From Gammaproteobacteria bacterium (GTDB taxonomy: Bacteria; Pseudomonadota; Gammaproteobacteria; SZUA-229): 64,000 bases of DNA. Numbering within the stretch: the stretch's first letter is position 1; every line of letters starts with the position of its first letter. A program made the translations under genes and the position numbers. Below the pieces are notes generated by a model that was not told the DNA's origin, made no database searches, and saw nothing but the letters and a program-made list of their open reading frames with translations. The DNA is taken from assembly GCA_029882215.1 (NCBI GenBank), contig JAOULC010000001.1:1-64000 (forward strand). Direction: 5' to 3'. Shown here in pieces: positions 1-64,000 of this stretch.

Positions 1-10
1 ATAGAAACAA

Positions 11-37
11 AACAGCCGCTTATGTAAGCGGCTGTTT
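11..37 (-). terminator. Rho-independent terminator of the tRNA-Met transcript
   Basis: A 10-bp perfect inverted repeat (CAGCCGCTTA / TAAGCGGCTG) has a two-base loop. On the minus strand it is followed by TTTTGTTTCT, so it would end transcripts leaving tRNA-Met. It also has T's on the plus side and may act in both directions. Confidence 0.85.
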
Positions 38-49
38 TATATAGGAATA

Positions 50-126
50 TGGTGGCAACACCGGGATTCGAACCTGGGACCCCATCATTATGAGTGATGT
101 GCTCTAACCAACTGAGCTATGTTGCC
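50..126 (-). tRNA. tRNA-Met (CAT), elongator type
   Basis: A 77-nt cloverleaf on the minus strand with acceptor stem GGCAACA/TGTTGCC and encoded CCA (positions 52-50). The D arm is AGCTCAGTTGGTTAGAGC, the anticodon loop CTCATAA gives CAT, and the T arm contains GGTTCGAATCC. The acceptor stem and body resemble elongator tRNA-Met rather than initiator tRNA. An isoleucine tRNA with a modified CAT anticodon is less likely, because D arm and anticodon arm match the known elongator Met gene closely. It is the last and only intact member of a decayed tandem array that continues to about position 413. Downstream of ychF is also the usual place of a tRNA-Met in Pseudomonas-type gene order. Confidence 0.95.
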
Positions 127-374
127 AATTTTTCATTTTGTTGTTGAGTGATGTAGTCAAAGTCTAATCCACTTTGAAACCCTGAAAAAGACTCACTCAA
201 CCACCTTGATCTTCTTCATTTCTGGCCACGACCCATTCCTTATGAGTGCTGTGCTCTAACCAACTGAGCTATGTAGCCATTTTTCATTTTTGTTGTTGAG
301 TGATGTAGCCATAGTCTAGATGACTTTGACTTGATGAAGAGACTCACTCAATTTGCTTGATCTTCTTCACTTTT
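127..374. repeat. Two tandem copies of the tRNA-Met spacer
   Basis: The stretches 127-223 and 280-374 are about 95-bp direct repeats. Both begin with a T-rich run plus GTTGTTGAGTGATGTAG and end just before GGCCACGACCCA. Each keeps an inverted repeat TTGAGTGA ... TCACTCAA (in the first copy at 144-151 and 193-200). Together with the tRNA fragments they form a tandem array with a unit of about 150 bp. Confidence 0.85.
224..279 (-). pseudogene. tRNA-Met remnant 1, T arm deleted
   Basis: The minus strand reads a tRNA-Met 5' half (GGCTACA acceptor, complete D arm, loop CTCATAA) and then jumps to GGTCGTGGCC, so about 20 nt including the T arm are missing. The anticodon stem no longer pairs properly. 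It is 56 nt long against 77 for the intact gene. It cannot be a functional tRNA, but it lies inside the predicted precursor transcript of the intact tRNA. Confidence 0.85.
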
Positions 375-413
375 GGCCACGACCCAGCTTATGAGTGCTG
401 AGCTATGTAGCCA
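375..413 (-). pseudogene. tRNA-Met remnant 2, D loop and T arm deleted
   Basis: This 39-nt minus-strand fragment keeps the acceptor 5' strand, AGCTCAG and the CTCATAA anticodon loop. It lacks the rest of the D arm as well as the T arm. It shares the GGTCGTGGCC 3' end with remnant 1, so it looks like a copy of remnant 1 with one more internal deletion. Confidence 0.8.
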
Positions 414-439
414 TAATGTCTTCCGTAAGGAAGGCGCGC

Positions 440-468
440 ATTTTGAGTGTTTTTAGGCCTCATGTCAA
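440..468 (-). promoter_or_regulatory. Stable-RNA type promoter for the tRNA-Met array
   Basis: On the minus strand a perfect -35 TTGACA (468-463) is followed by a 17-bp spacer and a -10 CAAAAT (445-440), then directly by GCGCGCC. A GC-rich discriminator of this kind is typical of stringently controlled tRNA and rRNA promoters. Transcription would start near 433, pass both tRNA remnants and reach the intact tRNA-Met. The 415-665 stretch holds nothing else that I can support. Confidence 0.75.
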
Positions 469-665
469 GGCTACTTTTGCCTTATTTGTCCTTAACTTAG
501 TGAATTTTTCCTTTTCACAAAAGAACCAACTCAAAGCTGGCAAATAAGCGTTATGTGCGTAGGGCTAGCTAGGCATATCTGGTTGAGAGAGCGGAGCTTT
601 CATGTAGTAAGTGAGCACGCTCGAAACCTGATATAACAACGCTAGCACAAGCTAAATAGCTTATT

Positions 666-1757
666 TTAAACGTTGAAGCGGAAGTGCATAACATCGCCGT
701 CTTTAACAATATACTCCTTACCTTCGATTCTCAGCTTGCCGGCTTCTTTAGCCCCGGCCTCGCCTTTATAAGCAATAAAATCATCGTAAGAGGTCACTTC
801 TGCTTTGATAAAGCCTTTTTCGAAGTCGGTGTGGATGACTCCTGCAGCTTGTGGCGCAGTTGCACCAATGGCAACCGTCCATGCGCGGACTTCTTTTACA
901 CCGGCAGTGAAGTAGGTTTGCAGACCTAACAAGGCGTAACCGGTACGAATAACCCGGTTTAATCCCGGTTCGGTTAAACCCATTTCGTCTAAAAATTCTT
1001 TACGCTCTTCTTCATCCAGCGCGATCAGGTCCGCTTCGATAGCACCACAAACCGCTACCACCACTGCGCCTTCGGCCTCTGCAATGGCTTTTACCTGGTC
1101 TAAATAAGGGTTGTTTTCAAAACCGTCTTCATTGACATTGGCGATATACATGGTCGGCTTGATGGTGAGCAGGAACAGCTCTTTTAATGAAGCCAGCTCG
1201 TCATCACTCAGGCCCATCGTGCGAACCAGGTGCCCTTCATTCAGTTCATCGAGTATTTTTTGCAGCAGTGCGACGCGAGCTTTTGCATCTTTATCACCTG
1301 TTTTTGCTGTTTTTTGAGACTTTTGCAGGGCTTTTTCTACAGAATCCATATCAGCCAGCGCCAGCTCGGTGTTGATGACTTCGATGTCGCTGGCCGGGTC
1401 GATTTTATTGGCGACGTGAATGATGTCGTCATTATCAAAACAGCGCACCACTTGTGCGATGGCATCTGTCTCGCGGATATTGGCGAGGAATTTGTTACCG
1501 AGGCCTTCGCCTTTTGAGGCACCGGCAACCAGGCCTGCGATATCCACAAACTCCATTGTGGTTGGCAGAATTTTTTCCGGTTTGACGATCTCGGCCAGTG
1601 CGTTCAGACGCGGATCGGGCATGGGTACGATACCAACGTTTGGTTCGATGGTGCAGAACGGGTAGTTTTCGGCCTGAATTTCAGCATTGGTGAGGGCGTT
1701 AAATAGTGTTGATTTGCCAACATTGGGTAAGCCTACGATACCGCATTTGAATCCCAT
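666..1757 (-). CDS. ychF: Redox-regulated ATPase YchF (Obg-like, OLA1 family)
   Basis: 363 residues, the normal family length. YchF is a translation-factor GTPase relative that prefers ATP, binds ribosomes and takes part in oxidative stress control. Visible motifs are the P-loop GLPNVGKST (9-17), the G3 motif DIAGL (72-76) and NVNE (207-210), which is the YchF replacement for NKxD and explains the ATP preference. A C-terminal TGS domain ends in [13 protein letters not shown]. It lies 28 bp downstream of pth on the same strand and is probably cotranscribed with it, as in most gammaproteobacteria. Identification is secure. Confidence 0.97.
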
Positions 1758-1785
1758 AATTTTTCTCGTCTATATTTAGGTTGGT

Positions 1786-2373
1786 CTATTTTGTATGGAG
1801 CTTATGCATGGCTTTTTCCCATTCGCCAGCCATAAGTTCAGGCAGTACTCGAATCGCATTGTCGATGGTGCGTTCGATATCTATTTGTTCGTCTTTGCTC
1901 GGGCGGTGCAATACAAAATCTGACACCTGATCTTTGTGGCCGGGATGGCCAATACCCAAACGTAAACGATGGAAACCTTTGTTACCCAGTTGATTAATTA
2001 AATCGCGCAGGCCGTTGTGGCCACCGTGTCCGCCGCCGGTTTTTAGTTTGGCGGTGCCGGGCTCAAGGTCCAGCTCGTCGTGTGCGATGAGTATCTGATC
2101 AAAAGGTATTTTGTAAAAATCTGCCAGCGCTCGAACGGGCTGACCACTGCGGTTCATAAAGGTCTGTGGTTTCATTAACCAGATGGTTTTACCTTCAACA
2201 GTGAGTTTGCATATTTCTGCGTTGAATTTGCTTTCAACACGAAATTGCCCGCCATATTGGCGGGCAATTTCATCGACGAACCAGAAACCGGCGTTATGCC
2301 GGGTCTGCTCGTACTGAGAGCCGGGGTTGCCGAGTCCTGCAATGAGACTGATCTCAACAGATAATGCAGCCAC
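1786..2373 (-). CDS. pth: Peptidyl-tRNA hydrolase
   Basis: 195 residues. The enzyme cleaves the ester bond of peptidyl-tRNA that drops off ribosomes and so recycles tRNA. The catalytic His is in TRHNAGF (His26). The Asp of AHDELDLEPG (Asp99) and the Asn of GGHNGLRD (Asn120) match the known active site with a constant offset of six. The start is a GTG at 2373, supported by an AGGAG seven bases upstream. The six extra N-terminal residues compared with the E. coli protein make a slightly later start possible. It sits between rplY and ychF, the standard order. Confidence 0.96.
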   Translation of the reverse strand: MAALSVEISLIAGLGNPGSQYEQTRHNAGFWFVDEIARQYGGQFRVESKFNAEICKLTVEGKTIWLMKPQTFMNRSGQPVRALADFYKIPFDQILIAHDELDLEPGTAKLKTGGGHGGHNGLRDLINQLGNKGFHRLRLGIGHPGHKDQVSDFVLHRPSKDEQIDIERTIDNAIRVLPELMAGEWEKAMHKLHTK

Positions 2374-2399
2374 TCCGGTTCTCCTGCTGGACGCTCAGA

Positions 2400-3020
2400 T
2401 TACTCTGCGTCGCCTTCTGCTGCTTCATCTTCATCATCAGCTTTTGCACCACGTACTGCGTGGATAGCGGCTACTGCTGAATCATGATCTGCACCGTGAC
2501 TCAGGATCACTGATTCAACGCCTTTAGGCAGCTTAAGCTCTGACAAGTGAATTGAGCTATCAATCTCCAGTGCACCCATATCCACTTCAATGAATTCTGG
2601 AATATCTTTTGGCAGACAATTCACTTCAATCTCGATCATAATATGATTGATCTTGCCGCCAGCTTTAACACCAGGTGCTGTGCTTTCATTAATGAAATGC
2701 AATGGAACGTGTACGTGCATCTTGTGCTTAGGATCAATACGCAGGAAATCCATGTGCATAACTTGCTGCTTGATTGGGTGACGCTGAATGTCACGCAAAA
2801 CTACTTTCTCAGATGCTTTACCTACTTTCAGGGTCATCACCTGTGTGTAGAACAGTTCATTTTCTAACTGCTTAACGGCAACACGATGCGGTAGCATGAT
2901 GTTAGTTGGTTCTTTATCTCCACCGTATATGATGGCAGGTACCATATCCGTGTGACGCAGGCGGCGGCTCGCACCTTTCCCCAGGTCTTCACGAACTTCT
3001 ACATTTAATTCAATAGCCAT
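2400..3020 (-). CDS. rplY: 50S ribosomal protein L25/general stress protein Ctc
   Basis: 206 residues, the long (Ctc/TL5) form: an N-terminal 5S rRNA-binding L25 domain (about 1-95) plus a C-terminal TL5 beta domain, ending in an acidic tail rich in Asp, Glu and Ala. It binds 5S rRNA in the large subunit. The N terminus has the family signature GKGASRRLR. It is 26 bp upstream of pth. Between it and prs is a strong terminator-like hairpin, so its expression may be partly separated from prs. Confidence 0.95.
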   Translation of the reverse strand: MAIELNVEVREDLGKGASRRLRHTDMVPAIIYGGDKEPTNIMLPHRVAVKQLENELFYTQVMTLKVGKASEKVVLRDIQRHPIKQQVMHMDFLRIDPKHKMHVHVPLHFINESTAPGVKAGGKINHIMIEIEVNCLPKDIPEFIEVDMGALEIDSSIHLSELKLPKGVESVILSHGADHDSAVAAIHAVRGAKADDEDEAAEGDAE

Positions 3021-3040
3021 TTTCTTTAACTCCAGTTAAT

Positions 3041-3072
3041 AAAAAGCCGCTCAGTAGTTACCTAATGAGCGG
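3041..3072 (-). terminator. Terminator-like hairpin between prs and rplY
   Basis: The minus strand reads CCGCTCA, a 12-nt loop, TGAGCGG, C and five T's, just ahead of the rplY ribosome binding region. This is either the prs terminator or an attenuator in the rplY leader. The 3073-3151 stretch before it can form further hairpins (CCGGTTT/AAACCGG and TGTCGC/GCGACA). Confidence 0.65.
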
Positions 3073-3151
3073 TCATGACCTTCCACGCGACCAAGGAAGG
3101 CATTTGTGTCGCCATAGCGACAATAAATCCGGTTTTTAAATAAACCGGAAT

Positions 3152-4111
3152 TTAATCCATATACAGCGAAGAGACTGACTCTTCACTGTGAATGCGGCGA
3201 ATGGTTTCAGCCAGCATACCTGAAATAGATAACTGACGAACTTTACCACAGTCAGCAATCTCATCCCGCAACGGGATAGTATCCGTTACGACCAGCTCAT
3301 CTAATGACGAGTTCATTAAGTTTTCCAGTGCATTACCTGATAACACAGGGTGCGTACAATACGCGCTAACACTGCTTGCTCCGTGTTCTTTTAAGGCATC
3401 TGCCGCTTTACACAGAGTGCCTGCGGTATCGACCAGATCATCAATTAAAATACAGTCTTTGCCTTCTACTTCACCAATGATGTTCATCACCTGTGACACA
3501 TTCGCTTTTGGACGACGTTTATCAATAATCGCCAGATCAGCATCATCCAGTCGCTTAGCTAAAGCCCGTGCACGTACCACGCCACCGACATCCGGTGAGA
3601 CTACCAGCAGATTACGGTGCTTTTTACGCCACACATCACCCAATAAAATTGGTGATGCGTAAACATTATCTACCGGGATATCAAAAAAGCCCTGAATCTG
3701 ATCAGCGTGCAGATCAACCGTTAACACACGGTCAACACCCGCACTGGTGAGCATATTAGCAACGACTTTAGCGGTAATGGGTACCCGCATTGAGCGTGTA
3801 CGACGGTCCTGACGTGAATAACCAAAATAAGGAATAACGGCTGTGATACGGGCTGCCGATGCACGACGCATGGCATCGATCATCACGATCAGCTCCATTA
3901 AGTTATCATTACAGGGTGCGCTAGTTGGCTGCACAATAAAAACGTCTTTACCGCGAACGTTTTCATGAATTTCTACACCGACTTCGCCATCACTGAACTG
4001 ACCAACAAAGGCATTGCCGAGCTTGATATTAAGGTGACTACATATTTTATTGGCAAATGCTGGGTTTGCATTGCCGGAAAACACCATCATGCTTGAGTCT
4101 GATTGGGTCAC
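3152..4111 (-). CDS. prs: Ribose-phosphate pyrophosphokinase (PRPP synthase)
   Basis: 319 residues, close to the E. coli enzyme. It makes PRPP from ribose 5-phosphate and ATP for purine, pyrimidine, His, Trp and NAD synthesis. Signatures are [11 protein letters not shown] (the divalent metal and ribose phosphate region) and the PRPP-binding loop [14 protein letters not shown]. The mid-protein flexible-loop region [17 protein letters not shown] is intact. In this gene order prs follows ispE and tRNA-Gln. A run of hairpins (4272-4433) occupies the leader. Confidence 0.98.
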
Positions 4112-4271
4112 TATAGTTACCAGTATGTCACTATGCTTTAGGAAGATGGTTTGATTAAGGTTAATGCCTTAATCATTGAGACCCTTTTCCATAAGAGACT
4201 CTTAAATAGCTGAGACAGCGCGGGAGGATTATTCAGCACCCTCGGCAACCTCTCCTGCGTTGCTCTACCTC

Positions 4272-4433
4272 CTGCATCCGTGCAGTCGTGCTCTCTCCCC
4301 TGCGGGGCAGCGCAAACTTCGCGCTGGTTAAATTTGCTCCTGGCAAATTTATCGAACCTCTAACGGTTCAAACCCTCCCGGGTTTCAGCATTATTGCTCT
4401 TTATAAAAGTATCCTGACCTTTAAGAGCAATAA
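4272..4433. repeat. Row of seven small hairpins between tRNA-Gln and prs
   Basis: Seven inverted repeats follow one another with almost no gap. They are CTGCA/TGCAG (4272-4285), CCCC/GGGG (4297-4307) and CAGCGC/GCGCTG (4308-4326). Next come TAAATTTGC/GCAAATTTA (4329-4351), GAACC/GGTTC (4354-4369), AAACCC/GGGTTT (4370-4385) and TTATTGCTCTT/AAGAGCAATAA (4391-4433). All arms are perfect. None is followed by a clean T run, so this is not one ordinary terminator. On the minus strand it lies downstream of tRNA-Gln and in the prs leader. The rest of 4112-4271 holds no gene that I can support. Confidence 0.75.
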
Positions 4434-4444
4434 CTCTTTTAATA

Positions 4445-4519
4445 TGGCTGGGCCGGGAGGATTCGAACCTCCGCATGACGGGATCAAAACCCGTTGCCTT
4501 ACCGCTTGGCGACGGCCCA
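4445..4519 (-). tRNA. tRNA-Gln (TTG)
   Basis: A 75-nt cloverleaf on the minus strand: acceptor TGGGCCG/CGGCCCA, discriminator G, encoded CCA, D arm CGCCAAGCGGTAAGGC. The anticodon stem ACGGG/CCCGT has loop TTTTGAT (anticodon TTG), and the T arm contains GGTTCGAATCC. It starts 33 bp after the ispE stop codon and is probably cotranscribed with it. The ispE-tRNA-Gln-prs arrangement is the same as in Pseudomonas. Confidence 0.96.
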
Positions 4520-4552
4520 ACATACTTGTTATTTAAAGTCCTTAAGCCTGGA

Positions 4553-5419
4553 CTAGGATGTTACAAAACCTTGTTCAGCCAGCTGTGTGTACAGCGGCGA
4601 GCGGTTTACACCTTTTGCTACAAAGCCTTGCCATTTTTCAGGCCGCTTTTGTAAAACTGCTTCGGCGGTTTGTTGTGAGTCAAACTCAGCAAAAACACAA
4701 GCCCCGGTACCTGTCATTCTGGCGCTCCGATTATAGCCTGATAACCACTGAATGGCTTCTGCTATTTCCGGATAATGCTTGCAAGCTATTGGTTCGCATA
4801 CATTAGTTAGTAGTGCCCCAGAAAGGTCGCATATTCTGATGGGTGAGCAGTCTCTTGTCAATCCACTATCCGTAAATATTTTAGCTGTTGAGACATTTAT
4901 TTGAGGATGCAGCACCAAAAACCATTTTTCAGGGCGATCAATGGCTATTATTTGTTCACCAACCCCTTCAACAAAGGCTGTTACCCCGTGCACGAACACC
5001 GGTACATCTGCCCCTAATGCCAGCCCCATATCGGCTAATTTTTGTACGGACAAGCCGGTTTTCCATAATATATTCAGCATCACCAGCACGGTTGCAGCAT
5101 CAGAGCTGCCACCACCTAAGCCACCACCCATTGGTAGTTTTTTCCTCACACCGATGCGAACACCGTGCTGACTGCTTGTCGTCTGCTGTAGCAGTCTGGC
5201 GGCACGTATTATTAAGTCATCCGCCTCAGCCACACCCGGAATATCTGTTAAGCGGGTAATTTCAGCATCATTGGTTATTTCAAATGAAATCTCATCACCA
5301 TAATCTAACAACTGAAATACAGACTGTAACAGATGGTAGCCATCTGCTCGCCTGCCGGTGATATGTAAAAAAAGATTAAGTTTGGCCGGTGCCAGCCAAA
5401 AAAAGGTTTCATCAGACAT
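4553..5419 (-). CDS. ispE: 4-diphosphocytidyl-2-C-methyl-D-erythritol kinase
   Basis: 288 residues. It phosphorylates CDP-ME in the non-mevalonate (MEP) isoprenoid pathway. It is a GHMP kinase: PAKLNLFLHI at the N terminus (Lys12), ATP-binding loop PMGGGLGGGSSDAA (97-109) and GADVPVF with the catalytic Asp137. It starts 4 bp after the lolB stop codon, so the two are translationally close. The C-terminal motif region around MTGTGACVFAEF is also typical. Confidence 0.96.
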   Translation of the reverse strand: MSDETFFWLAPAKLNLFLHITGRRADGYHLLQSVFQLLDYGDEISFEITNDAEITRLTDIPGVAEADDLIIRAARLLQQTTSSQHGVRIGVRKKLPMGGGLGGGSSDAATVLVMLNILWKTGLSVQKLADMGLALGADVPVFVHGVTAFVEGVGEQIIAIDRPEKWFLVLHPQINVSTAKIFTDSGLTRDCSPIRICDLSGALLTNVCEPIACKHYPEIAEAIQWLSGYNRSARMTGTGACVFAEFDSQQTAEAVLQKRPEKWQGFVAKGVNRSPLYTQLAEQGFVTS

Positions 5420-5423
5420 CGGC

Positions 5424-6050
5424 TTATAATACCCAGCGGTTCAGTATTAAGCGGATATCCACTCTCTTATCGGATTGATTTTCATTCAAGCGGGACAAAA
5501 ACACTTTTGAGGGCAAAGTATACTCACCTACTTGTTTGTATTTGAGTATCTTGACTTCCCAGCCTCTTTGCTCAAAAAACTGTAAGCGATTGTCATCGTT
5601 AAAATGTGCCCGCCATACCCGCGCTCCGCTGTCAGGCACGCCTTTTATCCAGGATTTTAATTCACTAAAAGGTAAGCTTAAACCAAATGCGTGTTCAGTT
5701 ATTGTTTCAGGTGAATCCACTTTCACCTGCTCTCCCTGCTCTGTTAAGACCAGATAACCGTCTTCATCATTACCGCTGAAATCTGTCACAGCCTGAGAAA
5801 AAGGAGCTGCTAGCCTCAGTTTTAAATCCGCTCCATTTTGTTGCCAAAAGAGATCAGCCGTGTATAACTCACTGGCCGAGCGAATAGAAATTTTGCCCCT
5901 GATTTCCCACTGCTGCAATGATGCAAGCTGATCGCGGCTTTGCTGCCAGGATTCAATATTTTTAGCTTTTTGAATGTAGCTTGAATTAGAGCATGCCATC
6001 AGACTTAAGATGCCAAGCCAAAGCCCGAACAGGGCAGTCTTTTTTATCAC
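5424..6050 (-). CDS. lolB: Outer-membrane lipoprotein receptor LolB
   Basis: 208 residues. LolB accepts lipoproteins from LolA in the periplasm and inserts them into the outer membrane. The N terminus is a lipoprotein signal (LWLGILSLMAC, lipid Cys20) with Ser at +2, which fits outer-membrane sorting. The body has the LolB features WEIRGKISIRS and a C-terminal VDIRLILNRW. Its start codon overlaps the stop of the upstream TPR lipoprotein gene by one base, and ispE follows 4 bp later. Confidence 0.9.
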   Translation of the reverse strand: MIKKTALFGLWLGILSLMACSNSSYIQKAKNIESWQQSRDQLASLQQWEIRGKISIRSASELYTADLFWQQNGADLKLRLAAPFSQAVTDFSGNDEDGYLVLTEQGEQVKVDSPETITEHAFGLSLPFSELKSWIKGVPDSGARVWRAHFNDDNRLQFFEQRGWEVKILKYKQVGEYTLPSKVFLSRLNENQSDKRVDIRLILNRWVL

Positions 6051-7810
6051 TATTTAAGTCGCTTTATTGTCTCAATTAAAATTTGATTTTTTTTATGTTC
6101 TTCATCGACCTTTTGCCAGACTTTTTCCGCATCATCGGTACGCCCGGCTTTCCATAGCACCTCGCCCAGGTGTGCGGCTATTTCAGGGTCATTATCAGAT
6201 TTGAATGCCTGCTGTAACCATTTCAAGGCCTCTTCGATATTACCCAGCCTGAAGTGCACCCAGCCCAGACTGTCTTTAATCGCCGCGTCATCTGGCTTAA
6301 GCTGGTAGGCTTTTAATATGTATTCCAGTGCTTCCTCAAACCTGTTGGTTCTGTCGGCCAGTGTATAACCTAAGGCATTTAATGCCTGAATATTCTCTGG
6401 CTCCTGCTTTAATAATTTTTTTAAGCCTGCAACCGCACTGTCAATCATATCGAGTGATTCAGCGGTTAAGGCATGTGCATACAACAGGTCTATGTGGGTT
6501 GGTAATTCATCCAGCGCACTACTATACACCGCCATTGCGGCTTTATTATCGCCGGCATTCTGTAAGATACGCCCGTGCAATAGGTAAATTTTGGCTTTTT
6601 TATTGGTATCATCTTCTTTTAATGATAATGCCTGCAATAGCGCAACAGCTTGCTGCCGTTTTCCAAGATGGGCGTAGATACTGGCCATGCGTAACTGCGC
6701 ATCAAAATACAGACGACCGTGTTCGACCTGCTGGTACAGACCCAGAGCTTTTGTGAAGTCATTTTTAACTTCTTCTACCCGCGCCAGATAATAAAGCGCT
6801 TCATTTTCAGTGCTTTTATTATTTTGCAGGCGTTTCAGTACATTGCTCGCACGCTCGGTTTGATTCTTCTCCAGGAGCAGTACCCCCAGACTAATAATAG
6901 TTTCCCGGTCATCAGGCTTGGCTTTAAACAGCCTTTCAAATTGCTCATTCGCCTCATCTAGCTTGCCTTGTCGAATTAACATACCGGCATACTGCTTGCG
7001 CAGGACAAAATCATCGGGCTGTTTGTTAACAGCAACTAGCATAGCCGCTACCGCTTCTTCATCTTTTCCGCTAAGCGCCAGCAAACGTCCCTTTAATACG
7101 TAAGCATTGGCATGCTCGGGTTCAAGTTCAATTACGCGGGTGATGGCGGACAAGGCCTCATCATATTGACCAGCCTGCATGGCATAACGTGACAACCAGA
7201 GAAATACTTGCGCGTTGTGACTGTCATGCCGGGATAAGGATTTAAACACCAGCACAGCATCTGCTGTCTCCGCTTCATTTTGCAGCAGCTTCGCAATCGC
7301 GGCAAAAACCTGCTTATCGGTGATATTTTCACCTGCTTTAATGAGTTTGATTAATTCTATTATTTGTACGCTGGCCCTATCAACCTGATCACTTCTCAAC
7401 AGCGCAATAATCAATATTTTTATCGCCTGCTGATCATTCGGAGCAAGTTCAAGCCAGCGCTCTGATGCCCGCAAAGCCGCATCGTTTTGTTTGGCATAGA
7501 TGGCAATTCTGGCAGCTCGGGCAGCTATTCTTGGGTCGTCACTATTTTCAGCCGCTGGCAGGTAATATTTTAATGCTGTCTCCATATCACCCTGATGACC
7601 GGACAGCTCGCCAGCCAGCAGGAGAAACAGTGTCTGCTCATCCAGCTGTGGCGCCACAAGCCCGGTTTCACCCGCCACAAAGCCCTGCTCTGGCTTTTCC
7701 TTAAGAGCACTGCAGCCAGATAACAGCATTAGCAGGACAGCAGCAACACTACCGGTGTATAATAAGCGGTTGGTATGATGTTTAATGTGATTATTCATTT
7801 GTCTATACAT
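6050..7810 (-). CDS. TPR-repeat lipoprotein
   Basis: 586 residues: a lipoprotein signal ending in LMLLSGC (Cys33), then tandem tetratricopeptide repeats over almost the whole length. Examples are ALNALGYTLADRTNRFEEAL and IKDSLGWVHFRLGNIEEAL. It is the counterpart of the TPR protein between hemA and lolB in Pseudomonas, whose exact role is unsettled. It is expected to scaffold protein contacts on the periplasmic side of the outer membrane. The first Met (7810) and Met5 (7798) are both possible starts. The gene is divergent from hemA and overlaps lolB by one base. Confidence 0.85.
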   Translation of the reverse strand: MYRQMNNHIKHHTNRLLYTGSVAAVLLMLLSGCSALKEKPEQGFVAGETGLVAPQLDEQTLFLLLAGELSGHQGDMETALKYYLPAAENSDDPRIAARAARIAIYAKQNDAALRASERWLELAPNDQQAIKILIIALLRSDQVDRASVQIIELIKLIKAGENITDKQVFAAIAKLLQNEAETADAVLVFKSLSRHDSHNAQVFLWLSRYAMQAGQYDEALSAITRVIELEPEHANAYVLKGRLLALSGKDEEAVAAMLVAVNKQPDDFVLRKQYAGMLIRQGKLDEANEQFERLFKAKPDDRETIISLGVLLLEKNQTERASNVLKRLQNNKSTENEALYYLARVEEVKNDFTKALGLYQQVEHGRLYFDAQLRMASIYAHLGKRQQAVALLQALSLKEDDTNKKAKIYLLHGRILQNAGDNKAAMAVYSSALDELPTHIDLLYAHALTAESLDMIDSAVAGLKKLLKQEPENIQALNALGYTLADRTNRFEEALEYILKAYQLKPDDAAIKDSLGWVHFRLGNIEEALKWLQQAFKSDNDPEIAAHLGEVLWKAGRTDDAEKVWQKVDEEHKKNQILIETIKRLK

Positions 7811-7929
7811 AATATTGGAATATAACCTATTTTGCCCACGATGTTGTTATCTCTTTTGTTGACCCAGGCCGCAAATTTCGCCTTTAGTTTATCGCTGAAA
7901 TACACCTGTAACCTGCGATGGTCTGCGCT

Positions 7930-9222
7930 ATGTCTTTAATTACACTTGGGATCAATCATAAAACGGCTCCGGTCGAGATACGTGAACAGGTCGCGTTTAC
8001 ACCAGAACGCCTGCCAGAAGCGCTCAAACAGTTACAAGCTTTACCCGGCGTTAATGAGGCCGCCATCCTGTCGACATGCAACCGTACTGAAATATACTGT
8101 TCTCTCGATAATAGCAATAATAGTGCTGATACTGATGATATCAATAATAAAGACCAGCAAATTATCAACTGGTTCAGCCAGTTTCATAATATTCCTTTGG
8201 CCACACTGAGCAAACACCTCTACGAACACGAGCATACCGATACCATACGCCATGCCTTTAGAGTCGCCTGCGGGCTGGACTCCATGGTGCTGGGCGAGCC
8301 ACAAATACTCGGTCAGATGAAGCAGTCATACGCTGAAGCCAGCCAGCATGGTTCACTGGCTTTATTACTCGGTCGTTTATTCCAGCATGCTTTTACTGTC
8401 GCCAAACAGGTGCGCACAGACACAGCCATCGGCTCCAGCGCTGTATCAGTGGCCTTTGCATCTGTTTCACTGGCAAAGCAAATCTTTGGCAACCTGCAAC
8501 CTTATACCGCGTTAATGATTGGTGCCGGTGAAACGATTGAACTGGCTGCCCGCCACCTTCACAGCAGCGGCATTGGCCATATTATAGTTGCCAACCGCAC
8601 CATTGAACGGGCTCAAACTCTGGCTAAGCAATTCGATGCCGAAGCCATTACCCTGCGGGATATGCCGGAGCACCTGGAACGCGCAGACATTGTTATTTCT
8701 TCTACCGCCAGCTCACTGCCGATACTTGGCAAAGGCACTGTTGAACGCGCACTTAAAAAACGCAAACACAAGCCAATCTTTATGGTGGATATTGCCGTTC
8801 CGCGTGATATTGAAGCCGAAGTCGATGAGCTGGATGATGTTTTTCTGTACACGGTTGATCATTTACAGGAAATTATCACTGAGAATTTAAAATCCCGTCA
8901 GGAAGCCGCTGAACAGGCAGAGGAAATTATAGAAGCTCAGGTTAGCGAGTTTTTAGACTGGCAAAAAACGTTACATGCCGTCGACACTATCCGCGACATT
9001 CGCGAACAGTCAGAAGCTTTGAGTGAAGAAGTGCTTGAGAAAACCTTAAAGCAAATCCAGCAAGGTCAGAGTGCTGAAGACGCGGTTAAGTTTTTAGCCC
9101 GCACTTTAACCAATAAATTTTTACACCAGCCTTCTGCGCAGTTACGCGAAGCAGGTAAACATGGCCAGAAAGATGTCATTGCAGCGGCTAGAAATCTTTT
9201 TTTGGGTAAAAACAAGCCCTAA
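7930..9222 (+). CDS. hemA: Glutamyl-tRNA reductase
   Basis: 430 residues from the ATG at 7930, chosen because the family begins MSLxxLGINHKTAP and Cys50 then falls at the conserved position. An upstream in-frame ATG at 7918 would add four residues. It reduces glutamyl-tRNA to glutamate-1-semialdehyde, the first step of tetrapyrrole synthesis. The catalytic Cys is in LSTCNRTE, substrate binding in LDSMVLGEPQILGQ, and the NADPH domain has MIGAGETIELAARHL. An acidic insert rich in Asn, Asp and Ser (about 61-74) follows the active site. prfA and prmC follow, the usual hemA-prfA-prmC order. Confidence 0.97.
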   Translation: MSLITLGINHKTAPVEIREQVAFTPERLPEALKQLQALPGVNEAAILSTCNRTEIYCSLDNSNNSADTDDINNKDQQIINWFSQFHNIPLATLSKHLYEHEHTDTIRHAFRVACGLDSMVLGEPQILGQMKQSYAEASQHGSLALLLGRLFQHAFTVAKQVRTDTAIGSSAVSVAFASVSLAKQIFGNLQPYTALMIGAGETIELAARHLHSSGIGHIIVANRTIERAQTLAKQFDAEAITLRDMPEHLERADIVISSTASSLPILGKGTVERALKKRKHKPIFMVDIAVPRDIEAEVDELDDVFLYTVDHLQEIITENLKSRQEAAEQAEEIIEAQVSEFLDWQKTLHAVDTIRDIREQSEALSEEVLEKTLKQIQQGQSAEDAVKFLARTLTNKFLHQPSAQLREAGKHGQKDVIAAARNLFLGKNKP

Positions 9223-9240
9223 CCTATTAGAGAAAATACT

Positions 9241-10335
9241 GTGTTAAAAGATTCGATATTAAGAAAACTGGAAAGTCTGATCGAGCGCCATGAAGAAGTG
9301 GGGATGCTAATGACGCAGCCCGAAATCATTAGCGACCAGAATCAGTTCCGTGATCTATCGGTTGAGTATTCTCAGCTTGAACCGCTAGTGATCAGCTTTA
9401 AACACTATCAGCAAGCCATTGAAAACCTCGCCAGCGCAAAAGAAATGATGAAAGACAGTGATCCCGACATGCGCGAAATGGGGGTCGATGAAATGAAGGA
9501 AGCTGATCAGCAAATCAACACGCTGTCACTCGAATTACAAAAATTACTGTTACCAAAAGACCCTCATGATAACAGCAATATCTTTCTCGAAATTCGTGCC
9601 GGTGCAGGTGGTGATGAAGCCGCTATTTTCGCCGGTAATTTATTCCGCATGTATTCGCGTTACGCTGAAACCAAACGCTGGCAGGTCGAAGTTTTAAGCG
9701 AGCACGAAGGTGAGCACGGCGGTTATCGTGAAATTATTGCCCGCGTTGTCGGCTTAGGCGCTTACTCAAAACTCAAGTTTGAATCCGGTGCCCACCGCGT
9801 TCAGCGCGTACCTGAAACCGAATCGCAAGGTCGCGTACATACTTCTGCCGCGACGGTTGTGGTTATGCCGGAGCCTGATGAAGTTGAGAAAGTGAATGAA
9901 ATCAACCCGTCTGAATTACGCGTTGATACCTTTCGTGCATCCGGTGCCGGTGGTCAGCACGTTAACAAAACCGATTCGGCTATTCGTTTAACTCACTTGC
10001 CAACCGGTATTGTGGTTGAATGTCAGGATGAGCGTTCGCAGCATAAAAACCGTGCCCGGGCGATGTCATTATTAATGGCGCGAATCAATAACATTGAAAT
10101 TGAAAAACAGGAAAAAGAACAGGCCCAGACCCGTAAATCATTAGTCGGTACAGGTGACCGCTCTGACCGCATTCGTACTTATAATTACCCACAAGGTCGT
10201 GTTACCGATCACCGTATCAATTTAACACTCTATAAGCTCGATGAAGTCATGCAAGGCCAGATGGAACAGGTACTAGACCCGTTAATCAATGAATATCAGG
10301 CTGAGCAACTGGCATCATTGTCTGATACACAATAA
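9241..10335 (+). CDS. prfA: Peptide chain release factor 1
   Basis: 364 residues, starting with GTG at 9241. RF1 reads UAA and UAG and triggers peptide release. The tripeptide anticodon is of the PxT type (PET, 191-193; E. coli has PAT), and the catalytic GGQ is at 237-239 in [14 protein letters not shown]. It lies 18 bp behind hemA. The GGQ glutamine is the methylation target of PrmC, encoded next. Confidence 0.97.
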
Positions 10336-10349
10336 CACAGACAAGCACC

Positions 10350-11195
10350 ATGGCCGACTGTATTGCGCAAATTCTGCAACTGGCTGAACAGCAATTACAG
10401 AATGTCTCGGATTCAGCACGCTTAGATGCAGAAGTTTTATTAGCGATGGTGCTGAATAAAAATCGCAGCTACTTTCGCGCTTTCGCCGAACAAGAGTTAA
10501 CAACGGCTGAGCAACTACAATTCCTAGCCTTATTAGACAAACGCTCAGAAGGCCAGCCAATTGCCCATATTACCGGCCACAGAGAGTTCTGGTCTCTCGA
10601 TTTAACGGTTAACGAGCATACTTTAATCCCCAGACCTGATACTGAAGTGATCATCGAATTTATTCTGCATCACTTCCCTCAGGATAAGCTCAGGCTGGCC
10701 GACCTAGGCACCGGCAGTGGCGCCATTGCTCTGGCACTTGCCAGCGAAAAACCACAATGGGAAATTCTTGCCACCGACCAGTCGGCACAAGCTCTGACAG
10801 TAGCCCAAAATAACGCTTTAAAGCACCAGCTCACTAATGTGTGTTTTAAGCAAGGCAGCTGGTTTGAACCACTGGGTACACAGCCGTTCGATATAATTAT
10901 CAGCAACCCGCCTTATATTCCCGAGCGAGACCCTCACTTATTACAAGGCGATGTTCGCTTTGAACCCATGACCGCACTGGCATCAGGCACAGACGGGTTA
11001 GATGACATCAGACACCTGATTAAGCATGCAAAAACATATTTACAAACACAGGGCTGGTTAATACTGGAACACGGTTATGATCAACAAGCAGCGATTTATC
11101 AGCTGTTTCAACAAGCGGGCTTCATGAATATCAGGCAGAGAAATGACTATGCAGACAATCCACGCATGACAGCCGGACAGTACATTAGAAAGTAA
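10350..11195 (+). CDS. prmC: Release-factor glutamine N5-methyltransferase
   Basis: 281 residues. It uses S-adenosylmethionine to methylate the GGQ glutamine of release factors. The SAM site is DLGTGSG (118-124), the catalytic NPPY motif is at 186-189, and the N-terminal helical domain carries the release-factor contact. It starts 14 bp after prfA, whose product is its substrate. Confidence 0.95.
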   Translation: MADCIAQILQLAEQQLQNVSDSARLDAEVLLAMVLNKNRSYFRAFAEQELTTAEQLQFLALLDKRSEGQPIAHITGHREFWSLDLTVNEHTLIPRPDTEVIIEFILHHFPQDKLRLADLGTGSGAIALALASEKPQWEILATDQSAQALTVAQNNALKHQLTNVCFKQGSWFEPLGTQPFDIIISNPPYIPERDPHLLQGDVRFEPMTALASGTDGLDDIRHLIKHAKTYLQTQGWLILEHGYDQQAAIYQLFQQAGFMNIRQRNDYADNPRMTAGQYIRK

Positions 11196-11255
11196 CTAAA
11201 TTATAATTTAATTCATCTACTTGCCATCTGCATATAACAGGCCTATCTTATTGCT

Positions 11256-11663
11256 ATGGCGCATAGCAATGACATCATTAAACACCGGTTAATCCATTTT
11301 TCCGGTATGCACCCTGACCCGGACCAGGCGGCCAGCAGCATGTTATTGCTACATGATGTTAAAGGTGTATCAAAACTACATCACATCAGCCCACTCTGCC
11401 TGAGAATTGAATACAATATTCAACACCTGAACTTAAAAGTTCTGGAAGATGCATTAGCAGGCGTTGGATTCCATCTTGATAACTCGCTTATCCATAAACT
11501 CAAGCGTGCGCTCCATTACTACAGTGAAGAAACCCAGCAGGCCAATCTTGGATACACACAAAACTGCAAGGACTTTACAAAACGTATTTTCATTAACCAA
11601 TACAGTCATCATGAACATGGCTGCCGTGATGACAGACCAGAACACTGGCGCGAATACAGATAG
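11256..11663 (+). CDS. Uncharacterised small protein with HMA-like fold
   Basis: 135 residues, family not recognised. Residues of about 10-75 alternate strand and helix (RLIHFSGM, a helix with DPDQAASSML, VSKLHHISPLCLRIEYN, LKVLEDALAGVGFHL) in the pattern of a heavy-metal-associated ferredoxin-like domain. The CxxC metal motif is absent. The C-terminal tail HHEHGCRDDRPEHWREYR is His/Cys/Arg-rich and looks conserved. It stands between prmC and the moeB-like gene, both on the plus strand. A metal or sulfur-carrier role would be inference only. Confidence 0.6.
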   Translation: MAHSNDIIKHRLIHFSGMHPDPDQAASSMLLLHDVKGVSKLHHISPLCLRIEYNIQHLNLKVLEDALAGVGFHLDNSLIHKLKRALHYYSEETQQANLGYTQNCKDFTKRIFINQYSHHEHGCRDDRPEHWREYR

Positions 11664-11759
11664 AAGCCTTAGTCGTTAGTGCAAAATCACTCGTCTTATT
11701 AAACATAATAGAAATTCCGGAGCTCCGACTTCGACGAATTATCTGTTATCATTATCACC

Positions 11760-12509
11760 ATGAATGATGACCAACTTTTACGCTATGCTCGCCAAATATT
11801 AATGCCTCAATTCGGCATTGAAGGTCAGCAAAAACTATTGAATTCACACATTGCTATCATTGGCATGGGAGGACTGGGCTCCCCTGCTGCGTTATACCTT
11901 GCCGCTGCAGGCATTGGTGAATTAACGCTTATTGATAGTGATGAGCTGGACCTGACCAACCTGCAAAGGCAAATCGTGCATCAGGAACATAATATTGGTG
12001 TAAATAAGACAGAGTCCGCCAGACAAACTCTGCAGGCACTGAATCCTGAACCAGTGATTAACTGCATCCCCCGACAACTTCATGATGATGATCTAAGCCA
12101 GCTAATCAAAAGCGTCGATGTGGTTATCGATGCCACAGACAATTTCGACAGTCGCTTTGAAATAAACCGCTTTTGCTTTCAGCACAAAACACCTTTAGTC
12201 TCCGGTGCCGCTATCCGCATGGAAGGCCAGCTCAGTGTCTACGATTTCAGAAACGCTGACAGCCCCTGTTATCGCTGTCTTTACCATGAAGTTGAAGCGC
12301 GGGCTGAAACCTGCAGTGAAAATGGCATTCTTGGCCCTGTGGTCGGTACGATTGGCAGCCTGCAGGCGCTTGAGGCGATCAAAGTTATCACTGATATTGG
12401 CGATTCCTTACAGGGTCAGTTATTAATCTTTGATGCCTTCAGCATGGACTGGCGTAAAATGAAGCTGCGTAAAGACCCCGCTTGCCCGGTTTGTAGCTCC
12501 CATAAATAA
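11760..12509 (+). CDS. moeB: MoeB/ThiF/HesA-family sulfur-carrier adenylyltransferase
   Basis: 249 residues. This E1-like enzyme adenylates the C terminus of a small sulfur carrier (MoaD or ThiS type). Seen are the nucleotide-binding loop GMGGLGSP (35-42), DSDELDLTNLQRQ (59-71), DATDNFDSR, two zinc CxxC pairs (Cys170/173 and Cys242/245) and Cys185 in ETCSENGILGPVVG. There is no C-terminal rhodanese domain. The next gene is a JAMM peptidase, a pairing known from ThiF-JAMM sulfur-transfer clusters. No carrier protein gene is in the window. MoeB and HesA cannot be told apart here. Confidence 0.85.
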   Translation: MNDDQLLRYARQILMPQFGIEGQQKLLNSHIAIIGMGGLGSPAALYLAAAGIGELTLIDSDELDLTNLQRQIVHQEHNIGVNKTESARQTLQALNPEPVINCIPRQLHDDDLSQLIKSVDVVIDATDNFDSRFEINRFCFQHKTPLVSGAAIRMEGQLSVYDFRNADSPCYRCLYHEVEARAETCSENGILGPVVGTIGSLQALEAIKVITDIGDSLQGQLLIFDAFSMDWRKMKLRKDPACPVCSSHK

Positions 12510-12532
12510 AATAAAGATTTAGAAATTAGCAG

Positions 12533-12937
12533 ATGCATACAATAAAACTCCCGCGCCAGATCGTTAACAAGATGCTTGCGCACGCACAATCTAAAACCGA
12601 ACAGGAAGTATGTGGATTAATCAGTCTGAGAAACGACAAGCAAATGCAGTTAATCCCCATTAGCAATATTGCAACCGAAGCTTCTCATTTTTTTGAAATG
12701 GATCCCTCCGAAACCATTCAGGCAATGAAAGCCATTCGAGATGAGAAATCTGAACTCTATGCAATTTACCACTCACACCCTTGCGCACCTGCCACACCCT
12801 CAAAGCTAGACGTTGAAAAAGTAGGCTACCCGGATGTACTCTATTTAATTATTTCATTAAACACTAAGGGTGTTTTAGAGCTAAAAGGCTATAAAATTAA
12901 CAATAATCAGGTCATATCCATTGACCTGATTATCTAG
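12533..12937 (+). CDS. JAMM/M67-family metallopeptidase (Mec-like)
   Basis: 134 residues with a complete JAMM zinc site: Glu25 in EQEVCGLI, then His80-Ser-His82-Pro, six residues, Ser90, two residues, Asp93. Bacterial members such as Mec/CysO-peptidase cut products or adducts from the C terminus of ThiS/MoaD-like sulfur carriers. It lies 24 bp after the MoeB-like gene and is probably in its operon, which supports a role in sulfur-carrier processing. The substrate cannot be read from sequence. Confidence 0.85.
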   Translation: MHTIKLPRQIVNKMLAHAQSKTEQEVCGLISLRNDKQMQLIPISNIATEASHFFEMDPSETIQAMKAIRDEKSELYAIYHSHPCAPATPSKLDVEKVGYPDVLYLIISLNTKGVLELKGYKINNNQVISIDLII

Positions 12938-13172
12938 CTGTCAGTAAAGTTTACATAAAAAAATATTTTGTAAGATTTTTCCGTATTAATATAACGATAA
13001 TTCCTTACACAACTATCAGTCTCTGCTACTCTTCTTCCGTACCCAGCCGTCATATCATTTTCTGCCTAAAAATAAATAAACAAAAAAAACGGAAACATAT
13101 AAAACCATACTCTCATTAAAATCAAAGTTGTTAGCCTTATAGCCGGCACTTTGCAGGATACGGTACAGCACA

Positions 13173-13382
13173 ATGGACGAGTTATACGAACTTTTTAATG
13201 AAATTATCATTTTTGAACAAGAAATAAAAAATAATGACAGGGCTACTCGTACATACCCGGACAGAATTAAGGCCCGGAGGGTTTTTCATGACTATCTGGA
13301 GTGGCGATTTAGCAAGATACAACCCAGACTGACTGATTCTGATAACTGGGTTAAAGAGTTAGAGCAGCGCAAATGCGCCTGA
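13173..13382 (+). CDS. Small acidic protein, paralogue A
   Basis: 69 residues, family not recognised. It is about 60 percent identical over 50 residues to the protein at 13855-14034, sharing MDEL.ELF, NND, TYPD.IKA and YLEWR..KI. Helical and charged, no signal peptide or membrane segment. The conservation between the two copies shows that both are real genes. The ribosome binding site is weak (AGGA about 16 nt upstream). The 12938-13172 leader is AT-rich with no FNR box. Confidence 0.7.
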   Translation: MDELYELFNEIIIFEQEIKNNDRATRTYPDRIKARRVFHDYLEWRFSKIQPRLTDSDNWVKELEQRKCA

Positions 13383-13435
13383 CGAGTGAGTCATTGTAAA
13401 CAAATCATCTAACACACAGGTTACAAGGGGTTTTT

Positions 13436-13606
13436 ATGTCCGAAAATGGCGCAGAAAAAAAATATATCATTCTATTCGCAATACTGATTGTTCTGACTGG
13501 ATTCACCTTTGAATCACAATCAGACAATATGCGTTCAGGCAATACGAGCGGGGGGCAGCCATCACCTCATCATCATGTTGCGGAAAACAGAATCAACAAG
13601 CCATAA
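13436..13606 (+). CDS. Small single-span membrane protein
   Basis: 56 residues. The ATG at 13436 follows AAGGGG by five bases. One membrane segment (about residues 10-25, YIILFAILIVLTGFTF) follows a short charged N terminus. The rest is polar with a GGQPSPHHH stretch that could bind metal. No family recognised. It lies between the two paralogous small acidic proteins, on the same strand, which suggests that the three belong together. Confidence 0.55.
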   Translation: MSENGAEKKYIILFAILIVLTGFTFESQSDNMRSGNTSGGQPSPHHHVAENRINKP

Positions 13607-13759
13607 AGCGCCATACTAAGAACATGCAATCACCCCATCCACAGGGTGTTGCCTGACAAATAAGTACCATAGCTTGCTACCATCTACAGCGTCGCACGAT
13701 GTATAGAAGATTAATTGAACCCTTAAATTAACCGAATTCTTTTATTTCTAAAAAACTAT

Positions 13760-13773
13760 TTGATTATTATCAA
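13760..13773 (+). promoter_or_regulatory. FNR/Anr box
   Basis: TTGAT-TATT-ATCAA is a perfect match to the FNR/Anr consensus TTGAT-N4-ATCAA. Its centre (13766.5) would place a class II start site near 13808, with a plausible -10 (AATATC or TATCAG) at 13799-13806. The next start codon is the ATG at 13855 of small acidic protein B. Expression under low oxygen is therefore predicted. Confidence 0.75.
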
Positions 13774-13854
13774 AGCACTTAAGTTCGATAGCTGTGAAAA
13801 TATCAGTATTTGATAACAAAACAAATTTTATTAGATACAGATAACGGAGATATC

Positions 13855-14034
13855 ATGGACGAGCTAGAGGAATTATTTGAAGAATTTATCACTTTTGAAA
13901 GTGAGATTGCAAACAATGACCCTGAAAACTGCACCTACCCAGACAAAATTAAAGCGATGAACCTCTTTGATGAATACCTGGAGTGGCGTCTTGATAAGAT
14001 CCATATTAAACCCTATAGCTGCGCAAGCCAGTGA
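13855..14034 (+). CDS. Small acidic protein, paralogue B, behind an FNR box
   Basis: 59 residues from the ATG at 13855, chosen because it aligns with the start of paralogue A and has CGGAG in front. An upstream in-frame ATG at 13810 would add 15 residues but lies at the predicted transcription start. The sequence begins MDELEELFEEF and has TYPDKIKA and DEYLEWRLDKI in common with paralogue A. Function unknown. The FNR box at 13760 suggests oxygen control. It is convergent with hslO. Confidence 0.7.
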   Translation: MDELEELFEEFITFESEIANNDPENCTYPDKIKAMNLFDEYLEWRLDKIHIKPYSCASQ

Positions 14035-14092
14035 CTCTATTTACTCTATAGCGTAGCAGCTGTGCTGACTCTGTTAGAATATTGATTCCAAC

Positions 14093-14962
14093 TCACTGTA
14101 GGGTATCTGGCCCTTTAGGCTGACCGGCACTGGCAAACAACTGCTCCACATCGACGATATCGTATTCATAATGGGCATTACAAAACTCACAGTCCACCGC
14201 TATTTTTCCTTCTTGCTGAACAGTGTGTTTGACTTCGTCATAACCTAATGACAACAGCATAGAATCGATACGTTCACTTGAGCAGCCACATCTGAAACTG
14301 AAAATCTCCGAGTCAAAAAGCCGCACATCAGATTCATGATATAAACGGTGCAGCATTTCTTTAACCGATAAGCTTAATAACTCTTCAGCGGTAACGGTTG
14401 CAGCCAGCTGCTCATGATGCCCCCATTCAGGCGACTCCTTTTCATCGTTGGGTAGCTCCTGTAACAGAAAACCTGCACAGGTATCATCATTTGATGCCAG
14501 CCATAAGCGGGTTGGTAGTTGCTCTGAACGATTAAAATAATCTTCAATCCCATTTGCCAGCGCATCGCCTTTCAGCTCAATCACACCCTGATAAGGTGTA
14601 CCGTTTTCAGCTTCAATTGTCATCAGCATAGTAGCCTTGCCAAAAATATCGCTTAACGATCCAGCGGGCACCTCACCTTTCCAGCGGGCAATACCCCGTA
14701 CCGTATTGTCAGATGTCGCCTGTACCACCAGCAAATGCAGGGGACCGTCACCCTGAATTTGAAGAATAACCTTACCCTTAAACTTTATTGTGGCAGACAG
14801 CAGTGCTATCGCAGCAAGTGCATCGCCGAGTTGTTTTTTAACAACATCAGGGTATTCATTTCTTTCTAATATCGCTTTCCAGCTGGCATCAAGATGCACC
14901 ATCTCACCCCGAACAAAGGAGTTTTCAATAATGAAACGATGTAATGAGTCGCGCTCGCGCAT
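14093..14962 (-). CDS. hslO: Redox-regulated chaperone Hsp33
   Basis: 289 residues. Hsp33 is a holdase activated by oxidative unfolding. The C-terminal zinc redox switch is complete: CGC (Cys225, Cys227) and CEFC (Cys258, Cys261). The N-terminal part has the family features (HLDASWKAILERNEYP and the QIQGDGPLHLLVVQA region). It is a single gene between the small acidic protein genes and the gatB terminator. Confidence 0.96.
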   Translation of the reverse strand: MRERDSLHRFIIENSFVRGEMVHLDASWKAILERNEYPDVVKKQLGDALAAIALLSATIKFKGKVILQIQGDGPLHLLVVQATSDNTVRGIARWKGEVPAGSLSDIFGKATMLMTIEAENGTPYQGVIELKGDALANGIEDYFNRSEQLPTRLWLASNDDTCAGFLLQELPNDEKESPEWGHHEQLAATVTAEELLSLSVKEMLHRLYHESDVRLFDSEIFSFRCGCSSERIDSMLLSLGYDEVKHTVQQEGKIAVDCEFCNAHYEYDIVDVEQLFASAGQPKGPDTLQ

Positions 14963-15000
14963 AAATATATTCCGAATTCAGAGTGCTTCTGATGTTGTGA

Positions 15001-15036
15001 AAAAAACAGCCTCATGAGAAGGCTGTTTTTATTTTA
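15001..15036 (-). terminator. Terminator behind gatCAB
   Basis: AAAAACAGCC, a 9-nt loop and GGCTGTTTTT form a 10-bp hairpin. On the minus strand it is followed by a run of T's, just after gatB. T's on the plus side too make it potentially bidirectional. Confidence 0.8.
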
Positions 15037-15065
15037 AGACAATGTCTGATGAGTTTTAAAAATCA

Positions 15066-16499
15066 TTACTCACTCAGTTTTTTCTTCAGTAACTGATTAA
15101 CCTGTGCGGGATTTGCCTTGCCTTGTGAAGCCTTCATAATCTGACCAACAAAGAAGCCCATCAGCTGTTCTTTACCGGCTTTAAACTCCGCCGCCTGAAC
15201 AGGATTATTGGCGATGACTTGATCAACCAGTGCTTCAATAGCCGAACTGTCGGTGATTTGTTTCAGGCCTTTTTTATCAATCACGGTATCGGCATCGCCA
15301 TCGCCGGCCCACATTGCCTCAAAGACTTCCTTAGCTATCTTGCCGGAAATTGTATTATCTTCAATGCGCTTGAGCATGCCTGCCAGCATTTCTGCTGAAA
15401 CAGGGCAGTCTTTGATATCCAGATCGTTTTTATTCAGTGATGCACTGACTTCACCCATCATCCAGTTGGCTGCCAGTTTGGCCGCAGCGGAAAGCTCAGC
15501 AACTTTCTCAAAATAGTCAGCCGCTTCTCTGCTTACGGTTAAGATACCGGCATCAACCGATGACAAACCATATTGTTCAATAAAACGATCACGCTTCACA
15601 TCCGGCAGTTCCGGCAAAGTGTCTTTTACTGCCTGCAGGTATTCATCATCGAGTACTACTGGTAACAAATCCGGATCAGGAAAGTAGCGGTAGTCATTAG
15701 CCTCTTCTTTTGAACGCATCGAACGGGTTTCATTTTTATCCGCGTCGTATAAACGCGTTTCCTGAACCACTTTGCCGCCGTCTTCGATCAGATCGATCTG
15801 TCGTTCAACTTCGATGTTAATGGCTTTTTCAACGAACTTGAACGAGTTAATGTTTTTTAACTCGGCACGTGTACCGTATTCTGCCTGACCTTTAGGACGA
15901 ACAGAGACATTGGCATCACAGCGGAAGGAGCCTTCGGCCATATTACCGTCACAAATTCCGATGTACTGAACCAGTGAATGAATTTTACGCATGTAGGCAA
16001 CCGCTTCTTCAGCTGAACGCATGTCCGGCTCAGAAACAATTTCTAACAGCGGTGTACCGGCACGGTTTAAATCAATACCGGTCATGCCATGATAGTCTTC
16101 ATGCAAAGATTTACCGGCATCTTCTTCCAGATGTGCACGGGTGACACCGATGATTTTCTTTGTGCCGTCTTTTAATTCGATCTCAAGTTTGCCGGCTTCA
16201 ACAATCGGCAATTCCATCTGGCTGATCTGATAGCCTTTTGGCAAATCCGGATAGAAATAATTTTTACGCGCAAACACCGAATGTCTCGACACATTGGCAC
16301 CGATTGCCAGACCAAACTTGGCCGCCATTCTGACCGCTTCTGTATTCAGCACCGGCAGTACACCCGGTAAACCTAAATCAACCGCGCAGGCCTGAGTATT
16401 AGGTTCTGCGCCGTAGGCAATTGAAGCGCCCGAAAATATTTTGCTGTTGGTCATCAACTGGGCATGGATTTCCAGACCGATTACGACTTCCCACTGCAT
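15066..16499 (-). CDS. gatB: Asp-tRNA(Asn)/Glu-tRNA(Gln) amidotransferase subunit B
   Basis: 477 residues, normal length. GatB carries the kinase site that activates the misacylated tRNA within the GatCAB complex. Seen are the N-terminal [10 protein letters not shown], the [13 protein letters not shown] signature, the CDANVSVRP region, and a C-terminal helical/YqeY tRNA-binding domain ending in [11 protein letters not shown]. It is the last gene of gatC-gatA-gatB, 61 bp after gatA. Confidence 0.97.
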
Positions 16500-16560
16500 A
16501 GTTATTCCACTCTGTTTATTTGTTTAATTAATTTCGCTGATCATTTGCTTTTAAAAATGC

Positions 16561-18033
16561 TTAATCTTCAAACCCTGCCGGACACCGTTCATGCCAGTCA
16601 GTTTGTTGCTGATAGGCATGTGCCACATTCAGCAAATGCGATTCTTCAAAATAGTTTCCGATAACCTGTAAACCAACCGGCATATCATGGGCAAAACCTG
16701 CCGGTATCGACATACCCGGTAAACCTGCCAGGTTCACGGCAATGGTGTAAATGTCTGACAGGTACATTGAAACCGGATCATCCGATTTTTCACCCATGTT
16801 AAACGCCACATTGGGGGACGTCGGCCCCATAATGACATCGACCTGCTCGAAAGCTTTTTTAAAGTCATCACTGATTAAGCGCCGCAGTTTTTGTGCTTTA
16901 ATGTAATAAGCATCGTAATAACCGGCTGACAAGGCATAAGTACCGATCAGAATACGGCGTTTCACTTCTTCACCAAAACCTTCACCACGTGAACGTTTAT
17001 AAAGGTCTTCCAGATCTTTGGGCTCTTCACAACGATGGCCAAAGCGCACACCGTCCATACGCGACAGGTTTGATGAGCATTCAGCCGGTGCTACCACATA
17101 ATAAACCGGCACTGACAAACCACTGTTCGGCAGTGAAATTTCAACAACCTCTGCGCCCATGTCTTTGTATTGCTGGATAGCTGCTTCAACCGTTTTAGCG
17201 ACTTCAGGGTCAAGGCCTTCACCAAAAAACTCTTTAGGTAAGCCAATTTTTAAACCTTTAATGGACTTATTCAGATCAGTGGTGTAATCCGGCACTTCTT
17301 TTTCAATCGAGGTTGAATCCTTTTCATCAAAGCCCGCCATTGCATTCATTAACAGCGCACAGTCTTCAGCGGTTCTGGCCATCGGTCCTGCCTGATCCAA
17401 GCTGGAGGCAAAAGCGATCATGCCATAACGGGAGATACGGCCATAAGTTGGCTTTAACCCGGTTAAATTACAAAGTGAGGCTGGCTGGCGAATTGAGCCA
17501 CCGGTATCGGTTCCGGTTGCCGCTGGAGCAAGACGCGCTGCCACTGCTGCCGCTGAACCACCGGAAGAACCACCGGGTACTTTTTTCAGATCCCATGGGT
17601 TTTTAACTGAACCGTAAAAACTGGTTTCATTCGATGAGCCCATCGCAAACTCATCCATATTGGTTTTACCCAGCATCACTGCGCCCACTGCTTTTAATTT
17701 TGTGACAACAGTTGCATCATAGGGAGAGATAAAGTTATCCAGCATTTTTGAGCCACAACTGCTGCGCACACCTTCCGTACAGAAGATGTCTTTTTGCGCA
17801 AACGGCACCCCTGTCAGCGGCTCCGCCGTACCGGCAGCCAGTCGCTCATCAGCGGCTTTTGCCTGCGCCAGAGCCTGTTCTGCTGTGACGCTAATAAAGC
17901 TGTTTATTTCACCGTCTCTGGCTTTAATACGATCCAGAAAGTACTGCGTCAGTTCAACGCTACTGACTTCTTTCGCCTGTAACATGGCAGATAACTGTGC
18001 CAGTGTTTTATTGTGATACATGTTCATTCCCAT
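16561..18033 (-). CDS. gatA: Asp-tRNA(Asn)/Glu-tRNA(Gln) amidotransferase subunit A
   Basis: 490 residues from the first Met. The second and third Met ([14 protein letters not shown]) are also possible, and a GGGA lies before the third. GatA is the amidase subunit that frees ammonia from glutamine. The Ser-cisSer-Lys triad is present: Lys in FAQKDIF, the serines in [13 protein letters not shown] and [14 protein letters not shown]. It lies 11 bp after gatC. The window cannot show whether GlnRS or AsnRS is missing, so the amidated tRNA is undecided. Confidence 0.97.
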
Positions 18034-18044
18034 CGGTATGATGT

Positions 18045-18332
18045 TTATTCGATAACTTGTGGTACGAGGTACAGGCCATCTTCAGTTTTTGGGGCGATGG
18101 CTTGAAATTTTTCCCGCTGATTATTCTCAGTGACCACATCTGCCCGCAGTCGCTGATTGGCGTCCATCGGGTGTGCCATTGGCTCAACATCATCGGTATT
18201 AACCGCAGACATCTGATCAACCAGCTCTAAAATATTCGACAAAGTGCCAGCATAACTTGGGATATCGGCTTCATTTATCTCTAATCGCGCCAAATGGGCA
18301 ATTTTTTTCACTTGTTCTGCATCCAGGGACAT
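18045..18332 (-). CDS. gatC: Asp-tRNA(Asn)/Glu-tRNA(Gln) amidotransferase subunit C
   Basis: 95 residues. GatC stabilises the GatA-GatB complex. The N terminus [19 protein letters not shown] and the central VEPMAHP are characteristic. It is the first gene of the gatCAB operon and divergent from mreB. Confidence 0.95.
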
Positions 18333-19715
<1,383 letters not shown>

Positions 19716-19725
19716 TTTTTATATA

Positions 19726-19744
19726 CAGGCTCCCGCTGAGCCTG
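19726..19744 (+). terminator. Hairpin between mreB and mreC
   Basis: CAGGCTC, a 5-nt loop and GAGCCTG form a 7-bp perfect stem 10 bp behind mreB. There is no clean T run, so it could be a partial terminator or an mRNA-stabilising hairpin that keeps MreB above MreC/MreD. Confidence 0.45.
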
Positions 19745-19779
19745 TTCTGATTGCATAGATAAATAAGAGTCCATAAAAC

Positions 19780-20649
19780 ATGGTGGAAATGAATGCCCTG
19801 TTTCAAAACAGGACCTCGCTAGTCATACGTGCCATTATTCTGATAATGTTTTCTATCGCACTGATGATTGCCGACCACCGCTGGAATCATTTAGAAAACC
19901 TGCGCAAGGGGCTTTCTAATATTATTTATCCGTTGCGTTACACCATCAACATTCCTGCTGAGTTTGTTCAATGGATTGATGAGTCAATTACGTCTCATAA
20001 TAAACTGCTTGAAGATAACAAACGCCTCAAGGCTGATCACCTTTTATTTGAAGCCCGGCTACAAAAAATGGACACACTTGAACTGGAAAACCAGCGACTG
20101 CGCAGCCTGCTGGGCACACCTAGAAAAGCCAGTGAACGTGTTTTAATTGCAGAGATATTCAGTGTTGAGCAAGATCCGTATAAACGCCTTATCAATATTA
20201 ATAAAGATGCTGATGACGGGGCTTATATTGGTCAGGCAATTATCGACGCCTATGGCATTATGGGGCAGATCATTCATGTTAACGAGAACTCGTCCACAGT
20301 CATGCTAATTTCAGACAGTAACCATGCCATCCCTATTCAAATCAACCGAACGGGTTTACGCGGTACGGTTTTTGGAACAGGTGACTCAAGTAAACTTGAA
20401 CTACGGTTTATACCTCATAATGCCAATATAAAAGAAGGTGATATCGTTTCCAGTTCAGGCTTAGGCGGGCGTTTTCCACCTAACTACCCAGTCGGTGTGA
20501 TCAACAGCATAGAGCGACCTGCCGGTGAAACATTTGCCAGCATAGACATTACACCATCCGCAAAACTCGATCAGAGCAGAGAAGTGCTTATGCTATGGCA
20601 TAATGCGCCTGCTGACACAAACAGCCTTGAAAGCCCCGGTAAAAAATGA
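19780..20649 (+). CDS. mreC: Rod-shape-determining protein MreC
   Basis: 289 residues. MreC is a bitopic protein linking MreB to PBP2/RodA. One membrane segment near the N terminus (VIRAIILIMFSIALMIA), a coiled coil (about 70-110) and the beta-domain with SSGLGGRFPPNYPVGVI are seen. ATG 19780 or the Met at 19789 may be the start. The stop overlaps the mreD start by four bases. Confidence 0.95.
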   Translation: MVEMNALFQNRTSLVIRAIILIMFSIALMIADHRWNHLENLRKGLSNIIYPLRYTINIPAEFVQWIDESITSHNKLLEDNKRLKADHLLFEARLQKMDTLELENQRLRSLLGTPRKASERVLIAEIFSVEQDPYKRLININKDADDGAYIGQAIIDAYGIMGQIIHVNENSSTVMLISDSNHAIPIQINRTGLRGTVFGTGDSSKLELRFIPHNANIKEGDIVSSSGLGGRFPPNYPVGVINSIERPAGETFASIDITPSAKLDQSREVLMLWHNAPADTNSLESPGKK

Positions 20650-21134
20650 TCCAAAAGCCATACATACCTATCACAATCTCATTGCTGTTCGCCTTAATGC
20701 TAAGCATGCTGCCATTACCTGGCTGGATAAATCATATTCGTCCGGACTGGGTGACTCTGGTACTGATTTACTGGGCAATGGCCTTACCACTCACCGCTGG
20801 TGTGATGACCGCTTTTGTCTTTGGCCTTTTACTGGACGTTAGCCAGAGCACCTTACTGGGGCAGCATGCACTGGCCCTGGTTATTATCATATACCTTGTG
20901 CAACGGCTTTATTTAAGAATCAGGGTATATACGCTGATTCAGCAGGCGATCTTTGTTGGTGTTTTACTGGCAATCAAACAACTAGTCGTACTCTGGGTTA
21001 GCGGCATAACGAATAATGCTCCCGATATAACACTTTATTTTCTGCCAACACTGACCGGTGTCTTTATCTGGCCATGGCTGTTTATTTTATTACGTGATAT
21101 CCGGCGCCGCTTTTGCCACTCTCAGCACCGCTAG
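20646..21134 (+). CDS. mreD: Rod-shape-determining protein MreD
   Basis: 162 residues with five to six predicted membrane segments. The family pattern RPDWVTLVLIYWAMALP and FGLLLDVSQSTLLGQHAL is clear. The start ATG overlaps the mreC stop (ATGA), showing translational coupling. It completes mreBCD. Confidence 0.94.
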   Translation: MIQKPYIPITISLLFALMLSMLPLPGWINHIRPDWVTLVLIYWAMALPLTAGVMTAFVFGLLLDVSQSTLLGQHALALVIIIYLVQRLYLRIRVYTLIQQAIFVGVLLAIKQLVVLWVSGITNNAPDITLYFLPTLTGVFIWPWLFILLRDIRRRFCHSQHR

Positions 21135-21661
21135 ACAGTACGTTCACCAGTCCGCAACAGCTCTGAACCCGGCTGTGTACTTCAAATTTTTCAGCCATAA
21201 ACTCAGATGAAAGTTTGCCAATGACTATTTCCTGCAAAGGATATCCATCCTCACACCGAAGTTTTCATCCTGTGATGAATATATAGACGAGATAACCAGC
21301 CACTATTTCAAAGCCAGAAAAACCTCTGACAAAGCAGTCTTTTTTTAAGCTTTTGCTAATCTCACCGCATCAATAATAACTGTACGAACTAGTCATCGCA
21401 TATCATTGCAGGAAAAAACATGCAATCTCCTCACCTGTAAATCAAGCGAATCATTATTAGCCTCAACTTTAATCACGCCATTATTATTTTTAAGCTCCTC
21501 ATGCACCTTCTCAGAAAGCACTGCAAATATAATATCAGGAAGAGAGGACTATCACGGTTTTGCATATAGTTTAAATCACTCTAAAATGTAAATAACCTTG
21601 AATATAATTATGTATACTAAGTCTTATCTAATAAAAAACTTTCCGGATACTGAACAGTCAT
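21135..21661. other. 527-bp AT-rich region without a confident gene
   Basis: No standard gene is supported. On the minus strand two short frames read like decayed coding sequence: roughly 21300 to 21080 (EDGYPLQEIVIGKLSSEF...), running into the antisense of mreD, and 21545-21385 (PDIIFAVLSEKVHEELKNN...). Neither has a clear start or a recognised family. They may be remnants of lost genes or chance. Confidence 0.4.
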
Positions 21662-22528
21662 ATGTACTCTTTAAAACAACGCATGGAACAGTACGGTTTC
21701 ATTAGTCATAAAGATTATGAATATGCATTACGCTGCATGAATAATTCGGCCGCCATGCATATTAAAACCCTGAACATAGAGGGCGAGCCGGGCCGTAGGA
21801 AAACGGCATTTGCAAATGCTCTGGCCCACGCACTTGACTACCAGCACATTCATTACTTTGAATTCGGCCTAGAAAAAAAGTCCCCCGTCCTTATCCAGAT
21901 TGATAATACAGAAAAAACCGTTGATGTTGACCCGATGGAGGACTTTGAAAAAATTATCATTGAAACCTGTGCGCTCAGTGAAGCTGAAAAAACCATTTTG
22001 ATTCTAGACCAGTTACACCTGGCAAGCTTCAAAGATCATATGCATTTGAGCAGCTTTATCACCTCGAAAACATGGAATCATGGAGGCAATCAGTATATAG
22101 CCAATCCGGCAAACTTAATTATTATGATGATTTCTGAAACAGAAATTTATCACGCATTACAACAGTGTAGTTTTAAAATATGGGTTGACAGTTTATATCA
22201 GCCGGGTAAAGCACCGGAGCATCATGAATTAAAACTCGAGCCTTCTGCTCAGCAATGGATAGATACTATTGCACAAATTTTCACCGCCTTAAGCCTATGC
22301 CCTACCCTCAATACCTATCAAAAAATTGCTTTTGATATTGAGCACCATGTTCGCAGTGCTGATCAGCTAAGAATTTCTTTATATGGCTGGGTCGAAGGCA
22401 TTTCATACCCGGCATTATTTTCAGATGAAATGAATGAACTGTTCGCAAGCGCTCAAACGGCAATTGAAAATTATATTGGCATTGAAGAACCCATAGAAAT
22501 GTCAGGCCATCTAGCCGACAACGAATAA
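21662..22528 (+). CDS. P-loop ATPase of unknown function (AAA-like)
   Basis: 288 residues, family not recognised with certainty. A Walker-A-like GEPGRRKT (41-48) and a Walker-B-like TILILDQ (111-117, Asp116) fit a MoxR/AAA-type core. The Walker A is unusual because GRRKT replaces the common GxGKT. The protein is rich in His and acidic residues and has no membrane segment. It is a stand-alone gene between the empty region and the 22722 gene. Activity as an ATPase is likely but not certain, and the substrate is unknown. Confidence 0.6.
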   Translation: MYSLKQRMEQYGFISHKDYEYALRCMNNSAAMHIKTLNIEGEPGRRKTAFANALAHALDYQHIHYFEFGLEKKSPVLIQIDNTEKTVDVDPMEDFEKIIIETCALSEAEKTILILDQLHLASFKDHMHLSSFITSKTWNHGGNQYIANPANLIIMMISETEIYHALQQCSFKIWVDSLYQPGKAPEHHELKLEPSAQQWIDTIAQIFTALSLCPTLNTYQKIAFDIEHHVRSADQLRISLYGWVEGISYPALFSDEMNELFASAQTAIENYIGIEEPIEMSGHLADNE

Positions 22529-22680
22529 TACTCTGTAACAAATCTGCAACAATTTATCCGTCTTTATGTGCCCTCCCTCCTTAAGGGTATGCCCGTAATC
22601 TAACAGTTACAGCCGTGCATTCCGACAGACGGCTTACATTCAGTGACGTGTCCCTGTGATATCTGACTTTGATATAAGTG

Positions 22681-22686
22681 TATAAT
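22681..22686 (+). promoter_or_regulatory. Candidate -10 box for the 22722-23592 gene pair
   Basis: A perfect TATAAT 36 bp upstream of the 22722 start codon. No good -35 stands at 17 bp, so the promoter may depend on an activator. GAGG lies about 7-10 bases before the ATG region, allowing translation. Confidence 0.4.
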
Positions 22687-22721
22687 TTCACATCAGTAAA
22701 GTTTCATGAGGTTGCTGTAGG

Positions 22722-23084
22722 ATGAGAACACAAAGCAATGCACAAATGGAAATTGAACGCACTACCTTACGCGATGTAACCAGTACTGCTAAATTATTTA
22801 ACTTTAACCGACCTGTCTATGTGTCAAACAAAGTCTGGCGTGACTGTATTGATATTCATAGCATTGGAAATGAATTAGCCGTTTTACAAAGGCTTCGCCA
22901 TGTTTTATTTATGGCATCAAGCGCACTTAGAAATCGCGTTACTGATGTTGAATGTGAATTTCGAATCCAGCGCATACCAAGTGACAAACCTAATCAGCAT
23001 GCTGAATCAGTCACTCTTAAACTGAAAGCATATATTGATGATAATGACAGGCCGGTTGTAACAATCAAATTTCCGGACGAATAA
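22722..23084 (+). CDS. Uncharacterised 120-residue protein upstream of a receiver protein
   Basis: Family not recognised. It is soluble, with a helical centre (ELAVLQRLRHVLFMASSALR) and beta-rich ends (VYVSNKVWRDCIDIHSI, VTLKLKAYIDDNDRPVVTIKF). It ends 4 bp before the PilH-like gene and is surely in the same operon. A partner or regulator of that receiver protein is a fair inference, nothing more. Confidence 0.6.
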   Translation: MRTQSNAQMEIERTTLRDVTSTAKLFNFNRPVYVSNKVWRDCIDIHSIGNELAVLQRLRHVLFMASSALRNRVTDVECEFRIQRIPSDKPNQHAESVTLKLKAYIDDNDRPVVTIKFPDE

Positions 23085-23088
23085 CTTT

Positions 23089-23592
23089 ATGAAAGGCTTT
23101 TTCAAAAGCACTACCCGCTGGTTTAGCAAGGGATATGCTGAAAAAAAGAACAAATCAGGTATTGATATCAACCGTACGAATCAAACGATTTTGATCGTTG
23201 ATGATTCCCGTACTCAGATCTACTCCACAAAAAAAATTCTAAATGACTATGGCTTTTCTGTCATTACAGCAGAGGACGGAAAGGCAGGTATTATTAAAGC
23301 CCGGGATATCAAACCCGATCTTATTTTAATGGATATTGTTATGCCGGTAATTAACGGCTTTCAGGCGACTCGCTACCTTAAAAAGCACCCTGAGACATCT
23401 CAGATACCCATCATCATTGTCAGCAGTTCTACTCAGGAGTCGGATAAAGCATGGGGGCTGAAACTAGGTGCCTGTGACTTTGTTACCAAACCCACAGAAG
23501 CCGGACTGCTTATCGCCAAAATCATCCGTCACCTGGATGCCAGGCCACAGTACAGTAGCAGTGATATGCTCGCTAGTCAGAAAGCCAGCTAA
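23089..23592 (+). CDS. PilH/CheY-like single-domain response regulator
   Basis: 167 residues: a basic 30-residue N-terminal extension, then a complete receiver domain. The acidic pair is Asp38/Asp39 (LIVDDS), the phospho-acceptor Asp82 (LILMDIVMPVING), the switch Ser/Thr region VSSSTQ, and Lys134 (FVTKPTE). No output domain. It most resembles the twitching-motility regulators PilH/PilG, but no pil genes are nearby, so the pathway is open. The long basic extension is unusual for PilH. Confidence 0.8.
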   Translation: MKGFFKSTTRWFSKGYAEKKNKSGIDINRTNQTILIVDDSRTQIYSTKKILNDYGFSVITAEDGKAGIIKARDIKPDLILMDIVMPVINGFQATRYLKKHPETSQIPIIIVSSSTQESDKAWGLKLGACDFVTKPTEAGLLIAKIIRHLDARPQYSSSDMLASQKAS

Positions 23593-23607
23593 CCGAGTTA
23601 AAATATT

Positions 23608-23635
23608 AGTACGGCTCACTTTCATGAGTCGTACT
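23608..23635. terminator. Probable bidirectional terminator between the receiver gene and rep
   Basis: AGTACGGCTC and GAGTCGTACT pair over 10 positions with one mismatch and an 8-nt loop, between two convergent genes. A second small hairpin GCCTG/CAGGC follows at 23641-23654. T runs are short. Confidence 0.5.
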
Positions 23636-23655
23636 TTAACGCCTGTTGACAGGCT

Positions 23656-25677
23656 TTACTCAAACATGCTTTTCATCATATCCAGATGACTGCGGGCATT
23701 CTTTTTGCTGGTTTCTTCATCCAGCTTTCTGCCCCCGCCGGTCCATTCAAGATCATCTTTGGGTAGCTCTTCCAAAAAACGACTGGGTTCACATTCAACC
23801 GATTCTCCGTATCGCTGGCGTTTTTTTGCATAAGTGATGGTCAGATTGCGTTGCGCCCGTGTAATACCCACATACGTTAAGCGGCGTTCCTCCTCGACAT
23901 TATCTTCCATAATACTGCTACTATGCGGCAGTAATTCTTCTTCTACGCCCACCATAAATACATTTGGAAACTCAAGACCTTTAGCGGCATGATAAGTCAT
24001 CAGCGACACCGCATCCAGATCCTGATCCTCATTATTACGCTCAAGAATATCCATCAAAAGCATATGCGCAACCATTTCACCCAGAGTCTCGCCTTTTTCT
24101 TTGTCTTTGACTCTTTGTAACCAGTCCAGTACATCGGTGACATTTTTCATGCGCCTTTCAGCTATTTTGTCATCCTTGCACTGTTCAAATAACCATTGTT
24201 CATAGCCAATCTCTTCCAGCATAGAGCGCGCAACCATCACCGGATCACCTCTTTCAGTGGCTTCCGTTGTGGCATGTACCCAGTGCGCAAAGTTTGTTAA
24301 CTTTTTCCAGACTCGCTCACTAAGAAACTCTTTTACACCAAACTCAGTACTGGCCGCCAGTAAACTGATGCCTCTGTCAGAAGCATAACGCCCCAGCTTT
24401 TCCAGTGTTGACGGTCCTATTTCCCGCCGCGGTGTATTCACAATGCGTAAGAAAGCGGTGTCATCATCAGGGTTGGATAACAGCCGCAGATAGGCCATGA
24501 TATCCTTCACTTCTGCCCGTTCAAAAAATGATAGCGCACCGCTAATCACGTAGGGAATACTCAGCTCTCGCAGATACCTTTCAAACAACCGGGACTGAAA
24601 ATTTCCCCGGTATAAAATGGCGTAATCTTTAAATTTGGTACTCTTCTGAAATTTGTGCGACTGCAACTCCATCACCACCCGTTCAGCCTCACCCTCTCCG
24701 CTAGTGCACTCCATCACCCGTATCGGGTCACCATACCCCAGATCACTCCACAGCTGTTTTTCAATTGCATGCGGGTTAATGCGTATTAACTGATTAGCGA
24801 CTTTAAGGATTCGCCCTGTCGAACGGTAGTTTTGCTCCAGTTTAACCACTTTAAGGTTAGGAAAGTCTTTGCCCAGCCCCTCTATATTTTCCGGGCGGGC
24901 ACCACGCCATGAATATATTGACTGATCATCGTCACCTACGGCCGTAAGCCTGGCTTCTTTGCCGATGATTAATTTGAGTAACTCATACTGACTGGCATTG
25001 GTATCCTGATACTCATCCACCAATAAATAATGTATTTTTCGCCGCCAGCGCAATAGCACATCCTGATTATTCTGAAAAAGCTGTACAGGCTTCATGATCA
25101 GGTCATCGAAGTCAACGGCATTATAAGCATGCAGCTGGCGCTGATATTTGATGTAGAACGTCGCAAAGAAACCATCCTGATCATTTTCTGCGCTATATAA
25201 GGCCTGCTCCGGGGTCACAAAGTCATTCTTCCAGCGAGAGATCCGGCTTGAGATGGCTTCGGCATCATCCACATTGCTACCCGATTCTGCTCGTTGTAAC
25301 TCACGGATAACCGTCTGTACATCCGTGCTGTCAAAGATACTGAAGCCCTGCTTCATATCAGCAGCCTGATACTCTTTACGTAAAATATTTAAGCCAAGAT
25401 TATGAAAGGTAGAAACCGTCAACCCCCGGGTATTGGTACCGGTGAGCTGATCTGTGACCCGGCTTTTCATTTCGCGCGCGGCTTTATTGGTAAAGGTCAG
25501 TGCGGCTATATGGGCCGCTTTAATCCCGCAGTCCTGTATCAGATAAGCGATTTTACGGGTAATCACACGTGTTTTACCGCTGCCTGCACCTGCCAGCACC
25601 AGCAAAGGACCATCAATATATTTTACAGCTTCCCGTTGCTCGGGATTCATACCTGAAGACACGAAAGAAAACACCAA
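23656..25677 (-). CDS. rep: ATP-dependent DNA helicase Rep (UvrD/Rep superfamily 1)
   Basis: 673 residues, the length of E. coli Rep. A 3'-5' helicase that clears proteins ahead of replication forks. Helicase motifs in order: Walker A LAGAGSGKTRV (30-36 core), motif Ia TFTNKAAREMK, motif II LVDEYQDTN, motif III AVGDDDQSIYSWRGA, motif IV LEQNYRST, motif V LMTYHAAKGLEFPNVF and motif VI ERRLTYVGITRAQ. UvrD is the alternative, but length and C-terminal end fit Rep better. It is divergent from the thioredoxin-like gene. Confidence 0.93.
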   Translation of the reverse strand: MVFSFVSSGMNPEQREAVKYIDGPLLVLAGAGSGKTRVITRKIAYLIQDCGIKAAHIAALTFTNKAAREMKSRVTDQLTGTNTRGLTVSTFHNLGLNILRKEYQAADMKQGFSIFDSTDVQTVIRELQRAESGSNVDDAEAISSRISRWKNDFVTPEQALYSAENDQDGFFATFYIKYQRQLHAYNAVDFDDLIMKPVQLFQNNQDVLLRWRRKIHYLLVDEYQDTNASQYELLKLIIGKEARLTAVGDDDQSIYSWRGARPENIEGLGKDFPNLKVVKLEQNYRSTGRILKVANQLIRINPHAIEKQLWSDLGYGDPIRVMECTSGEGEAERVVMELQSHKFQKSTKFKDYAILYRGNFQSRLFERYLRELSIPYVISGALSFFERAEVKDIMAYLRLLSNPDDDTAFLRIVNTPRREIGPSTLEKLGRYASDRGISLLAASTEFGVKEFLSERVWKKLTNFAHWVHATTEATERGDPVMVARSMLEEIGYEQWLFEQCKDDKIAERRMKNVTDVLDWLQRVKDKEKGETLGEMVAHMLLMDILERNNEDQDLDAVSLMTYHAAKGLEFPNVFMVGVEEELLPHSSSIMEDNVEEERRLTYVGITRAQRNLTITYAKKRQRYGESVECEPSRFLEELPKDDLEWTGGGRKLDEETSKKNARSHLDMMKSMFE

Positions 25678-25790
25678 ATGAATGAATAAAACAGCTCGCT
25701 ATTGTATCTAAAAGCAGCCTGCTTGTGCGTCCTATTCATCGATATTACACAATACTTGCAACTCGCCCTTATTTGGTGAAATATGTCAGC

Positions 25791-26135
25791 ATGGCAACGA
25801 TAAAAGCACTCACACAATTTGATTTCTACGCGGAACTTGATGCCACCGCGGGCTTAAGTCTGGTTTACTTCTCGGCCCATGCCTGTTCTGCCTGCAAGCA
25901 TTTGAGCCAGGTATTAACTCAGCTAGCGCAGAATCAGCCAGAGCTAACTATTTTCAAAGTCGATGCACAGCAGGATCAGGCACTGATAAGAGAATATGAT
26001 GTATTTCATTTACCGGCACTTTTTTTATTCAAAGAAGGCCAGTATCATGCCGAATTACAATGTGAATCCCGTGCCGAGAGTATTTTAAATTGCATCAATC
26101 AGGCCAGCCAGCAAGCCGCCGCCGAAGCCCCATGA
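25791..26135 (+). CDS. Thioredoxin-like protein (CSAC)
   Basis: 114 residues from the ATG at 25791 (MATIKALTQF). An upstream in-frame ATG at 25725 would add 22 residues without family character. The thioredoxin fold has an active site CSAC (Cys32, Cys35) and the cis-Pro region FHLPALFLFKEG. It is cytoplasmic, since there is no signal peptide. Its stop overlaps the ampD start (ATGA), so the two are coupled. The partner proteins are unknown. Confidence 0.85.
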   Translation: MATIKALTQFDFYAELDATAGLSLVYFSAHACSACKHLSQVLTQLAQNQPELTIFKVDAQQDQALIREYDVFHLPALFLFKEGQYHAELQCESRAESILNCINQASQQAAAEAP

Positions 26136-26701
26136 AAATTGATACCACAACAGGGTTACTGGACTGTGCCAGCTATATTGCTTCGCCGAATCAGGATCAG
26201 CGTAGCGGCGAGCAGTCAACCGACCTGATTGTGTTACATAACATCAGCCTGCCACCAGCACAGTTTGAGGCTAACTGGGTGGCTGATTTTTTCACCAATT
26301 CACTGCCACCTGACCAACACCCCTACTTTGAGTCCATTAGCCAGCTTAAAGTCTCTTCACACTTATATATCCGACGCAGCGGTGAAATATTTCAGTTTGT
26401 GCCCTTCCACCAGCGCGCCTGGCATGCCGGTGTTTCCTGTTATCAGGAAAAGACAGGCTGTAATGACTTCTCGATTGGTATTGAACTGGAAGGCACCGAT
26501 GATATCGCTTATGAGGTGATTCAGTACACGGTTCTGGCTGAAGTACTTGAGGCATTAATACAAGCTTACCCCGATCTAAAAAAACAACGGATTACCGGCC
26601 ACAGCGACATTGCTCCCGGGCGAAAGTCCGACCCTGGCAACTCTTTTGACTGGCAAAAACTCAGGCAATTATTAAATATATCTGAATTTGAAAAGGCCTG
26701 A
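26132..26701 (+). CDS. ampD: 1,6-anhydro-N-acetylmuramyl-L-alanine amidase AmpD
   Basis: 189 residues from the ATG at 26132, which overlaps the previous stop and matches the family start. AmpD removes the peptide from anhydro-muropeptides in the cytoplasm. Zinc ligands are His36 (VLHNISLPP), His157 and Asp167 (GHSDIAPGRKSDPG), with the catalytic Glu in FSIGIELEG. AmpE, AmgK and MurU are encoded within 4 kb, so this region serves wall recycling. Confidence 0.96.
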   Translation: MKIDTTTGLLDCASYIASPNQDQRSGEQSTDLIVLHNISLPPAQFEANWVADFFTNSLPPDQHPYFESISQLKVSSHLYIRRSGEIFQFVPFHQRAWHAGVSCYQEKTGCNDFSIGIELEGTDDIAYEVIQYTVLAEVLEALIQAYPDLKKQRITGHSDIAPGRKSDPGNSFDWQKLRQLLNISEFEKA

Positions 26702-26836
26702 TTGCATCTGATGATTCACAGCCGTAGACTGATCCAGTAAACTATAACCAACAAATCTTATTAACTGATTAGCATGAGAAGAAAACACCTTTCGTCTTTG
26801 TGGCTTTAGTTATACTTTAAGGGAAAAAATAACAAT

Positions 26837-27670
26837 ATGACTCTCATTTCTATTATTCTGGGGCTTCTTCTTGACCGCCGCTGGAACGAGTTTAACCAAT
26901 GGCGTCAGTTTGACTGGTTCTCCCAACTCAGTAAATTTGTACTTGAAAAAACAGATGCACACCTGCATAACCCGACTGCACGTTATCTTGCCGTACTGAC
27001 ATTACCCGTTCTGACTCTATTAATCATTCAGGATCTAATCGCTTCCTGGTCAGTTCTGGCGGCTTTTCTTTTTGCACTGACCGTTTTTATTTATTGTCTG
27101 GGCAGCCTGAAAATCGAGCAACAGCTTGAGCAAGTCATTTCCCACCTCAAAGAAAATGAAAATGAACAGGCCCGCTCACTCATTCTTGAAATAAGTCATG
27201 AATCATCAGTCGACGATAGCAACATGATTGAGCTGACCATTCGATCAGCTATACATATTCTTATTGAACGACTGTTCGGCGTTATTTTCTGGTTTGTGCT
27301 GCTGGGCCCGGTTGGTGCTGTAATTTACCGCTTAAGCCAGCAACTCTTATCGGCTTATGCTCAAGACCCCCTGATATCAACAACAGCTGAACGTATGTTA
27401 TACCTTCTTAACTGGCTACCTGAACGATTTCTGGCCATAAGCTTTGCTATAACAGGCCACTTTGAAGGGGCTTTAGCTGCATTTCATGACAATAAAGACA
27501 CGGACAGAACACAGCAACACCTGTTAATTGATGTCTGCCATGGTTCACTCGAAGGCAATGAACGTGACAATAAAGCCGCTTATCTCAACTCTTTTCGCGG
27601 CTTACTACTGCGTAGTCTGGTCGTCTGGCTTACCAGTATCGCGCTATTAACATTATTTGGCTGGCATTAA
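26837..27670 (+). CDS. ampE: Inner-membrane protein AmpE
   Basis: 277 residues. AmpE is a CobD/CbiB-like membrane protein found next to ampD and linked to beta-lactamase regulation. Its biochemical role is unsettled. Family features are the N-terminal LLLDRRWNEFNQWRQFDWF, several membrane segments, the acidic loop LILEISHESS and the RLFGVIFWFVLLGPVGAVIYRL core. It lies 135 bp after ampD. Confidence 0.9.
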   Translation: MTLISIILGLLLDRRWNEFNQWRQFDWFSQLSKFVLEKTDAHLHNPTARYLAVLTLPVLTLLIIQDLIASWSVLAAFLFALTVFIYCLGSLKIEQQLEQVISHLKENENEQARSLILEISHESSVDDSNMIELTIRSAIHILIERLFGVIFWFVLLGPVGAVIYRLSQQLLSAYAQDPLISTTAERMLYLLNWLPERFLAISFAITGHFEGALAAFHDNKDTDRTQQHLLIDVCHGSLEGNERDNKAAYLNSFRGLLLRSLVVWLTSIALLTLFGWH

Positions 27671-27673
27671 TTA

Positions 27674-28273
27674 GTGCCTCTTGAAAGCCGCTTAGATATT
27701 TTGCGCCACGGCGAACCGGATGGTGAAGACTGCTTTCGTGGCAGCGGCATTGATCACCCTTTGACCGCACTAGGCTGGTCTCAGATGCAGGCTGCAATTG
27801 CCCAGAATACACAGTGGAACTTAATCATCAGCTCGCCACTAAGCCGTTGCCTGGACTTTGCCAAACAACTGTCCTCTGAGCGTTCTCTGGAACTGCTTGT
27901 TGATGATGATTTGAAAGAAATCGGCTTTGGCAGCTGGGAAGGTCGCAGTAAAGAGGACATCCAGCTCAATGATAGTGAAGCCTATAAGCAGTTTTGTCTT
28001 GATCCGGTTAATCGTCGCCCCGCCGGGGCAGAGCCACTGGAAAAATTCAGCAACAGAGTCTGGCATAAACTCGAAAAACTGGCTGCAGAACATAAAGGCA
28101 AACGCCTGTTGATCATTACACATGCCGGTGTTATTCGTGTTGTTAGCGCAAAAACACTGGGGCTTTCACTGAATGATGTCTATAATCAGTTAAAAATAGA
28201 ATACGCTGCCACTATCAGCTGTCGTTTTAATGACAAAGGCAAAGCCATACTATTACTGCCTTCATCATTATAA
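27674..28273 (+). CDS. Histidine phosphatase family protein (CobC/phosphoglycerate-mutase type)
   Basis: 199 residues with a GTG start 4 bp after ampE. The phospho-His motif is LRHGEPD near residue 13, the second His is in ITHAGVIRVV, and the acid pair region is KEIGFGSWEGR. The family includes alpha-ribazole phosphatase of cobalamin synthesis (CobC). Its neighbour AmpE is itself a CobD-like protein, but no cobalamin genes are near, so the substrate stays open. It is convergent with the next gene, 2 bp apart. Confidence 0.8.
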   Translation: MPLESRLDILRHGEPDGEDCFRGSGIDHPLTALGWSQMQAAIAQNTQWNLIISSPLSRCLDFAKQLSSERSLELLVDDDLKEIGFGSWEGRSKEDIQLNDSEAYKQFCLDPVNRRPAGAEPLEKFSNRVWHKLEKLAAEHKGKRLLIITHAGVIRVVSAKTLGLSLNDVYNQLKIEYAATISCRFNDKGKAILLLPSSL

Positions 28274-28275
28274 TC

Positions 28276-29040
28276 TTAACTCACCGGTGATTTAATCGAC
28301 GGTAACTTTTTCAGCTCAATAGCAAACTCTTTTGCCTGTGCTAAAGCACGCTGCAAACGTGCTGGCGCACTCCGGCCCATACACTGATGTAATGGATCAC
28401 CGTTAAAAGCCACCAGCATTAAATCAAGCAGTTCATTCTTATCAAAACATTTTGCTGTCAATTTTTGCTGAATCATTAACACATCATCAAACACGGCACT
28501 GGCAACATCCCTGTGTTTTTCCCATAACTCGCCAACATTGCCACCGACTTCCAGCCCGGCAATATTCGATGTCAGTATATAAAGATTTTTCACCACCAGC
28601 TCAGATAACATTGCGTCTTTATCAGCCACAATTTTAACCGCAATATCTAAACCGGCGAGACTTTCATACAATAAGCTGGCCAGTGGCCCATAGACAGGCG
28701 ATGGAATAATCACTTTTGAATCCTGCCCCTTCTTTTTTTCAAACCAGATAGAAATAATCGTTGGCTCAATCGCCAGCCCGCCCCAGTCAGCTGGCAGCAG
28801 TTCATTTTGTAATAACACCAGTACGGACAACCACGATTGCGGGATTTGTTTTAAAACAGCCTGTAAATCATTCTCACCAACCGCCACGATTACAGCAGCC
28901 GGGTCGGTGACCTGCTGCTGTAATTCGTCGATTGAATCAGCGCGCAGTAAAGGAAATACCGGATAGCCTGCCTTTAAAAAACCTCTGGCAAAAACAGCGC
29001 CTATTTCTCCCATACCAATAACAACTACCGGTGCTTTCAT
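28276..29040 (-). CDS. NAD(P)-binding protein, ketopantoate-reductase-like
   Basis: 254 residues. A Rossmann motif GMGEIGAVFARGF stands at the N terminus, and the C-terminal half is helical. The overall shape resembles ApbA/PanE-type reductases or 6-phosphogluconate-dehydrogenase-like folds, but the PanE signature residues are not clear. Substrate unknown. It is divergent from amgK with 68 bp between the start codons. Confidence 0.6.
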   Translation of the reverse strand: MKAPVVVIGMGEIGAVFARGFLKAGYPVFPLLRADSIDELQQQVTDPAAVIVAVGENDLQAVLKQIPQSWLSVLVLLQNELLPADWGGLAIEPTIISIWFEKKKGQDSKVIIPSPVYGPLASLLYESLAGLDIAVKIVADKDAMLSELVVKNLYILTSNIAGLEVGGNVGELWEKHRDVASAVFDDVLMIQQKLTAKCFDKNELLDLMLVAFNGDPLHQCMGRSAPARLQRALAQAKEFAIELKKLPSIKSPVS

Positions 29041-29108
29041 ATCACGATTCTCTGCTTCTCTGTTACAATAACCTTATTTTATAACAATGATAAAAAGCGT
29101 GCCAGATC

Positions 29109-30122
29109 ATGACCGACGACAAACGCCTGCAACAACTAAAAACCTGGCTTAATCAGCAACTGATGACAGATCAGTATGAATTTTCTGTCGCCTCGGCTGA
29201 CGCCAGCTTTCGCCGTTATTTTCGAATTACACATAACGGTCAAAGCATGATCGCAATGGATGCACCGCCTGATAAAGAAGACTGCCGGCCATTCGTTGAT
29301 ATTGCAAAAAAACTCTTTGCAGCTGGCATTCACGCCCCTGAAATCTTCTCTGAAGATTATCAGCAGGGTTTTTTATTACTATCTGATCTAGGTGATGTTC
29401 AGTATTTGTCTATTCTAAATACTGAAAATGCTGGCAGCCTGTACAAAGATGCAATTGATTCACTGATAAAGATTCAGAGCATACCGCCAGCCTCATTACC
29501 AGCTTACAACCGTCAGCTATTACAGGCTGAGATGAATCTTTTTCCTGAATGGTTTATTAATCAGCATTTAAAAATCACTTTAAACGAGCAACAACAGCAT
29601 TTACTGCAAAGCGTATTTGAATGCCTGACTGAAAGTGCGTTGCAGCAACCGCAGGTGTTTGTCCATCGTGATTATCACAGTCGCAACCTGATGCAGACTG
29701 GCGTTTCTAATCCCGGTGTACTTGATTTTCAGGATGCCGTTAACGGTGCTGTCACATACGATCTGGCATCGCTGTTAAAAGACTGCTATATCAGCTGGCC
29801 CAGAAAGCAGATTGAGCAGTGGCTGGCCTATTATTTCGATCAGGCTCAGCAAAATAACATTATTGATTCTCAGTGCCTGCTAGACGAGTTTATTCAGTGG
29901 TTTGATTTTATGAGTGTACAAAGACACCTTAAAGTTCTCGGTATCTTTACCCGTCTCAATATAAGGGACAATAAATCTGGCTACATGAAAGACCTGCCAC
30001 GGACATTTAAATACATTATGGATAGCTGTGAACGTTATCCGTTACTCCACCCTTTAAAGTCGCTTTTACAAGAATTACAAATCGCTGAAAAATTTCATAT
30101 AGAGTGGAAAAAGCTAGCATGA
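29109..30122 (+). CDS. amgK: N-acetylmuramate/N-acetylglucosamine kinase AmgK
   Basis: 337 residues. It is an aminoglycoside-phosphotransferase-fold kinase that phosphorylates MurNAc at the anomeric position in the cell-wall recycling bypass to UDP-MurNAc. The catalytic loop is HRDYHSRN (186-193) and the metal site is VLDFQDA (Asp206, Asp209). Its stop overlaps the murU start by four bases, the same pairing as in Pseudomonas, where amgK-murU gives intrinsic fosfomycin tolerance. Confidence 0.92.
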   Translation: MTDDKRLQQLKTWLNQQLMTDQYEFSVASADASFRRYFRITHNGQSMIAMDAPPDKEDCRPFVDIAKKLFAAGIHAPEIFSEDYQQGFLLLSDLGDVQYLSILNTENAGSLYKDAIDSLIKIQSIPPASLPAYNRQLLQAEMNLFPEWFINQHLKITLNEQQQHLLQSVFECLTESALQQPQVFVHRDYHSRNLMQTGVSNPGVLDFQDAVNGAVTYDLASLLKDCYISWPRKQIEQWLAYYFDQAQQNNIIDSQCLLDEFIQWFDFMSVQRHLKVLGIFTRLNIRDNKSGYMKDLPRTFKYIMDSCERYPLLHPLKSLLQELQIAEKFHIEWKKLA

Positions 30123-30778
30123 AAGCCATGATACTGGCCGCGGGACGTGGTGAGCGTATGCGACCATTAACTGACAATACACCGAAGCCGTTATTAAAGG
30201 TTGCAGGTCACAGCTTAATTGAACACCATATATTCAAATTAAAATCAGCCGGCTTCACTGAGCTTGTGATCAACACGGCCTGGCTGGCTGAAAAAATTCA
30301 CCGTCAGATCGGCGATGGCGGCAACTACGGCGTAAGTATTCAGTATTCTGACGAACAAACCGCACTGGAAACCGGTGGCGGTATTAATAAAGCACTGCCA
30401 TTGCTTGGCAACAATACATTTTTAGTCGTCAATGGTGATGTCTGGTGTGATTATGATTATGCCAGGCTACCGTCGCTTAAACCTGACTGCCTTGCCCATC
30501 TTATTTTAGTTAATAATCCACCGCACAATCCGGACGGTGATTTTTCAATTAATCAGGGAATGCTGTCAAATGCGGCAGCTGCGCGACTTACTTTTTCAGG
30601 AATTGGTTTATACCGGCCTCAACTGATAAAAAGCGATGCAGATAAATTCCCGCTGGCACCTGTTTTACGACAGGCCGCTGATGATAAAAAAATCAGTGCA
30701 GAATATTTCCCGGGACTATGGATAGATATCGGCACAACCGACAGATTAGAGCAAGTAAATACGCTGCTACAGCCTTAA
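30119..30778 (+). CDS. murU: N-acetylmuramate alpha-1-phosphate uridylyltransferase MurU
   Basis: 219 residues from the ATG at 30119 (overlapping the amgK stop). An upstream Met at 30104 would add five residues. It turns MurNAc-1-phosphate into UDP-MurNAc. The sugar-nucleotidyltransferase signature AAGRGERMRPLTDNTPKPLL and the metal site VVNGDVWCDYD are seen. It is convergent with the next gene, with a 4-bp overlap of the two stop ends. Confidence 0.92.
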   Translation: MKAMILAAGRGERMRPLTDNTPKPLLKVAGHSLIEHHIFKLKSAGFTELVINTAWLAEKIHRQIGDGGNYGVSIQYSDEQTALETGGGINKALPLLGNNTFLVVNGDVWCDYDYARLPSLKPDCLAHLILVNNPPHNPDGDFSINQGMLSNAAAARLTFSGIGLYRPQLIKSDADKFPLAPVLRQAADDKKISAEYFPGLWIDIGTTDRLEQVNTLLQP

Positions 30779-31998
30779 AACTGCCAGCGATAATAAATTT
30801 CTGTACGTGACATATCTTCTTTTACCTGACTAATAGAGTGTTCAGTTTCAAGCTGTGTATAGGCTAAACCTACAATATTATCACCGAACAGATGCTTTAT
30901 TTCATACATCATCACCAGCCCCATTGCTGGCTCATAATCTTCTACTGACTGAGTACCCGATATATCTGTAGTCCGTGAAATATTGTCATGATAGGAAGCA
31001 CCGACAGCAAATAATGAGGCTGTTGTATTGTATACATACAGTGCCTGCAGGTATGTTTGGTCCAGCTGACCGCTGTCATTGCCTGCTGTCACTCTATCAA
31101 GCTGATAACCTAATGCTAGTCGATAGCCATTCTTATCACTCCAAAACTGGTCGTACAAGAAACGTAAATGAGCGCCACTACCATATGTGATCTCATGGCC
31201 TCCCTGGGTAGGAACAGCGACATCGCCACCAGTCGAGTAACCAACGCTGAATGAAATTTGAGAAGTGACATGATCAGCCCGGTCATTTATTACTCTGTTA
31301 CTTTCTTCTTTTTTATCAACTGGCAGCTCACTGACAGTCTTATCCGTCTCAGTTACCGGTTCTATTTTGTTCTCTATTATTTTTATATGATTGTCTGTGT
31401 TTTCGTTTGAAATAATCGCTTGTGGTTTTTGTTTGACGGCCGGAACACTTACCCGGCTTGCTGAATTTTCAGGCTTTATCAAATATTCAGGTAAGCGCAA
31501 GAAAACACCCACTTCCATTTTGTTCGCACCGTTGCTAAATACCTGCGGATTGATTCTGACTATATCTTTTCGCAGTATGCTCTGCTTTTTATTTGAAGCC
31601 GGAAAATAGGCTCTGGCAATAGAATATAAGGTATCACCGGGCTTAATCTGCCACTGATGCTCACTTAATAAATTAGCAGAGGATTTAGTTTTTAAAGAAG
31701 GCTGCGTCGCTGTTTTTTTTAACGCATGTGCTGACTGAGTATAAGCAAATGCCGGCAGAGTTAGTCTGGCGCCAATGTTCAGACTGCCAGAGCCTGACAT
31801 GAAGATATTTTGATTCAGAGTGATGATCTGTGTTCTGAGTTTTGCCTGTAACATGGCGTCTTTAGGAAAAACTGATCGAGCGATTCCATATAGTGTATCG
31901 CCACTATTTACCAGCCAGTATTTTCCCTGCAATTCAGCTTTTGTATTAATGCTGCTTAGCATAAGCAGCACAGATACCGATATATTTAATATTTTCAT
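30775..31998 (-). CDS. LysM-domain outer-membrane beta-barrel protein
   Basis: 407 residues from the ATG at 31998 (MKILNISV), with GGGAG upstream. A GTG or ATG 8 codons earlier would add an unlikely extension. A signal peptide is followed by two LysM-like domains of the FimV style (SGDTLYGIAR and PGDTLYSIAR). A polar linker (about 165-240) and a C-terminal beta barrel ending in aromatic YYRWQF follow. This combination of peptidoglycan-binding LysM and an outer-membrane barrel would tie the outer membrane to the wall. No named family recognised. Confidence 0.7.
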   Translation of the reverse strand: MKILNISVSVLLMLSSINTKAELQGKYWLVNSGDTLYGIARSVFPKDAMLQAKLRTQIITLNQNIFMSGSGSLNIGARLTLPAFAYTQSAHALKKTATQPSLKTKSSANLLSEHQWQIKPGDTLYSIARAYFPASNKKQSILRKDIVRINPQVFSNGANKMEVGVFLRLPEYLIKPENSASRVSVPAVKQKPQAIISNENTDNHIKIIENKIEPVTETDKTVSELPVDKKEESNRVINDRADHVTSQISFSVGYSTGGDVAVPTQGGHEITYGSGAHLRFLYDQFWSDKNGYRLALGYQLDRVTAGNDSGQLDQTYLQALYVYNTTASLFAVGASYHDNISRTTDISGTQSVEDYEPAMGLVMMYEIKHLFGDNIVGLAYTQLETEHSISQVKEDMSRTEIYYRWQF

Positions 31999-32044
31999 TG
32001 CCGTCACTCCCTGACAGATCAATACACTTTACTTTATGAAGCCA

Positions 32045-32563
32045 TCAAAAAAGCACTGAAAAAGCCATAAGCGTCATATCATTATCAAGTGTTGTTACAT
32101 CAAACTCGAGCACCAGACGTGCACCCACTTTGTAACCGAGCCCAATACCATAAGATGTTACGCTATTTGTCTCAGTTGTTGCTATACCAGTTGCCGGCGT
32201 ACGCACCATTTCCTGTTTGATTTTACCGACTTTAATCTTCATATAGGGCTGACCTTCACCCAATAAAGACAGATAGAAACCCGTAATACTGGACTCCCAG
32301 GCATCACCCGTATAGATACCGGTTGCAATCACACCCGGATCAGCCGAGAGATTAATGTACTCGAGTACGGCTTTTTGATTTCTGGCACTCAGTGTAAACC
32401 CGGTCGCATCGACCGTACCAAACTCACTGCCACCATCCAGACTAGCGGCTACAAGACCTACATTATAGGTTTCTTCATAAGCCGCATTGCCACGTGCATA
32501 AAGGGGGTTAGAAAAGGCAATCAGAATGCTGCAAAGTATAATAAAACGCGCCGAAATCTTCAT
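32045..32563 (-). CDS. Small outer-membrane beta-barrel protein
   Basis: 172 residues. A signal peptide (LCSILIAFSNPLYARG) and alternating beta strands end in LMAFSVLF with a terminal Phe, the usual barrel insertion signal. It has OmpW/OmpA-like size but no recognised signature. It lies 46 bp upstream of the LysM-barrel gene on the same strand and may be cotranscribed with it. Function unknown. Confidence 0.65.
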   Translation of the reverse strand: MKISARFIILCSILIAFSNPLYARGNAAYEETYNVGLVAASLDGGSEFGTVDATGFTLSARNQKAVLEYINLSADPGVIATGIYTGDAWESSITGFYLSLLGEGQPYMKIKVGKIKQEMVRTPATGIATTETNSVTSYGIGLGYKVGARLVLEFDVTTLDNDMTLMAFSVLF

Positions 32564-32655
32564 AGTTAGTCCTAGTTATTATTTTCCCGTCATAAATAAC
32601 AAGTATTGGCTCAAATAACAAGCCTGACACGTCATCATGAGAGAATAATACTTAT

Positions 32656-33612
32656 TTAAATTGAATTATGTGCCTGTAGATCGGCATGATATGACGAGCG
32701 AACCATTGGCCCGCTGGCTACATTTTTAAAGCCCATTGCCATGCCAATATCATGCAGCTCGTCAAATTCTTGCGGTGTCACATAGCGGCTTACCGGCAGG
32801 TGATCCAGACTGGGCTGTAAGTACTGCCCCAGTGTTAACATATCACAACCATGATCCAGTAAATCCTGCATGACCTGCTTTACCTCATCTATCTCTTCAC
32901 CCAGGCCCAGCATCAAGCCCGATTTTGTGGGTACCTCAGGGTGTAAAGCTTTGAATGACTTTATTAAATCAAGTGACCACTGATAATCGGAACCCGGCCG
33001 GGCTTTTTTGTATAGCCGCGGTACGGTTTCAAGATTATGATTAAATACATCCGGCGGTGCTGTTGTCATTATTTCCAGTGCAATATCCATACGCCCGCGA
33101 AAATCCGGCACCAGAATTTCAATCTCTATAGACGGTACCCGCTTGCGGGTTTCTTTTATGCAGCTGACAAAGTGTGCAGCACCACCGTCACGTAAATCAT
33201 CACGATCAACCGATGTAATGACAACATATTTCAGCGCCATGTCTTTAATGGTTTTTGCCATATTGGCCGGCTCATCCTGGTCCAGTGGATTAGGACGGCC
33301 ATGACCGACATCACAGAACGGGCAACGACGGGTGCAAATATCACCCATGATCATGAAGGTGGCTGTGCCGCCACTAAAACATTCTCCCAGATTCGGGCAG
33401 TTAGCTTCTTCACAAACCGTGTGCAGTTTATGCTCACGCAAAATAGTTTTTAATTTCTTAACCTCAGGTCGTGCCGGTGATTTTGCACGGATCCAGGACG
33501 GCTTCCTTAGAGGCGTTTCTGTTCTCTCAACTTTAATCGGTATACGATCCAGTTTATCTGCACCACGATATTTCACGCCGACTTCTTTACGTGGTCTTTT
33601 TTCTTCATTCAT
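32656..33612 (-). CDS. lipA: Lipoyl synthase
   Basis: 318 residues. A radical-SAM enzyme that inserts two sulfur atoms into octanoyl groups on lipoate-dependent enzymes. The auxiliary cluster is [12 protein letters not shown] and the radical-SAM cluster CTRRCPFC, both complete. The N-terminal basic stretch is normal. It is the last gene of the mrdA-lipA run, 66 bp after lipB. Confidence 0.97.
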
Positions 33613-33678
33613 TTTTAGCTACCGAAACTGTTATACTGAGATTTTTAAAATATATCAGGCATACAGCGGCGTGCAGAC

Positions 33679-34317
33679 CTAAAAGCCTATTTGCCGCGTG
33701 CCTGTCTCTATATCAAAGTGCTGGCAAAGTTTGCCAAGTATCTGCTGCTCTACTTCTGCAAAGCTATCTTGCAAACCAAGATTTTTTAACTGGGTCACAG
33801 CCATCCCTTCATACCCACAGGGATTAATCTGTGCAAATGCTGACAAGTCCATATCCACATTAAGACTTAAACCGTGATAACTACAACCCCGTTTGACTCG
33901 CAAACCAAGCGCTGCAATTTTTGCATTTTCAACATACACACCCGGCGCATCTTTGCGTGCCAGCGCCGTTATGTTTTTATCTGCCAAAAAATCAATCACC
34001 GCCTGTTCTAATGCACTGACCATCTGCCTTATACCAAATTTCTTACGCTTAAGATCAATCAGACAATAGACAACTAACTGCCCGGGACCGTGGTATGTTA
34101 CCTGACCTCCCCGGTCTATTTCTACCACAGGAATATTGCTTGTGTTTAAGATATGCTCAGGCTTTCCATTCATGCCCTGCGTAAAAACAGGTGGGTGTTG
34201 CAACAGCCAGATTTCATCTTCCGTATCTGCATCACGCTGCGCTGTAAACTCCTGCATTTTGCGCCAGACGGGCTCATACTCCTGCAAACCCAGCTGGCGT
34301 ACCAGCACTGAACTCAA
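33679..34317 (-). CDS. lipB: Octanoyltransferase
   Basis: 212 residues. It moves octanoyl from acyl carrier protein to lipoyl domains and supplies LipA with substrate. Signatures are [16 protein letters not shown] and the catalytic Cys/Lys region [19 protein letters not shown]. Its start overlaps the ybeD stop by four bases. Confidence 0.96.
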
Positions 34318-34598
34318 AGTGCCATCACCACATGTTCACAGGCGGTAAGATCCATATAGATATTATCAATCTGCTGTTTGCTGGTAGCCCTGATAGTGAC
34401 GGTAATGCTGGTGTATTTAGCCGACTTACTGGCATTCATTTTAATAGCATCATCTGCCAGCTCATCAACATGGCGGTTAACAATTTCATTCACCGCCACT
34501 TCCAGCACCTGACCCGTTAAACCAAAAGCTTTAATGGCAAAATCACAGGGAAATTCAAGTAATGTTTCATTTTCTTCAGCCATATCAGGCACACCCAT
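34314..34598 (-). CDS. ybeD: YbeD/DUF493 family protein
   Basis: 94 residues. A small ferredoxin-like protein that stands before lipB in many gammaproteobacteria. Its exact function is not established. The pattern [14 protein letters not shown] and [17 protein letters not shown] is typical. It overlaps the dat gene by 14 bp and lipB by 4 bp, so all three are translationally linked. Confidence 0.88.
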
Positions 34599-35457
34599 TT
34601 CTTAACTGTTGTTTATATTGCTGATAAAGATCAATCATCTGTTGCCAGAGCGGACCGGCTCGTCCTGTTCCCACGGGTTCACCATCGAGCTTAACAACCG
34701 GTAATATTTCCCGCGTTGAACTGGTGATCCAGATTTCGCTGGCGGAACGCAGTTCTACTTCTGTGATATCCCTTTGCTGGCAGGGAATATTATGGGTATC
34801 GGCAAGTTCTAAAACAAGGTCACGAGTAATGCCTGGTAACAATAGCGGGCCGGTCGGGGCGGTTACAATCACACCGCTCAAAACAACAAAAACATTACTG
34901 GCAGAGCCTTCGGTTGCATGACCATCACGAATCAGTATCGCTTCTCCCGCACCTTTATCTGTGGCTTGCTGACGTAGCAAAGTATTAGCCAATAAGGCAG
35001 TGGTTTTTATATTACAGGCCCGCCAGCGAATATCATCTAAAGTAACCGCCTCAATGCCTTGCTCAGCTTCCAGGCGAGGCATGGACGTCAGTCTATTGCA
35101 CATAGCAAACACTGTTGACTGGACCTGGTGAGGAAAATTGTGATCCCGGCTTACTGCAACGCCACGGGTAATCTGCAGATAAATACTCTGATCCTCACCA
35201 CTGTTTTTTGCTAACAGCTGGTTGAGCATCGACTCCCATGCCGGATTAGACAGCGGATTTGCTAAACGAATGCCATCAAGGGAGTTTTGCAGTCGTTGTA
35301 AATGTGATTCCAGCCTGAGCAGGTGCCCGCCGTATGCAGGAATGACTTCATATACACCATCGCCAAATAAAAAGCCGCGATCCAGCACCGACACACAGGC
35401 TTGTGAGATCTCTTTGAACTCACCATTTAAATAAACAATTTGCTCGCTGCTGTGCAT
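34585..35457 (-). CDS. dat: D-amino-acid aminotransferase (fold-type IV PLP enzyme)
   Basis: 290 residues. It makes D-Glu/D-Ala from keto acids. The fold-type IV pattern is seen in ERGFLFGDGVYEV-like DRGFLFGDGVYEVIPAY, the PLP Lys in CNIKTTALLANTLLRQ, and ATEGSASNVFVV. Branched-chain aminotransferase and aminodeoxychorismate lyase share the fold. The D-enzyme is chosen because it sits between dacA and ybeD, where dat is common. Located 15 bp after dacA. Confidence 0.85.
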   Translation of the reverse strand: MHSSEQIVYLNGEFKEISQACVSVLDRGFLFGDGVYEVIPAYGGHLLRLESHLQRLQNSLDGIRLANPLSNPAWESMLNQLLAKNSGEDQSIYLQITRGVAVSRDHNFPHQVQSTVFAMCNRLTSMPRLEAEQGIEAVTLDDIRWRACNIKTTALLANTLLRQQATDKGAGEAILIRDGHATEGSASNVFVVLSGVIVTAPTGPLLLPGITRDLVLELADTHNIPCQQRDITEVELRSASEIWITSSTREILPVVKLDGEPVGTGRAGPLWQQMIDLYQQYKQQLRNGCA

Positions 35458-35471
35458 TGCGATTAAACCGC

Positions 35472-36608
35472 TTATTCAAACATTAAAATAAATTTATCTT
35501 TTGCCCGTTGCAGCAGACTGCCTTTACTAACTGACTGCAGAGCGACTAATGGCATACTAATAATTTCATCATCCAGCAGTTTAATGTGCACCCTGCCCAG
35601 TTCCTGACCTTTTTTAACCGGTGCAACAATTGTCTGATCAATGTCCATTGATGCTTCAAGTTTTTTATACTGCCCGCGAGGAATGGTTACATTCAGGTCT
35701 TTCATTAAACCCAGCGCCAGATTCTCATTTTCACCTTCCCATACACGAACATCTTTTAGCCCTTTGCCGGCAGCATACAGTGTATGACTGGTGTAAAACC
35801 GGAAGCCATAATCCAGCAGTTTCTGACTTTGGTCGGTACGTGCTTTATTACTACGCGTACCCAAAACCACAGAAATAAGACGCATATCGCCTCGTTTGGC
35901 CGATGCCACTAAACAATAGCCTGCCGAATCTGTGTGCCCTGTTTTAATACCGTCAATGCTCTTATCACGCCAGAGTAATTTATTACGATTGTATTGCTTG
36001 ATACCGTTATAGGTCATCGATTTTTCTGAGTAAAGCTTATAGTGCTCAGGGAACTCATTAATCAGTGCTTTAGCTAAGATGGCTACATCTCTCGCCGTTG
36101 TCTTATGCTGCCGGTGAGGCCAGCCGGTGCTGTTAACATAATTAGTATTACTCATCCCCAGAGCCTTGGCATACTGGTTCATGTAATCTGCAAAAGTGGT
36201 TTCACTGCCGGCTATGTGTTCTGCCAGCGCAACACTGGCATCATTTCCCGACTGAATAATCAGACCGCGAATCAGCTCTTTTACCGGCACTTTTGAGCCC
36301 ACTTCAACAAACATTTTTGAGCCTTCCATGCGCCAGGATTTCTCACTAATACGCACCAGTTCATTGAGGGTCAGCCGTTCCGCCTCAAGTTCTTTATAGA
36401 CAACATAGGCTGTCATCATTTTAGTAATACTGGCCGGTTCTATCGACTGATCTATGTTTTTCTGAGCCAGCACTGCATTGCTATTAATATCAATTAATAA
36501 AAAACTCTTAGCGGCTAGTTTTGGCGGTGCCGGAACAGGTGTCGCTGCACTCGCAGAAAAGGTATAAACACTTAACAAAAATAAAAAAATATACTGTTTA
36601 AAAATCAT
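35472..36608 (-). CDS. dacA: D-alanyl-D-alanine carboxypeptidase (PBP5/6 type)
   Basis: 378 residues. It trims the terminal D-Ala of wall peptides. A signal peptide is followed by SITK (Ser60, Lys63), SGN (120-122), KTG (222-224) and a C-terminal beta domain ending in an amphipathic helix (LLQRAKDKFILMFE) that anchors it to the inner membrane. It follows rlpA by 41 bp. Confidence 0.95.
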   Translation of the reverse strand: MIFKQYIFLFLLSVYTFSASAATPVPAPPKLAAKSFLLIDINSNAVLAQKNIDQSIEPASITKMMTAYVVYKELEAERLTLNELVRISEKSWRMEGSKMFVEVGSKVPVKELIRGLIIQSGNDASVALAEHIAGSETTFADYMNQYAKALGMSNTNYVNSTGWPHRQHKTTARDVAILAKALINEFPEHYKLYSEKSMTYNGIKQYNRNKLLWRDKSIDGIKTGHTDSAGYCLVASAKRGDMRLISVVLGTRSNKARTDQSQKLLDYGFRFYTSHTLYAAGKGLKDVRVWEGENENLALGLMKDLNVTIPRGQYKKLEASMDIDQTIVAPVKKGQELGRVHIKLLDDEIISMPLVALQSVSKGSLLQRAKDKFILMFE

Positions 36609-36649
36609 ATAAAACTCTTAATCTGAATCAATAGATTACAAAAAACGTT

Positions 36650-37441
36650 TTAATCAACGATGATTTGGGCTGTTTTTAGTCCGCTTTGTGCTAATCGAGC
36701 CAGCACACCATAGGCGATATCTCTCGATGGCATTGGCCCGATGCGAACTTTATATAAGGCTTGTTGGTTACTCACCGCCCTGTGTACACGAACGGTACGA
36801 AAGTCACTACTGCGAAGCTGATCGGCAAGGCTTTCCGCGTTATCAATTACACCAAACGCCCCTAATTGTACATAAATATGACCATCTCCGCCTGCTGTTT
36901 TCGGTAAAATCGCTTTATCGGTATCCAGCGGCAGATGACCTGTTGTCACAGCCACGACTTCTACATTACCTGTACCGGTTGCACTGATGCCTATTTTTTT
37001 CGCTGCCGCATAAGACAAATCGATAATACGCCCTTCATGAAACGGGCCACGGTCATTTACTCTGACAATGATCTTTTTATTATTATCAAGATTTGTCACC
37101 TGTACATAACAGGGAATAGGCAAGGTTTTATGCGCTGCTGTCATTTTGTACATATCGTAGGTTTCACCGCTTGATGTTCGTTCGCCGTGAAATTTAGTGC
37201 CGTACCATGAGGCTATACCTTCTTTCCGATAGCCTGCGGCAGAGTCCAGCACATGGTAACGTTTACCCAGCTCCACATAGGATTTAGGATTGCCATAACG
37301 ACTCTTGGGTTCATTTTTTGGTATCGCATCGGCTGTATTTGCCGGCACCCATGAGGCATCATGCGGGGCATAATCCCCCCGACTGGCACAGGCATACAAG
37401 TTGAGGGCGATTACAACAGTTAACAGTAAACGTATCATCAC
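36650..37441 (-). CDS. rlpA: Septal-ring/outer-membrane lipoprotein RlpA
   Basis: 263 residues. A lipoprotein signal (LNLYAC), a double-psi beta barrel (GIASWYGTKFHGERTSSGE ... VRVNDRGPFHEGRIIDLSYAAA) and a C-terminal SPOR domain (IYVQLGAFGV) that binds denuded glycan. Pseudomonas RlpA is a lytic transglycosylase on such glycans. The start (GTG 37441 or ATG 37438) overlaps the mltB stop (GTGATG). Confidence 0.93.
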   Translation of the reverse strand: MMIRLLLTVVIALNLYACASRGDYAPHDASWVPANTADAIPKNEPKSRYGNPKSYVELGKRYHVLDSAAGYRKEGIASWYGTKFHGERTSSGETYDMYKMTAAHKTLPIPCYVQVTNLDNNKKIIVRVNDRGPFHEGRIIDLSYAAAKKIGISATGTGNVEVVAVTTGHLPLDTDKAILPKTAGGDGHIYVQLGAFGVIDNAESLADQLRSSDFRTVRVHRAVSNQQALYKVRIGPMPSRDIAYGVLARLAQSGLKTAQIIVD

Positions 37442-38430
37442 TTAGAGCTACCGGGCATCCGCTTTTTAATTTCTTCACTTAACTGAAAAACAGCCATCGA
37501 ATATTTAGGACTATGGTTATAACGACTGATAACATAAAAGTTGTGCAGTCCAATCCAGTATTCTATGCCATCTTTTCCATCAAGCTTTACCAGTACCGCT
37601 TCATCACCTTTGCTTGTCAAGTTTGGCTCAAATATTAAGCCTTGCTGGCGAAAGCTCTTTACTGAGCGATGCGGTCTCATCATCCGGCCTTCTTTTTCAT
37701 GCGAAATGCCTCTGTTCTCAGCCCGCACAATAACCGGTTCACCTTTTGCCCAGCCATGACGTTTGAAATAATTGGCAACACTGCCGATTGCATCCGTGGT
37801 TTGCCATAAGTTACGCTGCCCGTCGCCATCAAAATCAACAGCATACTGACGATAGCTGCTGGATATAAACTGCCCCATACCCATTGCACCGGCATAAGAG
37901 CCTTTGGTTTCTTTCAGGTTCAGCTTTTCATCCCTGACAAGTAATAAAAATTCTTCCAGCTCTTTTTTGAAAAATTTTGCCCGTGGCGGATAATCAAATC
38001 CCAGCGTGGCCAATGCATCCAGCACAGGATAGCGGCCAATTTGCCGGCCGTAATAAGTTTCAACACCGATGATCGCTACTATGATTTGCGCCGGCACACC
38101 GTATTTCTCTTCAGCCTCTTGCAGTAACTTTTTGTTTCTCTGCCAGAAGTTAACGCCCTGAGTAATCCGCTTATCTGTTAAAAATATGGGCCGGTATTGC
38201 TTCCATGGCTTCGCCTCAGCCGGTCTCGTCATGGCATCGATAATTGACTGTCGCTTGCTTGCCCCTGAAAACCAGCCGATTAGTTCAGCTTTATCAAACT
38301 GGTGCTTCATTACCATTTCATCGACAAAAGTTTTAACAGCGGCTGTTTCCCAGTACGATGACTCTGCACTGACATTTCCTGTAATCAGCACACTCAGTGC
38401 AATTAAAGTAATCTTTTTAATAAATTTCAT
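37438..38430 (-). CDS. mltB: Membrane-bound lytic murein transglycosylase B
   Basis: 330 residues from the Met at 38430 (MKFIKKITLIALSV), which gives a normal signal peptide. An earlier Met at 38493 would add 21 residues before it. It cleaves glycan strands with 1,6-anhydro ends, the substrate that AmpD later processes. The catalytic Glu is in AIIGVETYYGRQIG, and the GSYAGAMGMGQFI motif follows. No lipobox Cys is seen, so it may be a periplasmic form. Confidence 0.92.
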   Translation of the reverse strand: MKFIKKITLIALSVLITGNVSAESSYWETAAVKTFVDEMVMKHQFDKAELIGWFSGASKRQSIIDAMTRPAEAKPWKQYRPIFLTDKRITQGVNFWQRNKKLLQEAEEKYGVPAQIIVAIIGVETYYGRQIGRYPVLDALATLGFDYPPRAKFFKKELEEFLLLVRDEKLNLKETKGSYAGAMGMGQFISSSYRQYAVDFDGDGQRNLWQTTDAIGSVANYFKRHGWAKGEPVIVRAENRGISHEKEGRMMRPHRSVKSFRQQGLIFEPNLTSKGDEAVLVKLDGKDGIEYWIGLHNFYVISRYNHSPKYSMAVFQLSEEIKKRMPGSSK

Positions 38431-38503
38431 TTTCCAGTCACATATCTCTATATTCAGGTTGATTATTCGTTTCAGCCGTTTGTTCATAGCCAAACGGTTG
38501 GTT

Positions 38504-39637
38504 TTATTTTCTCAAAAGCCTTCGGTGTGAGTTAATTGACATCAGCATACCGAATCCAGCCATTAAGGTCACCATGGAAGTCCCTCCATAACTGACCAAC
38601 GGCAAGGGCACACCCACTACCGGTAAGAGACCGGAGACCATCCCCACATTAACAAATAAGTAGACCAGAAAGGTCATACTTAAGCTACCTGCCAGTAACC
38701 GGCCAAAGCTGTCTTGCGCCGACGATGCGATAACCAGCCCGCGGATAACAATAAAGAAGTAAATAGCCAGTAATAATATAACACCCATAAAACCAAATTC
38801 TTCGGCAAATACTGAAAAAATAAAATCAGTTGAACGCTCCGGTAAAAAATCCAGATGCGACTGTGTACCATTCAACCAGCCCTTACCATATAAACCGCCG
38901 GAGCCGATGGCTATTTTCGATTGAATGATATGGTAACCAGCCCCCAAGGGGTCACTTTCCGGGTTTAAAAATGTTAACACTCGCTGCCGCTGATAGGCAT
39001 GCATATAGTGCCAGACAACCGGCGTCAGGGCACCGGTTAACAGTGTAAAACCAGCTATAAAGCGCCATTTTAAACTGGCAAAATAAATAATAAAAAAGCC
39101 GGCAGCTGCAATTAATAACGAGGTGCCTAAATCGGGTTGTTTAGCTATCAGCATGGTAGGGATAATCACCAGCACAAATGCTATCAACAAATGTTTAAAG
39201 CTGGGTGGCAGGGCTTTATCGGCCAAATACCAGGCCACCACCATAGGTGTTGCCAGCTTCATCATTTCTGAAGGCTGAAACCTGACAAAGCCAAAATCAA
39301 GCCAGCGCTGTGCGCCTTTACCGATATCCCCCAAAATCAGCACAAAAGCTAATAGGGTGACACCTAACAAAAATATCCACGGCGCCCATAGTTTAAAGTT
39401 TTGTGGTGGTATCTGCGCCATCAGCAACATGACCCCAAACGCCAGTGCCAGACGCGTTGACTGGCGAATGATTAAATCAATATTTTGACCACCCGCACTA
39501 TAGAGAATCCCTAAGCCACAGGCCGTTAATAGCAACAAGGCAAACACCAGTGGCGGATCAAGGTGCATCGATTGTAATAATCTGAAGCGGCCTGAGTTTT
39601 GGGAACCTATCGTATCAGTGTACATTTTTACCATCAT
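38504..39637 (-). CDS. rodA: Peptidoglycan glycosyltransferase RodA
   Basis: 377 residues with about ten membrane segments. A SEDS-family polymerase of the elongasome, partner of PBP2. Signatures are GDIGKGAQRWLDFGFVRFQPSE, AKQPDLGTS and the C-terminal VPLPLVSYGGTSM. Its first codons overlap the end of mrdA by 23 bp. The Met at 39625 is the more likely start. Confidence 0.95.
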   Translation of the reverse strand: MMVKMYTDTIGSQNSGRFRLLQSMHLDPPLVFALLLLTACGLGILYSAGGQNIDLIIRQSTRLALAFGVMLLMAQIPPQNFKLWAPWIFLLGVTLLAFVLILGDIGKGAQRWLDFGFVRFQPSEMMKLATPMVVAWYLADKALPPSFKHLLIAFVLVIIPTMLIAKQPDLGTSLLIAAAGFFIIYFASLKWRFIAGFTLLTGALTPVVWHYMHAYQRQRVLTFLNPESDPLGAGYHIIQSKIAIGSGGLYGKGWLNGTQSHLDFLPERSTDFIFSVFAEEFGFMGVILLLAIYFFIVIRGLVIASSAQDSFGRLLAGSLSMTFLVYLFVNVGMVSGLLPVVGVPLPLVSYGGTSMVTLMAGFGMLMSINSHRRLLRK

Positions 39638-41474
39638 TGTTTTGTAGGTAGTAGTTGATGACTTCTTTGGCTATTGGCGCAGCCACCTTGCCACCACTCC
39701 CTCCATTTTCAACAATAACCGCCACCGCTATTTTTGGGGATTTAATCGGCGCAAATGCTGTAAATAAAGCATGGTCCCGTAGTTTTTTAGCCAGGCTTTC
39801 TTCATCATACTCCTCATCCTGAGCGATACCGTATACTTGTGCCGTTCCCGTCTTCCCTGCCATTTCGTAGCTCAGATCATAACCGATCGCGCGGGCAGAT
39901 CCATGCACTCCGTGTACGACATCTTTCATGCCGTTTATAATTTGTGTCCATTGCCGTTTTGATTTGATCGTTGCCGGTTTGGGATCAGCAACCTGAATGG
40001 TCAGTGTTTCGCCAGTCTGGTTATTTCGTATCGCTCGCAGCAAATGCGGTTGTTTACGTTTACCTTGTAATGATAAAGCCGCCGTTGCAGAAGCCATCTG
40101 CAACGGTGTCGCTAGCATATAACCCTGGCCAATTCCCGTTATGACAGTTTCACCCGGATACCAGATAGTTTTCTTTTCTTTTCTTTTCCACTCACGTGAG
40201 GGTAACAAGCCTCTGCGTTCACTGGTCGTATCAATACCGGTTTTTTTACCAAAGCCAAACATATCGAGGAAATTAAAAATCCGGTCTATACCCATTTTGT
40301 ATGCTAACTGGTAAAAATAAACATCACAGGATTCGGCCAGAGCCTTTCTGATTGTGGTACTACCATGACCGGTTTTTTTCCAGTCCCTGTATTTACGCTC
40401 TTCATTTGGCAGCATGAAATAACCTTCACAATCAACTTCTTCATGCAAACCCATATGCCCTGAATCCAGCCCGCCTAAACCAATAAATGGCTTCATAATA
40501 GAGCCCGGTGGATACTGACCTGATAGTGCCCTGTTAAACTGGGGCCGCCGGCCTGCTCTATGCAGTGCTTTATAGGCTTTTGTGCTGATGCCATGCACAA
40601 ACAAATTAGGGTCATATAGCGGCATACTCACCATCGCCAGTATTTCACCGGTGTCAGGCTCAATGGCAACCAGAGCACCGCTGTTATCACCCATTGCTTT
40701 TTCTGCTATAGATTGCAAGCGCGCATCGATACTGAGTATTAAATCTTTACCTGGCACGGGTGGTATTTCTTCCAACACGCGGAGCACCCGCCCCTGCACA
40801 TTAACTTCAACTTTTTTATAACCGACTTTGCCATGTAATTCATCTTCGTAATATCGCTCAATACCCACTTTCCCGATCGGGCTAGATCCACTGTATTGTG
40901 AGCTATCAACTCGCTGCAATTCTTTTTCATCAATACGGCCAACATAACCCAGAACATGTACCGCACTGGTTCCCATCGGATAAAAACGTGTCAGCTGTGT
41001 TTTAAAGTCAACACCGGGAAAACGGTGCCTGTTGACGGCCAGAATCGCGACTTCTTTTTCATTTAGATTGGTTCTAAGAGAAACACCCTGAAATGGCTTG
41101 TGTCGCTTTAATGCTTTTTTGAATTGTGTGATATCACTCTCATTGATTGTAATAATCTTAGCCAGCTCTTGCAGGGTATCATCAACGTTACCGACCTCTT
41201 CAGGGGTAATATCTAAACTGAACGTGGGACGGTTCTCCGCAATGACCATTCCCTGACGATCGTATATCAATCCCCGGTTGGGGTTAGATGACATTAGCCG
41301 TACGCGATTGTTATCGGAGAGTGTATCAAAATGGGCGTGTTCGATGATCTGCAGCTGAAACAAACGCATCAGCAACAGACCAATCAAAATAGTGGATACC
41401 AATGCCGCAACGATTGCACGGACATTGAACATCCGCACTTCCATGTACAAATCTTTAATTAGTGTCCGGTACAT
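39615..41474 (-). CDS. mrdA: Penicillin-binding protein 2
   Basis: About 619 residues from the ATG at 41474; a TTG just before it and a Met 10 codons later are alternatives. PBP2 is the transpeptidase of lateral wall growth. It has one N-terminal membrane anchor, a pedestal domain and a transpeptidase domain with SIMK (Ser326, Lys329 counted from the TTG), SCD (383-385, in place of SxN) and KTG (542-544). It heads the mrdA-rodA-mltB-rlpA-dacA-dat-ybeD-lipB-lipA series. Confidence 0.95.
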   Translation of the reverse strand: MYRTLIKDLYMEVRMFNVRAIVAALVSTILIGLLLMRLFQLQIIEHAHFDTLSDNNRVRLMSSNPNRGLIYDRQGMVIAENRPTFSLDITPEEVGNVDDTLQELAKIITINESDITQFKKALKRHKPFQGVSLRTNLNEKEVAILAVNRHRFPGVDFKTQLTRFYPMGTSAVHVLGYVGRIDEKELQRVDSSQYSGSSPIGKVGIERYYEDELHGKVGYKKVEVNVQGRVLRVLEEIPPVPGKDLILSIDARLQSIAEKAMGDNSGALVAIEPDTGEILAMVSMPLYDPNLFVHGISTKAYKALHRAGRRPQFNRALSGQYPPGSIMKPFIGLGGLDSGHMGLHEEVDCEGYFMLPNEERKYRDWKKTGHGSTTIRKALAESCDVYFYQLAYKMGIDRIFNFLDMFGFGKKTGIDTTSERRGLLPSREWKRKEKKTIWYPGETVITGIGQGYMLATPLQMASATAALSLQGKRKQPHLLRAIRNNQTGETLTIQVADPKPATIKSKRQWTQIINGMKDVVHGVHGSARAIGYDLSYEMAGKTGTAQVYGIAQDEEYDEESLAKKLRDHALFTAFAPIKSPKIAVAVIVENGGSGGKVAAPIAKEVINYYLQNNDGKNVH

Positions 41475-41539
41475 CAAAAGACTAACCGCCTAAACACCAA
41501 CATCAAACCCTGTTCCCTGGAGCAGTAAAATTAGATCTC

Positions 41540-42085
41540 TCAAACATTAATACCATGTTCGAGATTATATCTGTCTATACTGGTAACGATTTCTTCTTTT
41601 GCTTCTTCAGCACCATGCCAGCCTTCCACTTTTACCCACTTACCCGGCTCAAGTGCCTTATATTGCTCAAAGAAATGAGAAATTTGCGCCAATAATTCCT
41701 TTGGTAAATCTTCCGGGCCATGTACATGACTGTAAAGTGTTGTTAGCTTATCGACCGGAACCGCAAGAATTTTAGAGTCTTCACCCGCCTCATCAGTCAT
41801 TTTCAGTACCGCCACTGGGCGACAGGCAATGACTGAACCACTGATAACCGGTACAGGTGTGATAACCAGCACATCTGCCGGATCGCCATCATCAGACAAG
41901 GTGTGCGGAACAAAACCATAGTTACAAGGATAAAACATGGCTGTACCCATAAAACGGTCAACAATCAGCGCACGAAACTCTTTATCTACTTCATATTTAA
42001 CTGGAGCACCATGAGCTGGAATCTCGATGGCAACATTTATTACTTCTGGTACGTTTTCACCCAGCGGAATATGTTCTAAATTCAT
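41540..42085 (-). CDS. ppa: Inorganic pyrophosphatase
   Basis: 181 residues. Family I soluble enzyme that hydrolyses pyrophosphate. The active-site segment [12 protein letters not shown] (metal-binding aspartates), the [11 protein letters not shown] strand and [11 protein letters not shown] are seen. It is divergent from the adenylate-kinase-like fusion gene and 63 bp upstream of mrdA. Confidence 0.97.
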
Positions 42086-42282
42086 TCATTTAACCTTTGT
42101 TATATGTAAATTAAGTTAAATTATACCTGCTATCACTATTTAGCTGTATCTAAAGCATAAAATATTTTAGAAAAACCTTCTTTTTAGCTTAAATAAGCCT
42201 CAATAACGCTCGACATTAGCAAGGCTTTGATTAAAATTCAGACATATAAAAATAAAACAACACTCAATGGGGATATAAGGTC

Positions 42283-43689
42283 ATGAGGATCGTACTACTA
42301 GGAGCACCCGGCTCAGGCAAAGCGACACAAGCTACCAAACTGTCTGAACATTTTAAGATACCTCAGATATCTACCCGAAACTTACTTAATATCGCTGTAA
42401 AAGCGCAAACACCATTAGGCAGACAAGCTAAAGCCACAATGGATGCAGGCCAACAGGTGCCGAATGAAATTATATTTGGCATGATCCGGGAAAGACTCAG
42501 CCGCCCCGATGCAATAAACGGTTTTATTATCTATGGCTTTCCACGCAGCCTGGAACAGGCCGACCTGCTGGATAAGTTACTGAACGAAATCAATCAGCCG
42601 ATTGAACATGTCGCATTGATTCAGGTTGAGTTTGACGACCTGATGGAAAGACTCAGCGGCCGCATGAACTGTGACTCCTGTGGATATGTATTTAATATCT
42701 ATACCAAACCACCAGTACTCGAAGACCAGTGTGACAATTGCGGCTCGGAACTGCATCACCGCAGTGAAGACAATGAAGAAACAATCGCAAGCAGGCTGAG
42801 AATTTTTGAAGCGCAAACCATGCCTTTAATTAGTTACTATAAAGATCAGGGCAAGTTGAAAGTTATTGAAGGTCATGCACAAATAAACATTATTTTCAAA
42901 CATCTACTTGCGGCGCTCAAAGATGTTCGTACAATATACGGTTCAACTAAATCAAGTACACTATCAGGTGGGGAAAAAATCATGAACGACGACAAAACAA
43001 ACGACAATAACAACTTATCAAAAGTTGGCGAGAGTTCCCCACAAACACCCGACAGCAAACCTGCACCGGTCGTTAGCACGCCCTCATCTAATGTACAGAC
43101 ACCGGTAACAACCACAACTATTACGCCATCACCTGCTAATATCTCTGCACCTGCGGCTAGCAAGCCTGCAGAAGTTTCTCCAGCAGCCCCGGCCAAAACA
43201 ATCAATGTCGCGACAAAACCTGTGGCAGTTACTGCCGCTCCAGCCGTAGCAAAGCAGCCTGCTCTTGCTAAAGCATCAACACCAAAAGTTGAAAAACCTG
43301 AAGCGGCAAAGCCGGCTGTTAGCAATACCCAGCCAAAGACTACCAAGCCAAAAGCAAAGGCCGCTGAAGCCAAAACTGTCAAGCCAAAAACAGCCAAGCC
43401 GAAGACAAGTAAGAAGACCCCTGCTAAACCGGCTACTGCAAAGACCAGCACTAAAAAAGTTGCCGCTAAAAAGCCTGTCGCTAAGAAAAAAGCACCTGCT
43501 CCAGCTAAGACTGTGCAGGAACAAATTAAAGAAGCCCGTGAAATACTGAAAAACACAAATACTGAATTAAAGCGCGTCAGTAGCAATGTCGACAAACTGT
43601 CAAAGCTTCATGCTGAAGGTCACAAAGCATTACAACAGTTTATGGCCAAATGGGAAAAAGATGCTCTAAAGAAACTTCCAAAGGCATAA
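42283..43689 (+). CDS. Adenylate-kinase-like protein fused to a Lys/Ala/Pro-rich tail
   Basis: 468 residues. Residues 1-220 align with adenylate kinase: P-loop GAPGSGKA (7-14), FPRS with Arg88, zinc LID cysteines 130/133/150/153, Arg160 and Arg171. Four core positions differ from the E. coli enzyme: GKG becomes GKA (14), Gly32 Arg, Asp33 Asn, and the AMP-phosphate Arg36 is Asn. From about 234 on, an extended tail rich in Ala, Pro, Lys and Thr (histone H1/AlgP-like, many KPK and AAK units) follows, ending in a short helical segment. An in-frame ATG (42982) with AGGTGGGG in front could start the tail separately. Whether it is active as a nucleotide kinase is open. Confidence 0.7.
   Translation: MRIVLLGAPGSGKATQATKLSEHFKIPQISTRNLLNIAVKAQTPLGRQAKATMDAGQQVPNEIIFGMIRERLSRPDAINGFIIYGFPRSLEQADLLDKLLNEINQPIEHVALIQVEFDDLMERLSGRMNCDSCGYVFNIYTKPPVLEDQCDNCGSELHHRSEDNEETIASRLRIFEAQTMPLISYYKDQGKLKVIEGHAQINIIFKHLLAALKDVRTIYGSTKSSTLSGGEKIMNDDKTNDNNNLSKVGESSPQTPDSKPAPVVSTPSSNVQTPVTTTTITPSPANISAPAASKPAEVSPAAPAKTINVATKPVAVTAAPAVAKQPALAKASTPKVEKPEAAKPAVSNTQPKTTKPKAKAAEAKTVKPKTAKPKTSKKTPAKPATAKTSTKKVAAKKPVAKKKAPAPAKTVQEQIKEAREILKNTNTELKRVSSNVDKLSKLHAEGHKALQQFMAKWEKDALKKLPKA
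42982..43689 (+). CDS. Possible separate AlgP-like tail protein from an internal start
   Basis: The Met at 42982 (MNDDKTND...) is in frame with the adenylate-kinase-like gene and stands 9 bases behind AGGTGGGG, a very strong ribosome binding sequence for an internal position. It would give a 235-residue basic, Ala/Pro/Lys-rich protein like AlgP, which binds DNA in Pseudomonas. It may have been an independent gene that became fused when a stop was lost. Expression is not shown. Confidence 0.4.
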   Translation: MNDDKTNDNNNLSKVGESSPQTPDSKPAPVVSTPSSNVQTPVTTTTITPSPANISAPAASKPAEVSPAAPAKTINVATKPVAVTAAPAVAKQPALAKASTPKVEKPEAAKPAVSNTQPKTTKPKAKAAEAKTVKPKTAKPKTSKKTPAKPATAKTSTKKVAAKKPVAKKKAPAPAKTVQEQIKEAREILKNTNTELKRVSSNVDKLSKLHAEGHKALQQFMAKWEKDALKKLPKA

Positions 43690-43707
43690 ATTAAGTAAGT
43701 TATTTAC

Positions 43708-43746
43708 CCATAAAAAAAGACCGGCATATCCGGTCTTTTTTTATGG
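43708..43746 (+). terminator. Strong rho-independent terminator
   Basis: A 17-bp perfect inverted repeat (CCATAAAAAAAGACCGG / CCGGTCTTTTTTTATGG) with loop CATAT, 18 bp behind the adenylate-kinase fusion. T and A runs on both sides allow termination in both directions. Confidence 0.92.
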
Positions 43747-44088
43747 CCTCACCACCGATAATTGGATAACGTAAATCAACGCTGAAACTCTTCACTAAAC
43801 ACTGATCCGGCACAAGCTGTACCAGTAACTCAAATCCACGCGATATCGTTCAATACCGAAACTGTTTTAATACCAGTCACTACGCGCCTCGCAGTACCAT
43901 AATTAACGGGGTTTGAGGTAACGCTTATCAATGCGACTTATTAGTGCGGTGATCTGTAGGTCTTGCTATGGAGATATAAGAAATACAACAATATGCGCCA
44001 TCAGTCATTACCTGACTGAAAAACAATGCTTTGTGGCGGTCAGCAAATTACAGGATCAGAACATCCCTGTCCTACAACCTGCGAGGCT
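43747..44088. other. 342-bp region without a gene
   Basis: Between the strong terminator and the end of the thioredoxin gene I see no reading frame with support and no repeat longer than a TCAGTC/GACTGA hairpin near 44015. Confidence 0.5.
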
Positions 44089-44457
44089 TTAAGATTTTTG
44101 TTGCTCAGCCTCAATATCCTTTCTTACTTCATCCATATCCAGGCTTTTTACTTTATCTACAATTTCCTGCAGTGAAGACGCAGGTAACATTCCCGCTTCA
44201 GCATAAAGCACGATTTGATCACGGAAGATCATTAATGTAGGGATTGAGCGAATCTGAAAATGCGCAGCTAATTCCTGCTCTTCTTCAGTATTTACTTTGG
44301 CAAAAACAACGCCTTCATTTTTAGCCGCTACTTCTTCGTATATTGGTGCAAATGACTTGCATGGCCCACACCAGGGCGCCCAAAAGTCAATCAGAACAAT
44401 TTCATTTGATGTAATTGTTTCTTCAAAGTTTTCTTTAGTTAGTTCTATTACAGCCAC
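44089..44457 (-). CDS. Thioredoxin
   Basis: 122 residues. The active site WCGPC in FWAPWCGPCKSFAPIYEE, Asp in LIDFWA and the cis-Pro region IRSIPTLMIF are intact, so this is a disulfide reductase of the cytoplasm. The C terminus extends about 12 charged residues beyond E. coli TrxA, so it may be a second thioredoxin. A single gene, divergent from 44586. Confidence 0.88.
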   Translation of the reverse strand: MAVIELTKENFEETITSNEIVLIDFWAPWCGPCKSFAPIYEEVAAKNEGVVFAKVNTEEEQELAAHFQIRSIPTLMIFRDQIVLYAEAGMLPASSLQEIVDKVKSLDMDEVRKDIEAEQQKS

Positions 44458-44585
44458 AATACACCTATCAGATTAATTTAGTGCAGGAAATATTATAGGC
44501 ATAATCCTGCTAAAACAACCCCACGAAAACCTCATTAAGATTATGGTTAATTTCATAGGCCGGCTTTATACGCTACAATTTCAGC

Positions 44586-45029
44586 ATGACTACAATTGAG
44601 ATACTGCGTTTAATCGCTGCCACTGGCTGTGGCATACAAATAGGCGGTTTTTTACTACTGAGTTTATTACATCGACCGTTACTGCATAACTGGCCAAAAA
44701 ATATTGAACTAGACTGGCTATTTAAACGATATTATCGCTTTAATACGATAATATCAGCCATCAGCGGGGTCTTTGCCATTTTAGGAGAAGCACGCTCAAC
44801 CGGCTTTCTTCTGGCCATTCTCGGCATGAGCTATATTCTATTACTTACTCACTTACTGCCGGCTATGTTGAATTTACACCAACAAATCAATAACAAGCCT
44901 TCTTTTCTGACAAGAAGATCACCTTCACAAAGCTTAGCAATTCTTGGTAAGCTACAAATAACAGCCCATTTTTTTCAATTAATTGTCATAATGTATATTG
45001 TTTACATGCTAGCGGTCTCACCACTATAA
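44586..45029 (+). CDS. Four-span membrane protein of unknown function
   Basis: 147 residues with four hydrophobic segments (about 1-25, 50-70, 72-95 and 125-145) and a basic loop in the middle. Not recognised with certainty; length and topology remind of DUF4149/TMEM205-like proteins. Stand-alone gene. Confidence 0.55.
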   Translation: MTTIEILRLIAATGCGIQIGGFLLLSLLHRPLLHNWPKNIELDWLFKRYYRFNTIISAISGVFAILGEARSTGFLLAILGMSYILLLTHLLPAMLNLHQQINNKPSFLTRRSPSQSLAILGKLQITAHFFQLIVIMYIVYMLAVSPL

Positions 45030-45081
45030 ACTATCAGCGTACATATCGGCTAAACGGTATATAGAAAAATCTCATCAAATA

Positions 45082-45091
45082 CTACATATAG
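45082..45091. promoter_or_regulatory. NrdR-like box 1
   Basis: CTACATATAG matches the NrdR core CWATATATWG except for one base. It lies inside the 16-mer ACTACATATAGTGATT (45081-45096), repeated with one change at 45223. NrdR represses ribonucleotide reductase genes, but none is downstream. Confidence 0.5.
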
Positions 45092-45179
45092 TGATTATTA
45101 TTTCTAACAATCACTATTATGTGTTCCACTTAACTACTGATTCTTATAAGTATTTTTTCTTACTCACACCTTATCAAGA

Positions 45180-45212
45180 CTTTACACACAAATAGCCCAC
45201 AGCTTATCAACA
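45180..45212. promoter_or_regulatory. Two DnaA-box-like sites
   Basis: CTTTACACA (45180-45188) and TTATCAACA (45204-45212) each match the DnaA 9-mer at eight positions. They lie between the two NrdR-like boxes, an arrangement known from nrdAB promoters. Confidence 0.4.
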
Positions 45213-45223
45213 GATCAAAACCA

Positions 45224-45233
45224 CTACATATTG
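45224..45233. promoter_or_regulatory. NrdR-like box 2
   Basis: CTACATATTG matches the NrdR core except for one base and belongs to the 16-mer ACTACATATTGTGATT (45223-45238), 142 bp from its near-copy. NrdR pairs are usually spaced by two or three helical turns, so the wide spacing is unusual. Confidence 0.5.
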
Positions 45234-45433
45234 TGATTGACAACAACGATGCCTACTAACTATAGTAACACCATTGATGACACAGAAAACTTTCAGAGTA
45301 TTTTCTGATGCTTGATTAACCCCAGCATGCACATGCAATACCCTGAATGCAATATCAGAACAACAGGATTATTGAACAGCCATAGAATTAAGCAATATTC
45401 CTCTTAGTACAAGCAAATAAGGAACGACGAGTT

Positions 45434-45514
45434 ATGCAAACATTCATGCCATATACAGCGCCATCGACGCTACTTAAACATCTAAAACAACCACTAATGA
45501 CTAATAAGACATAA
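45434..45514 (+). CDS. Possible 26-residue leader peptide
   Basis: An ATG 10 bases behind AAGGA starts a 26-codon frame (MQTFMPYTAPSTLLKHL...) that ends 75 bp before the 45590 gene. A weak hairpin (CCTGA/TCAGG with a T-rich loop) follows. This may be a translated leader, or chance. Confidence 0.25.
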   Translation: MQTFMPYTAPSTLLKHLKQPLMTNKT

Positions 45515-45589
45515 CCTGACCTTTTTTTCTATCAGGACTGTAAAGCTAAGCCAGTGTTAAGAAGAATCAGCACTTAAGGAACTTCTAAA

Positions 45590-46291
45590 ATGCAAAAGTC
45601 ACGTAGTTTCACCAAGCACACTATTAAAACTAACAAGCCTGCGGCCTCACCCAATAGATCTGTCCCACCCTCTTTCAATGGCTACGGGATAAACACCGAA
45701 CAGTTCAATGCACTATTATCCGGTAACCAGCTCCACTGCCATGAAACATCATTTGATAAAGCGGTACGCAAACAACAGCAGCTTTTCACGATATACAATA
45801 CCCTTGAACGCCAGCATACACTCATTTATAAAATTGATGAGATACTCAACAACAGGCACGGCGTACTCTGGCTGGACTCTCAAATTAAAGAGTTTAAACT
45901 GCTTTGCCCGTCAGACATTCTGATGAATATATCAACACCTTTAATTTCACCGCTCAGAGGTATCGAACACAGTGAAATCATTCATCTGAACTTTTGTAGC
46001 CTGATTAATGATATTTTTTACACTCCTTTAAACGCGCTTATTAAAATCAGACTGGCAGATTTAAGCGAGCATGAGCGCAAGGAGTGGTATGAGTGGTGCT
46101 TAAAAATTGATTCTCAACTCATTATGTTTAAAGCTCAAATCAAATCAGCCCAGACATTTTTTAGTGCTAAATCATTTGACAAAATATGTCGTTTAGCCAA
46201 AGATAATGACCACCAGCAGCAACTTGGGAACATGCGTTATCTATTCCAACAAAAAGCCCGGTCAGTCGATAATGTTGAATACGATGAATAG
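45590..46291 (+). CDS. Uncharacterised protein, tandem paralogue 1
   Basis: 233 residues, family not recognised. A basic, polar N terminus (about 1-60), then a helical region. It shares with the next gene a common ground plan: GV.WL followed by ..F....P..IL, a gap, N...TPL..L, then EW..WC..I.S, and AQ.FFS...F. No signal peptide or membrane segment. It may be cotranscribed with the second copy 60 bp on. The region further down carries PilZ and HD-GYP pieces, but a link is inference. Confidence 0.6.
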   Translation: MQKSRSFTKHTIKTNKPAASPNRSVPPSFNGYGINTEQFNALLSGNQLHCHETSFDKAVRKQQQLFTIYNTLERQHTLIYKIDEILNNRHGVLWLDSQIKEFKLLCPSDILMNISTPLISPLRGIEHSEIIHLNFCSLINDIFYTPLNALIKIRLADLSEHERKEWYEWCLKIDSQLIMFKAQIKSAQTFFSAKSFDKICRLAKDNDHQQQLGNMRYLFQQKARSVDNVEYDE

Positions 46292-46351
46292 TCGATTTTT
46301 TGTTCTGGACAAATTTTCAGTCGATATTCGACACAAAACGACAAGCATGTA

Positions 46352-47113
46352 TTGATGAAAGGCAACGTTTTTAATCCACTTAAAACACCCAGACATCAAT
46401 CACAGGATCACTGCCCCCCAAAGAAACACTCTCATACGCACACCGAAATATCACTGGAAACACTGGAAATATTGTTAACAAGCCTTCCTGATGATGAAGC
46501 ACCCCTGACAGACAGCACTCAACTCAGTAGCTCTGCAAAAGAGTCACAGCGCAAATATATTGAGCATGTGATTGAACATAAACAACATTATTTAAAACGA
46601 CTACAGCATCTGCTTAAACGCAAAAGAGGCGTTGAATGGCTGTATCGTAACCTGTCTTACTTTCAGACTCAGTTTCCCTGGGAGCTCATCTCATTACTAG
46701 AAAATATGGCACATCAGAGTGCATCTGAAGTTTCATACATAACACCTTTAGCAACCTCTGAGCATCAACCCCCTCCTCTTTCAGTTAATAATTACTCTCA
46801 GGTTATCATCGGTGAACTTGAAGGATTACGAGTCTTGACCACAAATATCCGCCGGCTTATCTTCAACAACTTAGAAACGCCTCTGCAACAGCTGACTGCC
46901 GAACTGATTAATCACTGTACTGCCGAAGAACTAAGTCACTGGAGCAACTGGTGCGAGGATATCGAATCCCATATCCGGGAAATTGAAGAACTAGTGCAAG
47001 ACGGGCAAAAATTTTTCTCCATCCGTAATTTTCGGTTAATGGAGCAGCTTCCCATCAGCAAAAGAAGTGCCAGTACACTAAAGGCCATTATCGATAAGGC
47101 TAGCACTAGCTAA
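46352..47113 (+). CDS. Uncharacterised protein, tandem paralogue 2
   Basis: 253 residues. Divergent duplicate of the 45590 protein (RGVEWL, LETPLQQL, HWSNWCEDIESHI and GQKFFSIRNF match GVLWLD, FYTPLNAL, EWYEWCLKIDSQL and AQTFFSAKSF). The N terminus is polar with a His-rich KKHSHTHTE stretch, and the helical part is rich in Lys/Arg and Leu. Function unknown. Stop at 47113, then 157 bp without a gene. Confidence 0.6.
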   Translation: MMKGNVFNPLKTPRHQSQDHCPPKKHSHTHTEISLETLEILLTSLPDDEAPLTDSTQLSSSAKESQRKYIEHVIEHKQHYLKRLQHLLKRKRGVEWLYRNLSYFQTQFPWELISLLENMAHQSASEVSYITPLATSEHQPPPLSVNNYSQVIIGELEGLRVLTTNIRRLIFNNLETPLQQLTAELINHCTAEELSHWSNWCEDIESHIREIEELVQDGQKFFSIRNFRLMEQLPISKRSASTLKAIIDKASTS

Positions 47114-47270
47114 TCACAGCCGTGGTAAGTGGCCATTTACCAGTTATTCAGGCTGACCACCTGATAACAGGCAATTTATCCTCTACGCTCCCAATACTCC
47201 ACATTCTTAGCCTAAAATATAATTCATCAGCGATGAATTTTAGTTCATCAACAGGTCATCATCATATTTT

Positions 47271-48147
47271 ATGGCGACTTCTCAGATTATATTAAAACAA
47301 ATCCCGATTTCGCAGCTTAAAACAGGTGTGTACTTACACGATCTCAACCTGAAACTTTCCCTGTTACCGGCGATAAAGTCTCGGGCAAAAATTCCCACCC
47401 ATTTCACCAATAATATTCTGCAAAATATTATCAACACCGGCATTCAAACCGTAGCGATTGATACTGTTAAGGGACGAGATGTCGATGAAGCGTATTTAGT
47501 TTCAACAAAACACAAAATAGTCATCAGACACAGTCCAAAAAAATCCCTGACTTTAGCAGCCACTTTACCTGAAATCGAAGCCAGTTCGCTCAAAGAGGAG
47601 TTAAAGACAGCGAAATCGCTAAGGCATCGCAGCATACAAACCATTAACAACGTTTTTATTGATGCAAACAAAAGCTTTAAAATAAATACTGATGAAATAA
47701 AAACGACCGTTGAATAACTAACCGGCTCGGTTATCAGAAACCAAAAGGCCCTATTGGCTCTAAGCCAAACACGCCAAAAAAATACTATATGTATGATCAC
47801 ACAATTAATACCTGTGTACTGGCCATTGTATTCTCAAAATGGAAAAAGCTGGATTATGAGACCACAATAAACCTTGGTACAGCTGCGTTATTACACGATA
47901 TCGGTGAAGCAAAACTGGATACCAAAATCATCGGCATGAATCCGGAGCAAGATAACCACGTATTCAAACAGCCACCAAGCATGTCGGTTTTTCAGTACAG
48001 CTACTTTCAACAACGCCCGACAAAAACACTTTATTCAGCCAGTCGACCTTGATCTGTCTGTATCAAAGGAGCTTACCCAGACAATCAGAATAGAAGGCTA
48101 CATCAGCCCTGAGTATCAGAGCATCAACCTTTCCGGTTTTATATAAG
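47271..48147 (+). pseudogene. Broken HD-GYP cyclic-di-GMP phosphodiesterase gene
   Basis: The first 148 codons encode a DUF3391-type N-terminal domain (ILKQIPISQLKTGVYLHDL). An in-frame TAA at 47717 follows, and the same frame continues (VIRNQKALLALSQTRQKN). A run of seven A's near 47778 then shifts to the frame YYMYDHTINTCVLA...LLHDIGE; six A's would restore it. After LDTKII the sequence loses the GYP half, and a C-terminal piece in another frame (DLDLSVSKELTQTIR...SGFI) ends at 48147. At least three lesions, so no enzyme is expected. Confidence 0.8.
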
Positions 48148-48331
48148 TCAGCTATCTTACTGCTATTAAAAGTATCATCAGTGGCTCTTAATCTATGATT
48201 TACCTCATAAAAGTACTAATTTAAAGTAATAAGTCCTTATATTTACTAGTAAATTTATAATTATAAGCTAGAATGTTATTCACATTATCAGCATATAAAC
48301 ACCGCACTCAGGGAGACAAGTTAACTCTATT

Positions 48332-48637
48332 ATGCCAATACCAACAGGACGTAATCTAAGGCGCTTTGAACGATTTACTGTCTCAATGACAGTAGAGCTC
48401 ATATACCCTGATGAAACCACGCATCAATGCACTACCAGAAACATTAGTGATGGCGGCGTATTTGTACTATTACCGAATACCACGTTCCCCCCACTGGGTG
48501 AAATGGTACATATAAAAAAAATATCTGATCAGGAAACAACAATAGAACTACCGCACGATACAGCGGTGGTTGTCCATAAAGACGACAATGGCATTGGGCT
48601 GGCCTTTGTTGATTTAGATCTGGGCAGCTTTGAGTAA
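48332..48637 (+). CDS. PilZ-domain protein
   Basis: 101 residues, single PilZ domain. Cyclic-di-GMP contacts are present: RR at 10-11 with Arg14 (LRRFERF) and N-I-S-D-G-G at 37-42. It would bind cyclic-di-GMP and pass the signal to an unseen partner. It lies between the broken HD-GYP gene and the DUF1631 gene, 64 bp before the latter. Confidence 0.85.
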   Translation: MPIPTGRNLRRFERFTVSMTVELIYPDETTHQCTTRNISDGGVFVLLPNTTFPPLGEMVHIKKISDQETTIELPHDTAVVVHKDDNGIGLAFVDLDLGSFE

Positions 48638-48701
48638 AACCCAGCTTTAATTAAAATTAAGAACTATTTTGTAAAAATCAAAGGGATTACATTTATACAC
48701 G

Positions 48702-51092
48702 ATGAGCGTTCAAACCGAAAAACCTGTCAACATTAACTATAATGAACTGGTAACAGAGCTGAAAAACACTCTGAACTTTCATCTTAAAGACCTGTTCACC
48801 TCATTCTTTAATAATGCCGATACCGCTTTATTTGAACTGGCTAATGAAGCCAGTAATAACGAAGAACAAAAGCAGTACTTTGACCTTTTACACAGCATAA
48901 GATCGGATAAAGCTAATCTTAGCCGGGGACTATCAGACGCCCTTAGAAGTTACTTAAAGCCCATTACTGCTCTGTCTCCTGTTTCTGCTTCAGAATTAGA
49001 AGACGATGATGACGATGACGAACTCAGTCTTGTTAGTCAGGAAACAATGGATGAGCTTGTATTAATCAACACCATTGCCGGCAAATCTTATGATCACTTC
49101 AGCGAAGCCATAAACCATCTGTCAATCCGGCTTGAGTTTCTGGCCGAACAGACACCCATGATATTTAGCAAAGATGCGTTGATTCCTTTGCACTTTTGTG
49201 AATCATTTCAAAAAACGATTACCATTCTTGATATTACCACTGCGGATAAACTAATACTCTATAAGCTCTTCGATAATGAAGTAGCCGGCAATCTCAATAT
49301 TTTATATGACCGTTTGAACAACCTGCTAATTGAAGCCGGTGTACTGCCAAAAATCAAGCGTAAAGCACCTCAGAATCAATCTTCCGCTAATGCAGGTGAT
49401 TATGATGACTCATATGATGAAGATAACGCTGATGACACAAGTGATATAGGTAACACTGCTACTGGCGGAGCTGGCGGCAGGCGTAGTACTGGCAACGGTG
49501 CTGGTAATACAGGTAACTCGGGGGCTACTGCCGGTGCTGGAGAACCCACTGCCGGATCAGGCATGTCATCTGCTGGCAGCAGCAATAATAACTCAATACC
49601 TGTGTCTGAATCCGAAAAATATAATCAGGCATTAATTCAAAAATATGGGCAGAAAGATATCGGTGGCTACCCGATAGAACGTGCCAGCAATATCATTCGT
49701 GACTTTATAGGCAGCAATTCTGCCACTGCCGGCTCTGTTGAAGGTGACCCACAGTTCTATGGCCACAAAGATGTACTATCTGCATTAACCAAAATGCAGC
49801 AAGTCACTCAGTCAAATATACAGCACACACACCCTGTTGTTGAGCGTATTGATGCGGCATCAATAAAACAGGCGTTGCTCACAACCATTGCCAGCCAACA
49901 AGGCGGCACGATCACCAAACAGATCAATCAGGTCATTGAAAAGACCATTGATTTTATAAAGCTCATTTTTGATGCCATCATCGACGACGAAAGCATCTCT
50001 GACACCATCAAAGCACTGCTCTTAACACTGCAAATCCCTGTTATAAAAGCATCAATGATGGATCAGGAGTTCTTTGTAAACGATGACCACCCGGCACGTG
50101 AATTACTCGATAAAATCGCAGAACTAAGTGTCGGGGTTACTGATCATTCTGACCCGCTTTATATCGAACTGTACGATATCATCAAGTATTTATTAAAAAA
50201 CTATGCCACCGAGATTGATGCTTTCGTCATCGCGCTGGATAAAGTAGAAGCCATTATCAGCCTGCGTGAATCTAAAGCAGAAGAAAAAGAACTTGAAGCT
50301 CAGGAACAGGTTCAGAAAGAACATGCCAGAAAAATTGTACTCTGGGAGTTACGTAAATGTACTCTGGAGAAAAAGCTTCCTTCATTAATTCATAAACTGG
50401 TCTTAAAGCTATGGCCAACATTAATGTATAACCACTACATTAAATACGGCAAACAGAATGACGAATGGATATCTCTGGTAACAGCACTGGGCGAACTGAT
50501 TGACAGCGTGCAAACACCAACAAACGCCATCGACTATAAATTTCTTAAAGATAACCACGAAGGTATTATTGAGCGGGTAGAAAAACGCCTGGCAAAATCT
50601 AAACGGGCAAAAGACCACCTTGAAGAAGCTGTACATAATCTGCGTGAGATTTATGCTCATTTATTAGATACCGAAGAGTTTGATGAAGCACTGTCATCAC
50701 CAGAGTTATCAACCATGCCGGTTATGGATACGCTTGATGGCGAGAGTGATAAAGAACACTCGCATACTGATGAGCAACTGCAAGAACCATCTCCCGCTGC
50801 AGAAGAAGAACCTGTTGACTTACGTGCAAAACTTCAGTTATTACCGGGTGATGTGCGGCCAGGCGTCTGGTTTCAGGTTACTATGGATAACAAAAAAATC
50901 CGCCGCCTTAAGCTGTCAGTTATCATTATGGAAGAAGCCTTGCTGGTGTTTGTTGACCATAACGGAGAAAGAGTTGTCGAAAAAGATGCGGAAACCTTTG
51001 CAGAAGAATTAAAAAATGGTGAAGCGCAAATTATCATGCATCACTCGGTATTTGATCATGCACTGGGCTCCGTTTTCGAGACCATAAAATAG
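48702..51092 (+). CDS. DUF1631 family protein with C-terminal PilZ-like domain
   Basis: 796 residues. The DUF1631 core (helical, KNTLNFHLKDLF near the N terminus and long acidic helical stretches) is followed by a C-terminal region LLPGDVRPGVWFQVTMDNKKIRRLKLSV that looks like the PilZ-type module common in this family. Residues of about 230-300 are a Gly/Asn/Ala/Ser-rich linker with runs of Asp. DUF1631 proteins are tied to cyclic-di-GMP in several gammaproteobacteria, but their action is unsettled. It ends at a strong terminator. Confidence 0.8.
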   Translation: MSVQTEKPVNINYNELVTELKNTLNFHLKDLFTSFFNNADTALFELANEASNNEEQKQYFDLLHSIRSDKANLSRGLSDALRSYLKPITALSPVSASELEDDDDDDELSLVSQETMDELVLINTIAGKSYDHFSEAINHLSIRLEFLAEQTPMIFSKDALIPLHFCESFQKTITILDITTADKLILYKLFDNEVAGNLNILYDRLNNLLIEAGVLPKIKRKAPQNQSSANAGDYDDSYDEDNADDTSDIGNTATGGAGGRRSTGNGAGNTGNSGATAGAGEPTAGSGMSSAGSSNNNSIPVSESEKYNQALIQKYGQKDIGGYPIERASNIIRDFIGSNSATAGSVEGDPQFYGHKDVLSALTKMQQVTQSNIQHTHPVVERIDAASIKQALLTTIASQQGGTITKQINQVIEKTIDFIKLIFDAIIDDESISDTIKALLLTLQIPVIKASMMDQEFFVNDDHPARELLDKIAELSVGVTDHSDPLYIELYDIIKYLLKNYATEIDAFVIALDKVEAIISLRESKAEEKELEAQEQVQKEHARKIVLWELRKCTLEKKLPSLIHKLVLKLWPTLMYNHYIKYGKQNDEWISLVTALGELIDSVQTPTNAIDYKFLKDNHEGIIERVEKRLAKSKRAKDHLEEAVHNLREIYAHLLDTEEFDEALSSPELSTMPVMDTLDGESDKEHSHTDEQLQEPSPAAEEEPVDLRAKLQLLPGDVRPGVWFQVTMDNKKIRRLKLSVIIMEEALLVFVDHNGERVVEKDAETFAEELKNGEAQIIMHHSVFDHALGSVFETIK

Positions 51093-51097
51093 TCAAC

Positions 51098-51132
51098 AAA
51101 TGACAGGTGCTTACTCACACCTGTCATTTTCA
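51098..51132. terminator. Bidirectional terminator
   Basis: AAATGACAGGTG, an 8-nt loop and CACCTGTCATTT form a 12-bp perfect stem with T's on the plus side and A's on the other, between the convergent DUF1631 and TlpA-like genes. Confidence 0.85.
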
Positions 51133-51139
51133 TAAAGAA

Positions 51140-51631
51140 CTATGAGTTGTCTTTGATAAACTTTTCAATCACTTCAGGGCTGACCGCCCCAAGATTTTTA
51201 GCCACTAACTCACCAGCCGGATTATATAAGTAGAACGTCGGTGTTCCGCCAAATCGTCCGCCGCCAAACTTTAAGAACTCTGACTCTTCCAGTTTAATCA
51301 GGTAATTGGGGAAGTTCAGCTCATGGTTATCTATAAACGCCCGCGATTTTTTGACTTTATCAAAGCCATCAACTGAAATACCTAACACAGTGGCATCTTT
51401 TTCAGCGTGATCATCCTGAAAGAAGGTCATCTGCTGAATTTCAGCATTACAAACATGACAGTTATATGCCCAAAAAACGACAACCGTCCACTTGCCCTTG
51501 CCAATATGCTGATTCACATTATGTGACTTACCATTAACATCCTTGACCGTTATATCAGGTGCAGCAGCCAGTGCCAGTGTACTAAACAGGCTGATAAAAA
51601 TAATTCCTACTACTCTAAGTTTATAAAACAC
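51140..51631 (-). CDS. Periplasmic TlpA/thioredoxin-like protein
   Basis: 163 residues: a signal peptide (IFISLFSTLALAAA), then a TlpA/AhpC-TSA fold with a CHVC active site (Cys58, Cys61) in FWAYNCHVC, and GGTPTFYLYNPAG with the cis-Pro. Probably a thiol reductase for periplasmic or cytochrome c related disulfides. It is divergent from the iron transporter genes, with the Fur-type region between them. Confidence 0.8.
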   Translation of the reverse strand: MFYKLRVVGIIFISLFSTLALAAAPDITVKDVNGKSHNVNQHIGKGKWTVVVFWAYNCHVCNAEIQQMTFFQDDHAEKDATVLGISVDGFDKVKKSRAFIDNHELNFPNYLIKLEESEFLKFGGGRFGGTPTFYLYNPAGELVAKNLGAVSPEVIEKFIKDNS

Positions 51632-51812
51632 GGCTATTTCTCACTTATATAATGACTTGTTTCTAATACGAGTATTTAACTTTAAATTAATTCATACTTA
51701 ATTTTAAATTTAGAATATATTTGTCACATGATAATACAATATTTATGCCCATTTTTTACCAAGACCTTGCCCTGTCAGTCGATAACCGGAATTGGCACGC
51801 AATAGCACACAT

Positions 51813-51856
51813 GATAATGAATCTCATTTGCGTTTTCATTCTCATTTAAGTATAGT
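51813..51856 (+). promoter_or_regulatory. Fur-type operator and promoter of the iron transporter
   Basis: GATAATGAATCTCATTTGC (51813-51831) matches the 19-bp Fur consensus at 14 positions, and a second heptad series GTTTTCATTCTCATT follows. A promoter overlaps it: -35 TTGCGT (51828-51833), 17 bp, -10 TATAGT (51851-51856). Iron repression of the 51893 operon is predicted. Confidence 0.75.
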
Positions 51857-51892
51857 CTCAATCTACAACCAAACTCATAAGGAAAACACACC

Positions 51893-52924
51893 GTGATAGC
51901 ACCATTGATTAGCATTATTCTAAGCACTGCCATCATCTTTACCAGTTTATCAGCGCAGGCAGCAAATGCAGCATCACAAGTCAATGTCTACTCTGCCCGT
52001 AAAGAAGCCTTAATCAAACCGTTATTAGACCGCTTTACTCAGCAAACTGGCATTACTGTCAATTTAGTGACCGGTAAGGCCGATGCTTTACTTAAAAGAC
52101 TTGAAACTGAAGGCCGAAATACCCCTGCGGATATGCTGATTACCACTGACGCGGGCAGGCTCCACCGGGCTCAGCTAGCGAATGTATTACAAGCAGTTAG
52201 TTCTGAGGCTCTCGAGCAAGTGATTCCGGCTATTTACAGAGAACCACAGGGTTACTGGTATGGCTTATCACTGCGCGCAAGGCCTATTTTTTATCTAAAA
52301 GGTAAAGTAGATCCTGCAAACCTTTCAAGCTATGAAGCATTAGCAGATGACAAATTCAAGGGCCAGATATGTATTCGCTCGTCTAACAATATTTACAACC
52401 AGTCGCTGGTGGCTTCAATGATATCGGCCAATGGCATCGCCGCTACTGAAAAATGGGCATCAGGTCTGGTTAAGAACATGGCTAAACCTCCTCGCGGTGG
52501 TGACCGTGACCAGATTCGCGCTGCGGCTTCCGGCCAGTGTAGCATTGCAATTGCCAATACTTATTACTTTGCTGCTATGCAGGCAGGTAACAAAGCAAAA
52601 GATAAAGCAGCTGCCTCTAAAGTAGCACTGTTCTGGCCAAATCAGGATGGTCGCGGAGCTCATGTTAATATCAGTGGTGCGGGCATTACTAAATATGCGG
52701 CTCAGCGCGACAATGCGGTTCGTTTATTAGAGTTTTTGGCTAACAAAGAGTCACAGAAATGGTATGCCGAAAATAACCATGAATACCCCATCAGAAAAGA
52801 TGTAGCAGCCAGTCAATTACTACAAAGCTGGGGCGAGTTTAAATCCGATGCAATAAATTTATCGGTACTGGGTAAAAACAATCCGGATGCTGTTAAACTG
52901 ATGGACCGCGCCGGATGGAAATAG
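51893..52924 (+). CDS. fbpA: Fe(III) ABC transporter substrate-binding protein
   Basis: 343 residues, GTG start at 51893 with AAGGAAA upstream. A signal peptide (IILSTAIIFTSLSAQA), then an FbpA/FutA-type binding protein: YSARKEALIKPLLDRF, LLKRLETEGRNTPADML and the iron-binding Tyr pair in ANTYYFAAM. It brings Fe(III) to the permease. The Fur box upstream fits. fbpB and fbpC follow at once. Confidence 0.92.
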   Translation: MIAPLISIILSTAIIFTSLSAQAANAASQVNVYSARKEALIKPLLDRFTQQTGITVNLVTGKADALLKRLETEGRNTPADMLITTDAGRLHRAQLANVLQAVSSEALEQVIPAIYREPQGYWYGLSLRARPIFYLKGKVDPANLSSYEALADDKFKGQICIRSSNNIYNQSLVASMISANGIAATEKWASGLVKNMAKPPRGGDRDQIRAAASGQCSIAIANTYYFAAMQAGNKAKDKAAASKVALFWPNQDGRGAHVNISGAGITKYAAQRDNAVRLLEFLANKESQKWYAENNHEYPIRKDVAASQLLQSWGEFKSDAINLSVLGKNNPDAVKLMDRAGWK

Positions 52925-52938
52925 TTAAGTAATAAAAG

Positions 52939-54615
52939 ATGCCTGACAACAAAGTCTCTCTGCCACCGCTAAAGAAAACTTTTTCGATGAGTGCCTATCT
53001 GAACAGATGGCATATCATCGTTTTACTGGTTGCAGTCATTTGCGCCATCCCTGTACTGACGGTATTTAGTTACATATTTCTGCCTGCCGGAGATGTCTGG
53101 CGGCACCTGACCGAAACGGTACTCTCTGACTATGTGATTAATTCTCTGTTATTAATTACCGGTGTCAGCTTTGGTACCTTAACCATGGGAATTAGCTGTG
53201 CCTGGCTGACCAGTGTTTACCGGTTTCCAGGGCGCAAATTATTTCAATGGCTGTTGTTATTACCAATGGCATTACCTGCTTACATCATTGCCTACACCTA
53301 TACGGGCATGATGGACTTTGCAGGCCCTGTGCAAAGTCATTTACGTGAATGGTTTGACTGGTCATACGGTGACTACTGGTTCCCGGAGATACGCTCAATG
53401 TGGGGCGCAACATCCATGCTGTCACTGGTGCTTTATCCCTATGTTTACCTGCTTGCCAGAGCCTCTTTTCTTGAACAATCTGTGGTGGCACTGGAAGCTG
53501 GAAGAAGTCTTGGAGCCGGCCCCTGGAAATGTTTTTTTAAGATTGCTCTACCTATGGCGCGGCCAGCCATTATTACCGGTCTGTCTTTAGTTTTAATGGA
53601 AACACTGGCCGATTACGGCACCGTACAGTACTTTGGCATATCAACCTTTACCACCGGTATTTTTCGCACCTGGTTTGGACTCAATGACAGTGCAGCGGCC
53701 GCACAGTTATCAACCATATTGTTAATTTTTGTGCTGCTATTAATTACTCTTGAACGCATATCAAGAAAACAGGCGCGTTATTTTCACAGCTCAAACCGTG
53801 AGAAAAAACAGACCCGTATAACACTTGCTGGCAAACAAGCCTGGCTCGCTACCTTTATCTGTTTGATGCCGATTTTATCTGGCTTTGTCTTACCTTTTTT
53901 ACAATTATCTCAATGGTCGATTGAGACCTATACAGAAATGGTTGACGGTGATTTCTTTGGCCTCATCTGGAATAGCCTGTCACTGGCTGGCAGCGCGGCA
54001 ATTCTGGCATTGTTACTGGCATTATTACTCGCTTATGGTCAGCGCCTGCAAAATACCCGGCTTATCCGAATTGCCGTCAGAATCGCCAGCATGGGTTACG
54101 CCATACCGGCTACCGTTATAGCAGTCGGCATCATGATCCCCTTAGCCTGGATTGATAATGCGGTCGACGGCTGGCTGCGCCAGCAGTTTGACGTATCTAG
54201 CGGTCTGTTGCTCAGCGGTACACTCTTTGCACTGATGTTTGCTTATATGGTACGGTTTCTGGCTGTATCCGTTGGCACGGTTGAAGCCGCCCTTGGTAAA
54301 ATCAAACACTCTATGGATGATGCGGCTCGCTCTTTGGGGCTCAGACCTAAGCAGGTACTGTTACAAATTCACATGCCATTAATGCGCCGTAGCTTGCTGA
54401 CGGCGGTTTTGCTGGTATTTGTTGACGTCTTAAAAGAACTACCCGCGACCCTAATCCTTCGACCTTTTAACTTCAACACGCTCGCTGTAAGGGCTTACGA
54501 GTTAGCCTCTGATGAACGTCTGGCCGATGCTTCAACGGCTGCGCTTTGTATCGTCATTGTCGGTATAATACCGGTCATCTTACTGAGTCAATCCATCAAT
54601 AAACAAAAAACATGA
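52939..54615 (+). CDS. fbpB: Fe(III) ABC transporter permease
   Basis: 558 residues with about twelve membrane segments in two homologous halves, each with an ABC permease EAA-type loop (EAGRSLGAGPWKCFFKIALP and DDAARSLGLRPKQVLLQIHLP-like, LGLRPKQVLLQIHMP). Fused FbpB-type permease. It overlaps fbpC by four bases. Confidence 0.92.
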   Translation: MPDNKVSLPPLKKTFSMSAYLNRWHIIVLLVAVICAIPVLTVFSYIFLPAGDVWRHLTETVLSDYVINSLLLITGVSFGTLTMGISCAWLTSVYRFPGRKLFQWLLLLPMALPAYIIAYTYTGMMDFAGPVQSHLREWFDWSYGDYWFPEIRSMWGATSMLSLVLYPYVYLLARASFLEQSVVALEAGRSLGAGPWKCFFKIALPMARPAIITGLSLVLMETLADYGTVQYFGISTFTTGIFRTWFGLNDSAAAAQLSTILLIFVLLLITLERISRKQARYFHSSNREKKQTRITLAGKQAWLATFICLMPILSGFVLPFLQLSQWSIETYTEMVDGDFFGLIWNSLSLAGSAAILALLLALLLAYGQRLQNTRLIRIAVRIASMGYAIPATVIAVGIMIPLAWIDNAVDGWLRQQFDVSSGLLLSGTLFALMFAYMVRFLAVSVGTVEAALGKIKHSMDDAARSLGLRPKQVLLQIHMPLMRRSLLTAVLLVFVDVLKELPATLILRPFNFNTLAVRAYELASDERLADASTAALCIVIVGIIPVILLSQSINKQKT

Positions 54616-55703
54616 ACAGTCTGTTAACACTAAAGAACATATCAGTGGCCTATGGTGATCAAACCATCGTGCAAAATATTGATTTTGATTTACAGGAAGG
54701 TCAAATCAGCTGCTTGCTAGGGCCCAGTGGCTGCGGAAAAACCACGCTACTTAGAACCATTGCCGGTTTTGAAAACCCCACTCAGGGTGAGATAGCAATT
54801 CGTAGCAAAGTTGTCAGTACTGCTGAGCAAGTACTGGCCCCTGAAGAACGACAGATTGGCATGGTGTTTCAGGATTTTGCTCTCTTCCCTCATCTTGATA
54901 TCGAAGCCAATATCCGCTTTGGCCTTACCAATAAAATGTCAGAGAATATGCAGCTTCAGCGCTGCAATGAGTTACTCGAACTGGTAGGTCTCAGTGGCAG
55001 CAATCACAAATATCCTCACCAGTTATCCGGTGGACAACAACAGCGTATCGCGCTGGCACGAGCACTGGCACCAAAGCCTGATATTTTATTACTGGATGAA
55101 CCGTTTTCAAGTCTGGATATTGAATTGCGTCAGCAACTGGCACGCGAAGTCAGAGTTATCTTAAAGCAACAAAACATTACAGCTATCCTCGTTACCCATG
55201 ACCAGAATGAAGCTTTCGCCATGGCGGATACCGTGGGCTTAATTCACAAGGCTGAGTTAGTGCAGTGGGACACCCCCTATAACCTTTACCACAAACCGGC
55301 TACCCGTTTTGTTGCAAATTTTATTGGTCAGGGTGTTTTTATACCGGGAGAGTATATAGGCGAGCAGAAGATTAATACGGACCTGGGAATTATTCGCGGT
55401 AACGTACCGGAGCAATGTGAAACCGGCTGCAGACTGGATTTGCTAATTCGTCCTGACGATATCATTCACGATGATGACAGCCCTATCAAACTGGAGATCA
55501 CAGAAAAACTTTTCCGTGGCTCTGACTTTCTCTACACCTTAAAACTGCAATCAGGCCGCCATGTGCTGTGTATTGCATCCAGTCATCACAATCACGCCTT
55601 ACATGAGAAAATCGGTATCAGACTGGATGTTGATCACCTTGTAATGTTCCCTCAATTACAAATTCCAAACATAGCGGATAATATCGCGGCAATAATTGTA
55701 TGA
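54612..55703 (+). CDS. fbpC: Fe(III) ABC transporter ATP-binding protein
   Basis: 363 residues. Walker A GPSGCGKTT (37-45), signature LSGGQ (138-142), Walker B ILLLDE (158-163), and a C-terminal TOBE-like domain (about 280-360). It powers the FbpA/FbpB transporter. Its stop overlaps the TerB-like start (ATGA). Confidence 0.94.
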   Translation: MNSLLTLKNISVAYGDQTIVQNIDFDLQEGQISCLLGPSGCGKTTLLRTIAGFENPTQGEIAIRSKVVSTAEQVLAPEERQIGMVFQDFALFPHLDIEANIRFGLTNKMSENMQLQRCNELLELVGLSGSNHKYPHQLSGGQQQRIALARALAPKPDILLLDEPFSSLDIELRQQLAREVRVILKQQNITAILVTHDQNEAFAMADTVGLIHKAELVQWDTPYNLYHKPATRFVANFIGQGVFIPGEYIGEQKINTDLGIIRGNVPEQCETGCRLDLLIRPDDIIHDDDSPIKLEITEKLFRGSDFLYTLKLQSGRHVLCIASSHHNHALHEKIGIRLDVDHLVMFPQLQIPNIADNIAAIIV

Positions 55704-56146
55704 TAAAAAATATTCTTAGCTTTTTTGATAAACTCGGCAGTAAAAATGAACCGGCTAATCAGGAGCACCAGCTTAAACTGGCCAGCGCCTCTTTATTAAT
55801 CGAGATGATTCGGATGGATCATAAAATTGATCAGACCGAACATGATATGGTTAAAATGCTGATAAAAAATGACTTTAAGCTAAGTGATGACGAAGCCGAG
55901 ACTCTCTTTACGCTCGCCGAAGAAGAAAGTGAAAATGCAGTCGATTATTACCGCTTTGCCAAATTAATAAATAAAGAGTATGACAACGAGACGAAAGTAA
56001 AGATCGTAGAAAACCTCTGGCATATTGCTTACGCAGACGGAGAGCTGGATAAATACGAAGAGCATTATCTGCGAAAAGTGGCTGAATTACTTCATGTCCC
56101 GCACAAAGAGTTCATAAAAGCGAAGCACCGCGTACTTGAAAAATAA
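55700..56146 (+). CDS. TerB-family protein
   Basis: 148 residues, fully helical with two acidic repeats (EMIRMDHKIDQTEHDMVKML and IAYADGELDKYEEHYLRKVA). These are the metal-binding-like acidic motifs of TerB, named after tellurite resistance. It overlaps fbpC by four bases, so it is cotranslated with the iron transporter, and a metal-linked role is plausible. No other ter genes. Confidence 0.8.
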   Translation: MIKNILSFFDKLGSKNEPANQEHQLKLASASLLIEMIRMDHKIDQTEHDMVKMLIKNDFKLSDDEAETLFTLAEEESENAVDYYRFAKLINKEYDNETKVKIVENLWHIAYADGELDKYEEHYLRKVAELLHVPHKEFIKAKHRVLEK

Positions 56147-56693
56147 AACACAGACAACTGATAACACGGCCGGCTCAGCATTACATAGTCCGTCGCTTTA
56201 TCAGCATCAGCAAAGCACAAGCAGACCTGATGCGCCACTCATCATAGCGGTGAACTTACGAACCCCCGCCAATATTGGCGCGATATACCGGCTTGCAGAT
56301 GCTACCGCTGTGACAAAAATAATTTTTGTTCAGGATAATGAAGCTGATTATAAAAATCACAATATCGTTAAAAGAACATCTCGTAATACCTGTTTCAACA
56401 TTGAGACAGAATACTGGTCTCACCAACAGTTTCAGGACGGAGCAAACAAACTACCGGCATTAATTGCCATAGAGTTAACAACTAACGCGACGAATGTTTT
56501 TACAACTGCGTTAAAGACATCATGTAGCTTTGTCATTGGCTCTGAGCGCTTTGGCATTCCCGATAGCATCTTGAATAAATGCGTTTCGGCTGTAAAAATA
56601 CCCATGTTTGGTGACAATGGCTCAATGAATGTTAGTCATGCGCTGGCCATCTGCCTGTATGAATGGCACCGTCAACACACGATCAAAACCTGA
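56136..56693 (+). CDS. SPOUT-family (TrmH/SpoU) RNA methyltransferase
   Basis: 185 residues if the TTG at 56136 is used; it overlaps the previous gene by 11 bp. No ATG or GTG lies before the first conserved block, so the start is uncertain and the first about 25 residues may not be made. Knot motifs are seen: NLRTPANIGAIYRLADA, VIGSERFGIPDSIL and IPMFGDNGSMNVSHALAICLYEW. It methylates a ribose 2'-OH in tRNA or rRNA; the target is unknown. Confidence 0.85.
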   Translation: MKNKTQTTDNTAGSALHSPSLYQHQQSTSRPDAPLIIAVNLRTPANIGAIYRLADATAVTKIIFVQDNEADYKNHNIVKRTSRNTCFNIETEYWSHQQFQDGANKLPALIAIELTTNATNVFTTALKTSCSFVIGSERFGIPDSILNKCVSAVKIPMFGDNGSMNVSHALAICLYEWHRQHTIKT

Positions 56694-56712
56694 CGATTAA
56701 GAGGAAAAAAAG

Positions 56713-57099
56713 ATGCGTTTTTTACATACTATGTTGCGAGTTTCGAACCTCGAAAGATCTGTTACATTTTATACAGGCATGCTTGGTATGACTTTATTAC
56801 GAAAAAAAGACTACCCGGACGGAAAATTCACGCTGGCCTTTCTGGGCTATGGGGATGAATCAGAAAATACAGCCATTGAATTAACACATAACTGGGACAC
56901 CGATCATTACGATCTTGGCAATGGCTTTGGTCATCTCGCCATCGAAGTAGATGATGTATATAAAGCAGCTGAAACAATTCGCAATCAGGGTGGAAAAATT
57001 ATTCGCGACGCAGGGCCTATGAATGCAGGCAATACAATTATTGCTTTTGTTGAAGATCCGGACGGCTATCAAATTGAACTATTAGGCCCAAAAAAATGA
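56713..57099 (+). CDS. gloA: Lactoylglutathione lyase (glyoxalase I)
   Basis: 128 residues with all four metal ligands at the canonical positions: His5, Glu56, His74, Glu122. It converts the methylglyoxal-glutathione adduct to lactoylglutathione. Start ATG 20 bp after the methyltransferase with GAGG upstream. Its stop overlaps the rnd start by four bases. Confidence 0.96.
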   Translation: MRFLHTMLRVSNLERSVTFYTGMLGMTLLRKKDYPDGKFTLAFLGYGDESENTAIELTHNWDTDHYDLGNGFGHLAIEVDDVYKAAETIRNQGGKIIRDAGPMNAGNTIIAFVEDPDGYQIELLGPKK

Positions 57100-58238
57100 C
57101 ATATATAATGGTTACAACCGATGCGGAGCTCGAGCAATGCTGTGCTGCGCTTGCTAACAGCCGCTTTCTTGCTCTTGACACTGAGTTTTTGCGGGAAAAA
57201 ACCTATTACTCCATACTGGCTCTGATTCAGGTCGCCAATGAATCTCTGACATACATCATTGACCCTATTGCACTGGATAATCTGCACAAGTTTTTCGAGC
57301 TTATCAACAACCCGAATATTGTAAAAGTTTTGCACTCTGCAAGGCAGGACTATGAAATCTTTTATAATTTGCAGGGCGAGCTGCCTAAACCCATCTTTGA
57401 CACGCAGGTAGCGGCTTCCTTACTTGGCTACGGGGAGCAGATTGGTTATGCCAACCTGGTTAAAGATTTATTAGATATTGAGGTTGATAAATCACAGACC
57501 CGTACTGACTGGACCCGTCGCCCGCTGAATGAAAAACAGCTCTCCTACGCAGCAACTGATGTCATTTATCTGGCAGAAATTTATCCTCTTATGCAGGCTA
57601 AGCTAAAAGAACTGGGCCGCACTGAGTGGCTTACAGAAGACTTTAAACAACTGTCTGACAACACATGTTATCAGGTTGATCAGCGTTCAATGTGGAAAAA
57701 AATAAAATCTGCCAACCGATTACCAGCACATAAACTATCGGTAGTTCAGGAGCTAGCCGCCTGGCGTGAAATTCAGGCGATAGAAAAAAACATTCCACGT
57801 AAACGAGTCATGTCTGATGATGTCATCATAGACATTGCAAACCAGCAACCACAAACGATTGCAGAGCTTCGTAATATCCGACAAATTAATCCGCGCTTAA
57901 AAGAAGATGAGCTACAGCAATTACTTATCTGTATTAAGACAGGTCTGGCAAAACCTGAAGCAGAATGGCCTCGCTTTGCACGTAGCAGTAAACCATCAAC
58001 TGAGCAATCTGCCATTGTTGATATTCTTTCTGCCATTGTCCAGCTCAAAGCCTCTCACAATAATATCAGCCCCGCGTTCATCTGCAGTAAAAAAGAGCTT
58101 GTGAAGCTGGTCTGTGGTGACAGTGATAGCAATCTCTATAAAGGCTGGCGTAAAGTTCTGGTCGGTGATGATATTAAACGATTTCTGTCCGGTAGCACAA
58201 AGCTTAATTTGCAGGATGGTAAGTTACTGTTAGTTTAG
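57096..58238 (+). CDS. rnd: Ribonuclease D
   Basis: 380 residues. A 3'-5' exonuclease for tRNA maturation. DEDD residues are in LALDTEFL (Asp28, Glu30), the HSARQDYEIF motif and YAATDVIYL. An HRDC domain (about 210-290) follows, and the length is normal. It overlaps gloA by four bases and ends the run that begins at fbpA. Confidence 0.94.
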   Translation: MTYIMVTTDAELEQCCAALANSRFLALDTEFLREKTYYSILALIQVANESLTYIIDPIALDNLHKFFELINNPNIVKVLHSARQDYEIFYNLQGELPKPIFDTQVAASLLGYGEQIGYANLVKDLLDIEVDKSQTRTDWTRRPLNEKQLSYAATDVIYLAEIYPLMQAKLKELGRTEWLTEDFKQLSDNTCYQVDQRSMWKKIKSANRLPAHKLSVVQELAAWREIQAIEKNIPRKRVMSDDVIIDIANQQPQTIAELRNIRQINPRLKEDELQQLLICIKTGLAKPEAEWPRFARSSKPSTEQSAIVDILSAIVQLKASHNNISPAFICSKKELVKLVCGDSDSNLYKGWRKVLVGDDIKRFLSGSTKLNLQDGKLLLV

Positions 58239-58317
58239 TAATATCACTCTCTTAATTGATCTTATTAAAGCAGTGTGGTACATATTAAGCATAGTATAAA
58301 AATAAACGGATATTGCT

Positions 58318-58776
58318 ATGAATAATGTTTTCCCATTAGCCAAAAACACACGACCAGTATGGACACGAGCGCTGGAAGAGCGTGATATTGATACTGAAGA
58401 GTTTATCGATATTCCATTATTAGGCAATATTACGGCCGGCTCTCCGATTGAGCGAATAACGCTGCAAGAGAAGGTCCGAGTTCCCGCTAATATGGTGCGT
58501 AAGAACACTTACGCTTTACAGGTGCGGGGCGATTCAATGGTTGATGATAATATTCAGGACGGTGACATCATTATTGTCAATAAAACAGAAACAGCTGAAA
58601 ACGGCCAGTCTGTTGTAGCTCTGATTCATGGTGATCAGGTCACTCTGAAGAAGTTTTACATTGAAAAAGAAGGTATCAGGCTGCAGCCTGCAAACCCGGA
58701 CATGAAACCCATGCACTTTAAACACGACGAAGTACATGTATTAGGTATAGTATCCGGCGTTATTCGACAGTACTAG
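58318..58776 (+). CDS. Stand-alone LexA-like S24 autoprotease domain
   Basis: 152 residues. The C-terminal peptidase half of LexA is complete: cleavage site ITAG (Ala40-Gly41), catalytic Ser73 in VRGDSMVDD and Lys111 in QVTLKK. It lacks the N-terminal winged-helix DNA-binding domain of LexA; only about 35 non-homologous residues precede the cleavage site. Length is close to UmuD (139), but the cleavage site is LexA-like (Ala-Gly, not Cys-Gly) and no umuC follows. The 58239-58317 region has neither an SOS box nor a lost HTH segment that I can see. Confidence 0.8.
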   Translation: MNNVFPLAKNTRPVWTRALEERDIDTEEFIDIPLLGNITAGSPIERITLQEKVRVPANMVRKNTYALQVRGDSMVDDNIQDGDIIIVNKTETAENGQSVVALIHGDQVTLKKFYIEKEGIRLQPANPDMKPMHFKHDEVHVLGIVSGVIRQY

Positions 58777-58785
58777 CCAGCCGTT

Positions 58786-59745
58786 TTATTTTCTTTTTAT
58801 ACGAAAGGCATCTTCACCGGTAATGCGGCAGAGCAAAGAATCAGTATTCTCATACTCGCAATTAATGATATGTGATTTTTCTTCCCAGCCAACAGATAAA
58901 ACAGGCCCCGCACCCTCTGCCTCTTCAGCATAAGCCTCTATCGTTTGTGCTGGCACCGATGTATACAATTTTCTATACTCAATATGCAACTCATTATCCG
59001 TATTACCACGGCTAATAATTGATTTAAGTTTATATTGATAGCGGCCCGTGGCGTGTCTGCCATTCAGTTTTTTAGACGTGCATATTACTTTCTTCTTTTT
59101 ATACTTACATTTACTAACGCTAGAGTTTAGATAGACTGAAGCTTTCCCTTTCTGTAACCAGCTATTATCAAGCAAGGTATCGGGGAACATTATTTCTTCT
59201 TGAACCTCCTCTTCGCTGGCTTTAACCACCTGCTTAATCATCGCTTTCTCAACAGGCTGAGAATTATCACGCTCTTTTAAAAACGCTTCCAGCGACTGAT
59301 TTTTAGCGGTAAAAGCCTGTTCATACCAGTAATCAGACAAGTCCTCATTTATTTCGACACCATCACCGTTTTCATACATTCTAGCCAGATGCGACTGAGA
59401 GTTTTTATGGTCGTTATTTGCAGCCAGACTCAGGTACTGAAAAGCCTTCTTAAAATCAATTTCAGAGTCATCAAGACCATTATAATAGAGTAAACCCAGC
59501 CGGTATGCCGCATTTGTATGACCTTGCTCTGCAGCCTTTGCATACCAGTTAATTGCCTGAGTATTGTCGCTCTTAACTCGTTTACCAAGTTCGTATGACC
59601 TGGCGACTTCATACTGAGCATTTGAATTGCCCTTTTCAGCAGATTTTAACAGGTCATCGGGTATATCAGCATGTACCTGTGCCGCAAACAGCAATTGCAA
59701 AACTAATATACGTTTTAGGTGAGGTAATACTGAGATTTTCATCAT
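58786..59745 (-). CDS. Sel1-repeat periplasmic protein
   Basis: 319 residues: a signal peptide (LVLQLLFAAQVHA), then at least three Sel1/TPR-like repeats (AQYEVARSYELGKRV, AAYRLGLLYYNGLD, SQSHLARMYENGDGV). A C-terminal part (about 190-319) with basic CKYKKKKVICTSKK and Cys residues is not recognised. It is convergent with the LexA-like gene, 9 bp apart. Role unknown. Confidence 0.75.
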   Translation of the reverse strand: MMKISVLPHLKRILVLQLLFAAQVHADIPDDLLKSAEKGNSNAQYEVARSYELGKRVKSDNTQAINWYAKAAEQGHTNAAYRLGLLYYNGLDDSEIDFKKAFQYLSLAANNDHKNSQSHLARMYENGDGVEINEDLSDYWYEQAFTAKNQSLEAFLKERDNSQPVEKAMIKQVVKASEEEVQEEIMFPDTLLDNSWLQKGKASVYLNSSVSKCKYKKKKVICTSKKLNGRHATGRYQYKLKSIISRGNTDNELHIEYRKLYTSVPAQTIEAYAEEAEGAGPVLSVGWEEKSHIINCEYENTDSLLCRITGEDAFRIKRK

Positions 59746-59889
59746 AAGCCCCCATTAATCACAAGCAAAGGATATAGTTATTAGTATAGTGTTTTAAGTT
59801 TTAACATAAATTCTGTTGCACACCAACTCTGCATTCACATAAGACGCGATATACAATATAATAAATTGATTACCGAACGGGATTCTGCC

Positions 59890-60321
59890 ATGAAAAATCT
59901 GCTCTCCTTATTTACCATTAGTTTGTTTTTCATCTCCTTTCAATCTATGGCCAACAGACCCGCCGAAGACGACCCATCTGCTTATCCGAAACCATCGGCT
60001 ACAGACACAAACTCAAATATACCGGCACCTGTTGCAGAAAATAGCGAAGCTATTCCTGATCAGTCGCCGCTACAAAATATAGAGGCCGAGACACAGCAGC
60101 CGGAAAATAGCATTCAGCCTGAAGACGCTCCGGCTCAGCGTCACGTGATACTTTTAGATTTTCCTCAAAGAGGCATGGATATGTCTAAAGTGCTTAATGA
60201 GTTAGGCGAACCAACGAGGCGTTTTCCTGCCATAGGCACCCCCCCTATTACACGCTGGGTTTATCCTGACCGTACAGTTTTTTTTGAATACACACATGTC
60301 ATACATGTCGTTGCACAATAG
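59890..60321 (+). CDS. Small secreted protein with a BamE-like C-terminal half
   Basis: 143 residues from the ATG at 59890, which gives a normal signal peptide (an upstream ATG at 59866 adds 8 residues before it). A low-complexity Pro/Glu/Ser region (about 25-85) and a C-terminal part DMSKVLNELGEPTRRFPAIG...RWVYPDRTVFFEY follow, whose pattern recalls BamE/SmpA domains. Function unknown. It touches the next gene, whose reading frame begins at its stop codon. Confidence 0.6.
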   Translation: MKNLLSLFTISLFFISFQSMANRPAEDDPSAYPKPSATDTNSNIPAPVAENSEAIPDQSPLQNIEAETQQPENSIQPEDAPAQRHVILLDFPQRGMDMSKVLNELGEPTRRFPAIGTPPITRWVYPDRTVFFEYTHVIHVVAQ

Positions 60322-60323
60322 AC

Positions 60324-61247
60324 ATTCACCTGACTAGCAGCACCACAGCTATCGACAAACTGGATGACTCTGTACTGCAAAAGTTCGGAGTCAGTCTGTC
60401 GGTCAAACGTGAAGACCAGAACGATCCGCAGATTCAGGGCAATAAATGGCTCAAACTAATACCTAACCTCAAACTTGCCAGACAAGAAGGCTACAAAAAA
60501 CTGCTTACCTTTGGCGGTTGTTACAGTAATCATATTTATGCCACTGCAGCAGCCGGGCAACGGTTTGGATTTGCAACAATCGGTATTATCAGAGGCCCCG
60601 AACCAAAATCGCTCAGCCCTACTCTGACATTTGCTAGAAAAAGTGGCATGCAATTACATTTCATTAACCGAAGCCTGTACCGAACTGTTCAGGAACTCCG
60701 GGTACAACAGGAAATAAGCCAGCCCTTCCAGCCGGTATATATCATCCCTGAGGGTGGCTCCAACCAGCTGGCCGTCGACACCTGTGCCGGCTACATTCAA
60801 ACCATACCAGCTGACTACGATATTATTGCCTGTGCCTGTGGCACAGGGGCAACATTAGCCGGTTTCATAAAAGGCCTTAACAATGCTGTACGTGTTATCG
60901 GCTTTCCTGTACTGAAAGGTGGTGAGTTTTTAAATGCTGATATTCAGCGCTTTCTGAGCGCTGAGAGAGGCCATCAGCACTATCATAACTGGACGCTTAA
61001 TACTGACTATCATTTTGGTGGCTATGGGCGGAGCTCCGATCAGCTCAATGACTTTATTGTTAATTTTTACCGGCATCATCGTATTCTGCTGGAACCGGTT
61101 TACACCGGTAAAATGATGTTTGGCTTATATGACTTAATACAGCAGGGATATTTTGAGCCTGGCAGCAGAATTTTAGCAATTCACAGCGGCGGACTTCAGG
61201 GAATTGAAGGCTTCCCTGAACTTAAACAACAGCTGAAGCTGGATTGA
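60324..61247 (+). CDS. PLP enzyme of the ACC deaminase/D-cysteine desulfhydrase family, non-standard start
   Basis: About 308 residues. The full family is readable from SSTTAIDKLDDSVLQKFGV on: PLP Lys in GNKWLK (Lys41), GGCYSNHIYATAAAG, PEGGSNQL and LEPVYTGKMMFG. The frame has no ATG, GTG or TTG between an upstream TGA (60285) and ATG 60648, which lies inside the domain. The start is therefore probably ATT 60324 (or ATA/CTG at 60318/60330), coupled to the upstream stop codon TAG (60319-60321). Substrate could be D-cysteine or ACC. Confidence 0.8.
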   Translation: MHLTSSTTAIDKLDDSVLQKFGVSLSVKREDQNDPQIQGNKWLKLIPNLKLARQEGYKKLLTFGGCYSNHIYATAAAGQRFGFATIGIIRGPEPKSLSPTLTFARKSGMQLHFINRSLYRTVQELRVQQEISQPFQPVYIIPEGGSNQLAVDTCAGYIQTIPADYDIIACACGTGATLAGFIKGLNNAVRVIGFPVLKGGEFLNADIQRFLSAERGHQHYHNWTLNTDYHFGGYGRSSDQLNDFIVNFYRHHRILLEPVYTGKMMFGLYDLIQQGYFEPGSRILAIHSGGLQGIEGFPELKQQLKLD

Positions 61248-61280
61248 TTTCTTCTGCCCTACAAAAGGCAGAAAGAAAAA

Positions 61281-62033
61281 TTAATTTTTATATTCATCCA
61301 CAATATCACCGGCAAAACCTTCCAGTGTATCAAACTCCTGACGCAATTCATCAGTAATAGCCGTTTCATTAACACGCTGACCGTTAAAACTGACCATCTT
61401 GTCAGGCTGCAATGTAAACTCTTTAACGTACTCTACGAATTCTTCATTTATTTTATTTTTATAGTCAGAGAATTCCTGCTCGACTTTCTCAGCCTGCTGT
61501 TGCTGTTGTTGTTTAAAAGCGGCAAATTCATCTTCCGGTGTTTCTTTTACGAGTTCAAAATCATCACCTGGCGATTCGACACTTAACGAACCTTCCTGTA
61601 AAGCAACGGATTCGGCACCGGTATTACTGTCTACAATGAAGCTGGTTCCCCTGATACCCAGTGTGACAAAACTTGTTTTTATCTTTCTTGGTTTTTTACC
61701 AAAGACTTTCTTAAATGCAAAATATATTCTTCCGCCAAGTTGTGATAACCACTCAGTTTTTTCAACCAGCAACGAGCTACTTTCGTTAAGTACAGCCATT
61801 GAACCGTCACTAAACTGTATAACAGCCTTGCTAGAAGCGCTGGTAATGATGGTTTCTGACTCTTTAACCAGATTATTAAGTTTTTCCGGTAACATCGATT
61901 CACCATTCGCCATTAACACCTTCACATCGCCTTGTGTCTTAACGATACGTCCCCGAAAACCTTCGGCATTAGTTATGACCGGATGCAACAGGCTTATTGC
62001 CATCAAGACCATCACAGTTGGTTTAATATTCAT
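61281..62033 (-). CDS. FecR-domain periplasmic protein
   Basis: 250 residues from the ATG at 62033 with GGAG before it, chosen over the Met at 62087. A signal peptide (VLMAISLLHPVITNA), then a FecR-type domain (about 30-160; VKTQGDVKVL, IQFSDGSMAVL, SFVTLGIRGTSFIV). A C-terminal coiled coil rich in Gln and Glu (QQQQQQAEKVEQEF) follows. No TonB or ECF partner stands next to it, so it may be a structural or signalling protein rather than the iron-dicitrate regulator. Confidence 0.8.
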   Translation of the reverse strand: MNIKPTVMVLMAISLLHPVITNAEGFRGRIVKTQGDVKVLMANGESMLPEKLNNLVKESETIITSASSKAVIQFSDGSMAVLNESSSLLVEKTEWLSQLGGRIYFAFKKVFGKKPRKIKTSFVTLGIRGTSFIVDSNTGAESVALQEGSLSVESPGDDFELVKETPEDEFAAFKQQQQQQAEKVEQEFSDYKNKINEEFVEYVKEFTLQPDKMVSFNGQRVNETAITDELRQEFDTLEGFAGDIVDEYKN

Positions 62034-62279
62034 ATTTTCTCCGCTTTCGCTACTGTGCTTTTCCTCAGATACATCACGAATTATCAAGCTTGACCTGATT
62101 ATAGGTCAGCAAACATGATAAATTCTGTGAAATCAATCACTGTTCTACAGTTGTTGTTATTTTTATAAAATTTAACCGCCACTCATTCTAAGCTGGCTCA
62201 TCGCTATCAAGCTTTATATAATGTCAGTAATTTAGCAGTATTTACAGGCCTTGTCGCCGATAATCAAATTAAACTAAAT

Positions 62280-63296
62280 ATGATTAACACAAACCTGATC
62301 ATTGGCCGGCTCGGCAGTGGTAAAACAACCTGCATCAAACACCTTATTCGTCATATTCCCGCGCATGAGTTCTGGCTCATTATCGTCAACGAATTCGGCC
62401 AGATTGGTATTGATGAAGCCCTGCTATCAGACCAGCAAAATGACAGCATCAGTATTACTGAAATAAATGGCGGCTGCATCTGCTGCGCCGCTCAATCTCA
62501 ACTGCAGGTAATCCTCACGAGCTTAATCAGAAAGCGCAAACCAGACAGGATTATCATAGAAGCAACCGGTCTTGGTCACCCAGCCGGTATCGTTGATATG
62601 TTACGCAGTGAATATCTGCGCTCAGTTATTAGCGTCAATTCTGTCATTACAGTTACCGATCTTTCTCTATTCAGTCAACCTTTTGAGGCCTTAGATAAAA
62701 CCTCTCCACTAACAACAGAAAGCTTTACTCAACAAATACAGTTAGCTGATATTGTCATCCTCAATAAGATAGATCTGGCCGGGCCATCAAACTTTGAGTA
62801 TGCTACGGCATATCTGCAATCCATTTTTCCTCATAAAATGCATATCATCGACGCCAAAAATGCTGAGTTTGACTTAAAATATTTATCCATGAGCTCTGAT
62901 TTAATGTCAAAGCCTTCAATGAAGTCTCCACACTCCATGCACAATTCATCAAGTTCAGAAAAGCTCTCATACAAAGATACGACTATAGAATGTTTTTCAT
63001 CTGAAAGTGATGAGTACATGAGTTTTGGATTAATCTTTCCTGCCAGCGTGGTTTTTAAGCGCAAGCATCTGCAGGAGCTGTTTCAAAACTATTTATCTAA
63101 CGCTGATTTTAAGATTGTTCGCCTGAAGGGAGTCTTCAATTGTGGTCGTTTATGGCATGCCTTTAACGCGATTGACAGTACCATGAATACAGAAGAATCG
63201 TATTACAGGCGAGACAGCAGAGTTGAATTGATTTACCAGCGCCAGTTATTTGATAGCAGTGCATTTAAGGATGCATTGTTCACGGCTATTGAATAG
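62280..63296 (+). CDS. CobW/YjiA-family (G3E) GTPase
   Basis: 338 residues. P-loop GRLGSGKTT (9-17), NEFG (Glu38 region), the metal-binding CICC in GGCICCAA (66-69), ATGLGHPAGIV and the NKID motif in LNKIDLAG. A C-terminal CobW domain (about 230-338) is present. G3E GTPases deliver metals such as zinc or cobalt. No Zur box was found upstream by eye. A polar insertion rich in Ser/Met (about 205-235) lies between the domains. Confidence 0.85.
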   Translation: MINTNLIIGRLGSGKTTCIKHLIRHIPAHEFWLIIVNEFGQIGIDEALLSDQQNDSISITEINGGCICCAAQSQLQVILTSLIRKRKPDRIIIEATGLGHPAGIVDMLRSEYLRSVISVNSVITVTDLSLFSQPFEALDKTSPLTTESFTQQIQLADIVILNKIDLAGPSNFEYATAYLQSIFPHKMHIIDAKNAEFDLKYLSMSSDLMSKPSMKSPHSMHNSSSSEKLSYKDTTIECFSSESDEYMSFGLIFPASVVFKRKHLQELFQNYLSNADFKIVRLKGVFNCGRLWHAFNAIDSTMNTEESYYRRDSRVELIYQRQLFDSSAFKDALFTAIE

Positions 63297-63312
63297 TCGC
63301 TTTAATACTGCT

Positions 63313-63756
63313 CTACTTCAGTTTTTCACTTAAACCTGCACGGAGTTTATACTCAGGGTAGCGCGTCTTGAATTTTATAAATAATTCTCGAGCCTGCTCA
63401 ATATTTCCTTCATCAAGCAGCTGCTTTACATGCTGTATCATTTCATCGGCAGTAGCTGGTTTTGCCCGCTGAAGCATGTACATTGGCTGCTTATTAATGA
63501 CTACGCCATCAATCTCAGTCGCTGAATTATTTCTGATGACGCCGGTTTGTAAAACAACCGTAACAATAATGACAACAGACGCCGCTGCAGATAACGGTAT
63601 AAAAAGCTTATGCTTTTTACGCTGTTTTTCTGCCTTACCGGCTGCTGCCTTGAGAATAAAATCATCCACCTCTGGCGGCGGAACAACAGTACTGGCAGCC
63701 GACTCAAGTGAATGATAGAACTGACTCACCTTTTGCTCTTCAATTGTCTGTTTCAT
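63313..63756 (-). CDS. Probable anti-sigma factor
   Basis: 147 residues: an acidic cytoplasmic N terminus (about 1-45) with a basic patch KQRKKHK, one membrane segment (about 51-70, PLSAAASVVIIVTVVL) and a short periplasmic domain. No zinc-binding anti-sigma motif is seen. It lies 9 bp after the sigma gene, the usual place for its partner, so sigma control is a sound inference. Confidence 0.65.
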   Translation of the reverse strand: MKQTIEEQKVSQFYHSLESAASTVVPPPEVDDFILKAAAGKAEKQRKKHKLFIPLSAAASVVIIVTVVLQTGVIRNNSATEIDGVVINKQPMYMLQRAKPATADEMIQHVKQLLDEGNIEQARELFIKFKTRYPEYKLRAGLSEKLK

Positions 63757-63765
63757 GACCTGCTC

Positions 63766-64000
63766 TCATTCAATAATTTCTTTTAGCCGGTTGACAGCGT
63801 AACGCATCCTGCTTTTTATTGTATCAGTACTGACTTGCATCACCTCAGCGATTTGTGCAGATGTTAACCCAGCCTCCTCTCGCAGCAAAAAAACATCACG
63901 TTGTTGCTGGGGCAGGTCATTTAGTCCCTGCTTAAAGCGCTGTATCAGTTCGCTGTTCTCCAGCAATTCTTCAGGTAACAAACTGTCATCTACTATATCT
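63766..64000 (-). CDS. ECF-type sigma factor, C-terminal part (cut by window end)
   Basis: The last 78 codons are visible. The region is sigma-70 region 4: LNDLPQQQRDVFLLREEAG and the helix-turn-helix SAQIAEVMQVSTDTIKSRMRYA. The frame runs open to position 64000, so the gene continues outside. It is followed at once by the probable anti-sigma gene. Confidence 0.85.
   Translation of the reverse strand, partial: DIVDDSLLPEELLENSELIQRFKQGLNDLPQQQRDVFLLREEAGLTSAQIAEVMQVSTDTIKSRMRYAVNRLKEIIE

Follow-up and report, generated by a model that had tools for sequence, protein, structure and literature searches.

The adenylate kinase gene (adk) at positions 42283-43689 on the forward strand of the window, the whole 64,000-nucleotide stretch of DNA analysed here, carries a C-terminal lysine-rich extension. 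On sequence comparison, this kinase-tail fusion is ordinary for its gammaproteobacterial family, and the altered active site of the kinase half belongs to a single species. Among the new points, the most useful is a conserved internal start within the genus. We favour, with confidence slightly above even, the reading that the gene has two products, a kinase-tail protein and a free tail, and that the kinase half is turning into a pseudoenzyme in this species. Few enzymes have been studied as intensively as adenylate kinase, yet the lysine-rich tail of many gammaproteobacterial members seems to be undescribed; no paper on it was found in a literature search of incomplete coverage.

The tailed kinase and its relatives

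The gene is a single uninterrupted frame of 468 amino acids. Residues 1-216 (42283-42930, forward strand) form the adenylate kinase half, which contains eight altered residues and matches the ADK lid and PF00406 (6e-45; 153.5 bits, cut-off 26.8). The protein also passes the thresholds of TIGR01351 (209.3 bits, cut-off 168) and NF001380 (252.9 bits, cut-off 251). The AlphaFold2 model gives a confident kinase fold through residue 219 (pLDDT about 95), followed by a stretch of low pLDDT, mostly 40-52, from about residue 220 to 405. This stretch is rich in Lys, Ala, Pro and Thr and is presumably disordered. A confident helix (residues 411-464; 43513-43674, forward strand; pLDDT about 90) then closes the protein, and its C-terminus is homologous to that of orthologues in other genera of the family.

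The divergent neighbour on the reverse strand (41540-42085) is ppa, encoding inorganic pyrophosphatase (PF00719, 1.3e-56), and it marks the ancestral adk locus. Divergent pairing of ppa and adk is also present at Ectothiorhodospira and Halothiobacillus loci, where the adk orthologues are tailless. Since tailless orthologues share this pairing, the window gene is the ancestral ppa-linked adk rather than an aberrant additional copy. Three ADK genes are present in the host genome (3.43 Mb, 98% complete), so that the window gene is not the only adk of the organism; the other two (C23 and C3) have intact GKGT, STGD(M/I)LR and DGFPRT motifs, and a normal adk thus exists elsewhere in the genome. Downstream in the window, two neighbouring genes of 233 and 253 amino acids (45590-47113) have no Pfam match and are conserved beside adk within the genus. 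At 47271-48700, a DUF3391 protein precedes an HD-like fragment (47789-48052) in which frame 1 is interrupted by many stops; the region resembles a broken DUF3391/HD-domain gene.

Each of the 27 other family orthologues read has an in-frame basic tail. Beyond the family, the tail occurs in the same frame in Natronospirales, Chromatiales, Steroidobacter gossypii, Nevskiaceae and others, and the computed pI of the tail lies between 10.2 and 12.0 in all tailed relatives. Recognisable homologues of the C-terminal helix are present in other genera of the family (G009, for example, at E=1.5e-6). The phylogeny that the original prediction had proposed for the kinase half was built from 84 kinases; every family member on it carries the tail, and the tail label requires 6 changes, compared to 26.7 with shuffled labels. 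In the clade of the window gene, the nearest named contigs belong to the MAGs Thiotrichaceae bacterium NORP24 and Gammaproteobacteria bacterium LH_M37. Read from these alignments and the tree, the kinase-tail fusion was already present in the ancestor of the whole family. Lysine-rich adenylate kinase tails recur in Steroidobacter, Nevskiaceae, Natronospirales and Chromatiales, and the tree implies several gains or losses (L034-L113).

The tailed form is the sole adenylate kinase detected in G008, a 95% complete genome of the same family, and in G050 and G057, which belong to other families; in all three its motifs are normal. The tail is therefore compatible with normal function. Because tailed relatives retain normal motifs, the altered site is also no property of the fusion protein as such.

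The altered kinase half in this species

The P-loop of the window kinase reads GAPGSGKAT (G14A) and the AMP-site segment reads STRNLLN (G32R, D33N, R36N), as originally predicted. Four further residues are also altered, namely L58Q, D84Y, D162E (D158 in E. coli) and G199A. The prediction that the LID cysteines and the catalytic arginines stay was likewise borne out by the window sequence, which keeps C130, C133, C150 and C153 as well as the P-loop lysine K13 and the arginines that bind phosphate, R88, R123, R127, R160 and R171. Positions 32, 33, 36 and 84, which are R, N, N and Y in the window protein, hold the usual G, D, R and D in nearly all relatives. Seven of the substitutions (G14A, G32R, R36N, L58Q, D84Y, D162E and G199A) fall at columns that are invariant in 27 relatives, and D33N is an eighth change outside this set. 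Most of the other sequences among the 28 of the family have no substitution at such otherwise invariant columns. Each altered codon lies one to three bases away from the codon of the relatives (for example GGC to GCG, GGC to CGA, GAT to AAC, CGA to AAT), which makes scattered sequencing errors unlikely.

Branch counts were made on the four genomes of the genus, with G001 and G003 as outgroups to the window genome and its sister G002. Over kinase codons 1-199, the window branch carries 20 amino-acid changes and the G002 branch 5 (binomial p=0.004), and synonymous changes number 16 on each; these are codon counts and not dN/dS values, as synonymous sites are probably near saturation for most genome pairs. 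In neighbouring genes the amino-acid changes on the window and G002 branches are about even (rodA 10/12, mrdA 26/21, ppa 6/7), as they are in the C-terminus (5/6) and the whole tail (26/20) of the same gene. The excess in the kinase half has p=0.016 when compared with the neighbouring genes and a suggestive p=0.07 when compared with the gene's own tail. Substrate-site residues, taken from a hand-made list, hold 8 of the 20 window changes (p=0.016).

R36, D84 and the P-loop have known roles in adenylate kinase. In view of these roles, the kinase half in this species probably no longer phosphorylates AMP in the normal way. The kinase frame is intact and free of stops, so this half may still function, with altered specificity or in binding.

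The internal start and the constrained block

A Shine-Dalgarno sequence (AGGTGGGG) and an in-frame ATG (42982-42984, M234) lie at 42966-42984 on the forward strand, within the linker. Both the 235-residue Lys/Ala/Pro tail and the ribosome binding sequence and ATG of its own had been predicted and are present; in addition, the signal is conserved in the genus and the DNA around it is under constraint. The Shine-Dalgarno energy at this ATG is -7.3 kcal/mol, compared to -5.5 at the annotated start, and the signal is stronger than at any other in-frame Met codon in the gene. Across the four genus genomes the internal energies are -7.3, -7.4, -7.3 and -7.3 kcal/mol, and those of the main starts range from -5.5 to -7.5. 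Since roughly 12% of background ATGs have a signal of -7 or stronger, the strength of the internal signal proves little alone, and its conservation is the main support. The signal and the in-frame ATG are retained in all four genomes, in a linker that otherwise changes fast. In G002 the residues encoded at the Shine-Dalgarno differ (GEK to GRN), and the signal is not weakened. On this comparison of four genus genomes, the internal start may be used as a second translation start. Its putative separate product (42982-43689, forward strand) would be a basic tail of 235 amino acids with a net charge of +28, made up of the low-pLDDT Lys/Ala/Pro linker and the terminal helix.

The start lies at the end of a block of synonymous constraint that covers codons 191-235 (42853-42987, forward strand) and includes an AACATCT/AGATGTT inverted repeat and a TACAAT motif (42930-42935). 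Among the four genus genomes, synonymous identity is 19/26 in this block, compared to 26/120 in the kinase codons before it (p=1e-6), and a permutation scan for such constraint gave p=1e-4. Five other genera compared have no such effect at this block. Along a run of some 60 codons, G001 and G003 are near-identical (58/60 codons the same, compared to 49% overall). This patch (L006/L007, adkT codons 201-263, window about 42883-43070) could reflect constraint or local gene conversion; with either genome dropped, the block constraint still has p values of 2e-5 to 4e-5. In the ppa-adk intergenic region (42129-42220), which is possibly regulatory, G001 and G003 agree at up to 96% in 60-base windows and G002 is strongly different.

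Several other sources of the block were considered and rejected. A mobile or repeated element is not indicated, as the junction has no further good copy in any of the four genus genomes. An antisense open reading frame (42873-43595) is broken in G002 and G003. The fold of the block as RNA is not unusual and has no Rfam match there, and a promoter scan found no sigma-70 match.

Proposed explanation, rivals and known systems

The two-product reading would run as follows. A ppa-linked adenylate kinase was inherited vertically within this gammaproteobacterial family, together with an old C-terminal extension that comprises a disordered Lys/Ala/Pro linker and ends in a long helix. A second start in the linker would then let one gene of the genus supply, besides the kinase-tail protein, a free basic tail some 235 residues long. 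In the species of the window, residues of the AMP site and the magnesium site have been lost from the kinase half, normal AMP phosphorylation is probably gone, and the two other Adk genes would take over the housekeeping role. By analogy with AlgP, whose KPAA tail binds DNA (PMC9239181) and is the one tail of this kind from which such binding is known here, the tail probably binds nucleic acid, most likely in a non-specific manner, and the terminal helix may be an assembly or docking element. Such a tail, kept on the ancestral copy, given its own start in one genus and outliving the active site of the kinase in one species, would show that it has an independent function, and the relatives would offer a natural series from normal kinase through dual start to damaged kinase. 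The bolder form of this idea, that an enzyme gene is turning histone-like, with the start in the genus freeing the tail and one species keeping a pseudoenzyme head, is put forward tentatively, as something we think rather less than probable.

Relaxed decay could instead account for the kinase half, which would drift as a redundant copy; the linker block would then be a regulatory DNA element, such as an internal promoter or a site for protein binding, or be constrained in another way, and the ATG would remain untranslated. We regard this as unlikely, though a serious contender. The genome does contain two other Adk genes, and the constrained block begins upstream of the Shine-Dalgarno, at about codon 191, and holds the inverted repeat and the -10-like TACAAT. 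The negative sigma-70 scan and the ordinary RNA fold argue against this account, however, and so does the retention of both signal strength and ATG in 4/4 genomes amid a fast-changing linker. Quite improbable in our judgement is a neofunctionalised kinase, in which the altered NMP site would take a different substrate or serve solely to sense ATP. The intact frame, the retained lysine and arginines and the enrichment of changes at substrate-site residues are consistent with it, but general catalytic features (D84 and the P-loop G14) have been lost besides the AMP-specific ones, and the altered residues are found in one species only.

The remaining two accounts concern the tail. A tether to polyphosphate granules, by which an AlgP-like tail carries adenylate kinase to polyP, takes its appeal from the association of AlgP with such granules (PMC9239181). 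It is very improbable here: neither PPK1 nor PPK2 was found in the host genome, and of 13 family genomes searched only G006, G007 and G009 yielded PPK1, in a family where the tail is general. The lack of a detectable PPK1 or PPK2 in the genome and the rarity of PPK1 among the family genomes searched make nucleic acid a likelier partner than polyP. The stop-codon loss suggested by the original prediction, or a sequencing error behind the fusion, is excluded by the relatives. The junction does resemble an intergenic region with its own Shine-Dalgarno and ATG, yet the same frame runs into the tail in every family orthologue read and in other families, where separate adjacent genes had been envisaged, and the C-terminal module is homologous across genera.

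Compared to the zinc-LID bacterial adenylate kinases (TIGR01351, NF001380; PDB 5g3y and 1zin), the window protein has the same fold, P-loop lysine, LID cysteines and phosphate-binding arginines, and differs by G14A, G32R, D33N, R36N, D84Y and D162E as well as by a basic tail of about 250 residues. The adenylate kinase NF010381 (PRK13808) likewise bears a C-terminal extension rich in Lys and Ala. The window protein scores 155.9 bits with this model, under the cut-off of 426, a threshold passed by three genomes that all belong to one genus of a different class in the phylum. This group lies far from the window gene on the tree and has a shorter tail, which was probably gained independently.

AlgP of Pseudomonas aeruginosa, a histone H1-like protein with KPAA repeats (PMC9239181), combines a disordered, Lys/Ala/Pro-rich and strongly basic region with a helical part, as does the window tail; this likeness is one of composition only and weak evidence of kinship. 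The helical part is C-terminal in the window protein and N-terminal in AlgP, and the window tail is attached to an enzyme, unlike AlgP. Kinship of the tail with the phasin group of AlgP and PhaF was rejected: the helical phasin-family domain PF05597 is absent from the Pfam matches of the window protein, and no protein of the genome exceeds its cut-off. Where polyP kinases are lacking, AlgP seems to be found with the nucleoid (PMC9239181). In-frame internal starts whose products have separate functions are an accepted class, with infB, cheA and ccmM as examples (PMC11005335). The window gene shares with these a conserved Shine-Dalgarno and ATG that would be expected to yield an N-terminally shortened product; it differs in that its putative short form, known here from sequence, would be the non-enzymatic tail alone.
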